From the NCBI GenBank assembly GCA_903843965.1, contig CAIMRY010000017.1, positions 186,001-250,000 of the forward strand: DNA of 64,000 bases. The letters are read 5' to 3'. The stretch's first letter is position 1, and every line of letters begins with the position of its first letter. The notes under the pieces are model-generated. The model had not been told where the DNA came from. It did no database searches and saw only the letters and a program-made list of their open reading frames with translations. Below, piece by piece: positions 1 to 64,000 of the stretch. The position numbers and the translations under genes are program-made. Source of the stretch: an uncultured delta proteobacterium (GTDB lineage: Bacteria; Desulfobacterota; Desulfovibrionia; Desulfovibrionales; Desulfovibrionaceae).

Positions 1-2337
1 GCCATCGACTCCGCCGAGAACAACAAGCGGGCCAACCGCTTCAACCGCGTGCCCGCCCTGATCCTGGCCGTGCAGCGCCAGCCCGGCACCAACACCGTGG
101 GCGTGGTCGACGCCATCAACAAGGTCCTGCCGGGCTACGTGCGCCAGCTGCCCGCCTCGGTGAAGGTGGAGACCCTGATCGACCGCTCGGAATCCATCCG
201 CGAGAGCGTGGACGACGTGAAGTTCACCCTGGTGCTTACGGTTTTCCTGGTGGTGCTGGTGATCTTCCTGTTCCTCAGAAACGTCTCGGCCACCTTCATC
301 CCCAGCCTGGCCCTGCCCATGAGCGTCATCGGCACCTTCGCCTGCATGCTCCAGTTCCGGTTCAACCTGGACAACATCTCGCTCATGGCCCTGACCCTGG
401 CCGTGGGCTTCGTGGTCGACGACGCCATCGTGGTGCTGGAGAACATCGTGCGCCACACCGAGGCCGGGATGCTCCCGCGCGAGGCCGCGCTCCAGGGCTC
501 CCAGGAGATCGGCTTCACCATCGTGTCCATGACCATTTCGCTGGCCGCCGTGTTCCTGCCGGTGCTGTTCATGGGCGGGGTGGTGGGCCGGCTGTTCAAC
601 GAGTTCGCCGTGACCATCGTGGCGGCCATCCTTTTGTCCGGGTTCGTGTCCTTGAGCCTGACGCCCATGCTGGCCAGCCTGATGCTGAAGCAAGGCGCGC
701 ACGCCGAGCACGGGAAGTTCTATGCCATCACCGAGCGCGGCTTCCAGGCCATCCTGCGGTTCTACGACAGCACCCTCAAGTGGACCCTGCGCCACCGGCG
801 CATCACGCTCGGCTTCTCCCTGGCGCTGCTCGGCCTCACCGCCGCGCTCTTCGTCACCATCCCCAAGGGCTTCATCCCCAGCGAAGACATCGGCCAGCTC
901 ACCGGCGTCACCGAGGCCGAACAGGGCATCTCGCTGGAGTACATGCTGGAGCACCAGAACCGCGTGGCCGACATCATCGCCAGCGACCCGAACGTCGAAA
1001 GCTTCATGTCCCTGGTGGGCGCGGGCGGGCCGAACCCGGCGGGCAACTCCGGCCGCCTGCTCATCCGCCTGAAGCCCCGCCGCCAGCGCACCATGACCGC
1101 CGACGAGGTGCTCCAGTCCCTGCGCAGAAAGCTGGCCAACGTCGTGGGCATCAAGACCTTCTTGCAGAACCCGCCGCCCATCAACCTGGGCGCGAACTAC
1201 ACCAAGGCCGAGTACCAGTTCACCCTGCAAAGCCCGAACACGGCGGAGCTGTTCCAGTTCTCCCAAGCCCTGGAGGCCAACCTGCGCGAGCTGCCGGAAC
1301 TCCAGGACGTGAACAGCGACCTGCAGCTGAAAAACCCGCAGCTCAACCTGACCATCGACCGCGACAAGACCGCCGCCCTGGGCCTCACGGCCATGCAGAT
1401 CGAGGACGCGCTCGGCATCGCCTATGGCCCGCGCGAGGTGTCGACGATCTTCGCGCCGAACAACTCCTACAAGGTGCTGGTGGAGCTGGCCCCGGCCTTC
1501 CAGCGCGACGAGCAGGCCATCAACATGCTGTACGTGCGCGCCGCCTCGGGCAAGCTGGTGCCCTTCTCCACCCTGGTGCGCCAGGAGCTGGGCGTGGGGC
1601 CCATGGCCGTGAACCACTCCGGCCAGCTGCCCTCGGTGACCATCTCCTTCAACCTGCGGCCCGGCGTGTCCTTAAGCCAGGCCGTGGACAAGGTGCAGAG
1701 CGCGGCCCGGGACATGCTCCCGGCCGGGTTCAGCACCACCTTCCAGGGCACGGCCCAGGCCTTCCAGTCGTCCTTCAAGGGTCTGTGGGTGCTGCTCGTC
1801 GTGTCCATCGTGGTCATCTACATCGTGCTGGGCATCCTGTACGAGAGCTTCATCCACCCCCTGACCATCCTCTCGGGCCTGCCCAGCGCAGGCGCGGGCG
1901 CGCTGTTGACCCTGATGCTCTTCGGGCTGGACCTGAACCTGTACGGATTCGTCGGCATCATCATGCTCATCGGCATCGTCAAGAAAAACGCCATCATGAT
2001 GATCGACTTCGCGCTGGAGGCCCAGCGCACCCAGGGCAAGGACGGAGAGACAGCCATCTACGAGGGCGCGCTGGTGCGCTTCCGGCCCATCATGATGACG
2101 ACCATGGCCGCGCTCATGGGCACCCTGCCCATCGCCATGGGCTTTGGCGCCGGGGCCGAGGCGCGCAGGCCGCTGGGCCTGGCCGTGGTGGGCGGGCTCA
2201 TGGTCTCGCAGCTTTTGACGCTGTACTTCACGCCCGTGTACTACGTGTACCTGGACAAGGTGCAAAAGAAGCTCTCGGGGGCGTTCAGGCGGGGCAAGAA
2301 CGCCGGGGCCGGGGCGGAACCGGGGACAGAACAATAG
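1..2337 (+). CDS. RND family efflux transporter, inner-membrane pump subunit (5' truncated by window)
   Basis: The reading frame is open from base 1, so the start lies outside the window; about 778 of a usual 1,030-1,050 residues are present. It begins in the first periplasmic porter region. A transmembrane block follows, carrying the adjacent Asp-Asp pair of the proton relay (codons at 418-423, context VGFVVDDAIVV). The second half holds the second membrane block with the Lys-containing GIVKKNAIMMID motif near 1972-2005. These features fit the HAE1/AcrB-MdtBC type of proton-driven multidrug pumps, which work as trimers with a periplasmic adaptor and an outer-membrane channel. The partner genes would lie upstream and are not visible. 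The substrate cannot be told from sequence. A C-run-tailed hairpin follows the stop. Confidence 0.93.
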   Translation, partial: AIDSAENNKRANRFNRVPALILAVQRQPGTNTVGVVDAINKVLPGYVRQLPASVKVETLIDRSESIRESVDDVKFTLVLTVFLVVLVIFLFLRNVSATFIPSLALPMSVIGTFACMLQFRFNLDNISLMALTLAVGFVVDDAIVVLENIVRHTEAGMLPREAALQGSQEIGFTIVSMTISLAAVFLPVLFMGGVVGRLFNEFAVTIVAAILLSGFVSLSLTPMLASLMLKQGAHAEHGKFYAITERGFQAILRFYDSTLKWTLRHRRITLGFSLALLGLTAALFVTIPKGFIPSEDIGQLTGVTEAEQGISLEYMLEHQNRVADIIASDPNVESFMSLVGAGGPNPAGNSGRLLIRLKPRRQRTMTADEVLQSLRRKLANVVGIKTFLQNPPPINLGANYTKAEYQFTLQSPNTAELFQFSQALEANLRELPELQDVNSDLQLKNPQLNLTIDRDKTAALGLTAMQIEDALGIAYGPREVSTIFAPNNSYKVLVELAPAFQRDEQAINMLYVRAASGKLVPFSTLVRQELGVGPMAVNHSGQLPSVTISFNLRPGVSLSQAVDKVQSAARDMLPAGFSTTFQGTAQAFQSSFKGLWVLLVVSIVVIYIVLGILYESFIHPLTILSGLPSAGAGALLTLMLFGLDLNLYGFVGIIMLIGIVKKNAIMMIDFALEAQRTQGKDGETAIYEGALVRFRPIMMTTMAALMGTLPIAMGFGAGAEARRPLGLAVVGGLMVSQLLTLYFTPVYYVYLDKVQKKLSGAFRRGKNAGAGAEPGTEQ

Positions 2338-2347
2338 CCTCCGGCGG

Positions 2348-2377
2348 CCAAGGGGCCTGAGGCCCCTTGGAACCCCC
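2348..2377 (+). terminator. stem-loop with C-run tail after the RND gene
   Basis: A perfect 10-bp stem (arms 2348-2357 and 2361-2370) closes a TGA triloop and starts 10 bases after the pump stop codon. It is followed by AACCCCC (2371-2377) instead of a T-run. Its position suggests a terminator or a 3'-end stabilising structure. The missing U-tract makes classical intrinsic termination uncertain. Confidence 0.55.
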
Positions 2378-2626
2378 ATCGGCCTGGGCCAGGGTGGCGC
2401 GGGCAGACAGGGAAGGCCGGGCGTGGTCCTGGCGAGGTGCGCGGCTGCCCCCCTCAGGGTGGGTCAAGCGTGTTGAGTCCAAGTCCAACCGCATACCCCG
2501 GCCATTGCACCCACGAATGCATCCCAGCACCACCCAAAGCGAAAGGTTCCGGTCGACGGTTTAGCGTCGAGAGGAACCTATCGCTGAATGGGGGGGGGGC
2601 GTAATGAACCCTGAAGGGGGCTCCAC

Positions 2627-2643
2627 AGCCGCCGGAGGCGGCT
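2627..2643 (-). terminator. stem-loop just downstream of csoR-like gene
   Basis: A perfect 7-bp stem, AGCCGCC / GGCGGCT, closes a 3-base loop. It lies 17 bases beyond the stop of the leftward repressor gene. There is no U-run, so termination is inferred only from position. Confidence 0.4.
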
Positions 2644-2660
2644 TGCATGCCAACCGGCGG

Positions 2661-2948
2661 CTAGCCGTCGATGAAGTCCGTGATGAGCTTGACCAGCTTC
2701 TCGTACTGGCCCACCGGATCGCCCGTGGTCACGGACTGCTCCTGACAGCGCATGACATAGCGGCGCATGATCAGGCCCGTGGCCGCGCGCAGGGCCGAAC
2801 GCACCGCCCGCACCTGCACCAGCACGTCCTCGCACTCCTTGCCCTCGTCGATCATGCGCTGGATGCCGCGCACCTGCCCCTCGATGCGCTTCATGCGCGC
2901 CAGGACATCCTTCTTCAGCGCGTCCTGATCCTTTGACTGGGTAACCAT
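2661..2948 (-). CDS. CsoR/RcnR/FrmR/CstR family (DUF156) transcriptional repressor
   Basis: The 95-residue all-helical protein has the family signature, with MKRIEGQVRGIQRMI at residues 19-33. The family works as tetramers that release DNA on binding copper, nickel, formaldehyde or persulfide. In CsoR the sensing residues are Cys, His (25 residues on) and Cys (29 residues on). Here they read Cys39, Tyr64 and Cys68, so the copper-ligand His is missing while the Cys pair keeps its 29-residue spacing. That pattern resembles the persulfide sensor CstR (family knowledge); a persulfide or related role is inference. The start ATG at 2948 has AAGGAGG five bases upstream. No obvious target gene adjoins it, and a G/C-tract near-palindrome lies upstream at 3038-3053. 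Confidence 0.88.
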   Translation of the reverse strand: MVTQSKDQDALKKDVLARMKRIEGQVRGIQRMIDEGKECEDVLVQVRAVRSALRAATGLIMRRYVMRCQEQSVTTGDPVGQYEKLVKLITDFIDG

Positions 2949-3037
2949 CTGGGCCTCCTTCGGAACTGGAGGCGTGCGCCCGCCTGGGCCTGCGCAGCGC
3001 CTGCGGTGTCTGCTCCGCGTGTGGCGGCCATTCCCCG

Positions 3038-3053
3038 TGCCCGCAGGGGGTAT
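3038..3053. promoter_or_regulatory. possible operator for the CsoR/CstR-like repressor
   Basis: On the minus strand this reads ATACCCCCTGCGGGCA, a near-palindrome of TACCC and GGGCA arms. Operators of this repressor family are typically TA-flanked C-run/G-run inverted repeats. It lies about 90 bases upstream of the repressor start. The assignment is tentative. Confidence 0.3.
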
Positions 3054-3249
3054 GGCCTGCGCAACGCGCTGTTGTGATCCTGCATGTCACTGAACTGCGG
3101 ACTTGGCAAGAGCAGTTCCCAGCAATGCCGACCCGCTGGAGTGCGCTCTGCGCGGGCGGGTTGCGGGGGTTGTCCTGACGGCCGCCAGCGCAATGCCGCT
3201 GGGAGTACGCGCCCGGGCTTGCCCGGCCCTTGGCCTGGTTTGTAACGCC

Positions 3250-3278
3250 TTGACAGAACGGACAAAAATACGTAATTT
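3250..3278 (+). promoter_or_regulatory. sigma-70 type promoter for the kinase-like gene
   Basis: A perfect -35 TTGACA (3250-3255), a 17-base spacer and -10 TAATTT (3273-3278) predict a start of transcription near 3285. The ATG at 3279 touches the -10 box, so translation must begin at the next ATG, 3306. The rest of the gap 2949-3249 shows no other clear signal apart from the candidate operator at 3038-3053. Confidence 0.6.
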
Positions 3279-3305
3279 ATGGGAGACTCAGCCAGGAGGT
3301 GCGGC

Positions 3306-4265
3306 ATGCCCGAATCCGTCCGAGCACTTGTCGAACGCTTCAAGCCCCCTGTGAGCGTGCGCACCTATGGCACGGTGTTCACGGACACCTCGGAGTTCAT
3401 GAACATCGGCTATGGCGACGTGATCCACGTGGGCGCGCGGAACTACCTTGTGCTGGGCGACGAGAGCGAGCGCCGTTTCGGCATGGAGGACCCGAAGTTC
3501 TGGGTCAAGCGCTGCATCGAACTGGAGACGGGCCTGTACCGCATCCTGAAGCTGGAGTTTGCGGAGAGCTTCGACCAGCACATCGGGCCCTTGACCATCA
3601 CCTGCCACCGCAGCGCCGCCAAGGAAGCCAGAATCCTGAGGCTTGTCGCGGGCGACGCGCGCTTCATGCAAGGCGTGGCCCACAAGGACAGCACGGGCAA
3701 CCTGGTGCGCGTGCTGGAGCGCGTGGCCGGGCGTCGGCTGGACCTGAACATCGAGGACATCCACGCCGACCACCGCGAATACTTCCATGAACTCTTCCCC
3801 GGCATCCTCACGCGCTTCATCGCCGCCTGCCGGGCCATCCACCACCTGCACCAGCACGGCGAAACCCACGGCGACATCCGCCGCGACCACCTCTACGTGG
3901 ACCACAATACCGGTGACTACTGCTGGATCGACTTCGACTACGGCTACGACTCCGTGGAGAATCCCTTTGGGCTGGACCTGTTCGGCTTGGGCAACATTTT
4001 GTCCTTCATCAGCGGCAAGGGGGTGCACGCCATCCAGGAGCTGGACCAGGCCGCCCTGGGCCTGACCGAGGACGACTGCGCCCTGTTCTTCCGCCACCGC
4101 GTGGTCAACCTGAAGAAGCTCTTCCCCTACGTGCCCGAGGGCTTGAACCGCGTGCTCATGCACTATTCGGCCGCCTCCGAGGTCTTCTACGAGACCGTGC
4201 CGGAGCTTTTGGCCGACCTGGAACCCTGCCTGGACCACCTGAACGACCACCCGAACCGGGCCTGA
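3306..4265 (+). CDS. protein-kinase-fold phosphotransferase (Ser/Thr kinase-like)
   Basis: This 319-residue protein carries a kinase-type catalytic loop, HGDIRRDHLYVD (around nt 3868-3903). It is followed by WIDFDYGYD, which matches the metal-binding D-[FY]-D/G segment. The order fits the APH/RIO/Ser-Thr kinase fold, but I cannot see a clear glycine-rich loop or a typical VAIK lysine, so the substrate and even activity are unproven. The start at 3306 is preceded by AGGAGGT (3294-3300). A universal stress protein gene follows after 56 bases in the same direction, suggesting co-expression. It is soluble and probably cytoplasmic. Confidence 0.72.
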   Translation: MPESVRALVERFKPPVSVRTYGTVFTDTSEFMNIGYGDVIHVGARNYLVLGDESERRFGMEDPKFWVKRCIELETGLYRILKLEFAESFDQHIGPLTITCHRSAAKEARILRLVAGDARFMQGVAHKDSTGNLVRVLERVAGRRLDLNIEDIHADHREYFHELFPGILTRFIAACRAIHHLHQHGETHGDIRRDHLYVDHNTGDYCWIDFDYGYDSVENPFGLDLFGLGNILSFISGKGVHAIQELDQAALGLTEDDCALFFRHRVVNLKKLFPYVPEGLNRVLMHYSAASEVFYETVPELLADLEPCLDHLNDHPNRA

Positions 4266-4321
4266 AAACCCTGGCCCACGGGCAAAAACGCCCAGACCCA
4301 CGAGCACAAACGGAGGACCCC

Positions 4322-4777
4322 ATGGACTTCAGGAACATCCTCATCAGCGTCGACGCCTCAGACAACGCCCTGCGCGCCGTGGAATACGCCGCCGCCATCC
4401 TCGGGCCCGCCCAGGGCGTACGCGTGACCCTGCTGTACATCGAACGCGCCCCCAACCGCGACCGCTTCGAGACCGAGGACGCCTGGCTGAACCAGTGCAG
4501 GCTGGACCACCAAGGCGTGTTCGACTTCCTGGCCAAGGCCAGAAGCGTCCTGGTGGCCGCAGGCCTGGCGGACGGGGCCATCAGCGAGCGCACGGTGCTG
4601 TGCAGCACGGAGCCAAGCATCGCCCAGACCATCCTGGACGTGCAGCAGGAGGGCGGCTATGGCACGCTGGTGGTGGGCCGCCGCGGGCTGACCAAGGGCG
4701 AGGAGTTCCTCTTCGGCAGCGTGTCCACCAAGCTGGTGCACAACGCCAAGAACTGCGCGGTGTGGGTGGTGCAGTAG
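4322..4777 (+). CDS. universal stress protein, UspA family
   Basis: This 151-residue single Usp domain opens with NILISVDASDNALRAVEYA, the beta-strand/Asp start typical of the family. It ends with VVGRRGLTKGEEFLFGSVST, which matches the G-2x-G-9x-G-[S/T] nucleotide-binding motif of ATP-binding Usp proteins. Usp dimers are induced by starvation or stress, and several bind ATP or are phosphorylated. The adjacent upstream kinase-fold gene makes a phosphorylation pair conceivable; that is inference only. GGAGG precedes the ATG. Confidence 0.93.
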   Translation: MDFRNILISVDASDNALRAVEYAAAILGPAQGVRVTLLYIERAPNRDRFETEDAWLNQCRLDHQGVFDFLAKARSVLVAAGLADGAISERTVLCSTEPSIAQTILDVQQEGGYGTLVVGRRGLTKGEEFLFGSVSTKLVHNAKNCAVWVVQ

Positions 4778-4913
4778 GCCGGGCGCTAGCACGGGCTGGG
4801 GGTGCGGGCATCTTTGTGTTACGTATGCGCCGCGCCGCCTAATGAGATGCCAGGCGGAAGAAGGTGGGCGCCGCACTTTTGAGGCATCCCGCGCGTTTTC
4901 CAAAAGGACACGT

Positions 4914-5837
4914 ATGGACATCAGGACACTCATAGAGGAGGGCGCGAGCGGCGAACAAATTGTGCGCATGTTCAGCATCGAACGCTATGCATGGATGACG
5001 TTGTCCTATGATATGGTCATTGTCTTGGATACGGAAGGGAATATTGTGGCGGTCAACACCGCCTGGCAGCGTGCTTCGGGCCACTCGCAGGAGACGTTGA
5101 CCGGAAAGTACCTTCTTGAGTTCATCGACTTTGAAAATCGGGAACGCATACTGGCCAGCTTTCAGCACCTCATCATCAGCAATGCCGCCACCACCACGTT
5201 CGCTTTCCCGTTCCGCTGCGCCGATGGTGAATTCAAACGCTTTAATTGGAATGTACTCTATTCACCTGATTTTGAAGTCTTCTTTTGCACCGTCAAGGAC
5301 CTGAGCGATGTCAATAATATCCGGCACGTCGCCTACCACGACACCTTGACCGGGTTGCCAAATCGACTCTACCTCTCGGAAATTCTGCCGGACTTGATCG
5401 CATCCGCCAAGCAGCACAATGAGTCCTTGGCCTTTCTGCTCCTTGACCTTCATGAATTCAAGCAGATCAACGACACCCTGGGCCATCACGCCGGAGACAT
5501 CCTGCTGCAAGTCATGGCTGAACGCCTGCGCCAGTGCTTGACGAACCCGGAATACTGCGCCCGGCTTGGAAGCGCAAAATTCGCGCTTCTACAAACGCCT
5601 TGTGATCGCGGCGAAGCCTTGCGCCTCGTTCAAGAGATCATCGCCGCAGTGAACCAGCCAGAAGAGATCAACGGCAATGAGGCCCACGTAGGAGCGATAC
5701 TCGGCATCGCCTTGGCTCCGAGCGATGCCGATACGCCGACGGCCATCATGGAACTGGCCGACCACGCTTTGGAAGCAGCCAGACGGGGCGGTGAAAACAG
5801 CGCCGTATTTGCCGACAGCGCAGGAACTTTCGAGTGA
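4914..5837 (+). CDS. PAS-GGDEF domain protein with degenerate GGDEF motif
   Basis: The 307-residue protein has an N-terminal PAS sensor (about residues 30-145) and a diguanylate-cyclase-like domain (about 150-300), recognisable by HDTLTGLPNRLYLSEIL and LLLDLHEFKQINDTLGH. At the active-site hairpin, where GG[D/E]EF is expected, the sequence is GSAKF (context ARLGSAKFALL), so GTP cyclisation is unlikely. Degenerate GGDEF domains often act as GTP/c-di-GMP sensors or protein-interaction modules. There is no EAL domain. I chose the ATG at 4914 because AAAAGGA precedes it; an in-frame ATG at 4842 lacks such a site. There is no signal peptide or membrane segment. Confidence 0.88.
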   Translation: MDIRTLIEEGASGEQIVRMFSIERYAWMTLSYDMVIVLDTEGNIVAVNTAWQRASGHSQETLTGKYLLEFIDFENRERILASFQHLIISNAATTTFAFPFRCADGEFKRFNWNVLYSPDFEVFFCTVKDLSDVNNIRHVAYHDTLTGLPNRLYLSEILPDLIASAKQHNESLAFLLLDLHEFKQINDTLGHHAGDILLQVMAERLRQCLTNPEYCARLGSAKFALLQTPCDRGEALRLVQEIIAAVNQPEEINGNEAHVGAILGIALAPSDADTPTAIMELADHALEAARRGGENSAVFADSAGTFE

Positions 5838-6118
5838 GGCGGCTTGCGGCCCGGCAGAGTCTGCGCACGGCTGGTCCGCTTGAACCACCTGATGGACCCC
5901 GGATGCGCAGGAAAATTTGATCCACAACCCGTTCCACCCGCAGGGGGCGGCATGGGCGCGTCATGATAATTATGCTAAATTATTGAATAAATTAACGAGC
6001 ACTTGTTTGAGCGCACCAGCCTTTTCTTCCCGGCCCATGGCTTCATTGCGCTTCTCATCAGCATGCCCGTAACCGCCAGCATGCTCCATCGACGCCAGCA
6101 CTCGCCCTCTCTCCACAA
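5838..6118. other. gene-free stretch with an AT-rich patch
   Basis: This is the first part of a 681-base region without a confident gene, which continues through two copies of a structured repeat to 6518. An AT-rich patch lies at about 5965-5997. On the minus strand, 6121 to 5970 can be read as about 50 residues of plausible composition ending in VLVNLFNNLA. It has no start of its own outside the repeat. It may be a gene remnant, but I cannot name a family. Confidence 0.35.
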
Positions 6119-6265
6119 AGCCCAAGGCCGCCAACGGAAGCCCATCTTCCGCCAGCGGCCTTGAACCAAAGGGTGTGTTCTTTCGAGAGGTCAGTCTCGC
6201 CAGTTGCCGTCTCATCGGACAGCGCGGGGATTTGCTTTAGGCCCCGGCCCCACCTTTCCGCCCGC
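6119..6265. repeat. 147-bp structured direct repeat, copy 1
   Basis: Copy 1 matches copy 2 (6387-6533) at an offset of exactly 268 bases with six mismatches and no gaps. Its core at 6124-6162 is an interrupted inverted repeat. The outer arms are AAGGCCGC / GCGGCCTT (8 bp), followed by a 3x3 internal loop, inner arms CGGAAG / CTTCCG (6 bp) and a 5-base loop. A second small hairpin (CGAGA / TCTCG) lies near 6184-6199. Between the copies is 121 bp of unrelated sequence. Confidence 0.85.
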
Positions 6266-6386
6266 CGGGATGGACGCGGCGGCAGAGGGGCCCAGGCCCG
6301 CAGCAGTCATGCCCCGCAGCATTCAAGCTCGGCAGCAGTTGGCGGCGCAAAAGCCCGGACCACAGGAAAGCCCCACCCCCCAGAAC

Positions 6387-6533
6387 AGCCCAAGGCCGCC
6401 AACGGAAGCCCATCTTCCGCCAGCGGCCTTGAACCAAAGGGTGTGTTCTTTCGAGAGGTCAGTCTCGCCAGTTGCCGTCTCTTCGGACAGCCGGGGGATT
6501 TGCTTAAGGCCCCGGCCCCTACTTTCCGCCCGC
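6387..6533. repeat. 147-bp structured direct repeat, copy 2
   Basis: This copy is 96% identical to copy 1; its hairpin core is at 6392-6430 and is identical in both. Its right end runs through the stop codon and the last few codons of the leftward lipoprotein gene (stop at 6519-6521), so on the minus strand the hairpins form the 3' untranslated region of that gene. It could be a dispersed intergenic element or a duplicated gene 3' flank. Confidence 0.85.
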
Positions 6534-7037
6534 TGCGACAGGCGCGACAGGCGCGGCAGCGCCAGCCGAAACAACCGCAGTCTTGCGCACAAAGGCCATC
6601 TTGGTGATGATGCCGGTTCTGGCCTTGTAGGAGACGAGCACGTTGTAGTCCTTGACCGGGGCGTAGATGAGCTTCTCCTCCGCCACCTCGAAGGCCTTGA
6701 TGAAGAGGGAGAAGATCTCCGTGATCAACCCGCGTCCCGCTTCGGGCTCGGCCTGGATCTCCACCTTGCCGCCGAACTTCTCCACCCTGGACAGCCACTT
6801 GTCCATGCGCTCCGGGATGTTGTTCAGCGTGATCACGGCCGGGAACAGCACATCCACCTGCTCCTGCTTGGCCTCCAGGGAGGCCGAGAGCTTGTAGTCA
6901 AAGCCGGTGGTGTCCAGGAACTGGACCTCCTTCTGGGGCTGCGTTCCTGCGGCGGGGTTCTGCGGGGCGCAGGCAAAAAGCGCCAGAAACGCCAGGCACG
7001 CGACCAGCAGGACCAGGAGTGATTTTTCTCGAACCAT
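6519..7037 (-). CDS. putative lipoprotein of unknown function
   Basis: The 172-residue protein starts with basic residues, a hydrophobic helix and a lipobox-like LALFAC, giving a predicted lipidated Cys23 and export to the cell envelope. The mature part is mixed alpha/beta with no family that I recognise. The C-terminus is an Ala/Pro/Val-rich tail ending GGK, coded within a repeat element. It has its own promoter (7080-7108) and a G-rich ribosome binding site. It is divergent from carB, with no functional link visible. Confidence 0.7.
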   Translation of the reverse strand: MVREKSLLVLLVACLAFLALFACAPQNPAAGTQPQKEVQFLDTTGFDYKLSASLEAKQEQVDVLFPAVITLNNIPERMDKWLSRVEKFGGKVEIQAEPEAGRGLITEIFSLFIKAFEVAEEKLIYAPVKDYNVLVSYKARTGIITKMAFVRKTAVVSAGAAAPVAPVAAGGK

Positions 7038-7079
7038 GGTTTCCCCCCTCAGTTTTGTTTGCCTCTCTGACTACAAAAA

Positions 7080-7108
7080 ATCCTAGGATGTCCAGGCAAT
7101 CCTGTCAA
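7080..7108 (-). promoter_or_regulatory. sigma-70 promoter for the lipoprotein gene
   Basis: On the minus strand TTGACA (7103-7108), a 17-base spacer and TAGGAT (7080-7085) form a -35/-10 pair with four of six -10 matches. The start codon at 7037 is about 40 bases downstream. Confidence 0.62.
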
Positions 7109-7245
7109 CCTGCAAACCCCGCCGCAGCCCCCGCCACCGGGACCGGCTGGGGCTTGCCCCTTGCCTGCTGACGGCGAATGACGTACATCAAACCCGTTTC
7201 AACGCCCGGCCAAGAACTACCCAAACCTCACAAGCGGCGGAATAA

Positions 7246-10481
<3,236 letters not shown>

Positions 10482-10482
<1 letters not shown>

Positions 10483-10554
10483 CGGTCCGCCTGCGGACCG
10501 CCACAGGATTGTGGCGAGAACCGGAGGGCGTTTTTGCCCTCCGGAGGCTTTTTT
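10482..10554 (+). terminator. intrinsic terminator after carB (two stem-loops, U-tail)
   Basis: A first stem, GCGGTCCGC / GCGGACCGC (10482-10501), overlaps the carB stop. The second is a classical terminator: a perfect 9-bp stem CCGGAGGGC / GCCCTCCGG (10521-10529 and 10536-10544), loop GTTTTT, then AGGC and a T-run at 10549-10554. It separates carB from purF. Confidence 0.9.
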
Positions 10555-10596
10555 ATTTGTTTACCCGGCGGCCAAAACCCCGGACAGGACACACCC

Positions 10597-12000
10597 ATGA
10601 AACGCGACTATTGCGGTCTCTTCGGCATCTACGGACATCCCGAGGCAGCACGCATGGCCTACTTCGGCCTCTACGCCCTCCAGCACCGGGGGCAGGAATC
10701 GGCCGGCATCGTCACCTGGGACGGCCTGGGCATCCGCGAGCAGCGCGGCATGGGCCTGGTGCACGACGTGTTCAACGAGCGGCACCTGGGCAAGGAGCTC
10801 AAAGGCCAGATCGCCCTGGGCCACGTCCGCTACTCCACCACCGGCGTCTCGCTGATCCGAAACGCCCAGCCCTTCCTGGTGCGCTTCAAGGACTGGCACA
10901 TCGGCGTGGGCCACAACGGCAACCTGGTGAACACCCTTGAGCTGCGCCAGGAGCTGGAGCACGACGGCTCCATCTTTCAGACCACCATGGACACCGAAAT
11001 CTTTGTCCACCTCATCGCCAAGCACATGAACGGCAGCACCATTGAGGAGGCCATCCTCAAGTCCTGCGCCCGGGTCAAGGGCGCGTACTCGCTTCTGATC
11101 CTGGCCAACAACAAGCTCATAGCCGTGCGCGACCCCCACGGGCTGCGGCCCCTGTGCCTGGGGCGGCTCAACGACAACTACGTCTTCGCCTCCGAGACCT
11201 GCGCCTTTGACCTGATCGAGGCCGAGTACATCCGCCAGGTGGAGCCCGGCGAGATGATCGTCATCGAGAACGGACGGCTGACCAGCCACCGCCTGCTGGA
11301 AAAGGCCCCCAAGCGCCAGTGCATCTTCGAGCTGATCTACTTCGCCCGGCCCGACTCCATGGTCTTTGACGAGGGCGTGTACGAGCGGCGCAAGGCCATG
11401 GGCGCGCGCCTGGCCATGGAGGCGCCTGTCGACGCGGACTTCGTCATGCCCTTCCCGGACTCCGGCAACTACGCCGCCGTGGGCTATTCCCAGGCTTCGG
11501 GCCTGCCGCTGGAGCTGGCCATGATCCGCAATCACTACGTGGGCCGCACCTTCATCCAGCCCAGCCAAGACATGCGCAACTTCAGCGTGCGCGTGAAGCT
11601 GAACCCCGTGCGCAGCATGATCGAGGGCAAGCGCATCTTGATCGTCGAGGACTCCATCGTGCGCGGCACCACCATCCGCACCCGCGTGAAGAAGCTGCGC
11701 GAGATGGGCGCGAGAGAGATCCACATGCGCGTGTCCTGCCCGGCCATCCGCTTCCCCTGCTTCTACGGCATCGACTTCTCCAGCAAGGGCGAGCTCATCG
11801 CCGCCACCACCCCGGTCAACGACATCGCCCGGTTCATCGGCCTGGACAGCCTGCACTACCTGTCCATCCCCGGCCTGCTCGACTCCGTGGTGGAAAAGGA
11901 CGCCCACTGCCTGGCCTGCTTCGACGGCAACTACCCCATTGCGCCCTGCGCGCACCAGGGCAAGATGTGCCTGGAGGCCGAGTCCAAGGTGGTGGGCTAG
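10597..12000 (+). CDS. purF: amidophosphoribosyltransferase (glutamine PRPP amidotransferase)
   Basis: This catalyses the first committed step of purine synthesis, PRPP + glutamine to 5-phosphoribosylamine. The 467-residue protein begins MKRDYCGLFGI, so Cys6 would become the N-terminal nucleophile after removal of a five-residue propeptide. The PRPP-binding motif ILIVEDSIVRGTTIR is present. Cysteines in the KRQCIFELIYFARPDS, MRVSCPAI and HCLACFDGNYP segments match the positions of the [4Fe-4S] ligands of the Bacillus-type enzyme, so this looks like the propeptide/Fe-S class. An in-frame upstream start would overlap the carB terminator and is rejected. kdsD follows after 9 bases. Confidence 0.97.
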   Translation: MKRDYCGLFGIYGHPEAARMAYFGLYALQHRGQESAGIVTWDGLGIREQRGMGLVHDVFNERHLGKELKGQIALGHVRYSTTGVSLIRNAQPFLVRFKDWHIGVGHNGNLVNTLELRQELEHDGSIFQTTMDTEIFVHLIAKHMNGSTIEEAILKSCARVKGAYSLLILANNKLIAVRDPHGLRPLCLGRLNDNYVFASETCAFDLIEAEYIRQVEPGEMIVIENGRLTSHRLLEKAPKRQCIFELIYFARPDSMVFDEGVYERRKAMGARLAMEAPVDADFVMPFPDSGNYAAVGYSQASGLPLELAMIRNHYVGRTFIQPSQDMRNFSVRVKLNPVRSMIEGKRILIVEDSIVRGTTIRTRVKKLREMGAREIHMRVSCPAIRFPCFYGIDFSSKGELIAATTPVNDIARFIGLDSLHYLSIPGLLDSVVEKDAHCLACFDGNYPIAPCAHQGKMCLEAESKVVG

Positions 12001-12009
12001 GGTGACGCC

Positions 12010-13035
12010 ATGAGCCATTGCCTGGAAAACGACGGCCCCTCGTCCTCCTTGGCCGAGGGCGGCTGGCTGGAGCTGGCGCGCGAGGTCCTGGACATCGAGA
12101 TGGAGGGCCTGGCTGCGGTGCGCGGCCAGCTGAACGGCGGCTTTGTGGCGGCCCTCACGCTTCTGGCCGCCTGCACGGGCCGCGTGGTGGTCACCGGCAT
12201 CGGCAAGTCCGGGTTGGTGGCCCGCAAGATCGCGGCCACCCTGTCGAGCACCGGCACCCCGGCCTTTTTCCTGCATCCGGTGGAGGGTGCCCACGGCGAC
12301 CTGGGCATGATCCGCAAGGAGGATGTCGTGCTGGCCCTGTCCAACTCGGGCGAGACCGACGAGCTGAACAACCTCCTGCCCGCCCTGCGCGCGCTGGGCG
12401 TGTCGGTGCTGGGCATCACCTCCGGCGCGGACTCCACCCTGGCGCGCATGTCCGACGTGGTCATCGAGGCCAAAGTCCCGCGCGAGGCCTGCCCCATGAA
12501 TCTGGCCCCCACGGCCAGCACCACTGCGGCCCTGGCCGTGGGCGACGCGCTGGCCGTGTGCCTGATGCGCATCAAGGACTTCGGCACCAAGGACTTCAAG
12601 CGCGTGCACCCGGCCGGGGCGCTGGGCGCGCGCCTGTCGCAGCCGGTCTCCTGCCTGATGCACACGGAAAATCTGCCAGTGACGCCGCAGACGGCCCCTG
12701 TATCCCAGGCGCTGGCCGCGCTCAACGCCGGGGGTTTCGGCCTGGTGGCTGTGACGGACGAGGCCGGGCGGCTTGCGGGCGTGCTCACCGACGGCGACGT
12801 GCGCCGCATGCTGTTCCATGAAAACGGCTACAACCCCACCTGGCCGGTCTCCGCCTTCATGACGGTCAATCCGCGCAGCGTGGCCGCCACGACCACTGCG
12901 GCCCAGGTGCTGGACCTCATGGAGGCCATGCAGATCACCGTGTTGCCGGTGCTGACCGAAGGCGGCGGCCTTGCCGGGCTCGTGCACGTGCACGACCTCC
13001 TGGGCAAGGGCCGCGTGCGCTTCGCCCCGGAGTAG
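12010..13035 (+). CDS. kdsD: arabinose-5-phosphate isomerase, KpsF/GutQ family
   Basis: The enzyme interconverts ribulose-5-phosphate and arabinose-5-phosphate, the first step to Kdo for lipopolysaccharide. The 341-residue protein has an N-terminal SIS sugar-isomerase domain with TGIGKSGLVARKIAATLSST near residues 60-80 and the family segment EGAHGDLGMI. It also has two C-terminal CBS domains (about residues 210-341). It sits 9 bases behind purF and 6 bases before the next gene, so it is probably part of one transcript, though the neighbours are not functionally related. KdsD and GutQ paralogues cannot be separated from sequence alone. Confidence 0.93.
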   Translation: MSHCLENDGPSSSLAEGGWLELAREVLDIEMEGLAAVRGQLNGGFVAALTLLAACTGRVVVTGIGKSGLVARKIAATLSSTGTPAFFLHPVEGAHGDLGMIRKEDVVLALSNSGETDELNNLLPALRALGVSVLGITSGADSTLARMSDVVIEAKVPREACPMNLAPTASTTAALAVGDALAVCLMRIKDFGTKDFKRVHPAGALGARLSQPVSCLMHTENLPVTPQTAPVSQALAALNAGGFGLVAVTDEAGRLAGVLTDGDVRRMLFHENGYNPTWPVSAFMTVNPRSVAATTTAAQVLDLMEAMQITVLPVLTEGGGLAGLVHVHDLLGKGRVRFAPE

Positions 13036-13041
13036 CCAGCC

Positions 13042-13581
13042 ATGACCGCCGCCCCACCTGTCCCGGAAGCCGACGCCTGCAGCCGCTGCGCAGAGAGTTC
13101 CGGCACCTGCTGCACGCTCTCGCCCGGGAACGAGGAGTATTGCTTCCCGCTCTCCGGGCGCGAGCGCGCGGACATGCAGGCCGCCGGGGCCGGGCCCGGG
13201 TCCTTTTGCGCCCAGGCCAACACCCAGGCCTTTCTGGACAACATCTGCCGCCTGTTCCCCGGCGAGGCGGCCAAGATCCAGGCCCTGTTCCCTGCCGGGG
13301 GCGAGCACGACCGCCTGGCCGTGAGCCCGGAGGGCGCGTGCCTGCTGCTGGGGCCGTCCGGCTGCATCCTTCCGCGCGCGGCCCGGCCCCTTTACTGCCG
13401 CCTGTTCCCCTTCTGGATCCGCGCGGGCCGGCAGATGTATTTCGAGTTCAAGGATTGCCAGGCCCTGCGCGAAAGCCGCGGCGGGGCCGGGCTGCTTAAG
13501 CGCCTGGGCATGACCGAGCCGGGCGTGTTTGACCTCTACCACCGATTGCGCGAGGCCTGGGGCCTCTCGGAGCGAAGCTGA
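13042..13581 (+). CDS. YkgJ family cysteine-cluster protein
   Basis: The 179-residue protein has the Cys-rich pattern of the YkgJ (zinc/iron-chelating, UPF0153-type) family: CSRCAESSGTCC near residues 13-24. Further Cys lie in EYCF, FCAQ, NICRLF, GACLLL, GCILP, LYCRLFPFW and KDCQ. Family members are thought to bind a metal, but their reaction is unknown. It lies between kdsD and the penicillin-binding protein gene; its TGA stop directly abuts the next ATG, indicating translational coupling. It has no membrane segment. Confidence 0.83.
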   Translation: MTAAPPVPEADACSRCAESSGTCCTLSPGNEEYCFPLSGRERADMQAAGAGPGSFCAQANTQAFLDNICRLFPGEAAKIQALFPAGGEHDRLAVSPEGACLLLGPSGCILPRAARPLYCRLFPFWIRAGRQMYFEFKDCQALRESRGGAGLLKRLGMTEPGVFDLYHRLREAWGLSERS

Positions 13582-15981
13582 ATGGCCCTGAAAAACGTGA
13601 GCAAGACCCCAAAATACAAGCCCAGAAGGGACGCATCGATGAGACGGAGCAGACGGTTCAAACGCAAGGTGCTCTGGTGCCTGCTGGCGGCGCCCGCCAT
13701 CGGGCTCGCCCTTGTGGTCCTGGTCTTCTGGTGGCTCTCCCACGACCTGCCGGGCTTCCGCACCATCACCGACTACAAGCCGCCCCTGGTGACCACGGTG
13801 CTGGCGCGGGACAACCAGGTGCTGGGTTATTTCTACAAGGAAAAGCGCTTCCTGGTGCGCCTGGAGGACATGCCCGCCTACCTGCCCAAGGCCTTTCTGG
13901 CGGCGGAGGACTCCGGCTTCTACAAGCACGATGGCATCGATCCCTTCGCCATCGTCCGGGCCATGGTCATGAACCTCAAGGCCGGAGGCATCAAGCAGGG
14001 CGGGAGCACCATCACCCAGCAGGTGGTGAAGCGGCTGCTGTTGACCCCGGAAAAGAGCTTCGAGCGCAAGATCAAGGAGGCCATGCTGGCCTACCGCCTG
14101 GAGAATTACCTGACCAAGGACGAGATCCTGACCATCTATCTGAACCAGATCTTTCTGGGGTCCAAGTCCTATGGGGTGGAGGCCGCAGCGCGGGAGTTCT
14201 TCGGCAAGCACGTGCAGAACCTGACCCTGGCCGAAAGCGCCATTCTGGCCGGCCTGCCCCAGGCCCCCAGCCGCTACAACCCCTACTCCGACCCTGCGGC
14301 GGCCAAGACCCGCCAGAAGTACGTGCTCGACCAGATGCTCTCCCAGGGCTTCATCACCAAGGAGCAGCACGACGAGGCCATGGCCCAGAAGCTGGTCTAC
14401 AAGAGCATGGAGGACCACTCCTGGAAGATCGGCCCGTACTATCTGGAGGAGGTGCGCCGCTTCCTGGTGGACAAGTACGGCGAGGACGAGGTCTATCAGG
14501 GCGGGCTCACGGTGGAGACGGCCTGCGAGATACCCCACCAGATCGCCGCAGACAACGCCATGCGCCGGGGCCTGGCCGAGATAGCCAAGCGCAAGGGCTG
14601 GGAAGGCCCGGCCGGGCACCTGAACCCCGATGAATACGCCCGCTTTCTGGAGGACAGCCGCAACGGCGAGACCCCCAAGCCCGGGGTCTGGCTGCGCGTC
14701 CTGGTGGTCGACACGGCCAAGGACAAGGCCCAGGTCCGCTTCGCCCAGTACACCGGCGAAATACTCGCCAGCAGCAGCACCTGGTGCCGCAACGCCATCA
14801 AGGGCCTGACCGGCCCGGCCGCGCCCGTGCCCGGCGATCTCTCGCGCATCCTGCACAAGGGCGACCTGGCCTGGGTCACCGTGCGCGAGGCCAAGGGCAG
14901 CAACCACTTCACCCTGAACCTGGAGCGCGAGCCCGGACCAGAGGGCGCGCTGGTGTCCATGATGCCCGCCACAGGCGAGGTGGTGGCCCTTTCCGGCGGC
15001 TTCAGCTTCGAGAAAAGCCAGTTCAGCCGCGCCACCCAGGCCAAGCGCCAGCCCGGCTCGGCCTTCAAGCCCATCGTCTACTCCACGGCCCTGGACAACG
15101 GCTTCACCCCGGCCTCGGTGGTCATGGACGCGCCCATCGTCTTCGCCAACGTGGAGCAGGGCACCATCTGGCGGCCGGAGAACTACGAGGACATCTTCTA
15201 CGGCCCCACCCTGCTCTCCACGGCGCTGGCCAAGTCGCGCAACCTCGTGACCATCCGCGTGGCCCAGAAGATCGGCATCCGCAACGTCATCGAGCGCGCC
15301 CGGGCCATGGGCATCGACAGCGAGCTGCCCGAGAACCTGTCCATCGCGCTCGGCTCCTCGGCCCTGACACTGATTAACCTGTGCCAGGCCTACACCACCT
15401 TCCCGCGCGGCGGCTCCTACGTGAAGCCGCGCATGGTGCTCTCCGTGCGCAGCGCCTGGGGCGAGACCCTGTACAAGTCCGAGCCAGAGTACGTGGAGGC
15501 CATGAGCCCGCAGACCGCCTTCATCATGGTCGCCATGCTGAAAGAGGTCATCAACGTGGGCACCGGCGCAGCGGCCAAGGTTCTGGGCCGCCCCCTGGCG
15601 GGCAAGACCGGCACCACCAACAACGAGCAGGACGCCTGGTTCATGGGCTTCACCCCGTACCTTTTGACCGGCGTGTACGTGGGCTACGACCAGCTGCAGA
15701 GCATGGGCCGGGGCGGCACCGGCGCGCAAACGGCCCTGCCCATCTGGCTGGCCTACCGCCAGGCCGTGGAGGACCGCTACCCGCCCGAGGACTTCACCCC
15801 GCCCGAGGGCATCGTCTGGGCCCGGGTGGAGAACAGCCAGGCCGTGAGCTCCAAGGGTGAACACGTGTCGGAGAGCTACTTCCTGCCCTTTGTCGAGGGC
15901 ACGCAGCCCGGCGTCACCGACGTGGGGGCGGCAGCCGGCAGCGCCACCTCGGACTCGGACCTGATGAAGCAGGCGTTTTAA
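13582..15981 (+). CDS. mrcA: class A penicillin-binding protein (PBP1A-type, bifunctional)
   Basis: This 799-residue inner-membrane enzyme polymerises and crosslinks peptidoglycan. A basic cytoplasmic tail and one transmembrane helix (about residues 30-52) precede a glycosyltransferase-51 domain with AAEDSGFYKHDGIDPFAI (catalytic Glu) and QGGSTITQQVVKRLLL. The transpeptidase domain has the SxxK motif PGSAFKPI (nt around 15053), the SRN motif KSRNLVTI and the KTGTT motif near 15603. The first ATG follows the previous stop directly and has GGAG nine bases upstream. An alternative ATG at 13639 with AGAAGGGA would shorten the tail by 19 residues. The divergent C-terminal end lacks any extra domain. 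Confidence 0.95.
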   Translation: MALKNVSKTPKYKPRRDASMRRSRRFKRKVLWCLLAAPAIGLALVVLVFWWLSHDLPGFRTITDYKPPLVTTVLARDNQVLGYFYKEKRFLVRLEDMPAYLPKAFLAAEDSGFYKHDGIDPFAIVRAMVMNLKAGGIKQGGSTITQQVVKRLLLTPEKSFERKIKEAMLAYRLENYLTKDEILTIYLNQIFLGSKSYGVEAAAREFFGKHVQNLTLAESAILAGLPQAPSRYNPYSDPAAAKTRQKYVLDQMLSQGFITKEQHDEAMAQKLVYKSMEDHSWKIGPYYLEEVRRFLVDKYGEDEVYQGGLTVETACEIPHQIAADNAMRRGLAEIAKRKGWEGPAGHLNPDEYARFLEDSRNGETPKPGVWLRVLVVDTAKDKAQVRFAQYTGEILASSSTWCRNAIKGLTGPAAPVPGDLSRILHKGDLAWVTVREAKGSNHFTLNLEREPGPEGALVSMMPATGEVVALSGGFSFEKSQFSRATQAKRQPGSAFKPIVYSTALDNGFTPASVVMDAPIVFANVEQGTIWRPENYEDIFYGPTLLSTALAKSRNLVTIRVAQKIGIRNVIERARAMGIDSELPENLSIALGSSALTLINLCQAYTTFPRGGSYVKPRMVLSVRSAWGETLYKSEPEYVEAMSPQTAFIMVAMLKEVINVGTGAAAKVLGRPLAGKTGTTNNEQDAWFMGFTPYLLTGVYVGYDQLQSMGRGGTGAQTALPIWLAYRQAVEDRYPPEDFTPPEGIVWARVENSQAVSSKGEHVSESYFLPFVEGTQPGVTDVGAAAGSATSDSDLMKQAF

Positions 15982-15998
15982 GAACGGGATGCTCCGCA

Positions 15999-16031
15999 GG
16001 CCGGGGGGATGATTCCCCTCGGCCCCCCCCC
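15999..16031 (+). terminator. stem-loop with C-run tail after mrcA
   Basis: A 10-bp stem with one G-U wobble (15999-16008 pairing 16015-16024) and a 6-base loop starts 17 bases after the stop. A run of seven C (16025-16031) follows directly. Position suggests a 3'-end signal; the tail is C, not T, as at 2371 and 27346. Confidence 0.5.
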
Positions 16032-16125
16032 TCGTTTGGTCGTTTGGCATGCGGGCCAATGGGGATCCCGGCGGCGGCGACCATACAGGCATTGAGAGTA
16101 TTTGCCCACCTTGGGGAGACTGCGC

Positions 16126-16752
16126 ATGACCATCGAACACTGGCTCGCCTTTGTGGCCGCGTCGGCGGTGCTGCTGGTCCTTCCCGGCCCGACCATCCTC
16201 ACGGTCGTCAGCTACTCCCTGGCGCATGGCCGCCGGGCGCGCGTCCCCCTTGTCGCTGCCGTGGCCCTGGGCGATGCGACGGCCCTGACCATGTCGACCC
16301 TGGGCCTGGGCGCGCTTCTGGCCGCCTCGGCCTTGTGGTTCACCACGCTGAAGTGGCTGGGCGGCCTGTACCTGCTCTTTCTCGGCGCCAGGCTGCTGCG
16401 CGCCGGGGTCGCCGCCATTGGTCCGCCCGCCCAGGCCGCGCCCGGCTCCCGCAGGCGGCTGTTCGCCAACACCTACCTGGTCACGGCGCTGAACCCCAAG
16501 GGCATCATGTTCTTCGTGGCCTTCCTGCCGCAGTTCATCGACCCGCACGTTGCCCTCGCCCGCCAGCTCTGGATCCTCGCCGTGACCTTCGTGGGCCTGG
16601 CCATCATCAACGCAACGCTGTATGCGGTGTTCGCGGCCTCGGCGCGCAGGCTCCTGGATTCGCCCCGGGCCCAGCGGCGTTTCAACCTCATGGGCGGCTC
16701 GCTGCTGGCCTGTGCAGGCATGTGGGCGCTCTTGGCCAAGCGCCCGGCCTAA
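16126..16752 (+). CDS. LysE family amino-acid exporter
   Basis: This 208-residue, very hydrophobic protein has about six transmembrane helices. It has the family hallmark LPGPTILTVVSYSLAHGRR near the N-terminus and ALNPKGIMFFVAFLPQFI in the middle. The RhtB/LysE superfamily exports amino acids such as lysine, threonine or homoserine; the substrate here is unknown. The ATG at 16126 has GGGGAGA (16114-16120) upstream, which decides the start over an in-frame ATG at 16102. A PhzF gene follows after 56 bases in the same direction. Confidence 0.9.
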   Translation: MTIEHWLAFVAASAVLLVLPGPTILTVVSYSLAHGRRARVPLVAAVALGDATALTMSTLGLGALLAASALWFTTLKWLGGLYLLFLGARLLRAGVAAIGPPAQAAPGSRRRLFANTYLVTALNPKGIMFFVAFLPQFIDPHVALARQLWILAVTFVGLAIINATLYAVFAASARRLLDSPRAQRRFNLMGGSLLACAGMWALLAKRPA

Positions 16753-16808
16753 CGGCGCAAACCCTTTCGCCGAGGGCCCAGCCTTCGCTGCACCAAAAGG
16801 ACACCGCC

Positions 16809-17621
16809 ATGGCGCAGCCGCTCCCCTTCTACCAGGTCGACGCCTTTGCCGAGGGCGTGTTCTCCGGCAACCCGGCCGCCGTGGTGCCGCTTCCGTTCTG
16901 GCTGCCCGACGCCACGCTGGCCGCCATTGCGGCGGAGAACAACCTCTCCGAGACAGCGTTCTTCGTGCCGCTTGGCGGGGACCGCGGCTTTCACCTGCGC
17001 TGGTTCACTCCCACCTTCGAGATCGACCTCTGCGGCCACGCCACCCTGGCCGCCGCCTTTGTCCTGTTCAACGAGCTGGGCTTTGCCGGGCCGCGCCTGC
17101 GCTTCGACTCCCAGAGCGGGCCGCTGTATGTGGAGAAAATGGGCGGACCGGACAGCGGCCTGCTGGCCCTGGACTTCCCCTCCTGGCCGCCCAGGCCCTT
17201 GGCCGTCACCGAGACCATGGCCCGGGCCTTTGGCGCTGCGCCGCTGGAGGCCTTTGTCGGGCGCGACCTGTTGTGCCTGTTCGCGGACGAGGACGAGGTG
17301 CGCGGGCTTGTCCCCAACCTCGCGGCCCTGCACGAGCTGCCGTACATCTGCAACATCGCCAGCGCGCCGGGCCGCCCCGGCGGCGGCTTTGACTTCGTCT
17401 CCCGCGTGTTCTGCCCGGAGGTGGGCATCCCCGAAGATCCGGTGACCGGCTCGGCGCACAGCCTGCTGACGCCCTTCTGGGCCGCGCGCCTGGGCAAGAC
17501 CCGGCTGGAGGCCTTCCAGGCGTCCGCGCGCGGGGGGCGGCTGTCCTGCGAGCTGCGGGGCGACCGCGTGCGCATCGCTGGCCGGGCCGCGCTGTATCTG
17601 CGCGGAACGATCTTCGTCTAG
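16809..17621 (+). CDS. PhzF family isomerase-like protein
   Basis: The 270-residue protein has the twin hot-dog-like PhzF fold signatures: YQVDAFAEGVFSGNPAAVV at the start and NNLSETAFF with Glu48 at the position of the catalytic acid. It also has FTPTFEIDLCGHAT and EDPVTGSAH near the end. PhzF isomerises a dihydro-hydroxyanthranilate in phenazine synthesis, but most homologues in genomes without phz operons have unknown substrates. No phenazine genes are visible here, so only the family is called. Confidence 0.9.
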   Translation: MAQPLPFYQVDAFAEGVFSGNPAAVVPLPFWLPDATLAAIAAENNLSETAFFVPLGGDRGFHLRWFTPTFEIDLCGHATLAAAFVLFNELGFAGPRLRFDSQSGPLYVEKMGGPDSGLLALDFPSWPPRPLAVTETMARAFGAAPLEAFVGRDLLCLFADEDEVRGLVPNLAALHELPYICNIASAPGRPGGGFDFVSRVFCPEVGIPEDPVTGSAHSLLTPFWAARLGKTRLEAFQASARGGRLSCELRGDRVRIAGRAALYLRGTIFV

Positions 17622-17651
17622 CCCGCGCCGCAGCACGCCAGCGCAGACCCC

Positions 17652-18593
17652 GTGGACAGCATCTTCATCGCCGCCGCAAGCCTTCTCGCGGGCATCCTGC
17701 TGCGCTGGTCCGGGCGGCTGCCCGAAAACGCCGACAGCATCCTGGCCGGGGTGGTCATCCAGTTCTGCGTGCCGCCCGTGGCCTTTCTGGCTGCGCGGGC
17801 CATGCCGCTCACCGCCGAGGTTTTTTTGCCCGGCAGCATGGCCTGGATCATCTTCACCGGTGGGTTCGCCTTTTTCGGGCTGGCGGCGCGGCTGCTCGGC
17901 CTCTCACGCCAGACTTTCGGCTGCCTGATGCTGGCCGGAGGCATGAGCAACGTCATCTTCATCGGCCTGCCCATGATCGAGGCCTTCTACGGGCGCGACA
18001 TGGCCTACGTGGCCTTCCTCTGCGACAATCCCGGCACCTCGGTGGTCCTGTCCGTGCCGGGCGTGCTTTTGGCCTCGCACCTCTCGAAACGGACTGGCGA
18101 CCGGACTGGCGGCCAGACGGGCGGGGGCCTAAACGCCCTGCGCGGCGCGCTGAGGCGCATGCTGCTCTTTCCGCCCTTCCAGGCCCTGATGCTGGGGCTG
18201 CTGCTGCGTCCCTTGGCCCTGCCGGAATGGGTTCTGTCCGGCCTGGCGCGCATCGGCGCGACCTTGGTGCCCATGTCGCTCTTGACCGTGGGCTTCGGCC
18301 TGACCTTCCGCCTGCCCGGAACCAGGGCCAAGCCCCTGGCCGTGGGCCTGGCCTACAAGCTCGTGCTGGCCCCGGCGCTGATCTGGCTGGTGGCGGCGAA
18401 ATGCTTTGGCAACACCGGGCTGGTGGCCCAGGTCACGGTGTTCGAGGCGGCCATGCCGCCCATGGTCCTGGGGGCCATCCTGGCCACGGAGTACGGGCTC
18501 GACCCGGAGCTGGCCGCGCTCATGGTGGGCATCGGCACCGGGCTGTCGTTTCTGACCCTGCCGCTGTGGCGCTGGCTTTTGGCCGGAATGTAG
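17652..18593 (+). CDS. AEC (auxin efflux carrier) family transporter
   Basis: The 313-residue membrane protein has about ten hydrophobic helices and Gly/Pro-rich breaks such as GGMSNVIFIGLPMIEAFYG and CDNPGTSVVLSVPG. These fit the bile/arsenite/auxin-carrier-like AEC family, which exports or imports organic acids such as malate. It starts at GTG without a strong ribosome binding site, so the start is approximate. It lies 30 bases after phzF and converges with the next gene, leaving only six bases between the stops. Confidence 0.85.
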   Translation: MDSIFIAAASLLAGILLRWSGRLPENADSILAGVVIQFCVPPVAFLAARAMPLTAEVFLPGSMAWIIFTGGFAFFGLAARLLGLSRQTFGCLMLAGGMSNVIFIGLPMIEAFYGRDMAYVAFLCDNPGTSVVLSVPGVLLASHLSKRTGDRTGGQTGGGLNALRGALRRMLLFPPFQALMLGLLLRPLALPEWVLSGLARIGATLVPMSLLTVGFGLTFRLPGTRAKPLAVGLAYKLVLAPALIWLVAAKCFGNTGLVAQVTVFEAAMPPMVLGAILATEYGLDPELAALMVGIGTGLSFLTLPLWRWLLAGM

Positions 18594-18599
18594 CCGGAA

Positions 18600-19889
18600 T
18601 CAGGCGAAGCGCAACAGGACGAAGAACCAGCCGATGCCGAAGGCCAAGAGCAGCGCGCAGGGCAAGAGCAGCCGCCGCCAGGCCTGGGCCAGGTCGACCC
18701 CGAAGAACTGGCAGGACAGGATGAAGCAGACGTGCAGGGGCGAGACCATGACCCCGGTGAACCCGGCGAACAGGCCGAGCACCAGGTGGGGCATGAGCTG
18801 CCTGCCTGTGCCTGTCGCGCCGATGATGCCGAGGATGATGGGGAAGGTGGAGCCCACAAAGGCCACGCTGATGCCGGAGATGAGGCCCACCAGAAAGGGC
18901 AGGCCTAGCGACAGGGCGAAGAGCGCGCCCGGACCCGAGGCCACGCGCGACAGCTGCTCCACTGCGCCGGACTCCTGGAGCACGTCCTTGAACATCAGGA
19001 TGCTCACCACCAGGCCCACCAGCTGGTAGAGTTCGGCCTTGCGCAGCACCCCAGCCACGAAGCGCGGCCCCACGCGGTTCTGGACCAGGGCGCAGAGGAT
19101 GGCCAGGGCCAGCGCGGCCATGATGCCCAGCTCAAAGGGCCAGTCCGGCGCAAGCAAGGTCATGGCCACCTCCAGCCCCAGCCCGCCGACGATGGCCACC
19201 AGCATGGGCAGTCCGCAGGAGAGCGCAGCCCTGAGGTCGCCCGGGGGGCCCGCCTCCCTGGCCGCGCCGCGCAGGTGCTCCACAGCCGGGCGCATGATGA
19301 ACACCCAGCCCAGGACCATGCACAGGCCGATGCACGGCAGGGTGTAGGCGATGAGCCGCGCCAGGGGCACCCCGGCCAGGGACGAGGCCAGGATGATGCC
19401 CGGATACAGCGGCCAGCACAGCTCCCACAGGTGCCGGAACCAGTAGTTCACCAGGGCCGTGTCGCGCCGGGCCAGGCCCAGGCCGTCGGCCATGTCGCGC
19501 ACCAGGGGGGCGGAGAACACCGCCCCGCCGGGCATGGGCAGAAAGCCCACCAGGGCTGGAAAAAAGGCCAGGCGCAGGCGCGGATCGCGCAGGAACCCCG
19601 TGGCCGCCTGCATCAGCCGGGCTGTCTGGCCGCTCTTGTCCAGCACCTCGCTGAGGAACAGGATCAGGGCCAGGATGACGATGAGGAAGCAGGTTTCGCG
19701 CTGGAAGGCGGAGAGCGCCGAGACCCGCAGCCACTCCAGCGGCGACATGCCGAAGAGCAGGGCCAGGGCCAGCCCGCCGGCCAGCACGGACAGCCACAAG
19801 GGCTGGCGCAGGCGCAGGCCCAGGAGCATCACGCCAAAGGCGACCAGCACCTTGGCCAGGGGCAGAAGCGAGAGCAGGGTTTCCGTCAC
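18600..19889 (-). CDS. DUF401 family integral membrane protein (putative permease)
   Basis: This protein of about 429 residues has around a dozen hydrophobic segments. Conserved stretches such as GFLPMPGGAVFSAPLVRDM, NYWFRHLWELCWPLYPGI and GFTGVMVSPLHVCFILS are typical of DUF401 proteins, an ion-transporter-like family of unknown substrate. I place the start at GTG 19889, preceded by GGAG at six bases. The in-frame TTG at 19916 lacks a binding site. The gene converges with the AEC gene. Confidence 0.82.
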   Translation of the reverse strand: MTETLLSLLPLAKVLVAFGVMLLGLRLRQPLWLSVLAGGLALALLFGMSPLEWLRVSALSAFQRETCFLIVILALILFLSEVLDKSGQTARLMQAATGFLRDPRLRLAFFPALVGFLPMPGGAVFSAPLVRDMADGLGLARRDTALVNYWFRHLWELCWPLYPGIILASSLAGVPLARLIAYTLPCIGLCMVLGWVFIMRPAVEHLRGAAREAGPPGDLRAALSCGLPMLVAIVGGLGLEVAMTLLAPDWPFELGIMAALALAILCALVQNRVGPRFVAGVLRKAELYQLVGLVVSILMFKDVLQESGAVEQLSRVASGPGALFALSLGLPFLVGLISGISVAFVGSTFPIILGIIGATGTGRQLMPHLVLGLFAGFTGVMVSPLHVCFILSCQFFGVDLAQAWRRLLLPCALLLAFGIGWFFVLLRFA

Positions 19890-20065
19890 ACAGGGCTCCA
19901 GGCCGCAGGGATTCAAAGGACATTGCCAGCGGCAAGAGCGGGTGATACTCCCTTTGCGCGCGGACGAAAAGCCCGGAGCGCCCGCCCGCTTTCATGTTCC
20001 GCAGGCCTTGCCCGCATGCCCCGCCCGCCGCGCCAAACCCGCCGCCCAGCCAGGAGAACCCAGCA

Positions 20066-20545
20066 ATGCCCATGACCGCAGACCATGCCCGCGCCCACAT
20101 CACGGCCCTGCTGCTTGAGCGCGCGTCCCAGGACGAGGCCAAGCGCAAGGAGGCCCTGCGCGACTACCTGGACGTGACCCAGGCGACCACCGACAAGGCC
20201 ACGTCCGAGGCCCTGGCCGGGCTCATCCCGGCGCTGATGCCCGCGCTCTACGCCAAGTGGATCAGCATGTTCGCGGACCGGCTGCTTCAGACCGTGCCGC
20301 TGGACCAGATCGCGCTGGTCTGCGACGGCAGCGCGGAAAACGCCGCCGCCCTGACCCTGGCCTACGTGATGTTCCTGGAGTCCGCGCGCATGGAGCGGCA
20401 GATCGACGAGGACCTGGCCGCACTGGGGGCCGGGGCTGCGGCCGAGGGCCAAGGCCAATGTCCAGACCAAGCCCTGGCCGACATGGCCGCCAGCTACATC
20501 CGCGCGCGCCTGGGCATGCTGGCCGAAAAGGCGAAGAAGCAGTAG
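20066..20545 (+). CDS. hypothetical cytoplasmic protein
   Basis: The 159-residue, helical, soluble protein begins MPMTADHARAHITALLLERA and ends in a Lys-rich AEKAKKQ. I recognise no family, motif, signal peptide or membrane helix. The ATG at 20066 has AGGAGA at 20052-20057, ruling out the in-frame ATG at 19994. Codon use and GC match its neighbours. It is divergent from the DUF401 gene. The 195 bases after it show only short GTTGCCGG repeats. Confidence 0.7.
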   Translation: MPMTADHARAHITALLLERASQDEAKRKEALRDYLDVTQATTDKATSEALAGLIPALMPALYAKWISMFADRLLQTVPLDQIALVCDGSAENAAALTLAYVMFLESARMERQIDEDLAALGAGAAAEGQGQCPDQALADMAASYIRARLGMLAEKAKKQ

Positions 20546-20740
20546 CCCGGCTGGGACTGGTGCCCAAAGAAAATTTGTGTTCCCGGCGCTGTGGGCCCCT
20601 TGGTTGGGTGCCCGTTGCCGGAGTGTGCGTTGCCGGGTGCAGGCAGAGCGCTCTTGCGGTTCAGCCCTGTCCCGCATCGGCATGCGGCGGCATCCAGGGA
20701 CGCTATTCGAGACCGGCCCTGACCGCCAGTCCAGGCGATT

Positions 20741-21352
20741 CTAGACCTTGAGCGCCCGCTCCACGGCCTCGGCCACCTGGACGTGGTCCGGCAGGTTCGC
20801 CGAGACATCCGCTCCGGCCTCGGCATCGTCCCCGGCTTCGCCCTCCCCGTCGCTCTCGCCCTCGCCCACGTCCCCGGCAACCGAAGCTGCGGCGCTCTCC
20901 ACCAGGGCGATCTGGATATTCAGCTCCCGCTGGAGCGCCACGTTGTGCGGGTCGAAAAAAAGCTTCCAGACCACGGCGGCCTTTTGCACGCGCTCCAGCC
21001 GCACCAGCACCAGCCCCAGGAACAGGATGGCCCGGTTGTTGGTGCGGTTTCTCTGCAGGATGCGCTCAAACTCCACCTTGGCCGGGATGTACCGGCCCAG
21101 GTTGTACAGGCACTCGCCCAGGCGCTGCCGGGCCTCGACGTTCTCCCGCTCGGACTCCAGGAATTTGCGGAAGGGGGCCAGGGCGGCCTCCCAGCTCCCG
21201 GCGGCAAAGGCGGCGTTGGCCTCGGCCAGGATGGGCGCGGTCTGCGAGGCCGTGGCCATGGGCTCGGCCTCGGACTTGCCGCGCAGGGTGTCCATGAACC
21301 CGAACAGCAGCCTGCGCCGCTTCACGTCGATTTCTTCCTTCCCTTCGCCCAC
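20741..21352 (-). CDS. tetratricopeptide-repeat protein
   Basis: The 203-residue protein has a basic start (KRRRLLFGFMDTLRG). About three TPR-like helical pairs follow (residues 40-140: AEANAAFAAGSWEAALAPF, ARQRLGECLYNLGRYIPAK, RAILFLGLVLVRLERVQKA). The tail is acidic and low-complexity (Glu/Gly/Asp-rich, 155-180). TPR domains mediate protein contacts; the partner is unknown. The GTG start at 21352 has GGAGGAGGG upstream. It is divergent from the aldehyde oxidoreductase gene. Confidence 0.8.
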   Translation of the reverse strand: MGEGKEEIDVKRRRLLFGFMDTLRGKSEAEPMATASQTAPILAEANAAFAAGSWEAALAPFRKFLESERENVEARQRLGECLYNLGRYIPAKVEFERILQRNRTNNRAILFLGLVLVRLERVQKAAVVWKLFFDPHNVALQRELNIQIALVESAAASVAGDVGEGESDGEGEAGDDAEAGADVSANLPDHVQVAEAVERALKV

Positions 21353-21473
21353 CTGCGCCCTCCTCCATGCTCCCGGCTTGCAGCTCTTGACCCTTGCGAT
21401 TCCTGGCGGCAGAGCATACTTCTTTCGGCCACGGGGTCAAGGCCCCAGTTCCATGGAGGCCAGGGGCAAACAC

Positions 21474-23264
21474 ATGAGCGGTCAAGGCATGTTCGGCTGG
21501 ACAGGAGCGATTCTGCGCGTGGACCTGGGCACAGGGGCACGTGACGTGCTGCGCCTGCCCAAGGCCGTGTACCATGACTATCTGGGCGGAAAGGGCCTGG
21601 GCGGGTTTCTCCTGCGCGACCACGCCACCCTGGCCCCAGGCGACCCCGCCCTGCCGCTGATTATTGCCGTGGGCCCGCTGAACGCCACCATCGCGCCCAC
21701 CTCGGGCCGCTGCCACCTGACCACCCGCTCGCCGCTCACCGGGGCCGTGGCCGACTCCAGCGCGGGCGGACGCCTCGGCACGGAGCTGGCCCGCGCGGGT
21801 TGGGACGCGGTGCTCATCGTGGGCCGGGCCATGCGCCCCACCGGCATCGAGATCGACGACGCGGACGTGCGCCTGCTGGACGCCAGCGCGCTGGTCGGGC
21901 TGGACACGCAGGAGATCTTCGCGCGGTTGCGCCAGCACAGGCCCAAGGGCTCCATCGCCGCCACCGGCCCGGCGGCGGATACCGGCTGCCTGTTCGCCAG
22001 CCTCATCGTGGACACGCACCACGCCGCCGGTCGCTGCGGCCTGGGCCTCGCCGCCGGGCAAAAGAACCTCAAGTACATCGCCGTGCACGGCACGGGCCGT
22101 CGCAAGGTGGCCGACTTGGCCGGGCTCAAGGCCGCACGCGAGGACATCCTGCGGCTCACTGCGGCCTCGCCCGCGCTCATGGGCCAGCACGGGTTCTCCT
22201 GCTTCGGCACGGGCAGCATTTTCGACCTGATGGACTCCCGGCGCATGATGCCCACGGACAACTTTGCGCGCACGCGCTTTCCCGGCGCGGAGCACCTGAA
22301 CGCCCACGCCTACAAGGCGCGCTACCAGCCCCGCCGCCACGGCTGCCAGGGCTGCCACGTGCTGTGCAAGAAGATCGCGGCGGATGGCCGGTCCATGCCC
22401 GAGTTCGAGACCATGAGCCACTTCACCGCGCTCATCGGCAACACGGACCTGGAGCTGGTGATGCAGGCGGGCGACCTGTGCAACCGCCTGGGGCTCGACA
22501 CCATCAGCGCGGGCTCCACCCTGGCCTGCTACCGGGAGGTAACAGGCCAAAACCTCTCGGGCGAACGCGTGCTGGAGCTGCTTACGGGCATGGGCACCGG
22601 TTGCGGGCCGGGCGCGGAGTTGGCCGTGGGGTCGGCGAAATATTCCAGAGCCCAGGGCCGCCCGGAGCTGTCCATGAGCGTGAAGGGCCTGGAGTTGCCC
22701 GCCTACGACCCGCGCGGGGCCTATGGCATGGCCCTGGCCTACGCCATCTGCGCGCGCGGCGGCTGCCATTTGCGGGCCTATCCCATCAGCCACGAGATCT
22801 TGCGCAAACCCGTGGCCACGGACCGCTTCAGCTTTTCGGGCAAGGCGCGCATCGTGAAGATCGCCGAGGACGCCAACGCCGTGGTGGACTCGCTTATCGC
22901 CTGCAAATTTCTGTTCTTCGCCGCCAGCCTGGAGGAATACGCCCGCGCCTTTACTGCGGTCACGGGCGTTGCGGCCACGGCCCAGGACCTGCTGCTCATC
23001 GGCGAGCGCATCGACTACCAGGAGCGGCTGATGAACGCCAGGAACGGCTTTTCCGCCAAGGACGACGACCTGCCGCCGCGCTTCTTCGCCGAGGAGGGCT
23101 CAAGCGGCCCAGGCCTGCCCATCCCGCCTGTGCCGCGCGCGGACTTCCTGGCCTGCCGCGCGGCCTACTACCGCATCCGGGGCCTGACGCCGGACGGGCT
23201 GCCCACGCGGGAGACTGCGGAAAGGCTGGGGCTGCCCTGGTTTGACAACTCAATTGCTCGTTAA
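21474..23264 (+). CDS. aor: aldehyde:ferredoxin oxidoreductase (tungstopterin family)
   Basis: The 596-residue length matches the AOR family, which oxidises aldehydes to acids with ferredoxin using a bis-pterin tungsten cofactor and a [4Fe-4S] cluster. The N-terminal domain has the GGKGLGGFLL and LTTRSPLTG pterin-contact segments. The cluster ligands are visible as Cys291, Cys294 and Cys298 (context HGCQGCHVLCKK) and Cys477 (ACKFLFF), the same C-x2-C-x3-C...C spacing as the Pyrococcus enzyme. The start at 21474 has AGGGG seven bases upstream; ATG 21453 is an alternative. A low-GC gene follows after 45 bases. Cofactor-synthesis genes are not in the window. Confidence 0.94.
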   Translation: MSGQGMFGWTGAILRVDLGTGARDVLRLPKAVYHDYLGGKGLGGFLLRDHATLAPGDPALPLIIAVGPLNATIAPTSGRCHLTTRSPLTGAVADSSAGGRLGTELARAGWDAVLIVGRAMRPTGIEIDDADVRLLDASALVGLDTQEIFARLRQHRPKGSIAATGPAADTGCLFASLIVDTHHAAGRCGLGLAAGQKNLKYIAVHGTGRRKVADLAGLKAAREDILRLTAASPALMGQHGFSCFGTGSIFDLMDSRRMMPTDNFARTRFPGAEHLNAHAYKARYQPRRHGCQGCHVLCKKIAADGRSMPEFETMSHFTALIGNTDLELVMQAGDLCNRLGLDTISAGSTLACYREVTGQNLSGERVLELLTGMGTGCGPGAELAVGSAKYSRAQGRPELSMSVKGLELPAYDPRGAYGMALAYAICARGGCHLRAYPISHEILRKPVATDRFSFSGKARIVKIAEDANAVVDSLIACKFLFFAASLEEYARAFTAVTGVAATAQDLLLIGERIDYQERLMNARNGFSAKDDDLPPRFFAEEGSSGPGLPIPPVPRADFLACRAAYYRIRGLTPDGLPTRETAERLGLPWFDNSIAR

Positions 23265-23309
23265 TCGGACTCTTACCTAACGTATATATTGTTCTCTTAG
23301 GAGGTGAGT

Positions 23310-23972
23310 ATGCTTGGAAAGGAAGTCTTCGGATATTTACAGAAGAAACTCGGAACGAACACAGCTCGTGAGCTAGCACAACAACTTGGCATTGCCGAAT
23401 CCAGGTTATGTCAACTCCAAGAAAAACAACTAAAGCCTATGACTATTAGCACAATAATTTGCAACACAATTGAAGCAACACACAATGAACTTGCAACAAC
23501 AGGCGTTAGGGCCATCGTTGAATTTTATCCAATTTCTAGGTGTGAGTCTACACACGGAAAAAGAAAGGAGTTTCTCGACAAGCAAAACATAGATACTTCC
23601 ACATACTCAGCACTTAGGACAGAGTTATCAACAAAGTCAGGTTTGTATATATTTTATAATTCTGAAGGAAAGCTACTTTATATTGGAAAAACAAAGGGAA
23701 AAACAAATTCACTTTGGGATGAAATTAAATCTGCATACAATAGGGAAAGAGATCCACAAAAGTTGTATATGACTAATACGCGCTTATCTGATTTCTCTCC
23801 GTTTACTTCAAGGATTAAAAAACAAAATGTATATTTACACGACATCTCTGCATACTTCTCTGCATACCAAGTTCACGATTCCCTTATCGACATTATCGAA
23901 GCCCTTCTCATACGAATCACTCCAAACAACAACATGAATGATCGGATTGAGTCCATAGAACGCAACAAATAA
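23310..23972 (+). CDS. HTH + GIY-YIG nuclease-domain protein in a low-GC patch
   Basis: The 220-residue protein pairs an N-terminal helix-turn-helix (about 15-45, ARELAQQLGIAESRLCQLQ) with a C-terminal GIY-YIG domain: GLY at 111-113, YIG at 124-126, Arg145, catalytic-type Glu197 and Asn210 (EALLIRITPNNNMN). GIY-YIG domains cut DNA with one metal ion, in repair, homing and restriction enzymes. The gene is much richer in A+T than everything around it, and its codon use differs, which points to recent transfer. AGGAGGTG sits just before the ATG at 23310. No partner methylase, transposase or terminal repeat is visible. Its target is unknown; the middle 60 residues match nothing I know. Confidence 0.8.
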   Translation: MLGKEVFGYLQKKLGTNTARELAQQLGIAESRLCQLQEKQLKPMTISTIICNTIEATHNELATTGVRAIVEFYPISRCESTHGKRKEFLDKQNIDTSTYSALRTELSTKSGLYIFYNSEGKLLYIGKTKGKTNSLWDEIKSAYNRERDPQKLYMTNTRLSDFSPFTSRIKKQNVYLHDISAYFSAYQVHDSLIDIIEALLIRITPNNNMNDRIESIERNK

Positions 23973-23996
23973 AGGTAACCACCCGGAACAAACAGC

Positions 23997-25301
23997 ATGA
24001 ACGCCCAGCTCGCCAAATACGCCGCCAAGCTCGCGGCCACGGGCCTGTGCGCCCCAGGCGACGTGCTCATGGCCGCTCTGGACGACGAGCTGGCCTGGAG
24101 TGCGGAACACGACCCCCGCCAGCCGCTCATGGAGTCGGTGTTCGCGGGCCTGAACATCAGCGCGCTTCTGCTGGCCCGGCCCGCTGGCGTGTACCAGGCC
24201 GTCATGGCCGAGCTGGTCCGCCAGGCTCTGGCCGACGGCGGCGGCACTGGACAGGGGTCCATCACCCCCGGCGACTGCGAAACGCGCACCTTTCTGCACG
24301 ACCTGCCTGTTGTCGACAGTCTGACTGCGGACGGCATCATCCAAGCCCTGCGCCAGCGCAAGGGCTGCGTCGTTCTGCATGAAGGCGAGGCCCTTGTGGC
24401 CGCCTTCGGCACCGTGAGCCCGGAGCAGGCGTACGTCACCATGAGCTCCATGTGCTTCGCCTGCTTTGTGGCCTACTTCGCGGACCACCTGCGCACGCTG
24501 CGCGCCGGGGCCATGACGGACCAGCGCCGGGCATCCTTTGCCCGCATCAAGGCCCTGCTGCCCGAGGACCGGGGTGATATTGACGGCCTGCCGGACCTGC
24601 TGCCCGGCCCCTTTGACAGCGAGGACGCCGCGCGCGCGGCCATCATCCAGGCCGGCCGCCACACCGTGGAATACGGCCTGGTGGACTCGTACTTCGGCAA
24701 CATCTCCTACCGCCTGCCCGCCACCGGCCAGGGCACGGGGTCCGAAACCATCCTCATCAGCCAGACCGGCAGCTCGCTGGACGAGCTTGGCCCGTGCATC
24801 GACCCCTGCCGCATGGACGACGGCTCCTGCGCGGGCATCACCGCCTCCAGCGAGTACTCTGCGCACAAGGCCGTGTACGAGGCGGAAATGGCTTCAGACT
24901 CGGCGGGCGCGGGCGCGCGGGCCATGCTGCACGGGCACCCGCGCTTCTCGGTCATCGTGTCGCTGGACTGCGAGCGGCTGGACTGCCCCAAGCTGGGCGA
25001 GTGCCACCGCGCCTGCGACACCCCCCGCGCCGTGAGCGACAACGCATCCGGGCTGAGCATCCCCATCGTGCCGGGCGAGGTGGGCACCGGGCCTTTCGGC
25101 CTGTGCAACACCCTGCCCCCGGCGCTGGCCGACACCACCGGCGATGCGACAGGCCACGGGCGCGGGGCCATCGTCTACGGCCACGGGCTGTTCACCCTGG
25201 GCGCGGTGGACTTCCGCGACGCCTTCCAGGCGCTCATGGACGTGGAGCACTTCTGCCGTGCGGAGTACTTCCGCCGGGTGGCGCAGCTCGACGCGGGCTA
25301 G
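23997..25301 (+). CDS. class II aldolase/adducin domain protein with extra N-terminal domain
   Basis: This 434-residue protein has a class II aldolase/adducin domain in its second half. The domain includes YFGNISYRL, ILISQTGSSLDEL, SSEYSAHKAVY (Glu), LHGHPRF (His-x-His metal pair) and YGHGLFTLG (third His), the zinc site of fuculose-phosphate aldolase-type enzymes. An insertion with six Cys (CIDPCRMDDGSC, CERLDCPKLGECHRAC) sits inside the domain. The first about 200 residues form a separate helical domain I do not recognise. The substrate is unknown. GC content returns to normal here. Confidence 0.82.
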   Translation: MNAQLAKYAAKLAATGLCAPGDVLMAALDDELAWSAEHDPRQPLMESVFAGLNISALLLARPAGVYQAVMAELVRQALADGGGTGQGSITPGDCETRTFLHDLPVVDSLTADGIIQALRQRKGCVVLHEGEALVAAFGTVSPEQAYVTMSSMCFACFVAYFADHLRTLRAGAMTDQRRASFARIKALLPEDRGDIDGLPDLLPGPFDSEDAARAAIIQAGRHTVEYGLVDSYFGNISYRLPATGQGTGSETILISQTGSSLDELGPCIDPCRMDDGSCAGITASSEYSAHKAVYEAEMASDSAGAGARAMLHGHPRFSVIVSLDCERLDCPKLGECHRACDTPRAVSDNASGLSIPIVPGEVGTGPFGLCNTLPPALADTTGDATGHGRGAIVYGHGLFTLGAVDFRDAFQALMDVEHFCRAEYFRRVAQLDAG

Positions 25302-25453
25302 CGCATTCCAGCGCCATCCGACGGGTGAGGTCTTGATCTGGCGGGTGAGGACTTGCGCGCCATTTCGCCCGCGCAGACCCATTCCCATCCGCCCGCAAGG
25401 GTGGTACCCCAGCCTTCCTGCCCTGCATGGCAGACAAACCCTGGGGGCGATTC

Positions 25454-26386
25454 ATGACCGATTTACAGGGCCAACAACGGCGCGCGGCGCTTTTGCCCGT
25501 GCTGGCGCTCACCGCGGCCAGCATCCTGTGGGCCAGCGCGTTCATCGCCTTCAAGCTGGCCTTTTTGGCCTACGACCCCATGTTCGTGCTTTTTGCGCGC
25601 ATGCTTGTGGCCTGCCTGTGCTTTCTGCCCCTGGCCGCGCGCTTCCGCAACCAAGTCTACAGGCCGGGCGACTGGAAGCCCATCCTGCTCATGAGCGCGT
25701 TTGAGCCCTGCCTGTACTTCCTGTTCGAGACCACGGCCATCAAGAACACCGAGGCCTCCCAGGCGGGCATGATCGTGGCCATGCTGCCGCTTCTGGTGGC
25801 CATCGGCGCGCACTTCATCCTCAAGGAAAAGGTCACCCCGCGCACCTGGGCCGGTTTCGGCCTGGCCGTGACCGGGGCCGCGCTGCTCTCCGTGCAGTCC
25901 GGCGCGACGGAAAACGCCCCGCACCCGGCCCTGGGCAACTTCCTGGAGTTTCTGGCCATGTGCTGCGCCATGGGCTACACCATTCTTCTCAAGCGGCTCT
26001 CTGTGCGCTACTCGCCCCTGTTCCTCACCGCCAGCCAGGCCCTCATCGGCTGCCTGTTCTTCCTGCCGCTGATGTTCCTGCCCGGCCAGCGCCTGCCCAC
26101 GGAGTTCGTGCTCGTGCCCGCGCTCTCGGTCATCTACCTGGGCGCGGCCATCACCCTGGGCGCTTACGGCCTCTATAGCTACGGCGTGAGCAAGATCCCC
26201 GCCAGCCAGGCCTCGGCCTTCGTCAACCTCATCCCCGTGGCCACGGTGCTCATGGCCCGCTTCACCCTGGGCGAGGTCTTCGGCCTGGGCCAGTATCTGG
26301 CCTCCGGGCTGGTGCTGGCCGGGGTGCTTTTGAGCCAGGACCGGAAGGCTCGGCGGGCAGAGGCTGAGGCCAAGGCCCTGGCCTAG
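25454..26386 (+). CDS. EamA/DMT family transporter
   Basis: The 310-residue membrane protein has ten predicted helices arranged as two EamA repeats; the first starts AASILWASAFIAFKLAF and the second LGNFLEFLAMCCAMGYTI. DMT proteins of this class export amino acids or other small metabolites. The substrate cannot be told. I chose the ATG at 25454 since GGGGGCG precedes it; the ATG at 25427 has no binding site. It ends with a Lys/Arg/Ala-rich cytoplasmic tail. Confidence 0.9.
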   Translation: MTDLQGQQRRAALLPVLALTAASILWASAFIAFKLAFLAYDPMFVLFARMLVACLCFLPLAARFRNQVYRPGDWKPILLMSAFEPCLYFLFETTAIKNTEASQAGMIVAMLPLLVAIGAHFILKEKVTPRTWAGFGLAVTGAALLSVQSGATENAPHPALGNFLEFLAMCCAMGYTILLKRLSVRYSPLFLTASQALIGCLFFLPLMFLPGQRLPTEFVLVPALSVIYLGAAITLGAYGLYSYGVSKIPASQASAFVNLIPVATVLMARFTLGEVFGLGQYLASGLVLAGVLLSQDRKARRAEAEAKALA

Positions 26387-26569
26387 ACTGTTCCCAGATC
26401 AGCGCAGCCAGCCCAAAGCTTGCTGAGGGGGCGGCCACGGTCAACAAGGTCGACGCCCGTGTTTCCTAGCGTCTTGGGATACAGCTCAACGTCAACTATT
26501 GGCATTCGTCTAGTGTTTTTCTAGAGCCCATCCCTGGACAGAACCACCGCTGCCGTGCGAGTTGCGGAC

Positions 26570-27286
26570 ATGATCGAGCTGCTCGAAATCGTCCACCAGG
26601 ACCAGCGCATCCTGGTGCAGGTCAACCGCGACCGCTTCCGCACCCTGCGGCTTTCTGTAAGGCCGGAGGGCTCCGTGGTGGTCCGCGCGCCGCGCAGGGC
26701 CAGCCAGGCGCAGATCCACGCGCATGTGGAAAGCAAGGCCGCATGGATCGCACGGCACCTGGAGCGCTTCCGCACCCTGCGCGAGGCCAGGCCGCAGCCG
26801 CTGGCCTACTTAAGCGGGGAGACCCACGCTATTCTCGGCCAGGAGTACGTGCTGGAGGCCCGCCAGGCCGAGCGCAACGCCGTGCGCCTGGAGGCAGGCA
26901 CCCTGGTGGTGACCACGCGCTTTCCGCCCCGGCCGGACACAGTGAAGAAGCTGCTCGACGCCTGGATCGTTGAGCAGGCGCGGGAGCTGTTCCTGCGCGT
27001 GCTGCGCGAGCTTTTGCCGGTGGCCGCCGCCTTTGGTGTGCCGCGCCCGGCGCAACTGAAGATCAGGGCCATGACCAGCCGCTGGGGCACCTGCTCGCGC
27101 TCCGGGTCCATCACCCTGAACCGGCACCTGATGCGCGCCCCGCTGCCCTGCGTGGAGTACGTGGTGGCGCACGAGCTGTGCCACCTGGTGCACCACGGCC
27201 ACGATGCGCGCTTCTACGGCCTGCTCGCGGCCCTCATGCCGGACTGGAAGGCGCGCCGCCTGCGCCTGCGCTCGGTGCCCATTTAG
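26570..27286 (+). CDS. YgjP/SprT-like zinc metallopeptidase (DUF45, M48-like)
   Basis: The 238-residue soluble protein has the zinc-peptidase signature HELCHLVHHGHDARF near its end; the two His of HExxH and a downstream His bind zinc. Upstream, TSRWGTCSRSGSITLNRHL is typical of the YgjP/DUF45 family. A GTG at 26555 is an alternative start five codons earlier; neither start has a strong ribosome binding site. The physiological substrate is unknown. The 183 bases before the gene show no clear signal. A double hairpin module follows the stop. Confidence 0.85.
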   Translation: MIELLEIVHQDQRILVQVNRDRFRTLRLSVRPEGSVVVRAPRRASQAQIHAHVESKAAWIARHLERFRTLREARPQPLAYLSGETHAILGQEYVLEARQAERNAVRLEAGTLVVTTRFPPRPDTVKKLLDAWIVEQARELFLRVLRELLPVAAAFGVPRPAQLKIRAMTSRWGTCSRSGSITLNRHLMRAPLPCVEYVVAHELCHLVHHGHDARFYGLLAALMPDWKARRLRLRSVPI

Positions 27287-27295
27287 AAGCTTTGT

Positions 27296-27353
27296 CAGGG
27301 GGCGTTGCCCCCTGAACCCCCACAAGAGGGCCTGAGGCCCTCTTGACTCCCCC
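27296..27353 (+). terminator. double hairpin module with C-run tails, plus-strand copy
   Basis: Hairpin A has an 8-bp perfect stem CAGGGGGC / GCCCCCTG with loop GTT (27296-27314), followed by AACCCCC (27315-27321). Hairpin B has a 10-bp perfect stem with a TGA loop (27323-27345), followed by ACTCCCCC (27346-27353). The module starts 10 bases after the metallopeptidase stop. It has the same design as the single hairpin at 2348-2377. There is no T-run. Confidence 0.6.
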
Positions 27354-27403
27354 GTAGGTCGAGCCGGGGCCTATTTCCCCCGCCGCTCCGGCCCAGGCCC
27401 TAC

Positions 27404-27459
27404 GGGGGGTCCGGGGGCCTCAGGCCCCCGGCGGGGGTGCCGGGGGCGGAGCCCCTGGC
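27404..27459 (-). terminator. double hairpin module with C-run tails, minus-strand copy
   Basis: Read on the minus strand from the mqnD stop, hairpin A' (27439-27459) has a 9-bp stem with one G-U pair and loop TCC. An ACCCCC tail follows (27433-27438). Hairpin B' (27411-27431) has a 9-bp stem and a TGA loop, then ACCCCCC (27404-27410). It mirrors the plus-strand module, so each convergent gene ends in the same device. Between them a 10-bp long-range inverted repeat (27349-27358 with 27399-27408) could pair the two. Confidence 0.6.
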
Positions 27460-28325
27460 TATTCCGGCAAGAACACATCCTCCGGCAGCGGGCCCAGACC
27501 TTCCGCGCGGCGCGCCTCGGCCATCAGCGCCAGGGTTGCGGCCTCGCCCTCGGGTCCGATGTCCAGACTGGCCTCGGTGACGAACATCTTGATGTGCCGG
27601 GCGATGACGCCGGGGTCCATTTCCTGGGTGTGGGCGCGGATGTATTCGCGGCTGGCCTCGGGGTGGGCGCGGGCGTGCTCCAGGCTGGCGCGGATGCCCG
27701 CGTTCACGGCCCGGGCCAGATCAAGCCCCGGCGTCAGATCCAGCGACCGGCGCAGGACGATGCAGCCCAGCGGGATGGGCAGGCTGCGCTCCTGTTCCCA
27801 CCACGCGCCCAGGTCCAGCAGCCGCGTGAGCCCGTGCTCGGCGTAGGTGAAGCGGCCCTCGTGGATGACCACCCCGGCTGCGCAGTCGCCGCTGGTCACG
27901 GCGGGCATGATCTGGTCGTAGACCAGCTCCACGGGTAGCGGCTGGATGCCCCGTTCCCGGCAGAGCAGCCCGAAGATGAGGTTGGCCGTGGTGCGGCGGC
28001 CAGGGATGGCCACACGTTTGCCGTGCAGGTCCTCCAACCGCGTCCCGGCCCGGCTGACGAGGATCGGACCCACGCCCCGGCCCAGGGCCCCGCCTGCGCG
28101 CAGCAGGCGGTACTCGCCCAGCACCCCGGCGGCGGCGGCCACAGAGACCTTGCAGACATCCGGCAGCCCGGCGCTGGCGGCCTGGTTCAGCCGCTCCACG
28201 TCGGCCAGGGTCACGTCAAAATCCACGTTGGCGTCCACACCTGGAACGCTGACCAGCCCCGTGGCCAGGGCGTGGAAGATGAAGGTGTCGTTGGGGCAGG
28301 GCGAGTAGTGCAGCGACAGGCGCAT
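27459..28325 (-). CDS. mqnD: 1,4-dihydroxy-6-naphthoate synthase
   Basis: This is a late step of the futalosine route to menaquinone: conversion of cyclic dehypoxanthinyl futalosine to 1,4-dihydroxy-6-naphthoate. The 288-residue protein has a periplasmic-binding-protein-like fold and begins MRLSLHYSPCPNDTFIFHAL, the family start motif. VVIHEGRFTYAEHGL, another conserved segment, lies mid-protein. The ATG at 28325 is preceded by AGGAGG. It is transcribed away from tetR-mqnECA, unlike the usual single-direction clusters. Menaquinone serves as the membrane electron carrier for anaerobic respiration. Confidence 0.95.
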   Translation of the reverse strand: MRLSLHYSPCPNDTFIFHALATGLVSVPGVDANVDFDVTLADVERLNQAASAGLPDVCKVSVAAAAGVLGEYRLLRAGGALGRGVGPILVSRAGTRLEDLHGKRVAIPGRRTTANLIFGLLCRERGIQPLPVELVYDQIMPAVTSGDCAAGVVIHEGRFTYAEHGLTRLLDLGAWWEQERSLPIPLGCIVLRRSLDLTPGLDLARAVNAGIRASLEHARAHPEASREYIRAHTQEMDPGVIARHIKMFVTEASLDIGPEGEAATLALMAEARRAEGLGPLPEDVFLPE

Positions 28326-28410
28326 GGCGGCCTCCTGGACTTCTGTTTCTTTTCGGGCGGTTGTCGTGCCGGTTGACGCGCTGGTTGCCGCTTCCGGTCG
28401 CTCCCATGTG

Positions 28411-28453
28411 TTGACAGCGGGGTCGCGCAAGCATAGGAATGACCACCCGGTCA
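28411..28453 (+). promoter_or_regulatory. promoter of tetR-mqnECA with a TetR-type operator
   Basis: TTGACA (28411-28416), a 17-base spacer and TAGGAA (28434-28439) form the promoter. A palindrome TGACC-accc-GGTCA (28440-28453) begins at the base after the -10 box, covering the predicted transcription start. TetR-family dimers bind such inverted repeats, so the tetR product encoded 90 bases downstream is the likely ligand. That is inference. Whether the divergent mqnD promoter shares it is unclear. Confidence 0.6.
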
Positions 28454-28542
28454 CTTGTCCGGCAGCCTACCCGGAGCGCTTCCGGGTGGCAAGCCAAAAC
28501 GGTCGGCACCATAGCGGCAGGCCCGCAAAAACTGCAGGACAT

Positions 28543-29313
28543 ATGGACACCCCACACCCCAGCCAGCCCCCAGTCTCAACACAAGGTTCGACACAAGGCT
28601 CGACACAAGGTTCGACACCACGTTCGGCCCCACGTTCGACCTTCGACAACCTGGACCCGCAAAAGCAGCAGCGCGTGCTGGACGAATCCTACCGCGAGTT
28701 CGCCGAGCACGGCTACCACCAGGCCAGCATCAACCGCATCGTGGGCCGGTTGGACATCGCCAAGGGCTCGCTGTTCCAGTACTTCGGCAGCAAGGAGGGG
28801 CTGTTCGCCCACCTTTTCCAACGCGCCGTGGACGAGATCAAGGCACCCTTGCGCGCAATCCGCGACGGCCAGACCGGCGAACCCTTTCCGCAGCGGCTGA
28901 AGCGGGTCTTTGCCGCCAGCTCGGCCTTTGCCCTGGCCCACCCGTTCCTCTGGGGCATCTACCGGCGCATGCTGACCCAGGAGGACTTTCCCCTGCGCGC
29001 CACCCTGCTCTCCCAGGTCCGGGCCGAGACCCTGACCTTCTTCCGCGAGCTCATCGAGCTCGGCCAAAACCAGGACTCGGTCCGCGCCGACCTGGACCCG
29101 GCAACCGCAGCCTTTGTCATCGAGGCCACCCTGGACCGCGCGCTGACCGCCCAACTCTCGCCCGTGCTCGACGCAGGCCTGGGCCTCGCCTCTGACCCCC
29201 AAACGCGCCAGGCCCGCCTGGACGCCCTGGCCGAGGCCCTGTGCCTGGGCTTCTCTGTCTGTCCTACTGTCCACCCAGCTCCAAGCACAGCCAAAGGAGA
29301 CGCCAATGCCTGA
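28543..29313 (+). CDS. TetR family transcriptional regulator
   Basis: The 256-residue regulator has a TetR helix-turn-helix at about residues 45-90 (SINRIVGRLDIAKGSLFQYFGSKEGLF). A ligand-binding helical domain follows. The first 35 residues are a low-complexity extension carrying an STQG repeat. The gene overlaps mqnE by 8 bases and is the first gene of the menaquinone operon, so it probably controls it together with itself. The ligand is unknown; a menaquinone precursor or a quinone-linked signal would be logical but is a guess. Confidence 0.9.
   Translation: MDTPHPSQPPVSTQGSTQGSTQGSTPRSAPRSTFDNLDPQKQQRVLDESYREFAEHGYHQASINRIVGRLDIAKGSLFQYFGSKEGLFAHLFQRAVDEIKAPLRAIRDGQTGEPFPQRLKRVFAASSAFALAHPFLWGIYRRMLTQEDFPLRATLLSQVRAETLTFFRELIELGQNQDSVRADLDPATAAFVIEATLDRALTAQLSPVLDAGLGLASDPQTRQARLDALAEALCLGFSVCPTVHPAPSTAKGDANA
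28576..28635 (+). repeat. 12-bp tandem repeat inside tetR
   Basis: There are five in-frame 12-base units, three coding STQG and two diverged ones coding STPR and SAPR. They lie before the DNA-binding domain, so copy-number change would alter only the N-terminal extension. Confidence 0.8.
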
Positions 29314-30448
29314 CCTAAAACGATTCGACAGCCTGGGCCTGGGGGCCATAGCCCGCACGGTGCTGGCCGGGGAGCGCCTGAGCCTGGACCAGGGCCGCGC
29401 GCTCTTCGCCTGCCCGGACGTGACCGCCGTGGGCGCGCTGGCGCACCTGCGGCGCACCGCCCTGCACGGCCAGCGCACCTTCTACGTGGTCAACCGGCAC
29501 ATCAACTACACCAACGTCTGCATCAACGGCTGCGCCTTCTGCGCCTACCAGCGGGAAAAAGGCCAGGAGGGCGGCTTCGAGCTCTCCGTGACGGACGCCG
29601 TGGAACTCTTGCTCGCCGCGCCCCTGACCCCGCGCGAGGTGCACATCGTGGGCGGCTGCCACCCGGACCTGCGCCTGGCGTTCTTTGTGGACCTGCTTTC
29701 CAGCGTGCAAAAGGCCCTGCCCGAAGCCACGCTCAAATGCTTCACTGCGGTGGAGATCGCGCACTTCGCCCGGCTGGAGGGCATCAGCACCATCGAGGTT
29801 TTGCAGATCCTCAAGGCCGCCGGGCTGGCCATGCTGCCGGGCGGCGGGGCAGAGATCTTCGCGCCCGAGGTGCGCCGCCGCATCTGCCCGAAGAAGTCCA
29901 CGACCGACGAATGGCTGCGCATCCACGGGGAAGCGCATGCCCTCGGCCTGGCGACAAACTGCACCATGCTCTTCGGCCACCTGGAGACCATCAAGGACCG
30001 GCTGGACCACCTGGACCAGCTGCGCAGGCAGCAGGACCTGTCGCGCCAGAACGGCAGCGACGGCTTTACCTGCTTCATCCCCCTGCCCTTCCAGACCGAG
30101 AACAACGCCATCAAGATCGAGCGCCCGCTCACCGGCCTGGACGAGCTGCGGACCATCGCCGTCAGCCGCCTGATGCTGGACAATATCCCGCACCTCAAGG
30201 CCTACTGGGTCATGCTGACCGTGAAGCAGGCCCAGGCCGCGCTGTTCTTCGGGGCCGACGACCTGGACGGCACCGTGGTCGAGGAGAAGATCGGGCACAT
30301 GGCCGGGGCCACCAGCAGGCAGGGCCTGACCAAGGCCCAGCTGGAGGCCATGATCCGGGGCCTGGGGCTGACCCCTGTGGAGCGCGACGCGCGCTTTGTC
30401 CCCATTGGCGACGCGACCGCCACATCCGCGCAGGAGGTCCAGGCATGA
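29306..30448 (+). CDS. mqnE: aminofutalosine synthase (radical SAM)
   Basis: MqnE joins the mqnA product 3-[(1-carboxyvinyl)oxy]benzoate to S-adenosylmethionine, forming aminofutalosine. The 380-residue protein has the radical-SAM motif C-x3-C-x2-C in NVCINGCAFCAYQ, preceded by YVVNRHINYTNVC. HIVGGCHPDL and LPGGGAEIF are family segments shared with MqnC. The ATG overlaps the end of tetR by eight bases (ATGCCTGA), and mqnC starts on its own stop (ATGA). This is tight operon coupling. Confidence 0.94.
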   Translation: MPDLKRFDSLGLGAIARTVLAGERLSLDQGRALFACPDVTAVGALAHLRRTALHGQRTFYVVNRHINYTNVCINGCAFCAYQREKGQEGGFELSVTDAVELLLAAPLTPREVHIVGGCHPDLRLAFFVDLLSSVQKALPEATLKCFTAVEIAHFARLEGISTIEVLQILKAAGLAMLPGGGAEIFAPEVRRRICPKKSTTDEWLRIHGEAHALGLATNCTMLFGHLETIKDRLDHLDQLRRQQDLSRQNGSDGFTCFIPLPFQTENNAIKIERPLTGLDELRTIAVSRLMLDNIPHLKAYWVMLTVKQAQAALFFGADDLDGTVVEEKIGHMAGATSRQGLTKAQLEAMIRGLGLTPVERDARFVPIGDATATSAQEVQA

Positions 30449-31530
30449 GCCAGAGCATCCAGCAGATTCTGGACGAGGCGGCCCAGGGCCGCAGGCTGAC
30501 CCTGGACGAAGCCCAGCTGCTGCAGCGCGAGGCCGGCCTGCACGACCTTGGCCACGCCGCGCACCGCGTGCGCCTGCGCAAGCACCCGGAGCCTGTCGTC
30601 ACCTACGTGGTGGACCGGAACATCAACTACAGCAACGTCTGCGTCTGCGCCTGCCGCTTTTGCGCGTACTTCCGCGCGCCCGGCCACGCAGAGGGCTTTG
30701 TGCTCTCCTTCGAGGAGATCGGCCAGAAGATCGCGGAGACCATCGCCCTTGGCGGCACGCAGATTCTGATGCAGGGCGGCCACCACCCGGACCTGCCCTT
30801 GTCCTGGTACGAGGACATGCTGCGCTACATCAAGGCCAATTACCGCATCCACGTGCATGCCTTCTCCCCGCCGGAGATCATGCACTTCGCCAAGATTTCC
30901 GGACTCACCACGGCACAAGTCATTCAGAGGCTGAAAGCCTCGGGCCTGGACTCCATCCCCGGCGGCGGGGCGGAGATCCTGGTGGACCGTGTGCGCAGCC
31001 AAGTCTCGCCCAACAAGTGCCCGGCGGGCCAGTGGCTGGCCGTCATGGAGGAGGCCCACAGCCAGGGCCTGCGCACCACGGCCACCATGATGTTCGGCCA
31101 CGAGGAGACGCAGGACGAGCGCCTGGAGCACCTCTTCGCCGTGCGCGAGAGCCAGGACCGGTCCCTGCAGAAAGTGGGCGGCGGGTACACGGCCTTCATC
31201 CCCTGGACCTTCCAGCCGGACAATACTGCCATCGACGCCCGGCCGCTCACCAGCCCGGAGTATCTGCGCATGCTGGCCCTTTCGCGCCTGGTGCTGGACA
31301 ACGTGGACAACGTGCAGGTGTCCTGGGTCACCATGGGGCCGAAGATCGCGCAGCTGGCCCTCTACTTCGGCGGCAACGACTTCGGCTCGACCATGATCGA
31401 GGAGAACGTGGTGCGCGCCGCCGGGGTCTGCTTCCGGCTGTCGCAACAAGAGATCGATGTGCTGGTGCGCGCCGCCGGGTTTGAGCCGCGCCAGCGGCGC
31501 ATGGACTACAGCCTGGTGGAGAAATCCTGA
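30445..31530 (+). CDS. mqnC: cyclic dehypoxanthinyl futalosine synthase (radical SAM)
   Basis: MqnC cyclises dehypoxanthine futalosine by radical chemistry. The 361-residue protein has the C-x3-C-x2-C cluster motif in NVCVCACRFCAYF, then ILMQGGHHPDLP and IPGGGAEILVDRVR, which are diagnostic of MqnC. AGGAGG lies at 30432-30437, eight bases before the ATG, and the start overlaps the mqnE stop by four bases. The stop overlaps the mqnA start by one base. Confidence 0.95.
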   Translation: MSQSIQQILDEAAQGRRLTLDEAQLLQREAGLHDLGHAAHRVRLRKHPEPVVTYVVDRNINYSNVCVCACRFCAYFRAPGHAEGFVLSFEEIGQKIAETIALGGTQILMQGGHHPDLPLSWYEDMLRYIKANYRIHVHAFSPPEIMHFAKISGLTTAQVIQRLKASGLDSIPGGGAEILVDRVRSQVSPNKCPAGQWLAVMEEAHSQGLRTTATMMFGHEETQDERLEHLFAVRESQDRSLQKVGGGYTAFIPWTFQPDNTAIDARPLTSPEYLRMLALSRLVLDNVDNVQVSWVTMGPKIAQLALYFGGNDFGSTMIEENVVRAAGVCFRLSQQEIDVLVRAAGFEPRQRRMDYSLVEKS

Positions 31531-32378
31531 TGCTGACCACCGGCGATTCCCGGATCCGGTTGGGGCGCATCGGCTACCTGAACGTGCTGCCCCTGCATTA
31601 TCCGCTGGAAACAGGCGTGATGACGGGTGATTTTGAGCTTGTGGCCGGCCCCCCGGCTGTGCTCAACCAGCTCATGGACCAGGGGCGGCTCGACCTCTCG
31701 GGCTGCTCGTGCATCGAGTACGCCCGGAGGCCGGAAAAGTACGTCATCGTGCCGGACCTGGCCATCGGTAGCCGGGGCCCGGTGCAGAGCGTGCTGCTGC
31801 TGTGCCGCACCAGGCCCGAGGACCTGGACGGCCAGACCATCCTGGTCAGCGCCCAGACGCACACCTCGGCGGCCCTGGTGGACCTGCTGCTCAAGCGCCA
31901 CATCGGCGTGACCCCGCGCTACCGCACCGGCGACGCCACGGCGCTGCTGGCCGCAGGCGAGAGGCCGGAGGCCATCCTGTGCATCGGCGACGAGGCCCTG
32001 AACCTGCGCCGCCACCCGGACTACCCCGGACGCATGGACCTGGGCGAGGCTTGGCGGCAGTGGACCGGGCAACCCTTCATCTTCGGGTTGTGGATCGCCA
32101 GCAAGGAGGCGGTGCGTACAAGGCGGACGGAGATCCAGGCCGGGGCCAGGCTGCTGGTGGCGGCCAAGAAGTGGGGGCAGGCGAATCTGGATGTCATCTC
32201 CGCCGTGGCCGCGCAAACAAGCATCCTCACGGAGCCGGAGATGCGCTCCTACTTCGACGGACTGGTCTACGACCTGGGCAGTGAGGAGCTTGCGGGGCTC
32301 AGGCTCTTTTACGACATGCTGGCCGAGGCCGGGGTCATCCCGGCCGCGCCCCGGCTGGAGTTTTTGCCGCTGGGCTAA
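31530..32378 (+). CDS. mqnA: chorismate dehydratase
   Basis: MqnA removes water from chorismate, the entry reaction of the futalosine pathway. The 282-residue protein has the start RLGRIGYLNVLPLHYPLE and the PBP-like fold of the MqnA/MqnD superfamily. CSCIEYARRPEKYVIVPDLAIG carries the conserved Ser/Cys-rich active-site region, and FIFGLWIASKE follows. It is last in the operon. It converges with a LysR gene, with 14 bases between stops. Confidence 0.94.
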   Translation: MLTTGDSRIRLGRIGYLNVLPLHYPLETGVMTGDFELVAGPPAVLNQLMDQGRLDLSGCSCIEYARRPEKYVIVPDLAIGSRGPVQSVLLLCRTRPEDLDGQTILVSAQTHTSAALVDLLLKRHIGVTPRYRTGDATALLAAGERPEAILCIGDEALNLRRHPDYPGRMDLGEAWRQWTGQPFIFGLWIASKEAVRTRRTEIQAGARLLVAAKKWGQANLDVISAVAAQTSILTEPEMRSYFDGLVYDLGSEELAGLRLFYDMLAEAGVIPAAPRLEFLPLG

Positions 32379-32392
32379 AAACCCCTGCGGCT

Positions 32393-33289
32393 CTAGCCCC
32401 CGGCGGAATTGCGCACGTGCTCGATGAACAGGTTGGCTGCGGGCAAAAGCTCGCGGCCCTGACGCTGGATGAGGTAGAACGAGCGCTCCAGCACCTGGGG
32501 CATCACGTCCAGGGCCACCAGTTCGCCCCGGTCCAGGTAGGGCTGGGCCGCCAGGCGCGAGACCACGCTGACCCCCAGGCCCGCGCGGGAGCACTGCAGG
32601 GCCGCCTCGGTGCTTTCCACCCACAGGGAGACCTTGAGCTCGCCGATGGACATGCCCGCGCCCTTGAGCAGGGTCTCCAGGTAGCGCCGGGTGCCGGAGC
32701 CGCGCTCGCGCAGGATCCAGGGCCAGGGGCGCAGGTCCTTGAGGCTCTTTGGCGCAGGCCGGATCGCGGCGATGTCCGCTGCGGCCACCAGCACCAGCTC
32801 GTCGCGGCGCAGGGGGTAGAAGGCGATGCCCTGCTGCTCCGGCTGGGAGCCGACAATGCCCAGCTCCAGGCGGCCCTGGCCCACCTGACGGATGATGGAG
32901 TCCGTGTCGCCGATGGTCAAGTGCACGCGCAGGGAAGGATAGAGCGCCAGAAAGGTCTTGAGCAGGTTCGGCAGGATGTAGTTGGCCGGGATGGTGCTGC
33001 CGCCGAGCAGCAGGTCGCCCACGACCATGTCGCGCAGCAGGCCGATCTCGGAATTGATGCGGCCCACCTGCTGGAAGACCTGCTTGGCGCCCCTGTAGAG
33101 CACCTCACCGGCCTGGGTGGGCAGCACGGTGCGCCCCAGGCGGTCGAACAGGGGCACGCCCAGCTCCTCCTCCAGGTTGGCCACGTGCGCGCTGATGGTC
33201 GGCTGCGAGAGTTGCAGCTCAAGCCCAGCCTTGGAGAAGCTTTTCAGCTCGTAGACCTTGCAGAAGGCTTCTAACTTTCGAAAGTCCAT
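32393..33289 (-). CDS. LysR family transcriptional regulator
   Basis: The 298-residue protein has a typical LysR winged helix at residues 1-60 (LEAFCKVYELKSFSKAGLEL, QLSQPTISAHVANLEEELG) and a substrate-binding domain from about 90. The opening MDFRKLEAFCKVYELKSF and GGSTIPANYILP resemble the group called selenium-metabolism-associated LysR in sulfate reducers; this is from memory. A terminator separates it from the upstream rplQ operon, so it must have its own promoter in 33290-33340. Effector and targets are unknown. Confidence 0.9.
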   Translation of the reverse strand: MDFRKLEAFCKVYELKSFSKAGLELQLSQPTISAHVANLEEELGVPLFDRLGRTVLPTQAGEVLYRGAKQVFQQVGRINSEIGLLRDMVVGDLLLGGSTIPANYILPNLLKTFLALYPSLRVHLTIGDTDSIIRQVGQGRLELGIVGSQPEQQGIAFYPLRRDELVLVAAADIAAIRPAPKSLKDLRPWPWILRERGSGTRRYLETLLKGAGMSIGELKVSLWVESTEAALQCSRAGLGVSVVSRLAAQPYLDRGELVALDVMPQVLERSFYLIQRQGRELLPAANLFIEHVRNSAGG

Positions 33290-33342
33290 TGGTAACCCCC
33301 GATATGAAACAAGCCTTACATCAGGACTACTGATAGCGCAAG

Positions 33343-33372
33343 CAAAAAAAAGGGGTGGCCATAGCCACCCCT
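33343..33372 (-). terminator. intrinsic terminator ending the ribosomal-protein operon
   Basis: On the minus strand a 9-bp perfect stem AGGGGTGGC / GCCACCCCT with a 4-base loop (33351-33372) is followed directly by a T-run (33344-33350). It lies 27 bases beyond the rplQ stop and marks the end of the long leftward transcription unit. Confidence 0.93.
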
Positions 33373-33398
33373 AATTTGTACGCATGGCGAAGTAACGG

Positions 33399-33947
33399 CT
33401 AGACCGTGGCCTTCTTCATGGGCTTGGCGACCTTGGGAGCAGCCTTGGTGGCGGCCTTCGGGGCCTTGGGGGCCTTGGGCTTGGCGGCCTTAACGGGCTT
33501 CTCGGCCTTGTCCGCAGCCTTGTCTTCAGCCTTGGCCTTGGCTTCGACCTTGGGGGTCTCGGCGGGGGCGGCCTCGGCCTTCTTCTCGGCCAGCTTGGTC
33601 AGCTCAAAGATGACCATGGGCGCGGCATCGCCAGGGCGCACGTTGGCGAGCTTGACGATGCGGGTGTACCCGCCCTGGCCGCCGACGTAGCGCGGGCCGA
33701 CGTTGTCGAACAGGTGCTGCACCAGCTTGTGGTTGCCCAGGACCTTGAAGGCCTGGCGGCGGGCTTGCAGGTCGTCCTTGAGGGCCAGGGTGATCAGCCC
33801 GTCGACCACGGCGCGCAGTTCCTTGGCCTTGGCCTCGGTGGTGCGGATGGTCTCGTGGGCGAAGACGGCCCGAGCCATGTTCTTGAACATGGCCTTACGG
33901 TGGGAGCTGTTCCGGTTCAGCTTTCTTCCGGACTTATTATGCCTCAT
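33399..33947 (-). CDS. rplQ: 50S ribosomal protein L17 with long Lys/Ala/Pro-rich tail
   Basis: The first about 118 residues are standard L17 ([20 protein letters not shown], then [15 protein letters not shown]). Another 60 or so residues of Lys, Ala, Pro and Glu follow, making 182 in all, whereas the family is usually 115-130. The tail is probably disordered and strongly basic. The start overlaps the 3' end of rpoA by 11 bases, so translation is coupled. Confidence 0.95.
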
Positions 33948-34977
33948 TTCTTTCTTTCCTCTTGAGCAATTCCTGGAATTTCTTCTCGGAGGTCTCGTCG
34001 GTCATGCCGAAGCGCAGGTCCATGCTCTCCAGCACGCGGCGTATCTCGTCCAGGGACTTGCGGCCAAAGTTCTTGGTCTTGAGCATGGCAGCCTCGGTGC
34101 GCTGGACCAGCTCTCCCACATAGGCGATGTTGGCGGCCTTGAGGCAATTGGTGGCGCGCACGGAGAGTTCAAGCTCGTCAATGCTTTTCAGCAGATTCGG
34201 ATTGAGGTCGAGGTCGTTGTCGGCGCTCTTCTTCTTGTCCGAGGAGGTCTCGTCGAAGTTGATGAACACGGACAGCTGGTCCTTGAGGATCTTGGCGCTG
34301 TAGGCCACGGCGTCCTCAGGCGACAGCGAGCCGTCGGTCCAGACTTCGAGAAGGAGCTTGTCGTAGTTGGTCATCTGCCCAACACGGGCCTGCTCCACCA
34401 TGTACGCGACCTTGCGCACGGGGGAGAAGCTGGCGTCCAGGGTGATGAGCCCGATCTCGTCTTCCAGGCCTTCGTGCATCTCGCTTGGCACATAGCCCTT
34501 GCCCATACGGATCTCAAGCTCCACGCGGAACTCGCGGTCCTCGGACAGGGTGGCGATGTGCTGATCGGGGTTGAGCACGCGGACGTTCTGGTTCTCTTTG
34601 ATGTTGCCCGCCGTCACCGGGCCCTTCTTCTTGGCCTCAAGGATCAGTTTCTGGGGCTCGACGCTGGTCATGGCCAGGCGGACCTGCTTCAGGTTGAGGA
34701 CGATCTCGGTGACGTCCTCAAGCACACCTTTAACGGTGGTGAACTCGTGCTGTACGCCCTCAATGTGCGCGGCGACGATGGCCGCGCCCTGAAGGGAGGA
34801 CAAGAGCACACGCCGCAGAGAGTTGCCAATGGTGGTGGCAAATCCGCGTTCCAGGGGCTCACACACAAACTTACCATACATCTCGGTGGACTTGGGGTCG
34901 CGCGCGAGCTGTTCCGGCTTTACCAGCTCGGACCAGTTGCGTGTGTTGATAAGCTTGTCGCCGTTTTGAATAAGCAT
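33937..34977 (-). CDS. rpoA: RNA polymerase alpha subunit
   Basis: The 346-residue protein has the N-terminal assembly domain (residues 1-235, with [21 protein letters not shown]) and a C-terminal DNA/activator-binding domain ([16 protein letters not shown]...LRFGMT). The two are joined by a linker containing [15 protein letters not shown]. It forms a dimer that nucleates beta and beta'. It belongs to the alpha operon rpmJ-rpsM-rpsK-rpsD-rpoA-rplQ. Confidence 0.98.
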
Positions 34978-34989
34978 GTCTACACCTGC

Positions 34990-35616
34990 TTATTTGGAGT
35001 AAAGTTCGACGATGAGCTGTTCGTTGATCGGGAACTGGATGTCCTCACGTGTCGGTAAAGCCTTCACGACGCCCTTGAAGGACGCGCCGTCGCTCTCGAG
35101 CCAGGAGGGGCATCCGCGACGAGCAACGACCTGCTGGGCCTCGGTAATTACAGGAACCTTGCGGCTCTTCTCACGCACCTCGATGACGTCGCTCGGGCGC
35201 ACCATCAAGGACGGGATGTTGACCTTGCGGCCATTGAGCACGAACAGGCCGTGGCGCACCATCTGCCGGGCCTGGTCGCGGGAATTGGCAAAGCCGAGGC
35301 GGTAGACGACGTTGTCCAGGCGACGCTCCAGCAGGATGAGCAGGTTTGCGCCGGTGACGCCCTTCTGGGCTTCCGCACGCTCGAAGTAGTTGCGGAACTG
35401 GCCTTCGAGGATGCCGTACATGCGGCGCACGCGCTGCTTTTCACGCAGCTGCACGGCGTAGTCGGTAAGCTTCTTGCGCAGCTTGCCGGCAAAGCCCGGG
35501 GCGTACGGACGGCGCTCGTAGGCGCACTTGTCGGTGAAGCAGCGGTCGCCCTTGAGGAAAAGCTTCTGGCCTTCGCGGCGGCAGAGCCTGCATTTCGCTT
35601 CAGTATAACGAGCCAA
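34990..35616 (-). CDS. rpsD: 30S ribosomal protein S4
   Basis: The 208-residue protein has the S4 RNA-binding domain at [26 protein letters not shown]. The N-terminal stretch carries Cys residues, CRLCRREG and [11 protein letters not shown], giving the four-Cys zinc form of S4. It is an assembly initiator and, in other bacteria, the alpha-operon autoregulator. It is 12 bases from rpoA. Confidence 0.97.
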
Positions 35617-35634
35617 GTTAATTCCTCCTTGGGC

Positions 35635-36021
<387 letters not shown>

Positions 36022-36077
36022 GTCAGTCCTCACTTCGCCCGGAGGCGATGGTATACATCATTCAGGAAATGCCGAGG

Positions 36078-36097
36078 CGCCATGATCGCTCATGGCG
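36078..36097 (-). promoter_or_regulatory. RNA hairpin with GCGA tetraloop in the rpsM-rpsK gap
   Basis: On the transcript a perfect 8-bp stem CGCCATGA / TCATGGCG closes a GCGA tetraloop, which is of the stable GNRA class. It sits in an unusually long (107 bases) gap within the alpha operon, with no U-run. It may be a ribosomal-protein binding site or a processing site; neither is shown. Confidence 0.5.
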
Positions 36098-36128
36098 TCA
36101 ACCGGCGTAGTCCAAGCCAAAGCCGTGA

Positions 36129-36509
36129 CTACTTGGTGGGCGCTTTCTTCTTGCCCATCACGGTGCGCCGCGGACCCTTGCGGGTGCGGGCATTGGTGTG
36201 GCTGCGCTGTCCGCGCACGGGCAGACCCTTGCGATGGCGCAGACCACGGTAGCAGCCAATGTCCATGAGCCGTTTGATGTTCTGCGTCACGTCGCGGCGC
36301 AGGTCACCTTCGACCTTGTGGTTGGCCTCGATCTCCACGCGAATGAGGTTTACGTCCTCATTGGAGAGATTGTCGGTATTCTTTGTCCAATCGATCCCGA
36401 CAGTGTCGAGGATCTTCAGCGCCGTCGTATGGCCGATGCCATAAATGTACGTCAGCGCGATGTCCAGCCGCTTGTTTCTGGGCAGATCAACGCCAGCAAT
36501 GCGAGCCAC
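36129..36509 (-). CDS. rpsM: 30S ribosomal protein S13
   Basis: The 126-residue protein has the S13 start [25 protein letters not shown] and the C-terminal [25 protein letters not shown]. It starts with GTG. It contacts the tRNA site and bridges the subunits. Confidence 0.97.
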
Positions 36510-36524
36510 TCTCGTACCCCTCTC

Positions 36525-36638
36525 TTAACCCTGACGCTGCTTGTGCCGGGGATCCTCACAGATAACCCGCAACACGCCACGCCGACGGATGATTTTGCAC
36601 TTGGGACACATCTTCTTCACCGAAGGCCGAACTTTCAT
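36525..36638 (-). CDS. rpmJ: 50S ribosomal protein L36 (zinc form)
   Basis: This short 37-residue gene reads [17 protein letters not shown] and ends [12 protein letters not shown]. Cys11, Cys14, Cys27 and His32 match the C-x2-C...C-x4-H zinc ribbon of L36. It lies 15 bases before rpsM, its usual partner. infA, often between map and rpmJ, is absent. Confidence 0.96.
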
Positions 36639-36748
36639 GCCCTACTCCACTTTGCTTGGCGCTTGAGAGCCAGCGCCATTCTTCAGCATTATGCCAGGCC
36701 TTGGGCCGAGCGGTTTACACACAAACTTGAGACGGAGGAAAATATATG

Positions 36749-36769
36749 CCTTGCCAGAGAAAGGCAAGG
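36749..36769 (-). terminator. weak stem-loop between map and rpmJ
   Basis: A 7-bp stem CCTTGCC / GGCAAGG with a 7-base loop lies just after the map stop. It is followed on the minus strand by CATATATTTT, a weak U-rich end. It could be partial termination or processing within the operon. Confidence 0.45.
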
Positions 36770-36774
36770 GTTTT

Positions 36775-37545
36775 CTAACCACTCAGGGTCAGAATCATAG
36801 GACCGTCCGTCGTCACCGCCACAGTATGCTCGAAATGGGCCGCCAACTTGCGGTCCTTGGTCACCGCCGTCCAGCGGTCCTCCAGAACCTCTACATCAAA
36901 GCTGCCCTCTGTCACCATGGGTTCGATGGCCAAAACCATGCCGGGTTTGAGCGTTACCCCAGACAAACCCTTGGGCACGAAATTCGGAATCTCCGGCTTT
37001 TCGTGCAGTTTCACCCCGATGCCATGGCCCACAAAGCGCCGCACAACCCCGAACCCGGCAGATTCAACGCATTCCTGCACCGCAGCGCTGATCTCATACA
37101 GATTCCTGCCGCTCACGGCCTGGGCGATGCCCCTGTCCAGGGACTCACTGGTCACGTCCATGAGCCGCTGGGCGCTCTGACTTATCTTGCCCACGGCAAA
37201 GGTGCGCGCAGAGTCCCCGTGGAACCCGCCTGCAACCACACCCATGTCGATGCTGACGATGTCCCCTTCCTTCACGATGCGCTCACTGGAGGGGAAGCCG
37301 TGCACAATGACCTCGTTGACCGAGCAGCAGATGGCGAACGGGAAGCCCAGGTAGCCCAAGAATGCGGGGCGCACCTTGAACTGATCGCACATTCTGCGGG
37401 CAATGTCTTCAAAGAGCATGGTCGGCACGCCAGGTTTCACGGCCTGGCCGATCTCGTCCAAAATCAGGGAGACGATGCGACCGGCCTCACGCATGAGCCC
37501 GATCTCTTTCTCGTTCTTGAGAAAGATCCCTCTGGCTTTCTTCAA
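36775..37545 (-). CDS. map: type I methionine aminopeptidase
   Basis: The 256-residue protein removes the initiator Met from nascent proteins. The dinuclear metal ligands are visible: Asp in IDMGVVAGGFHGD (two Asp), His in GHGIGVKLHEKP, Glu in AIEPMVTEG and Glu in HFEHTVAV. It has no N-terminal SH3/zinc extension, so it is the short bacterial form. It follows secY by four bases; adk, often in between, is absent. Confidence 0.97.
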   Translation of the reverse strand: MKKARGIFLKNEKEIGLMREAGRIVSLILDEIGQAVKPGVPTMLFEDIARRMCDQFKVRPAFLGYLGFPFAICCSVNEVIVHGFPSSERIVKEGDIVSIDMGVVAGGFHGDSARTFAVGKISQSAQRLMDVTSESLDRGIAQAVSGRNLYEISAAVQECVESAGFGVVRRFVGHGIGVKLHEKPEIPNFVPKGLSGVTLKPGMVLAIEPMVTEGSFDVEVLEDRWTAVTKDRKLAAHFEHTVAVTTDGPMILTLSG

Positions 37546-37549
37546 GCCC

Positions 37550-38866
37550 CTACCTGCCCTTGACGCGGGATTTGTTGCCGCCCATAAGCCCTTCGTACTG
37601 GCGCGAGATCAGGTACGACTCGATCTTGCCCATGAAGTCCATGGCCACGCCCACCACGATGAGCAGGCTGGTGCCGCCAAAGTAGAAGGGGATGTTGAAC
37701 TGGCTGATGAGCATCATGGGCAGCACGCAAATGAGCGCCATGTACAGAGCACCCCAGAGGGTGATGCGCGACAAAACCCGGTCGATGTATTCGCGGGTCT
37801 TCGCCCCGGGCCGGATGCCGGGAATGAAGCCGCCCTGTTTCTGGATGTTCTCGCTGATGCCCTTGGGATCAAAGAGAATAGCCGTATAGAAGTAGGAGAA
37901 GAACAGGATCAGCCCAATGAACGCGAGGTTGTACAGGACAGACGAAGGGCTCATGTAGTGCGACATCTTCTGCAGCCAGTCGACACTGGAGAAATTCGCC
38001 AGCGTGGCCGGGAAGAGCAGAATGCTTGACGCGAAGATGGGCGGGATGACGCCTGCGGTGTTGATGCGCAGGGGCAGGTGCGTGGTCTGGCCGCCGACCA
38101 TCTTTCGGCCCAGCATGCGCTTGGCGTAGTGGATGGGGATGCGGCGCTGGCCGCGCTCCACGAAAACGATGAAGGCCAGGGTGGCGGCCATGAGCACGCC
38201 GATGAGCAGCAGGATGATGAGCGAAAGCTCGCCGGCCGTCATCAGGCGCACGGTGTTCATCACGGCCGAAGGCAGCCCGGCCACGATGCCCGCGAAGATG
38301 ATCATGGAGATGCCGTTGCCGATGCCCTTCTCGGTCATCTGCTCGCCCAGCCACATGAGGAACACGGTTCCCGCCGTCAGGGTGACCATGGTCACCAGAC
38401 GGAAGCCCCAGCCCGAGAACAGCACCAAAGACGCGCCCGTGGGGCTGGACATGCTCTCCAGGCCCACAGCCACGCCCAGGCCCTGGATGCAGGTGATGAG
38501 CACCGTGCCGTAGCGGGTGTACTGGGTGATCTTCTTGCGGCCCTCGGCGCCCTCATCCTTGCTCAGGCGCTTCAGCTCCGGGCTGACAACGGACAAGAGC
38601 TGCAGGATGATGGAGGCCGAGATGTAGGGCATGATGCCCAGTGCGAAAATGGACAGCTTCTTCAAGCCGCCGCCGGAGAACATGTCGAACAGGCCGAACA
38701 GGGTGTTCGAGGCGCTGTTGAAGAACTCCGTCAACGCATGGCTGTCGACGCCCGGCACCGGGATGTGGATCCCGAGGCGATACACAGCCAGAAGAACGAA
38801 GGTCCAGATGAGCTTCTTCTTCAGCTCAGGCAGACGGGCGAGGTTTTCTACACCGGAGAGCGCCAC
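37550..38866 (-). CDS. secY: protein translocase subunit SecY
   Basis: The 438-residue channel protein has ten predicted membrane helices. It has family motifs FALGIMPYISASIILQLL and GGTSLLIVVGVAMDF, and the basic cytoplasmic loops that bind SecA and the ribosome. It forms the SecYEG pore with SecE (encoded at 62684). It is the usual end of the spc operon after rplO. Confidence 0.98.
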   Translation of the reverse strand: MALSGVENLARLPELKKKLIWTFVLLAVYRLGIHIPVPGVDSHALTEFFNSASNTLFGLFDMFSGGGLKKLSIFALGIMPYISASIILQLLSVVSPELKRLSKDEGAEGRKKITQYTRYGTVLITCIQGLGVAVGLESMSSPTGASLVLFSGWGFRLVTMVTLTAGTVFLMWLGEQMTEKGIGNGISMIIFAGIVAGLPSAVMNTVRLMTAGELSLIILLLIGVLMAATLAFIVFVERGQRRIPIHYAKRMLGRKMVGGQTTHLPLRINTAGVIPPIFASSILLFPATLANFSSVDWLQKMSHYMSPSSVLYNLAFIGLILFFSYFYTAILFDPKGISENIQKQGGFIPGIRPGAKTREYIDRVLSRITLWGALYMALICVLPMMLISQFNIPFYFGGTSLLIVVGVAMDFMGKIESYLISRQYEGLMGGNKSRVKGR

Positions 38867-38872
38867 AGCAGG

Positions 38873-39319
38873 TTACCCTTCCAGAGCTTTGACGGTTCCG
38901 CCGGCCTTGGTGATCTTCTCCGCCGCAGCGGCGCTGAAGCGATGGGCCTCGATGCTCACCTTGACGGTGACCTCGCCGCGGGAGAGCACCTTGAGCGGCA
39001 TGCCGCCCTTGCACAGGCCCCGGGCATACACGGCGTCCATGGTGATCTCGGTAGCGCCGGGAAAGGCCGCCAGCAGCTGGTCCAGGTTGATGGCCTCGTA
39101 GATCACGCGGTGCGGGTTCTTGAAGCCGCGCTTGGGCAGACGGCGGGCCAGAGGCATCTGACCGCCTTCAAACCAGGCCGGACGACCGCCGCCGGAGCGG
39201 GAGTTCTGGCCCTTGTTGCCGCGCCCGGAGGTGCAGCCGGAGCCGGAGCCGGGACCGCGGCCAACGCGTTTGCGCTGGGCGTATTCTTCCGGGAAGGGAT
39301 ACAGTTCGTGCAGTCTCAT
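38873..39319 (-). CDS. rplO: 50S ribosomal protein L15
   Basis: The 148-residue protein has the Gly/Arg-rich start RVGRGPGSGSGCTSGRGNKGQ that threads into 23S rRNA, and a C-terminal globular domain ending TVKALEG. It overlaps the rpmD stop by an ATGA and is six bases from secY. Confidence 0.97.
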   Translation of the reverse strand: MRLHELYPFPEEYAQRKRVGRGPGSGSGCTSGRGNKGQNSRSGGGRPAWFEGGQMPLARRLPKRGFKNPHRVIYEAINLDQLLAAFPGATEITMDAVYARGLCKGGMPLKVLSRGEVTVKVSIEAHRFSAAAAEKITKAGGTVKALEG

Positions 39320-39489
39320 GACTTGGTAACCTCAATCAGGTGATTCACTTTCGCGATCATGCCCGCGACGGCGGGGGCTTCCTCAAAAGACTTTTCCTGC
39401 CGGATGTGCTTGAGGCCCAAGGCGTCAAGGGTCTGGCGCTGTTTGGGCGTACAACCAATGCGGCTGCGGACGAGTTTAATCTTGAACAC
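39316..39489 (-). CDS. rpmD: 50S ribosomal protein L30
   Basis: This 57-residue gene starts with GTG and reads MFKIKLVRSRIGCTPKQRQ at the start and VNHLIEVTKS at the end, a complete bacterial L30. GAGGT lies six bases upstream. It is placed between rpsE and rplO as in the standard spc operon. Confidence 0.95.
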   Translation of the reverse strand: MFKIKLVRSRIGCTPKQRQTLDALGLKHIRQEKSFEEAPAVAGMIAKVNHLIEVTKS

Positions 39490-39522
39490 GGTGGACCTCG
39501 CTTCTCAGACCCGGTTAGGGGT

Positions 39523-40014
39523 CTACTTCCTGGGGGTGGAGACCGTCTTGCCGAGGATCTCGGACACGCTCTCGGCGCTACGCAAAGAGGCCAACCCGCA
39601 CATGGTGGCGCGCAGAACGTTGTGCGGATTGCAGGTGCCGATGGCCTTGGTCAGGATGTCGTGGACGCCCACGGCCTCCATGACCGCACGCACCGGACCG
39701 CCGGCGATGATGCCGGTGCCGCGGCTGGCGGGCTTGAGCATGACGCGGCCGGCGCCGAAGCGGCCCAGGACCTCGTACGGCAGGGTGCCGTCCAGCACGG
39801 GCACGGTGATCATGTCCTTGCGGGCGCGGTCCGTGGCCTTGCGGATGGCCTCGGGCACTTCGTTGGCCTTGCCCAGGCCGAAGCCGACCTTGCCCTGCCC
39901 GTCGCCCACGACGACCAGGCAGCTGAAGCTGAACCGGCGGCCGCCCTTGACGACCTTGGCCACGCGGTTGAGATACACAATCTTCTCGATGAAGCCGGAA
40001 TCATTCTGTTCCAT
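39523..40014 (-). CDS. rpsE: 30S ribosomal protein S5
   Basis: The 163-residue protein has the S5 N-terminal RNA-binding motif with [24 protein letters not shown] and the C-terminal [23 protein letters not shown], the ribosomal accuracy region. I take ATG 40014 rather than GTG 40026, because GGGGTGGG lies just upstream. Confidence 0.97.
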
Positions 40015-40028
40015 TTTTAGACCCACCC

Positions 40029-40388
40029 CTAGAATTTGAGGCCGCCCTCGCGGGCGCCGTCGGCAAGGGCCTTGATTCGGCCGTGGTACAAGTACCCGTT
40101 GCGGTCAAAGACAACGGTCAAGATATTCTTGGCCTTGGCCTTTTCCGCTATGTCCTTGCCCACACTGGCGGCGCCCTCGCGGTTGGCCCGGGCAGCGATG
40201 CCGCCGCGGGTCATGGTCAGCGTGGAAGAGCTGACAAGGGTGCAGCCGGTCTCGTCGTCCACGAGCTGGGCGTAAATGTGCACGTTGGAGCGGAACACCA
40301 CAAGCCGGGGCTTGTTCTCGGTTCCGTTCACCTTCTTGCGGATGCGCAGCTTCCTGCGATGCCGCGCCTGTTCTTTGGTCATCTTCAT
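40029..40388 (-). CDS. rplR: 50S ribosomal protein L18
   Basis: The 119-residue 5S-rRNA-binding protein has the basic N-terminus [28 protein letters not shown] and the end [20 protein letters not shown]. Standard spc order rplF-rplR-rpsE. Confidence 0.97.
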
Positions 40389-40400
40389 AGCCGCACTCCG

Positions 40401-40940
40401 CTATTTTTTGGAACCGGACTTGCCGGCCTTACGCCTGATGTGTTCATCGATGTACTTGATGCCCTTGCCCTTATACGGCTCGGGCGGACGCACACGTCGG
40501 ATCTGCGCGGCCACTTCACCCAAAAGCTGCTTGTCGATGCCGGTCAGGTGCAGCTTGTTGCCCTCGATGGCGGCTTCGATTCCCTGGGGCAGAGGATACT
40601 CCACCGGATGAGAGAAGCCGACGGTGAGCACAACGCTTTTGCCCTGGACAACGACCTTGTAGCCCACGCCGATGACCTCAAGGGTCTTCTTGAAGCCCGT
40701 GGTCACACCCTCGATGCAGTTGGCCAAAAGCGTGCGGCGCAGACCGTGCTGAGCGCAGGCGACGCGGGACTCATCGACCCGGGACACCAGCATTTCATTT
40801 CCTTCCATCGCATAGGTGACGGACGGATGCACGGGGGTGGACAAGGCGCCCTTGGGCCCCTTGATCTGCACGGCGTCAGCGCCGACTTTCACCTCCACCC
40901 CGGCAGGGATGGGAACAGGTTTTTTCCCGATACGAGACAT
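40401..40940 (-). CDS. rplF: 50S ribosomal protein L6
   Basis: The 179-residue protein has two L6 domains and the motif PEPYKGKGIKYIDEHIRRKAGKS at the C-terminus. It begins MSRIGKKPVPIPAGV. It lies next to the sarcin-ricin region in the ribosome (family knowledge). Confidence 0.97.
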   Translation of the reverse strand: MSRIGKKPVPIPAGVEVKVGADAVQIKGPKGALSTPVHPSVTYAMEGNEMLVSRVDESRVACAQHGLRRTLLANCIEGVTTGFKKTLEVIGVGYKVVVQGKSVVLTVGFSHPVEYPLPQGIEAAIEGNKLHLTGIDKQLLGEVAAQIRRVRPPEPYKGKGIKYIDEHIRRKAGKSGSKK

Positions 40941-40951
40941 GGTTACCTCTT

Positions 40952-41335
40952 CTACCAGATTTCACAAAGGAGTTCGCCGCCGATCTTGTCGGCGGTGGCC
41001 TGGGCACCGGGGAGCAGCCCGCGCGAGGTGGAGAGGATGCAGATCCCCAGGCCGTTCTGGACCTTGGGGATGTCCTCAACGCCCACGTAAACGCGACGTC
41101 CGGGGGTGCTGACCTTTTTCAGCCCGCGGATGGCGGACTTGCCAGAGCTGTACTTGAGGGTCAGCTTCAGCTTGCCCTCGGCGCTGGCGCACTCGGAAAT
41201 GTAACCCTCAGTCTTGAGGATCTCGGCAATGGCCGCTTTCATCTTGGACGCGGGCATCTCCACAGTGGAGTGGAAGGCGCCTTGCGCGTTGCGGATGCGA
41301 GCGAGCATGTCGGCAATGGGATCAGAAACAGACAT
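40952..41335 (-). CDS. rpsH: 30S ribosomal protein S8
   Basis: The 127-residue protein has the S8 start DPIADMLARIRNAQ and the C-terminal GICILSTSRGLLPGAQA (usually GxxxxSTSxGxMT). S8 represses the spc operon in E. coli; I did not find a matching site here. Confidence 0.97.
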   Translation of the reverse strand: MSVSDPIADMLARIRNAQGAFHSTVEMPASKMKAAIAEILKTEGYISECASAEGKLKLTLKYSSGKSAIRGLKKVSTPGRRVYVGVEDIPKVQNGLGICILSTSRGLLPGAQATADKIGGELLCEIW

Positions 41336-41355
41336 AATCAGATCTCCCTTCAGAC

Positions 41356-41541
41356 TTACCAGCTGGATTTACGCACGCCTGGGAGTTCGCCGGCCAGGGA
41401 CTTGTTGCGGAAGCAGATGCGGCAGCAGCCGAACTTGCGCAAGTACGCCCTGGAGCGTCCACAGATGGGGCAGCGATTGTAAGCCCGGACCTTGAACTTC
41501 GGTTTGCGTTGGGCTTTCACCCGGAGACTCGTCCTGGCCAA
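41356..41541 (-). CDS. rpsZ: 30S ribosomal protein S14, zinc type
   Basis: The 61-residue short form has [22 protein letters not shown], in which two C-x2-C pairs bind zinc. This type needs zinc, unlike the longer zinc-free S14 of enteric bacteria. The order rplE-rpsZ-rpsH is standard. Confidence 0.97.
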
Positions 41542-41553
41542 ACCGGTTTCCTC

Positions 41554-42093
41554 CTATTTTTTGAAAGGCATGCCAAGGAGGTCGAGCAACAGCTTGCCTT
41601 CCTTGTCCGTCTTCGCGGTGGTGGAGATGGTGACGTTCATGCCCTTGACCCGTTCCACTTTGTCGATCTCCAATTCGAAGAAGATCGTGTGTTCCTTGAT
41701 GCCCATGGTGAAATTGCCACGGCCATCAAAGCCCCGGTCGGGCACGCCACGGAAGTCGCGCACACGGGGCAGGGCAAAGGACACAAGCTTGTCGTAGAAG
41801 TCCCACATGCGGTCACCGCGGAGCGTCACGCGGCAGCCCACAGGCTGTCCCTCGCGCAGCTTGAAGGCCGCGATGGACTTCTTGGCCTTGGTGACCACGG
41901 CTTTCTGCCCGGCGAGCTTGGTCAGCTCAATGACGGCTGCGTCGATGAGCTTGGGGTTCTGGCTGGCCTCGCCCAGGCCGATGTTCAGGGAGATCTTCAC
42001 CATGCGGGGGATCTCCATGCTGCTCTTGTAGCCGAACTCTTTCTTGAGTTCGCCTGCGATCTTCTCGTTGTAAACTGTTTCAAGGCGTCTCAT
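41554..42093 (-). CDS. rplE: 50S ribosomal protein L5
   Basis: The 179-residue 5S-rRNA-binding protein has the motifs [40 protein letters not shown] and [21 protein letters not shown]. It is in the normal spc position, seven bases from rplX. Confidence 0.98.
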
Positions 42094-42099
42094 GGCGAC

Positions 42100-42420
42100 C
42101 TACTGGATGGTTTCGTTGCACTTCTTGCAGAAGCGAACTTTCTTGCCGTCTTCATTCACCCGGTAGCCGACGCGCGTAGCCTTGGTGCAGGCACTGCACA
42201 CCACGGCGACGTTGGAGACATGCACGGGGGCTTCCTTTTCCACAATGCCGCCAGGCTGGTTGGCATACGGATTGGCCTTGGTGTGGCGGCTGGCCTTGTT
42301 GGCGCCCTCGACAAGCACACGGTCCTTCTTGCGAAGGATCTTGAGCACTTTGCCGATCTTTCCCTTGTCCTTGCCGGCAAGGATCATAACCTTGTCGTCT
42401 TTACGAATCTTGCAGTTCAT
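42100..42420 (-). CDS. rplX: 50S ribosomal protein L24
   Basis: The 106-residue protein has a KOW motif near the start ([20 protein letters not shown]). A C-terminal [11 protein letters not shown]...RFCKKC gives four Cys in two pairs, as in zinc-containing L24. It is an assembly initiator of the 50S subunit. Confidence 0.96.
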
Positions 42421-42452
42421 GACTGTGTCCTTACGTCCCTGTTACGGTCGTC

Positions 42453-42821
42453 CTAGAGGACTTCCGGGGCCAGGGAGACGATCTTCATGAAGTTCTTCAA
42501 ACGCAACTCGCGGGCAACGGGTCCGAAGATGCGGGTTCCCAGCGGCTCGTTTGCATTGTTCAGCAGAACGGCGGAGTTGCTGTCGAACCGGATGAAGGAG
42601 CCGTCGGGGCGGCCAACTTCTTTCCTGGTGCGCACAACAACGGCCTTCATCACAGCGCCCTTCTTCACTTTGGAATGGGGCATGGCTTCCTTGACGGACA
42701 CGACGATGATGTCGCCCACCGAGGCGTAACGACGCTTGCTGCCGCCGAGGACCTTGATGCAGCACAAGAGCTTGGCACCGGAGTTGTCGGCGACGTCGAG
42801 ATTGGTTTCGCTCTGGATCAT
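42453..42821 (-). CDS. rplN: 50S ribosomal protein L14
   Basis: The 122-residue protein has the L14 start [17 protein letters not shown] and the conserved [13 protein letters not shown] near the C-terminus. It is the first gene of the spc set, following rpsQ by eight bases. Confidence 0.98.
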
Positions 42822-42829
42822 GGCTGTAC

Positions 42830-43096
42830 CTACACCGCTTTCTCAACGATTTTGGACAGATGCCAACGCTTGCGCGCGCTCATGGGGCGGTGCTCAACGA
42901 TGGTTACCGTATCCCCGATCCCGCAGTCGTTGTTGGGATCATGGGCCATGAACTTCTTGCGGCGGCGGATGTATTTCTTGAACAGCGGATGCTTGATGAG
43001 CGTGGCGACGCTGACCACGATGGTCTTGTCGGCCTTGTCGCTCACCACCACGCCGGTGAGAATCCGCCTGTTGCTTTCTTGAGTCGTCTCACTCAT
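42830..43096 (-). CDS. rpsQ: 30S ribosomal protein S17
   Basis: The 88-residue OB-fold protein has the S17 signature [19 protein letters not shown] and [18 protein letters not shown]. It is in the normal S10-operon order after rpmC. Confidence 0.97.
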
Positions 43097-43099
43097 GGC

Positions 43100-43291
43100 C
43101 TATGCTCCTGCGCGCTGAGTCTGAATGGTCAGAATGCGCGCGATGTCTTTCTTGACAGCGGGTATGCGCTGCGTGTTCTCCAGCTGGGCCGTGGCGTGCT
43201 GGAAACGGAGGTTGAAGAGCTCCTTGCGCAGGTCGACCAGCTTGTTGCTGAGCTCGCCCGCGTCCAGGGCCCGCAGTTCCTTGGCGTCCAT
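43100..43291 (-). CDS. rpmC: 50S ribosomal protein L29
   Basis: The 63-residue helical hairpin protein has [21 protein letters not shown], the L29 hallmark. The start overlaps the rplP stop by one base. It sits near the polypeptide exit (family knowledge). Confidence 0.97.
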
Positions 43292-43707
43292 TATTCAGCG
43301 CCCTCCTTGACCACGATGACCGTCTTGACGGACAGTTTGTGCATGGCGCGGGTCAGTGCGACCTTGGCCACCTCAAGCTCCACGCCCTTGACCTCGTACA
43401 GGATGCGCCCGGCGCGGATGGGCGCGGCCCAGCCTTCCGGAGCGCCCTTGCCGGAACCCATGCGGGTTTCAGCGGGCTTCTTGGTCAGGGGGTAGTCCGG
43501 GAACATGCGGATCCAGACCTTACCGCCGCGCTTGATGTGGCGCATGATGGCGATACGGGCCGCTTCGATCTCCTGGCTGGTGAGCTTGCCCGGCTCCAGG
43601 GACTTCAAGGCCACATCGCCAAAGGCGATGGTGCTCCCGTTCACAGCGGGGCCCTTGATGCGGCCCTTCTGCTTCTTGCGGTATTTGACTTTCTTTGGCG
43701 AGAGCAT
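43291..43707 (-). CDS. rplP: 50S ribosomal protein L16
   Basis: The 138-residue protein has [16 protein letters not shown] at the start and the region [20 protein letters not shown]. The segment [20 protein letters not shown] is the L16 P-site loop. It is one base from rpsC. Confidence 0.98.
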
Positions 43708-43708
43708 G

Positions 43709-44347
43709 TTACTTTCCTACCTTGTCAAGAATCTCACCCTTGAAGATCCAGACCCGGACGCCGATGATGCCGTAGGTGGTCTTGGCGGTGGCGTAGCCGT
43801 AGTCAATGTCGGCGCGCAGGGTGTGCAGGGGCACGCGGCCGTCACGGTACCACTCGGAGCGGGCGATTTCAGCGCCAGCCAGGCGGCCGGCACAGGCCAC
43901 CTTGATGCCCTCGGCCCCGAACTTGCGGGACAGGGCAACCGTGCGTTTCATGGCCCGGCGGAAGGCCACGCGGCGCTCCAGCTGGGTGGCGATGCTCTCG
44001 GCCACGAGCTGGGCCTCGACCTCGGGACGGCGGATCTCGGTCACCTCGATGGTGATGTCCTGTCCGAACTCCTTCTTCAGGTCGTCGCGCAGCTTCTCGA
44101 TCTCGGCGCCCTTGCGGCCGATGACGATGCCCGGGCGGGCGGTGTGCAGCACCAGGCGCACCTTGCCGCCGGCGCGTTCGATCTCGATCTTGGCAAGACC
44201 GGCGTGGTAGAGCTTCTTCTTGACGTATTTACGGAGCTGGTCGTCCTGGAGAACGAAGGCCGGATAGTCCTTCTTGCTGAACCAGCGGGAAAGCCAGTTC
44301 TTGGTATACCCCAGGCGGAACCCGATCGGATGTACTTTCTGACCCAT
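43709..44347 (-). CDS. rpsC: 30S ribosomal protein S3
   Basis: The 212-residue protein has an N-terminal KH domain with [16 protein letters not shown] and the C-terminal [14 protein letters not shown]. It forms the mRNA entry with S4 and S5. Confidence 0.98.
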
Positions 44348-44355
44348 GGCGCCCC

Positions 44356-44688
44356 CTACTTTTCCTTCACGATGACGGTTATGTGGCTGGTGCGCTTCAG
44401 GATGCGGTAGGCACGGCCCATGGCGCGCGGCATGATGCGCTTCTGGGTCGGACCTTCGTTCACCATCACATTTCCCACCACGAGGGCGTCCACGTCGACG
44501 CCCGGCATCTGCCCGGCGTTGGCGATGGCCGAATACAGCACCTTGCTGATCAGCTGGGCCGACTTCTTGGGCGTGAACTTCAGGATGTTGAGCGCATCCT
44601 CAACCGGCTTGCCCTTGATGTTCTCCGCCACGATCCGCACCTTGCGCGCGGATATGCGCAGGTACTTGGCGATAGCTTTGGCTTCCAT
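44356..44688 (-). CDS. rplV: 50S ribosomal protein L22
   Basis: The 110-residue protein starts [20 protein letters not shown] and ends [19 protein letters not shown], with the beta-hairpin that lines the exit tunnel. A longer in-frame extension to 45084 overlaps rpsS and is rejected. Confidence 0.97.
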
Positions 44689-44699
44689 GCTTGCGCTCC

Positions 44700-44978
44700 C
44701 TACTTGCCCTTGGATTTCTTGTCCGCAGCGTGTCCGAAGAAGGTGCGGGTGGGCGAAAACTCGCCCAGCTTGTGCCCGACCATATTCTCCGTCACGAACA
44801 CGGGAATGAACTTGCGGCCATTGTGCACCGCAAAGGTGAGCCCGACCATCTCGGGAAGGATGGTGGACCTGCGGGACCAGGTTTTGATGACGCGGCGGTC
44901 CTTGTTTTCGCTTGCGATATCGGCCTTCTTCTGCAGATGGCCGTCCACAAAGGGACCTTTCTTGATTGATCTGGCCAT
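44700..44978 (-). CDS. rpsS: 30S ribosomal protein S19
   Basis: The 92-residue protein begins [18 protein letters not shown] and has [22 protein letters not shown] and [13 protein letters not shown], all S19 signatures. It contacts S13 in the head of the 30S. Confidence 0.98.
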
Positions 44979-44987
44979 GTTCTACTC

Positions 44988-45818
44988 CTACTTCTGCCCG
45001 CGGCGCTTGACGATAAGCTTGGAGGACGACTTCTTCGGCTTGCGGGTCTTGTAACCCTTGCTCGGCATGCCCCACGGGGAACACGGATGCCGACCGCCGG
45101 AGCTTCTGCCCTCGCCGCCGCCCAAAGGATGGTCGACCGGGTTCATGGCCACGCCGCGCACCTCGGGCCGACGGCCCTTCCAGCGATTGCGGCCGGCCTT
45201 GCCCAGGGTGATCTTTTCGTGGTGGATGTTGCCCACCTGGCCGATGGTGGCCATGCAGTGGGAGAGCACCTTGCGCACCTCGCCCGAGGGCAGGCGAAGC
45301 AGGGCGTACGGACCCTCCTTGGCCACCAACTGGGCGTAGGCGCCGGCGGCGCGGCAGAACTGGCCGCCACGGCCGGGGTGCAGCTCGATGTTGTGGATGA
45401 CCGTGCCCACCGGGATCTTGGACAGCACCAGCGCGTTGCCGGGCTTGATGTCCGCAGTCTCGCCGGAGAGGATCTGGTCGCCCACCTTGAGGCCGAGCGG
45501 AGCCAGGATGTAGCGCTTCTCGCCGTCGGCATAGTGCAGAAGGGCGATGCGCGCGCTGCGGTTGGGGTCGTATTCGACAAACGCGACGTTGGCCGGCACG
45601 CCGGTCTTGTTGCGGCGGAAGTCGATCTCGCGGTACAGGCGCTTATGCCCGCCGCCACGGCGGCGCGAGGTGATGCGGCCAAAGTGGTTGCGGCCGGACT
45701 TTTTGCACAGACCACTGGTGAGGGACGGCTCAGGCGTGCTCCTGGTGATCTCCTCAAAGGTGGAGATGGTCTGGAACCGGCGTCCAGCCGAAGTGGGTTT
45801 TACCTTGCGGATGGACAT
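44988..45818 (-). CDS. rplB: 50S ribosomal protein L2
   Basis: The 276-residue protein lies next to the peptidyl-transferase centre. It shows [21 protein letters not shown] and the C-terminal [21 protein letters not shown] with the conserved His. Standard order rplW-rplB-rpsS. Confidence 0.98.
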
Positions 45819-45820
45819 CT

Positions 45821-46111
45821 CTAAACTCCCTCGAAGAACTCAATTTTGTCGCCCTTGGCCAGGGTGACGAAGGCCTTCTTGTATCCCGACACCTTGCCGA
45901 TGGTCCGCCCATGGCGGAGACGGCGGGACGGACGCCTGCGGACGATGTTCACAGCCTCGACGTGCACGTTGAAGGCGGCCTCGACGGCGCGCTTGACCTC
46001 GATCTTGTTGGCGGAGTTCGCCACCACAAAGGACACCTGATTCAGGTATTCCTTCGCGAGGTTGGCCTTCTCGGTGATGACCGGGCGGATGATTATTTTC
46101 GTGTAGTCCAT
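45821..46111 (-). CDS. rplW: 50S ribosomal protein L23
   Basis: The 96-residue protein has [15 protein letters not shown] at the start and the loop [15 protein letters not shown] followed by [19 protein letters not shown]. It docks trigger factor and SRP at the tunnel exit. Confidence 0.97.
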
Positions 46112-46112
46112 G

Positions 46113-46733
46113 CTACTTCAACCTCTCCTGGACAGAAACAGCGGCGCTCTCAAGCATGACCAGCTTCGGGTACAGCAACACATCGTATGCGTTGAGTTTG
46201 TCAGCCGGAAGCAGCTTGATGCCTGGCAGATTGCGCGCCGAAAGAAGGAGGTTATTATCGACTTCCGTAAAAACAATCAAGGCTTTTTCAAGTCCGAGGG
46301 TCTTGGCGACCTCGGCGAAGCGCTTGGTCTTGAAGTCCGGAAGGTCGATGCCCCTGAGCACCAGCAGGTTGTCTTCGCTCAAGCGCGAGGACAAAGCCAT
46401 CTTCAGCGCCAGGCGGCGCACCTTGCGGTTCACCTTGAACTCGTAGCTGCGCGGCTGGGGCCCGAAGATGACCGCGCCGCCGCGCCAGATGGGCGAACGG
46501 CTGGAACCGGCGCGGGCGTGGCCCGTGCCCTTCTGCTTCCAGGGCTTCTTGCCGCCGCCGGAAACAAAGGCGCGGGTCTTGGTGGAATGGGTGCCGACGC
46601 GCTTGGCGGCCAGCTGAGCGCGCACCACGAGGTGCATGATCTCGGGGCGGACTTCCACCTCGAAGATCTCCGGGGACAGATCGAGGCTGCCCACTTCCTT
46701 TTTGCTCTGGTCGAACACGGTAACAGTTGCCAT
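46113..46733 (-). CDS. rplD: 50S ribosomal protein L4
   Basis: The 206-residue protein has the tunnel loop TKTRAFVSGGGKKPWKQKGTGHARAGSSRSP-type region (residues 49-80). In E. coli L4 also represses the S10 operon through its leader; a structured leader lies before rpsJ here. Two bases separate it from rplW. Confidence 0.98.
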   Translation of the reverse strand: MATVTVFDQSKKEVGSLDLSPEIFEVEVRPEIMHLVVRAQLAAKRVGTHSTKTRAFVSGGGKKPWKQKGTGHARAGSSRSPIWRGGAVIFGPQPRSYEFKVNRKVRRLALKMALSSRLSEDNLLVLRGIDLPDFKTKRFAEVAKTLGLEKALIVFTEVDNNLLLSARNLPGIKLLPADKLNAYDVLLYPKLVMLESAAVSVQERLK

Positions 46734-46745
46734 GATTGTGTCCTT

Positions 46746-47378
46746 CTAGCCGGCCTTGCGGATCATCACCAAGCCGTTTCTGCAGCCTGGCACCTGGCCC
46801 TTGACCACGATGATGTTATCCTCAGGGCGGACGTCGACGATCTCCACGCTTGACAGGGTCACGCGCTCGTCGCCCATGTGTCCGGGCATTTTCTTGTCCT
46901 TAAACACGCGAGAGGGCTCGGTGTTGGTGCCGATGGAGCCGCCGGAGCGGTGCACCTTTTCGGCGCCGTGGGATGCCTTCAGGCCCTTGAAGTTGTAACG
47001 CTTCATGACGCCCTGGAAGCCCTTGCCCTTGCTGGTGCCGGTAACCTTCACCTTCTCGCCGGGCTGGAAGATGTCGACAGTGATGTCCTGGCCGACCACG
47101 TAGCCGTCCACGGCCTCCAGGGGGAATTCCCGCAGGTGGCGGAAAAAGCCCTTGTCGGCCTTGGCCTGGTGGCCCTTGGCAGGCTTGCTGAGCTTGCGCT
47201 CGGGGATGGCGTCGAAGCCGACCTGCAGGGCGTTGTAGCCCTCTTTTTCCGAGGTCTTGATCTGGAGCACCGGGCAGGGACCGGCGGCGATGACCGTGAC
47301 CGGCACAACAGTGCCGTCATCAGCAAAGATGCGGGTCATGCCGAGTTTGCGGCCGAGAAGTCCGAGAGTCTTTGACAT
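46746..47378 (-). CDS. rplC: 50S ribosomal protein L3
   Basis: The 210-residue protein starts [18 protein letters not shown] and contains [21 protein letters not shown], then HRSGGSIG...KMPGHMG, the L3 extension reaching the catalytic centre. It follows rpsJ by 14 bases. Confidence 0.98.
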
Positions 47379-47392
47379 ATCTCTCCCCTCCC

Positions 47393-47710
47393 CTACAGCT
47401 TGATCTCGACGTCGACGCCAGCGGGCAGCGAAAGCTTGCCCAGGGCGTCCACAGTCTGCTGGGTGGGCTCCAGAATGTCGAGCAGGCGCTTGTGGATGCG
47501 CATCTCGAACTGCTCGCGGGACTTCTTGTCCACGTGCACGGAACGGTTGACGGTGGTTTTGAGGATGTTGGTGGGCAGGGGCACAGGTCCGGCGATGGCC
47601 GCACCGGTGTTCCGGGCGGTATCGACGATCTCCGTCACAGCCTTGTCCAGGATGCGGTAATCATAGGCCTTGAGCTTGATCCGAATACGGTCGCTCGTCA
47701 TCGCAGCCAT
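47393..47710 (-). CDS. rpsJ: 30S ribosomal protein S10 (NusE)
   Basis: The 105-residue protein has [18 protein letters not shown] and GPVPLPTNI, then [21 protein letters not shown], full S10. It also joins NusB/NusG in antitermination (family knowledge). I take the ATG at 47710 with GGAGAG upstream; a second ATG at 47701 would also fit. It begins a new transcript with its own promoter and leader. Confidence 0.96.
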
Positions 47711-47855
47711 ACACTCTCCTTCGTTTCCGGGGGTTTGCACCCCTCGCTGCAGGCTTGCGTTGGCCTGCTGCTCCACGGAAATGCTGGGGGTTATCTGGTT
47801 CTCGCTTTCATTTCCGGGGACACCCCCCGGACATTTCTCTAAGGCGGAACGTTCG
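47711..47855 (-). promoter_or_regulatory. structured 5' leader of the S10 operon
   Basis: This leader of about 145 bases between promoter and rpsJ can form three stems. They are a perfect 7-bp TCCGGGG / CCCCGGA (47813-47831), a 6-bp GCAGGC / GCCTGC (47749-47768) and a 5-bp GGGGT / ACCCC with a GCAA tetraloop (47730-47743). S10 leaders in other bacteria bind L4; homology here is not shown. Confidence 0.5.
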
Positions 47856-47883
47856 ATTACTTGTTCGACTCTTCTCCTGTCAA
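47856..47883 (-). promoter_or_regulatory. promoter of the S10-spc-alpha operon
   Basis: On the minus strand TTGACA (47878-47883), a 16-base spacer and AGTAAT (47856-47861) make a good -35/-10 pair between the fusA terminator and rpsJ. It shows that the S10 genes can be transcribed separately from rpsL-rpsG-fusA. Confidence 0.6.
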
Positions 47884-47913
47884 GGGAAAAGTGCCGCCGG
47901 AACAGCCCGGCGG

Positions 47914-47914
<1 letters not shown>
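47884..47914 (-). terminator. intrinsic terminator after fusA
   Basis: An 8-bp perfect stem GCCGCCGG / CCGGCGGC (47893-47914) with a 6-base loop begins at the fusA stop. ACTTTTCCC, a short U-run, follows on the minus strand. It separates fusA from rpsJ. Confidence 0.75.
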
Positions 47915-49992
<2,078 letters not shown>

Positions 49993-50010
49993 TGTTCTAA
50001 CTCCCCGTGA

Positions 50011-50508
<498 letters not shown>

Positions 50509-50880
50509 TTACTTCGGACGCTTGGCGCCGTACTTGGAACGGCCCTGGCGACGATCGGACACGCCTGCGGTGTCAAGGGTGCCACGGACGATATGGTAGC
50601 GGACACCGGGAAGGTCCTTCACGCGGCCGCCGCGGATGAGCACGACCGAGTGCTCCTGAAGGTTGTGGCCCTCGCCGGGGATGTACGCGGTGACCTCGAT
50701 GCCGTTGGTCAGCCGCACGCGGGCAACCTTACGGAGCGCGGAGTTCGGCTTCTTGGGCGTGGTGGTGTACACGCGCGTGCACACGCCACGGCGCTGCGGA
50801 CATTCGAGCAGAGCCGGGGTCTTTTTGCGCTTGCCGATCTTTTGGCGCGACTTGCGGATCAACTGGCTGATAGTAGGCAT
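50509..50880 (-). CDS. rpsL: 30S ribosomal protein S12
   Basis: The 123-residue decoding-centre protein has [12 protein letters not shown] and [13 protein letters not shown], with the Lys residues equivalent to E. coli 43 and 88 (streptomycin-sensitive type). It is the first gene of rpsL-rpsG-fusA with its own promoter. Confidence 0.98.
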
Positions 50881-50922
50881 GAACCCTCCGAGAAAGTGCT
50901 TAAATACAATGCAAGAGGACCG

Positions 50923-50951
50923 CTCTTATGCCCAAAGCGGCCTGCTGTCAA
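50923..50951 (-). promoter_or_regulatory. promoter of the rpsL-rpsG-fusA operon
   Basis: On the minus strand TTGACA (50946-50951), a 17-base spacer and TAAGAG (50923-50928) fit a sigma-70 promoter about 42 bases before the rpsL start. It lies in the 163-base gap after rpoC. The rest of the gap has only a small 5-bp hairpin and no good terminator. Confidence 0.6.
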
Positions 50952-51043
50952 GTCCCCTGCCACGTCCCCGGTCACGGGGAAACGGGTGGACGCCCTACTC
51001 CGGCGTTCACCCGCGGTAGTTCTAGTACAAAGCGCCGGGCGCA

Positions 51044-55201
<4,158 letters not shown>

Positions 55202-55282
55202 GGATTTTCCTCGTAAGTTTGACAGTTCCCTATGAACCCGCAAGTGCGGGCCAACCCACCAACGGTCGGGGTGCTCCCCGGC

Positions 55283-59383
<4,101 letters not shown>

Positions 59384-59765
59384 TGTCACCTCATCGAGCG
59401 AGACGGTTGGTGTTCACAGAAGACGACACGCCCCTGCGGCGCTGTTACCATACAGGGGGACTCGTGGCTACTCCCGGTCCAGAAAAGGCGGAAAATGTTG
59501 CGTCATAAGGCAGTCCCCAGGTGGAATCAGATCTCCGCTAGGGGGGAGGGATGAAATTCGGGCCAGGGCGGAATCATTTCTGGCCTCTACGCCGCATCGC
59601 GCCAGCTTTTCCGGCGCGCTCAAACCCCGTTGCCGCCGACAGGCGCTCTCGGGAGTGGTCAGCAAAAAAACACGATCAACAAAAAAATAAAAGACGGGAC
59701 AAAGGACGCACCCCGATTGGGGGGTGCGCCCTTCGCCCAAAAACGCTTCAGTCAGAAGCGCTGAT
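59384..59765. other. long rplL-rpoB intergenic region
   Basis: This 382-base gap holds the attenuator hairpin at 59707-59727 and a T-rich stretch (59640-59695 on the minus strand). About 200 bases of rpoB leader follow, in which I see no clear structure. An open frame on the minus strand at 59468-59740 has no homology or binding site and is not called. Confidence 0.6.
59681..59731 (-). terminator. attenuator after rplL, before rpoB
   Basis: An 11-bp stem including one G-U pair (arms 59704-59714 and 59721-59731) surrounds a 6-base loop. TTTG...TTTTATTTTTTTG follows downstream. Partial terminators of this kind between rplL and rpoB lower polymerase relative to ribosomal-protein synthesis in other bacteria; here that is inferred. 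Confidence 0.7.
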
Positions 59766-60146
59766 CTACTTCACCTCGACGACGGCGCCAGCCTCGGTCA
59801 GATCCTTCTTGGCGGCCTCGGCATCAGCCTTGGACACGCCTTCCTTGATGGTCTGGGGAGCGCCGTCAACCTTGTCCTTGGCTTCCTTCAGGCCCAGGCC
59901 GGTGAGGGCGCGGACGACCTTGATGACGCCGATCTTGTTGGCGCCGGCTTCCTTCAGGATGACGTCGAACTCGGTCTTCTCCTCGGCGGCCTCAACAGGG
60001 GCGCCAGCGGGAGCGGCGGCAAAGGCGGCCATGGGAGCGGCGGCGGAAACGCCAAACTTCTCCTCCAGCTCCTTGATGAACTCAGCCAAATCGAGAACGG
60101 TCATGCTGGAGATGAACTCGACAACCTGCTCTTTGGTCACGGACAT
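59766..60146 (-). CDS. rplL: 50S ribosomal protein L7/L12
   Basis: The 126-residue stalk protein has the N-terminal dimer domain, an Ala/Pro hinge ([16 protein letters not shown]) and the C-terminal [21 protein letters not shown] that recruits translation factors. It follows rplJ by 46 bases. Confidence 0.98.
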
Positions 60147-60192
60147 GGTATATTCCTCCTGGAAAGTTCTGTTTGCTTTGGTTGACTAAAGA

Positions 60193-60756
60193 CTACTGGG
60201 CTTCAGGGGCCGCTTCGGACGCCGTATCGGGGGCCGCGCCGCCTTCCTTCTGCTCCTTGATTGCGTTCAAGGCGTAGAGGAAGTTGCGCAGAATGGCCGC
60301 AAACACGCCGACGAAGTTGGTGGGCACCGCATTCATGGTGCCAAGCAACTTGGCCAGCAGTTCGGGCTTGCTCGGCAGCATTGCAAGCTGCTTCACGCCC
60401 TCCTCGTCAAGAAACTTTCCCTCAAGGCTGCCGTAGCGCAGGGTGAGCTTCTTGCTCCCCTTTGCGAACTCGGACAGGGCCTTGGCCAGGGCGACGGGAT
60501 CTTCGTAGCCCAAGGCGACTGCACAGTTTTCCTTCAGACGCTCATTTAAGACAGCGTGGGACGTGTCCGTGAGCGCCAACCGGGCCAGGGTGTTCTTGAC
60601 GACTTGGTAATCGACTCCGGCTTCGCGGAGCTTGGCGCGCAGAAGAGTCATCTCCTCAACGCCCATGCCCTTGAAGTCGGTGACGACAGCGATGTTCGCG
60701 CGTGCAGCCTTGTCATGCAGCTGCTCGATGATCTGGGCTTTATCTTGCCTGTTCAT
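60193..60756 (-). CDS. rplJ: 50S ribosomal protein L10
   Basis: The 187-residue protein anchors the L7/L12 stalk: an N-terminal rRNA-binding domain ([25 protein letters not shown]) and a C-terminal helix. It starts at ATG 60756 with GAGGAG upstream. It probably autoregulates through its leader. Confidence 0.97.
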
Positions 60757-60856
60757 CGTGACTCGCTCCTCGTCGTTCTTTGGCCCGGAAAGCAAAGTAC
60801 GTCTCGGCAGGTGATTAAGGGCTTACAGCCCGCCTGCTTTCTTCGACTCAACTTCC
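60757..60856 (-). promoter_or_regulatory. L10 leader (rplJ autoregulatory RNA)
   Basis: The transcript before rplJ contains GCAGG...CCTGC enclosing a GGGCT-gta-AGCCC stem and an internal CTTAATCA, followed by GAGACGT. This nested layout resembles the Rfam L10-leader, where L10(L12)4 binds and shuts off its own translation. The match is from memory; a covariance search was not possible. Confidence 0.65.
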
Positions 60857-60879
60857 CGTGCTAACATGATCAAACCGGT

Positions 60880-60900
60880 GCGGGCGGCCGATCCGCCCGC
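60880..60900 (-). terminator. stem-loop between rplA and rplJ
   Basis: A perfect 8-bp GCGGGCGG / CCGCCCGC stem with a 5-base loop lies just after the rplA stop. No U-run follows, so it may reduce rather than end transcription, or separate the rplK-rplA and rplJ-rplL messages. Confidence 0.4.
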
Positions 60901-60907
60901 GCCGGAA

Positions 60908-61615
60908 CTAGACTTCCAAAAACTTGCGCAGGGTCTGGGTGTCGATCTTGACGCCCGGGCCCATGGTGGTGGCCACGGCCATGGCCTTCAGGTACGTGCC
61001 CTTGGCCGTGGAAGGCTTCAGGCGGTTCACGGTGTCGAGCAGGGCGGAAAGGTTCTGCAGCAGCTTCTCGGGTCCAAAAGACTTCTTCCCGATGGACGCG
61101 TGCAGGATGCCCGCCTTGTCGACCTTGAACTCCACGCGGCCGGCCTTGAGTTCGCGGACGGCGTCGCCCACGTTGAAGGTCACGGTGCCGGTCTTGGCGT
61201 TGGGCATTAAGCCCCGGGGGCCCAGCATGCGGCCGATCTGGCCGACCTTGGCCATCATGTCCGGGGTGGCCACGGCGTTGTCAAAGTCCAGCCAGCCGCC
61301 CTTGATCTTTTCCACCAAATCATCGCCGCCGCACTCGTCGGCTCCGGCCTCTTTGGCCTCGGCTTCCTTGTCCGGCTTGCAGAACACGATGACGCGGGAG
61401 GTCTTGCCCAGGCCGTTGGGCAGGGGGCAGGCGCCGCGCACCATCTGGTCAGAGTACTTGGGGTCGACGCCGAGGTTGATGGCGACATCAACGGTCTCGT
61501 CGAACTTGGCAAAGGAGTTGTCGAGCGCGAGCTTGACAGCCTCGTTCACTGCATAACGCTGGGTCTGATCAAAGCCTTCTACGGCTTTGTCGTAGTTTTT
61601 TCCGTGTTTCGGCAT
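60908..61615 (-). CDS. rplA: 50S ribosomal protein L1
   Basis: The 235-residue protein has the L1 motif [15 protein letters not shown], the start [16 protein letters not shown], and the family C-terminal end. It forms the stalk near the E site and autoregulates rplKA in E. coli. It follows rplK by 12 bases. Confidence 0.98.
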
Positions 61616-61627
61616 GGCGTATCCTCG

Positions 61628-62053
61628 CTACCCTATGACTTCAAGGCCCATGCTGCGGGCAGTGCCGACGACGCAATTCTTGGCGGCCTCAAGGGACTTG
61701 GCCGTAAGATCGGGCGCCTTGAGCTTGGCGATTTCCTCCACCTGGGCCATGGTGACCTTGCCGACCTTGGTCTTGTTGGGCTCGCCCGAGCCCTTCTCGA
61801 TCTTGGCGGCCTTGAGCAGGAGCACAGGGGCCGGCGGCGTCTTGGTGATGAAGGAGAAGGTGCGGTCGGCGTAGACGGTGATGATCACCGGGATGATCAT
61901 GCCTTTCTGGTCCTGCGTGCGGGCATTGAAGGCCTTGCAGAACTCCATGATGTTCACGCCGTGCTGACCCAGCGCCGGCCCCACTGGGGGGGACGGGTTG
62001 GCCACACCGGCCGGGATTTGCAGTTTAACTTTACCTGTGATTTTCTTAGCCAT
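61628..62053 (-). CDS. rplK: 50S ribosomal protein L11
   Basis: The 141-residue protein has the N-terminal proline-rich [17 protein letters not shown] and the rRNA-binding C-terminal domain ([14 protein letters not shown]). It controls the GTPase centre and stringent response (family knowledge). Confidence 0.98.
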
Positions 62054-62101
62054 TTTTATATCCTCGCAGGCGGTTTCCCGCCGCAGTCGAACAGGGTCCG
62101 T

Positions 62102-62662
62102 CTAGCCCTTCGTCACCTGGACGAAGTCGAGCTCCACCGGGGTCTGGCGACCGAAGATGGAGACGGCCACGCGGAGCTTGCCCTTGTCGTAATTCACGTC
62201 CTCGACGACACCATTGAAACCGCTGAAGGGGCCGTCGATGACCCGGACCTCGTCGCTTCTCTCGAAGTTGAACTTGGGCCTGGGCTGTTCCTGCCTGCTC
62301 TCCATCATGGAGAGGATGGTCTGTGCCTCGCTGTCACGCATGGGTGTGGGCCGGTTCTTGCCGCCCACAAAGCCCGTTACGCGCGGGATGGACTGGATCA
62401 GGTGCCAGGAGTCGTCGGTGAGCACCATCTTGACCATCACGTAGCCCGGATAGAACTTCCGGGTCGTGGTGCGGCGCTCCCCCTTCACCATCTCCACCAC
62501 TTTTTCGGTGGGGACGACGACCTCAAGGACCTGACCTTTCTCCTGACCGGTACGCATCATCTCAAGGATGGTTTTCTCCACACGCTGCTCGAACCCCGAG
62601 TAGGTGTGGACGATAAACCAGCGGGCCGGTTTTTCCCCGCCAACGGCGCTATCTTCAGTCAC
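62102..62662 (-). CDS. nusG: transcription termination/antitermination factor NusG
   Basis: The 186-residue protein has an NGN domain (WFIVHTYSGFEQRVEKTI, FYPGYVMVKM) and a C-terminal KOW domain (GPFSGFNGVVEDVNYDKGKL). It links RNA polymerase to Rho or the ribosome. It follows secE by 21 bases. Confidence 0.97.
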   Translation of the reverse strand: MTEDSAVGGEKPARWFIVHTYSGFEQRVEKTILEMMRTGQEKGQVLEVVVPTEKVVEMVKGERRTTTRKFYPGYVMVKMVLTDDSWHLIQSIPRVTGFVGGKNRPTPMRDSEAQTILSMMESRQEQPRPKFNFERSDEVRVIDGPFSGFNGVVEDVNYDKGKLRVAVSIFGRQTPVELDFVQVTKG

Positions 62663-62683
62663 TTGCGCTCACCTGCCAGGGGG

Positions 62684-62944
62684 TTAGGACAGCACAGCCT
62701 CGATGAGCTTGGACAAGCCAAGATCGACGACGCCGAGAAACAGGGACATGACCAAAACAAGGACCATGACCGCCGCACAGGTTTGATACGTCTCTTTCTT
62801 GGAGGGCCAGGTGATCTTCTTCAGTTCAACCTGGGCTTCCTCGTAGAAGAGCTTAAGCTCCTGCGCCTTGGCGACAAAGCCCGTTTTTTCGGGCAGTTCC
62901 GCGCCTTGCTGGCTGCTTGTGCCTTTCGCTGTATGTTTCGTCAT
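62684..62944 (-). CDS. secE: protein translocase subunit SecE
   Basis: The 86-residue single-membrane-helix form has the cytoplasmic hinge VELKKITWPSKKET and one C-terminal hydrophobic helix. The ATG at 62944 is preceded by GGGGAG; an ATG at 62956 is also in frame. It clamps SecY. Confidence 0.95.
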   Translation of the reverse strand: MTKHTAKGTSSQQGAELPEKTGFVAKAQELKLFYEEAQVELKKITWPSKKETYQTCAAVMVLVLVMSLFLGVVDLGLSKLIEAVLS

Positions 62945-62966
62945 TGTTCTCCCCATGTTGGGGGTG

Positions 62967-63043
62967 TGGCAGGCCAGGTAGGATTCGAACCTACAGCGTC
63001 CGGTTTTGGAGACCGGTGCTCTAGCCGTTGGAGCTACTGGCCT
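62967..63043 (-). tRNA. trnW: tRNA-Trp (anticodon CCA)
   Basis: The minus-strand cloverleaf has a 7-bp acceptor stem AGGCCAG / CTGGCCT, a D-arm GCTC...GAGC, anticodon stem CCGGT...ACCGG with loop CTCCAAA, and a T-arm GTAGG-TTCGAAT-CCTAC. The discriminator is G and CCA is encoded (62967-62969). It lies between rpmG and secE, a common position in proteobacteria. Confidence 0.96.
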
Positions 63044-63052
63044 GCATGAAAA

Positions 63053-63202
63053 CTACTTGGTCTCGCGGTGAACCGTATGCTTCCTGTCGAAGGGGCAGTA
63101 CTTCTTCACTTCAAGACGACCGGTAGTGTTCTTCTTGTTTTTCTCCGTCGAGTAATTGCGCCGTTTGCACTCGGTGCACGCAAGCTGGATATTGACGCGC
63201 AT
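63053..63202 (-). CDS. rpmG: 50S ribosomal protein L33 (partly degenerate zinc site)
   Basis: The 49-residue gene reads [19 protein letters not shown] at the start and [17 protein letters not shown] at the end. The first Cys pair, C9/C12, is intact. The second pair, normally C-x2-C, is CPFD, so the fourth ligand is Asp or absent. It is followed by tRNA-Trp. Confidence 0.95.
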
Positions 63203-63205
63203 GGA

Positions 63206-64000
63206 TTACTCCAGGATCTCGGTGACAACGCCCGCGCCAACGGTGCGGCCGCCTTCGCGGATGGCGAAGCGCAGGCCCTGCTCCATGGCGATGGGGTGGA
63301 TCATGTCAACGATGAAGGTTGCATTGTCGCCGGGCATGACCATCTCGACGCCCTCTTCCAGGCTCACGACACCGGTGATGTCCGTGGTGCGGAAGTAGAA
63401 CTGCGGACGGTAGCCGGAGAAGAACGGCGTGTGGCGGCCGCCCTCGTCCTTGGACAAAACGTAGACCTCGGCCTTGAACTTGCGGTGGGGCGGGATGCTC
63501 TTGGGCTTGGCCAGAACCTGGCCGCGCTCCACATCTTCGCGCTTGATGCCGCGCAGCAGCACGCCGACGTTGTCGCCGGCCTGGCCCTGGTCGAGAATCT
63601 TGCGGAACATCTCGACGCCGGTGCAGGTGCTCTTGACGGTGTCCTTGATGCCGACGATCTCGACTTCGTCGCCCACGGTGACGATGCCGCGCTCGATACG
63701 GCCGGTGACGACGGTGCCGCGACCGGAGATGGAGAACACGTCCTCGATGGGCATGAGGAAGGGCTTGTCGATGTCGCGCTTGGGCTCAGGGATGTACGTG
63801 TCGCAGGCTTCCAGCAGGGCCAGGATGCACTTGCACTCCTCGCTCTTCGGGTCGTCGCTCTCAAGCGCCTTCAGGGCGGAGCCCTGAATGATGGGCACGT
63901 CGTCGCCGGGGAAGCCGTACTTGGTCAGCAGCTCGCGCATTTCGAGCTCGACGAGCTCAAGCAGCTCGGCGTCGTCGACCATGTCGCACTTGTTCATGAA
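63206..64000 (-). CDS. tuf: translation elongation factor Tu (5' part outside window)
   Basis: The frame is open to the window edge ([17 protein letters not shown], residues about 135 on). It runs to the stop at 63206, about 264 residues of roughly 397. The visible NKCD motif is the G4 guanine-binding site, and [13 protein letters not shown] and [21 protein letters not shown] belong to domain II. Domain III ends the protein. It carries aminoacyl-tRNA to the ribosome. It heads the rpmG-secE-nusG cluster instead of standing after fusA. Confidence 0.99.

What the first reader, a model, noticed from the sequence alone, without database searches (positions are those of the whole stretch)
27296..27459. 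Two copies of a double-hairpin 3'-end module, tail to tail, with C-runs instead of U-runs
Each convergent gene (the metallopeptidase and mqnD) is followed on its own strand by two GC-rich stems. Each stem is directly followed by A-rich then CCCCC. The second hairpin has a TGA loop on both strands. A 10-bp long-range inverted repeat links the two modules. The arrangement covers almost the whole 172-bp gap. A repeated hairpin + C-run is not a classical intrinsic terminator; it may be a mobile extragenic element, an RNA-stability device, a Rho-linked signal or a C-tract protein-binding site. Seen directly: stems, loops and tails. Function is inference.
Basis: partly seen in the sequence, partly recalled or inferred. 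Interest (0 to 1): 0.6.

Follow-up and report, generated by a model that had tools for sequence, protein, structure and literature searches.

The report
Palindromic repeat unit between two genes
The hairpins between these two genes are one copy of a repeated, mirror-shaped DNA unit that sits at gene ends in this group of bacteria, sometimes even supplying a gene's stop signal, and its C-runs are half of a central stem rather than terminator tails.

Summary
The gap between the YgjP-like peptidase and mqnD holds two outward-facing double hairpins, and the C-run of one pairs with the G-run of the other at the base of a central stem. The second hairpin (UGA loop) plus tail is a dispersed repeat: 67 covariance-model hits in the 3.56-Mb genome, 2 to 126 in the 15 genomes of its genus, hits in 59 of 199 genomes of its family and in 4 of 297 of a phylum sample, all four in that family. 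Stems change by compensatory swaps under a nearly constant loop. Hits follow same-strand genes in 58 of 65 cases; 1 of 44 occupied gaps is divergent. Orthologous gene ends tend to be occupied in two species (both in 9 of 58 pairs; p = 2e-4), usually by different versions, some inverted. The loop UGA is the gene's own stop codon at 5 hits, and at queC in three species. The relative with the most similar MqnD lacks the unit there. This is a REP/REPIN-like family without the usual tags and, in its genus, without a detected Y1 transposase. Its RNA role (3'-end protection or weak termination) is inferred.

The parts
26555..27286 (+). YgjP-like metallopeptidase gene, left neighbour
   Evidence: ORF 243 aa; Pfam PF01863 E 1.3e-54
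27295..27315 (+). outer hairpin HP1, 9 bp, loop GTT
   Evidence: same hairpin with a compensatory outer pair in L036
27323..27345 (+). inner hairpin HP2, 10 bp, loop TGA
   Evidence: R1 hit G000:C17:213321-213361
27349..27358 (+). C-run and GTAGG: 5' side of the base of the central stem
   Evidence: pairs with 27399-27408
27359..27398 (.). interior of the central stem; by eye both sides resemble the start of a module seen in longer units (GTAGGGCCTGGGCCGG...)
   Evidence: not tested statistically
27399..27408 (+). CCTACGGGGG: 3' side of the base of the central stem; on the - strand it is the C-run after HP2 of the mqnD side
27411..27431 (-). inner hairpin HP2 of the mqnD side, 9 bp, loop TGA
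   Evidence: R1 hit G000:C17:213394-213434
27439..27459 (-). outer hairpin HP1 of the mqnD side, loop TCC, one mismatch; shares one base with the mqnD stop codon
27459..28325 (-). mqnD (menaquinone biosynthesis), right neighbour; start at 28325 chosen by me within the ORF 27459-28454
   Evidence: Pfam PF02621 E 1.6e-69
2338..2643 (+). second copy of the family in the window: left arm CCTCCGGCGG + HP2 2348-2370 + CCCCC; what looks like a remnant right end GCCGCCGGAGGC at about 2629-2640
   Evidence: R1 hit G000:C17:188346; right end by eye

Best explanation
The feature is one copy of a dispersed palindromic mosaic unit, HP1-HP2-[central stem whose base is C-run against G-run]-HP2'-HP1', that resembles a REP doublet (REPIN/BIME-like). 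Shown by sequence: it is repeated; its stems covary under a nearly constant UGA loop; it sits at gene 3' ends with the arms facing outward; copy number differs greatly between sister species; occupied sites tend to be shared by two species while the version, and at some sites the orientation, differs; its loop can be the stop codon of the upstream gene. Inferred: it spreads and is exchanged by recombination between copies or by a mobiliser not identified here. Once at a gene end it is transcribed from either side and gives the mRNA a stable double-hairpin 3' region, which most likely hinders 3' exonucleases and limits read-through (useful between convergent genes) without being an efficient or essential terminator.
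For: Repeat: 67 R1 hits in G000; 2-126 over the 15 genus genomes. Covariation: 8 of 10 HP2 pairs change on both sides, covariation score reached by 0 of 500 shuffles; in 8 short units 13 of 47 pairs change on both sides, 12 of them in the central stem; C-run pairs with G in 13 of 14 units. Place: upstream gene on the same strand for 58 of 65 hits that have one; 44 gaps with hits are 23 convergent, 20 co-directional, 1 divergent, against 38/154/53 for all gaps of 100 nt or more on three contigs; co-directional gaps with a single hit are 15 sense to 1 antisense (p 5e-4). Doublets: adjacent hits within 420 nt are 19 tail-to-tail, 1 direct, 0 head-to-head in G000 and 16 tail-to-tail in the G002 sample; 9 of these 35 pairs are 75-81 nt and 14 are 221-309 nt apart. 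Orthologous 3' ends G000/G002: 9 both, 6 and 4 one only, 39 neither. Better aligned inverted: C6:17824 (137 v 68), C39:278 (176 v 146 over 330 nt, 176 v 89 over 220), C26:31075 (234 v 124). Stop codon.
Against: No RNA data. The unit is absent at the mqnD site of the relative with the most similar MqnD (G009, 89%), where the two stop codons are 9 nt apart, so it is dispensable there. Only 2 of 603 inner HP2 pairs are G-U while 49 are mismatches, which points to palindrome upkeep at DNA level as much as to RNA selection (the model was built on Watson-Crick stems). Where one species lacks the unit, a U-run hairpin is not clearly commoner: 3 of 10 against 15 of 78, p 0.42. Y1_Tnp found in 0 of 15 genus genomes. 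12 of 35 pairs have other spacings, no null model for spacing was run, and some copies are single or lack a clear central stem. On the other strand the C-run pairs in 10 of 14 units, not 13. Upper central stem only 76% paired across the 8 units; one of five covariation measures of HP2 (pair types) does not exceed shuffles. One copy in another genus lies between ATP synthase a and c genes in one direction, which speaks against strong termination. The two ends of one gap are not independent, and part of the G000 stretches was picked for hits.
Confidence: 0.62

Rival explanations
1. Selfish or neutral REP-like repeat: it spreads by an unknown route, survives only where it does no harm (after stop codons, away from promoters), and has no role in the host.
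For: Copy number 2-126 within one genus; absent at mqnD in G009; 3 hits in G004; versions swapped between species; uneven distribution in G002: 2 hits in C8:1-400000, 32 in 200 kb of C2 and C4.
Against: Hairpins intact at sites shared by species whose flanking proteins are 67-96% identical; sense bias in co-directional gaps; loop stop codon shared at queC by three species. None of these excludes it.
Confidence: 0.25
2. Dedicated terminator of a non-canonical kind (hairpin cluster without U-run), selected gene by gene, like the poly-U-free hairpin clusters proposed from RNA-seq (PMC8355165).
For: Close behind stop codons, median 28 nt to the model start; double hairpin at convergent ends; hairpins with C-run outnumber those with U-run at 3' ends in the G000 sample (52 v 22 of 460).
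Against: Few stem families shared by many sites and recurring pair spacings point to copying, not independent origin; missing at mqnD in G009; only 4 of 222 ends in the G004 sample; C-runs are paired; a copy between ATP synthase a and c genes.
Confidence: 0.12
3. C-tract function as first suggested: Rho loading or a C-run-binding protein.
For: A C-run follows nearly all hits, also one-sided copies.
Against: The run is short, next to G-rich structured sequence, and paired to G in 13 of 14 short units. Rho and protein binding themselves were not testable.
Confidence: 0.04
4. Chance GC palindromes in a GC-rich genome.
For: Window 64% GC; hairpins of 7 bp are common in Markov copies too, 261 v 300.
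Against: Shuffle z -6.2, 15 exact cores v 1, 67 model hits.
Confidence: 0.01

Closest known systems
REP sequences, GTAG/CGTC-tagged families (PMC3733652: section 15 and passages read)
   Same: Short palindromes in many copies, close to gene 3' ends, in convergent and co-directional gaps, often as inverted dimers, sometimes giving the stop codon
   Different: GTAG in the 22 nt after the stem in 4 of 67 hits, CGTC in 1 of 67; usually two hairpins per arm; UGA loop nearly constant while stems change; stop codon in the loop, not in the tag; G-U pairs nearly absent (2 of 603), whereas that paper takes G-T pairs as support for transcription
REPINs (REP doublets forming hairpins; PMC3116915: abstract and passages seen)
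   Same: Inverted doublets, recurring spacings, a spacer that can pair; singles look like remnants
   Different: No Y1 transposase detected in 15 genus genomes; the spacer is itself a long covarying stem or a set of further modules
BIMEs of enterobacteria (start of the abstract of PMC2817692 in a listing; passages of PMC2267715)
   Same: Mosaic of palindromes in alternating orientation; reported attenuation and mRNA-stabilising effects give a model for function
   Different: Different lineage; no sequence comparison with them was made
Hairpin-cluster intrinsic termination (PMC8355165: abstract and section 13 read)
   Same: Two adjacent hairpins soon after the stop codon, no U-run
   Different: That work found C/G runs to be rare after such hairpins; here the run is part of a further stem and the unit is a repeat

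Membership tests
GTAG/CGTC-tagged REP | GTAG or CGTC at one end of the palindrome | tested here: not met
   4 of 67 and 1 of 67 in the 22 nt after the stem; the other end of the palindrome was not scanned for the tags
GTAG/CGTC-tagged REP | many extragenic palindromic copies per genome | tested here: met
   67 hits; two flagged as inside a gene call, both at one pair, C17:163799/163815
RAYT-mobilised REP/REPIN | REP-associated Y1 transposase in the genome | tested here: not met
   PF01797 in 0 of 15 genus genomes (8 of them at least 90% complete), control rings in 5 of 14. But in 15 other copy-bearing genomes of the family, picked by me, 9 have Y1 matches; RAYT or IS200 type not told apart
RAYT-mobilised REP/REPIN | repeats flank the transposase gene | tested here: inconclusive
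   G099: Y1 at 3512.6-3513.0 kb, none of the 15 listed hits within 150 kb; weaker hits are not listed
REPIN | REP copies organised as inverted doublets | tested here: met
   19 of 20 adjacent hit pairs within 420 nt in G000 and 16 of 16 in the G002 sample are inverted, tail to tail
REPIN | preferred spacing of the doublet | tested here: inconclusive
   9 of 35 pairs at 75-81 nt, 14 at 221-309 nt, 12 elsewhere; no null model
MITE | target-site duplication and a related transposase | not tested
   element ends not defined well enough
canonical intrinsic terminator | U-run directly after the hairpin | tested here: not met
   ACCCCC, ACTCCCCC and ACCCCCC after the stems
Rho-dependent terminator | unstructured C-rich, G-poor region and Rho dependence (definition recalled) | not testable with these tools
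   region is G-rich and folded; dependence needs an experiment
any Rfam 15 family | gathering score | tested here: not met
   only a tRNA at 62970-63043 in the window; three weak matches at 27200-27560, all far below their gathering scores

The most novel reading that the evidence does not exclude
A travelling 3'-end cassette: a palindromic unit that arrives at gene ends, supplies both a structured mRNA end and, through its UGA loop, a stop codon, and is then exchanged and flipped in place by recombination among copies, so that the site stays occupied while its sequence turns over between species.
Probability: 0.25. Interest if true: 0.65.

Novelty: new variant of a known kind. Interest (0 to 1): 0.45.

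Why it matters
It gives a repeat family, seen almost only in the window's family (Desulfovibrionaceae by record titles), with REP-like placement but, in this genus, no Y1 transposase found, so it is a test case for how such repeats spread and persist without their usual mobiliser. Swapped and inverted versions at shared sites, with an empty site known at mqnD, let site turnover be measured. If the RNA role is real, it would be one way to end convergent genes in a GC-rich lineage. Annotators should know that some C-terminal tails, such as ASGGQRA in QueC and IspG, are repeat-encoded.

Tried and rejected
C-run as hairpin tail: rejected. RAYT-mobilised REP in this genus: one search found no Y1_Tnp, run to strengthen that, found Y1 genes in 9 of 15 other copy-bearing genomes, so the wider claim 'no mobiliser' is not made. 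Loop UGA as a general back-up stop: rejected, phase to the upstream stop is 18/18/15 over 51 hits; it is the real stop at 5 hits. One search listed six loop stops; the sixth (C17:163799) is an ORF antisense to the called genes and was dropped. Replacement by U-run terminators at sites lacking the unit: single examples look convincing, the count does not (3 of 10 v 15 of 78). Mutual exclusion of unit and U-run hairpin: 0 of 460 G000 ends have both, but with 52 and 22 singles about 2.5 are expected by chance, and G002 has 2 of 480, G004 1 of 222, so nothing is claimed. Two of the ten 'one only' ortholog pairs are detector misses by eye (C9:12007, C6:134641), and one 'unit' (C32:48810) is a long hairpin of another kind. 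Inversion: of 11 pairs scanned over 330 nt, 5 score higher inverted and 6 direct; because the units are near-palindromic I claim only C39:278 and C26:31075 from that scan, plus C6:17824, which came and just missed the coverage cut of the 58; C39:24553 was first counted as inverted, but the longer comparison prefers direct (147 v 100), so it was dropped; C9:12007, C9:18935 and C9:19223 (71 v 49, 85 v 57, 137 v 56) are left open. G000 v G004 gave 9 usable pairs, one with a unit in G000: too few. First gene calls were misled by opposite-strand shadow ORFs and were redone with codon pairs. Two of 30 rows, opposite-strand readings of one pair, were left out of the model. Six of 67 hits fell in no gap between two called genes and were left out of the gap counts. 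My pattern for HP1 was too strict; the larger figure is by reading. Paper searches whose listings gave nothing on this family.

Full report
1. What is there. The window is G000:C17:186001-250000 of a 3.56-Mb, 46-contig genome. Its nearest named mqnD relatives are L036 (83% identity, a MAG titled only Proteobacteria) and L037 (78%, a MAG titled Humidesulfovibrio). By identical hit statistics L036 lies in G005 (listed again as G040) and L037 in G001 (listed again as G041), both in the window's genus. So the genus is probably Humidesulfovibrio; this rests on that one title. Both strands fold far better than shuffles. No Rfam family reaches its threshold there.

2. It is a repeat. The HP2 core pattern occurs 15 times against 1 for the reversed pattern. 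A covariance model of HP2 plus tail (R1, 28 sequences, 10 pairs) gives 67 hits in G000 at E <= 0.01. Over the 15 genomes of the genus, G000 to G014, the counts are 67, 8, 126, 73, 3, 106, 24, 4, 2, 52, 17, 11, 60, 46 and 21 (at most 150 candidates scored per genome; some genomes are incomplete). In the family 59 of 199 genomes and 12 of 44 genera have hits at E <= 1e-4 (stricter filters, 32 candidates scored). In a phylum sample 4 of 297 genomes have hits, all four in the same family (22 candidates scored). Among 40 relatives two genomes of another family of the order had one hit each. Two copies lie in the window itself: this one and one at about 2338-2643.

3. Anatomy. In the sense direction an arm is HP1, then HP2 with a UGA loop, then A or a few letters, then a C-run. 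In the 67 hits a CCTCCGGCGG-type small hairpin precedes HP2 in 40 and a GGGGC-NNN-GCCCC type in 6 by pattern; reading the 21 others finds about 14 more of the second type. HP2 stems are of several kinds (CCAAAGGGCC, CCAAGGGGCC, CCGGGGGCC, GGGGGGAA, GGGGGACT) under one loop: 59 of 67 loops are TGA. Eight of ten pairs change on both sides; 93.9% of cells pair; none of 500 shuffles reaches the covariation score, though the number of pair types does not exceed shuffles. The 28 hairpins were found by Watson-Crick pairing, which favours intact pairs, but that does not explain exchange of whole pairs under one loop.

4. The C-run. Adjacent hits within 420 nt are 19 tail-to-tail, 1 direct and 0 head-to-head in G000, and 16, 0 and 0 in the G002 sample. 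Of the 35 tail-to-tail pairs 9 are 75-81 nt apart (start to start), 14 are 221-309 and 12 lie elsewhere. In the 14 units with spacing up to 100 nt the usual fold is HP2, a long central hairpin, HP2'; at least 3 letters of the C-run pair with G in 13 of 14, and on the other strand in 10 of 14. In eight aligned units 13 of 47 pairs change on both sides, 12 of them in the central stem, and the four C-G pairs at its base are invariant; the upper central stem is 76% paired across the eight (structure taken from row 1). In the window's unit all 5 letters of the + strand C-run pair. In a copy from another genus (L168) the centre is almost only CCCCCCC-GTC-GGGGGGG. Long units carry further modules between the arms, where the C-run has no near partner; some copies are single.

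5. Where it sits. With improved gene of 65 hits that have an upstream neighbour follow a same-strand gene. The other 7 are 6 antisense in co-directional gaps, 5 of them the second arm of a pair, and one mismatched copy in a divergent gap. Of the 58 distances from stop codon to model start, 48 are 3-70 nt, 5 are negative (loop stops, below) and 5 are longer. The 61 placed hits lie in 44 gaps: 23 convergent, 20 co-directional, 1 divergent; all gaps of 100 nt or more on C17, C6 and C19 are 38, 154 and 53. On those three contigs alone it is 7, 10 and 0 (convergent enrichment p 0.0075). Co-directional gaps with one hit are 15 sense and 1 antisense (p 5e-4). Because each hairpin is a palindrome, this bias needs either a role for the order of parts in the RNA or loss of the arm nearer the next gene's start; I cannot separate these.

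6. Turnover between species. For 58 orthologous gene pairs of G000 and G002 with at least 60 nt of 3' flank in both, 9 have the unit in both, 6 only in G000, 4 only in G002 and 39 in neither (Fisher p 2e-4). Some of these are the two ends of one gap, part of the G000 sample was chosen for hits, and the detector makes errors (see Tried and rejected). By eye the HP2 type differs at 7 of the 9 shared ends. At three sites the unit aligns better inverted: C6:17824 (137 v 68), C39:278 (176 v 146 over 330 nt) and C26:31075 (234 v 124). At C6:17824 the next gene is also an ortholog; at C26 the far flank has changed. In the scan of 11 pairs 5 scored higher inverted and 6 direct. Inversion in place, replacement by another copy, and assembly error in such palindromes are all possible.

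7. The mqnD site across the genus. Of 15 genomes 14 have an mqnD match, one of them partial, and I read all 14 flanks. G000, G002 (88%) and G005 (86%) have the unit between mqnD and the peptidase. G013 (81%) keeps one full arm, a central hairpin and a remnant of the other arm. G009 (89%, the most similar) has none, the two stop codons being 9 nt apart. In G003 mqnD runs into a unit and stops at the loop (…ETASGGWGE). In the other 8 I recognised neither the peptidase nor this unit by eye. Most simply the unit was there early and was lost in G009 without a hairpin in its place; no tree was built.

8. The loop as stop codon. At five hits the loop TGA ends the upstream gene. By Pfam these are ispG (C11:26163, GcpE), a glycosyl transferase (C19:86990), an aminotransferase (C23:89984), queC (C28:24830) and an AcrB-type pump (C43:34464). 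For queC, 13 of 15 genomes had a match and were read. In G000, G002 and G005 the protein ends …ASGGQRA, …ASGGQGA and …ASGGQRA at the loop. G003 and G013 stop inside the unit at a TAG or TAA. G006, G014 and G001 have their own stop followed by related hairpins; G011 has its own stop and then a half unit; G007 has a U-run hairpin; G004 shows none; G010 and G008 were read past a stop and not judged. PMC3733652 reports that GTAG REPs often give flanking genes a TAG stop, so the phenomenon is known in kind. Here the stop is the loop.

9. What it is. Many traits match REP dimers: gene-end placement, convergent and co-directional gaps, inverted doublets, overlap with coding ends (PMC3733652 section 15; PMC3116915 passages). 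It fails the tag test (GTAG 4 of 67, CGTC 1 of 67) and, in this genus, the RAYT test (0 of 15). In 15 other copy-bearing genomes of the family 9 have Y1 matches, so a Y1 transposase may have spread it elsewhere; in G099 none of the 15 listed hits lies near its Y1 gene. PMC3733652 itself points to REP-like families without conserved terminal motifs in other bacteria. I therefore call it REP-like and not a REP of those families. In what I searched I found no description of it: 'Desulfo' does not occur in the main text of PMC3733652 or PMC2267715, occurs once in PMC12306157, for Desulfotalea, and the listings held nothing on it. Most subscription papers are not in that library.

10. How it probably works. 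Read from either gene, the RNA gains one or two strong hairpins within tens of nucleotides of the stop codon, followed in short units by a long stem. By analogy with BIME and REP work (abstracts and passages only) this should hinder 3' exonucleases and slow RNA polymerase, and between convergent genes reduce antisense read-through. That is inference: there are no transcript data here, the unit is dispensable at mqnD in G009, and one copy in another genus sits between the ATP synthase a and c genes in one direction (L168). The near absence of G-U pairs (2 of 603, with 49 mismatches) fits palindrome repair at the DNA level or a need for the fold on both strands.

11. Verdict. A new variant of a known kind of repeat, of moderate interest; the strongest points are shared sites with swapped versions, and the loop stop codons.

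Noticed in passing
G002:C3:117882 to 148297: The two genes that flank one G000 unit (C26:31075/31261) lie 30.4 kb apart in G002, with AT-rich DNA next to broken unit ends: looks like an island inserted at the unit.
   Followed up: partly
L036 about 4899-4963; G000:C6 near 180-250: A shared segment (CTGTCGACAGCCGTAAG...TAACGGCTGACG) sits inside or beside the units; it may be a separate small repeat.
   Followed up: no
G002:C8:1-400000 against 200 kb of C2 and C4: Hits are unevenly spread along the chromosome: 2 in 400 kb, 32 in 200 kb.
   Followed up: no
L168 (G019), 1472-1592: A compact unit lies between the ATP synthase a and c genes, all in one direction: inside an apparent operon.
   Followed up: partly
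G000 C19:74288 onward and many others: A second repeated hairpin family, GCCGAAAGGGCTGTTTCAGG...CCTGAAACAGCCCTTTCGGC, often follows the C-run.
   Followed up: partly
window 10521-10544: A GC hairpin with a T-run (CCGGAGGGC...GCCCTCCGG aggcTTTTTT), so U-run terminator-like sites exist beside the repeat.
   Followed up: no
G010 (L232), G002: A sister species has the same stem with a TCCCC loop, and G002 also has TTAA loops: the UGA loop is not universal.
   Followed up: no
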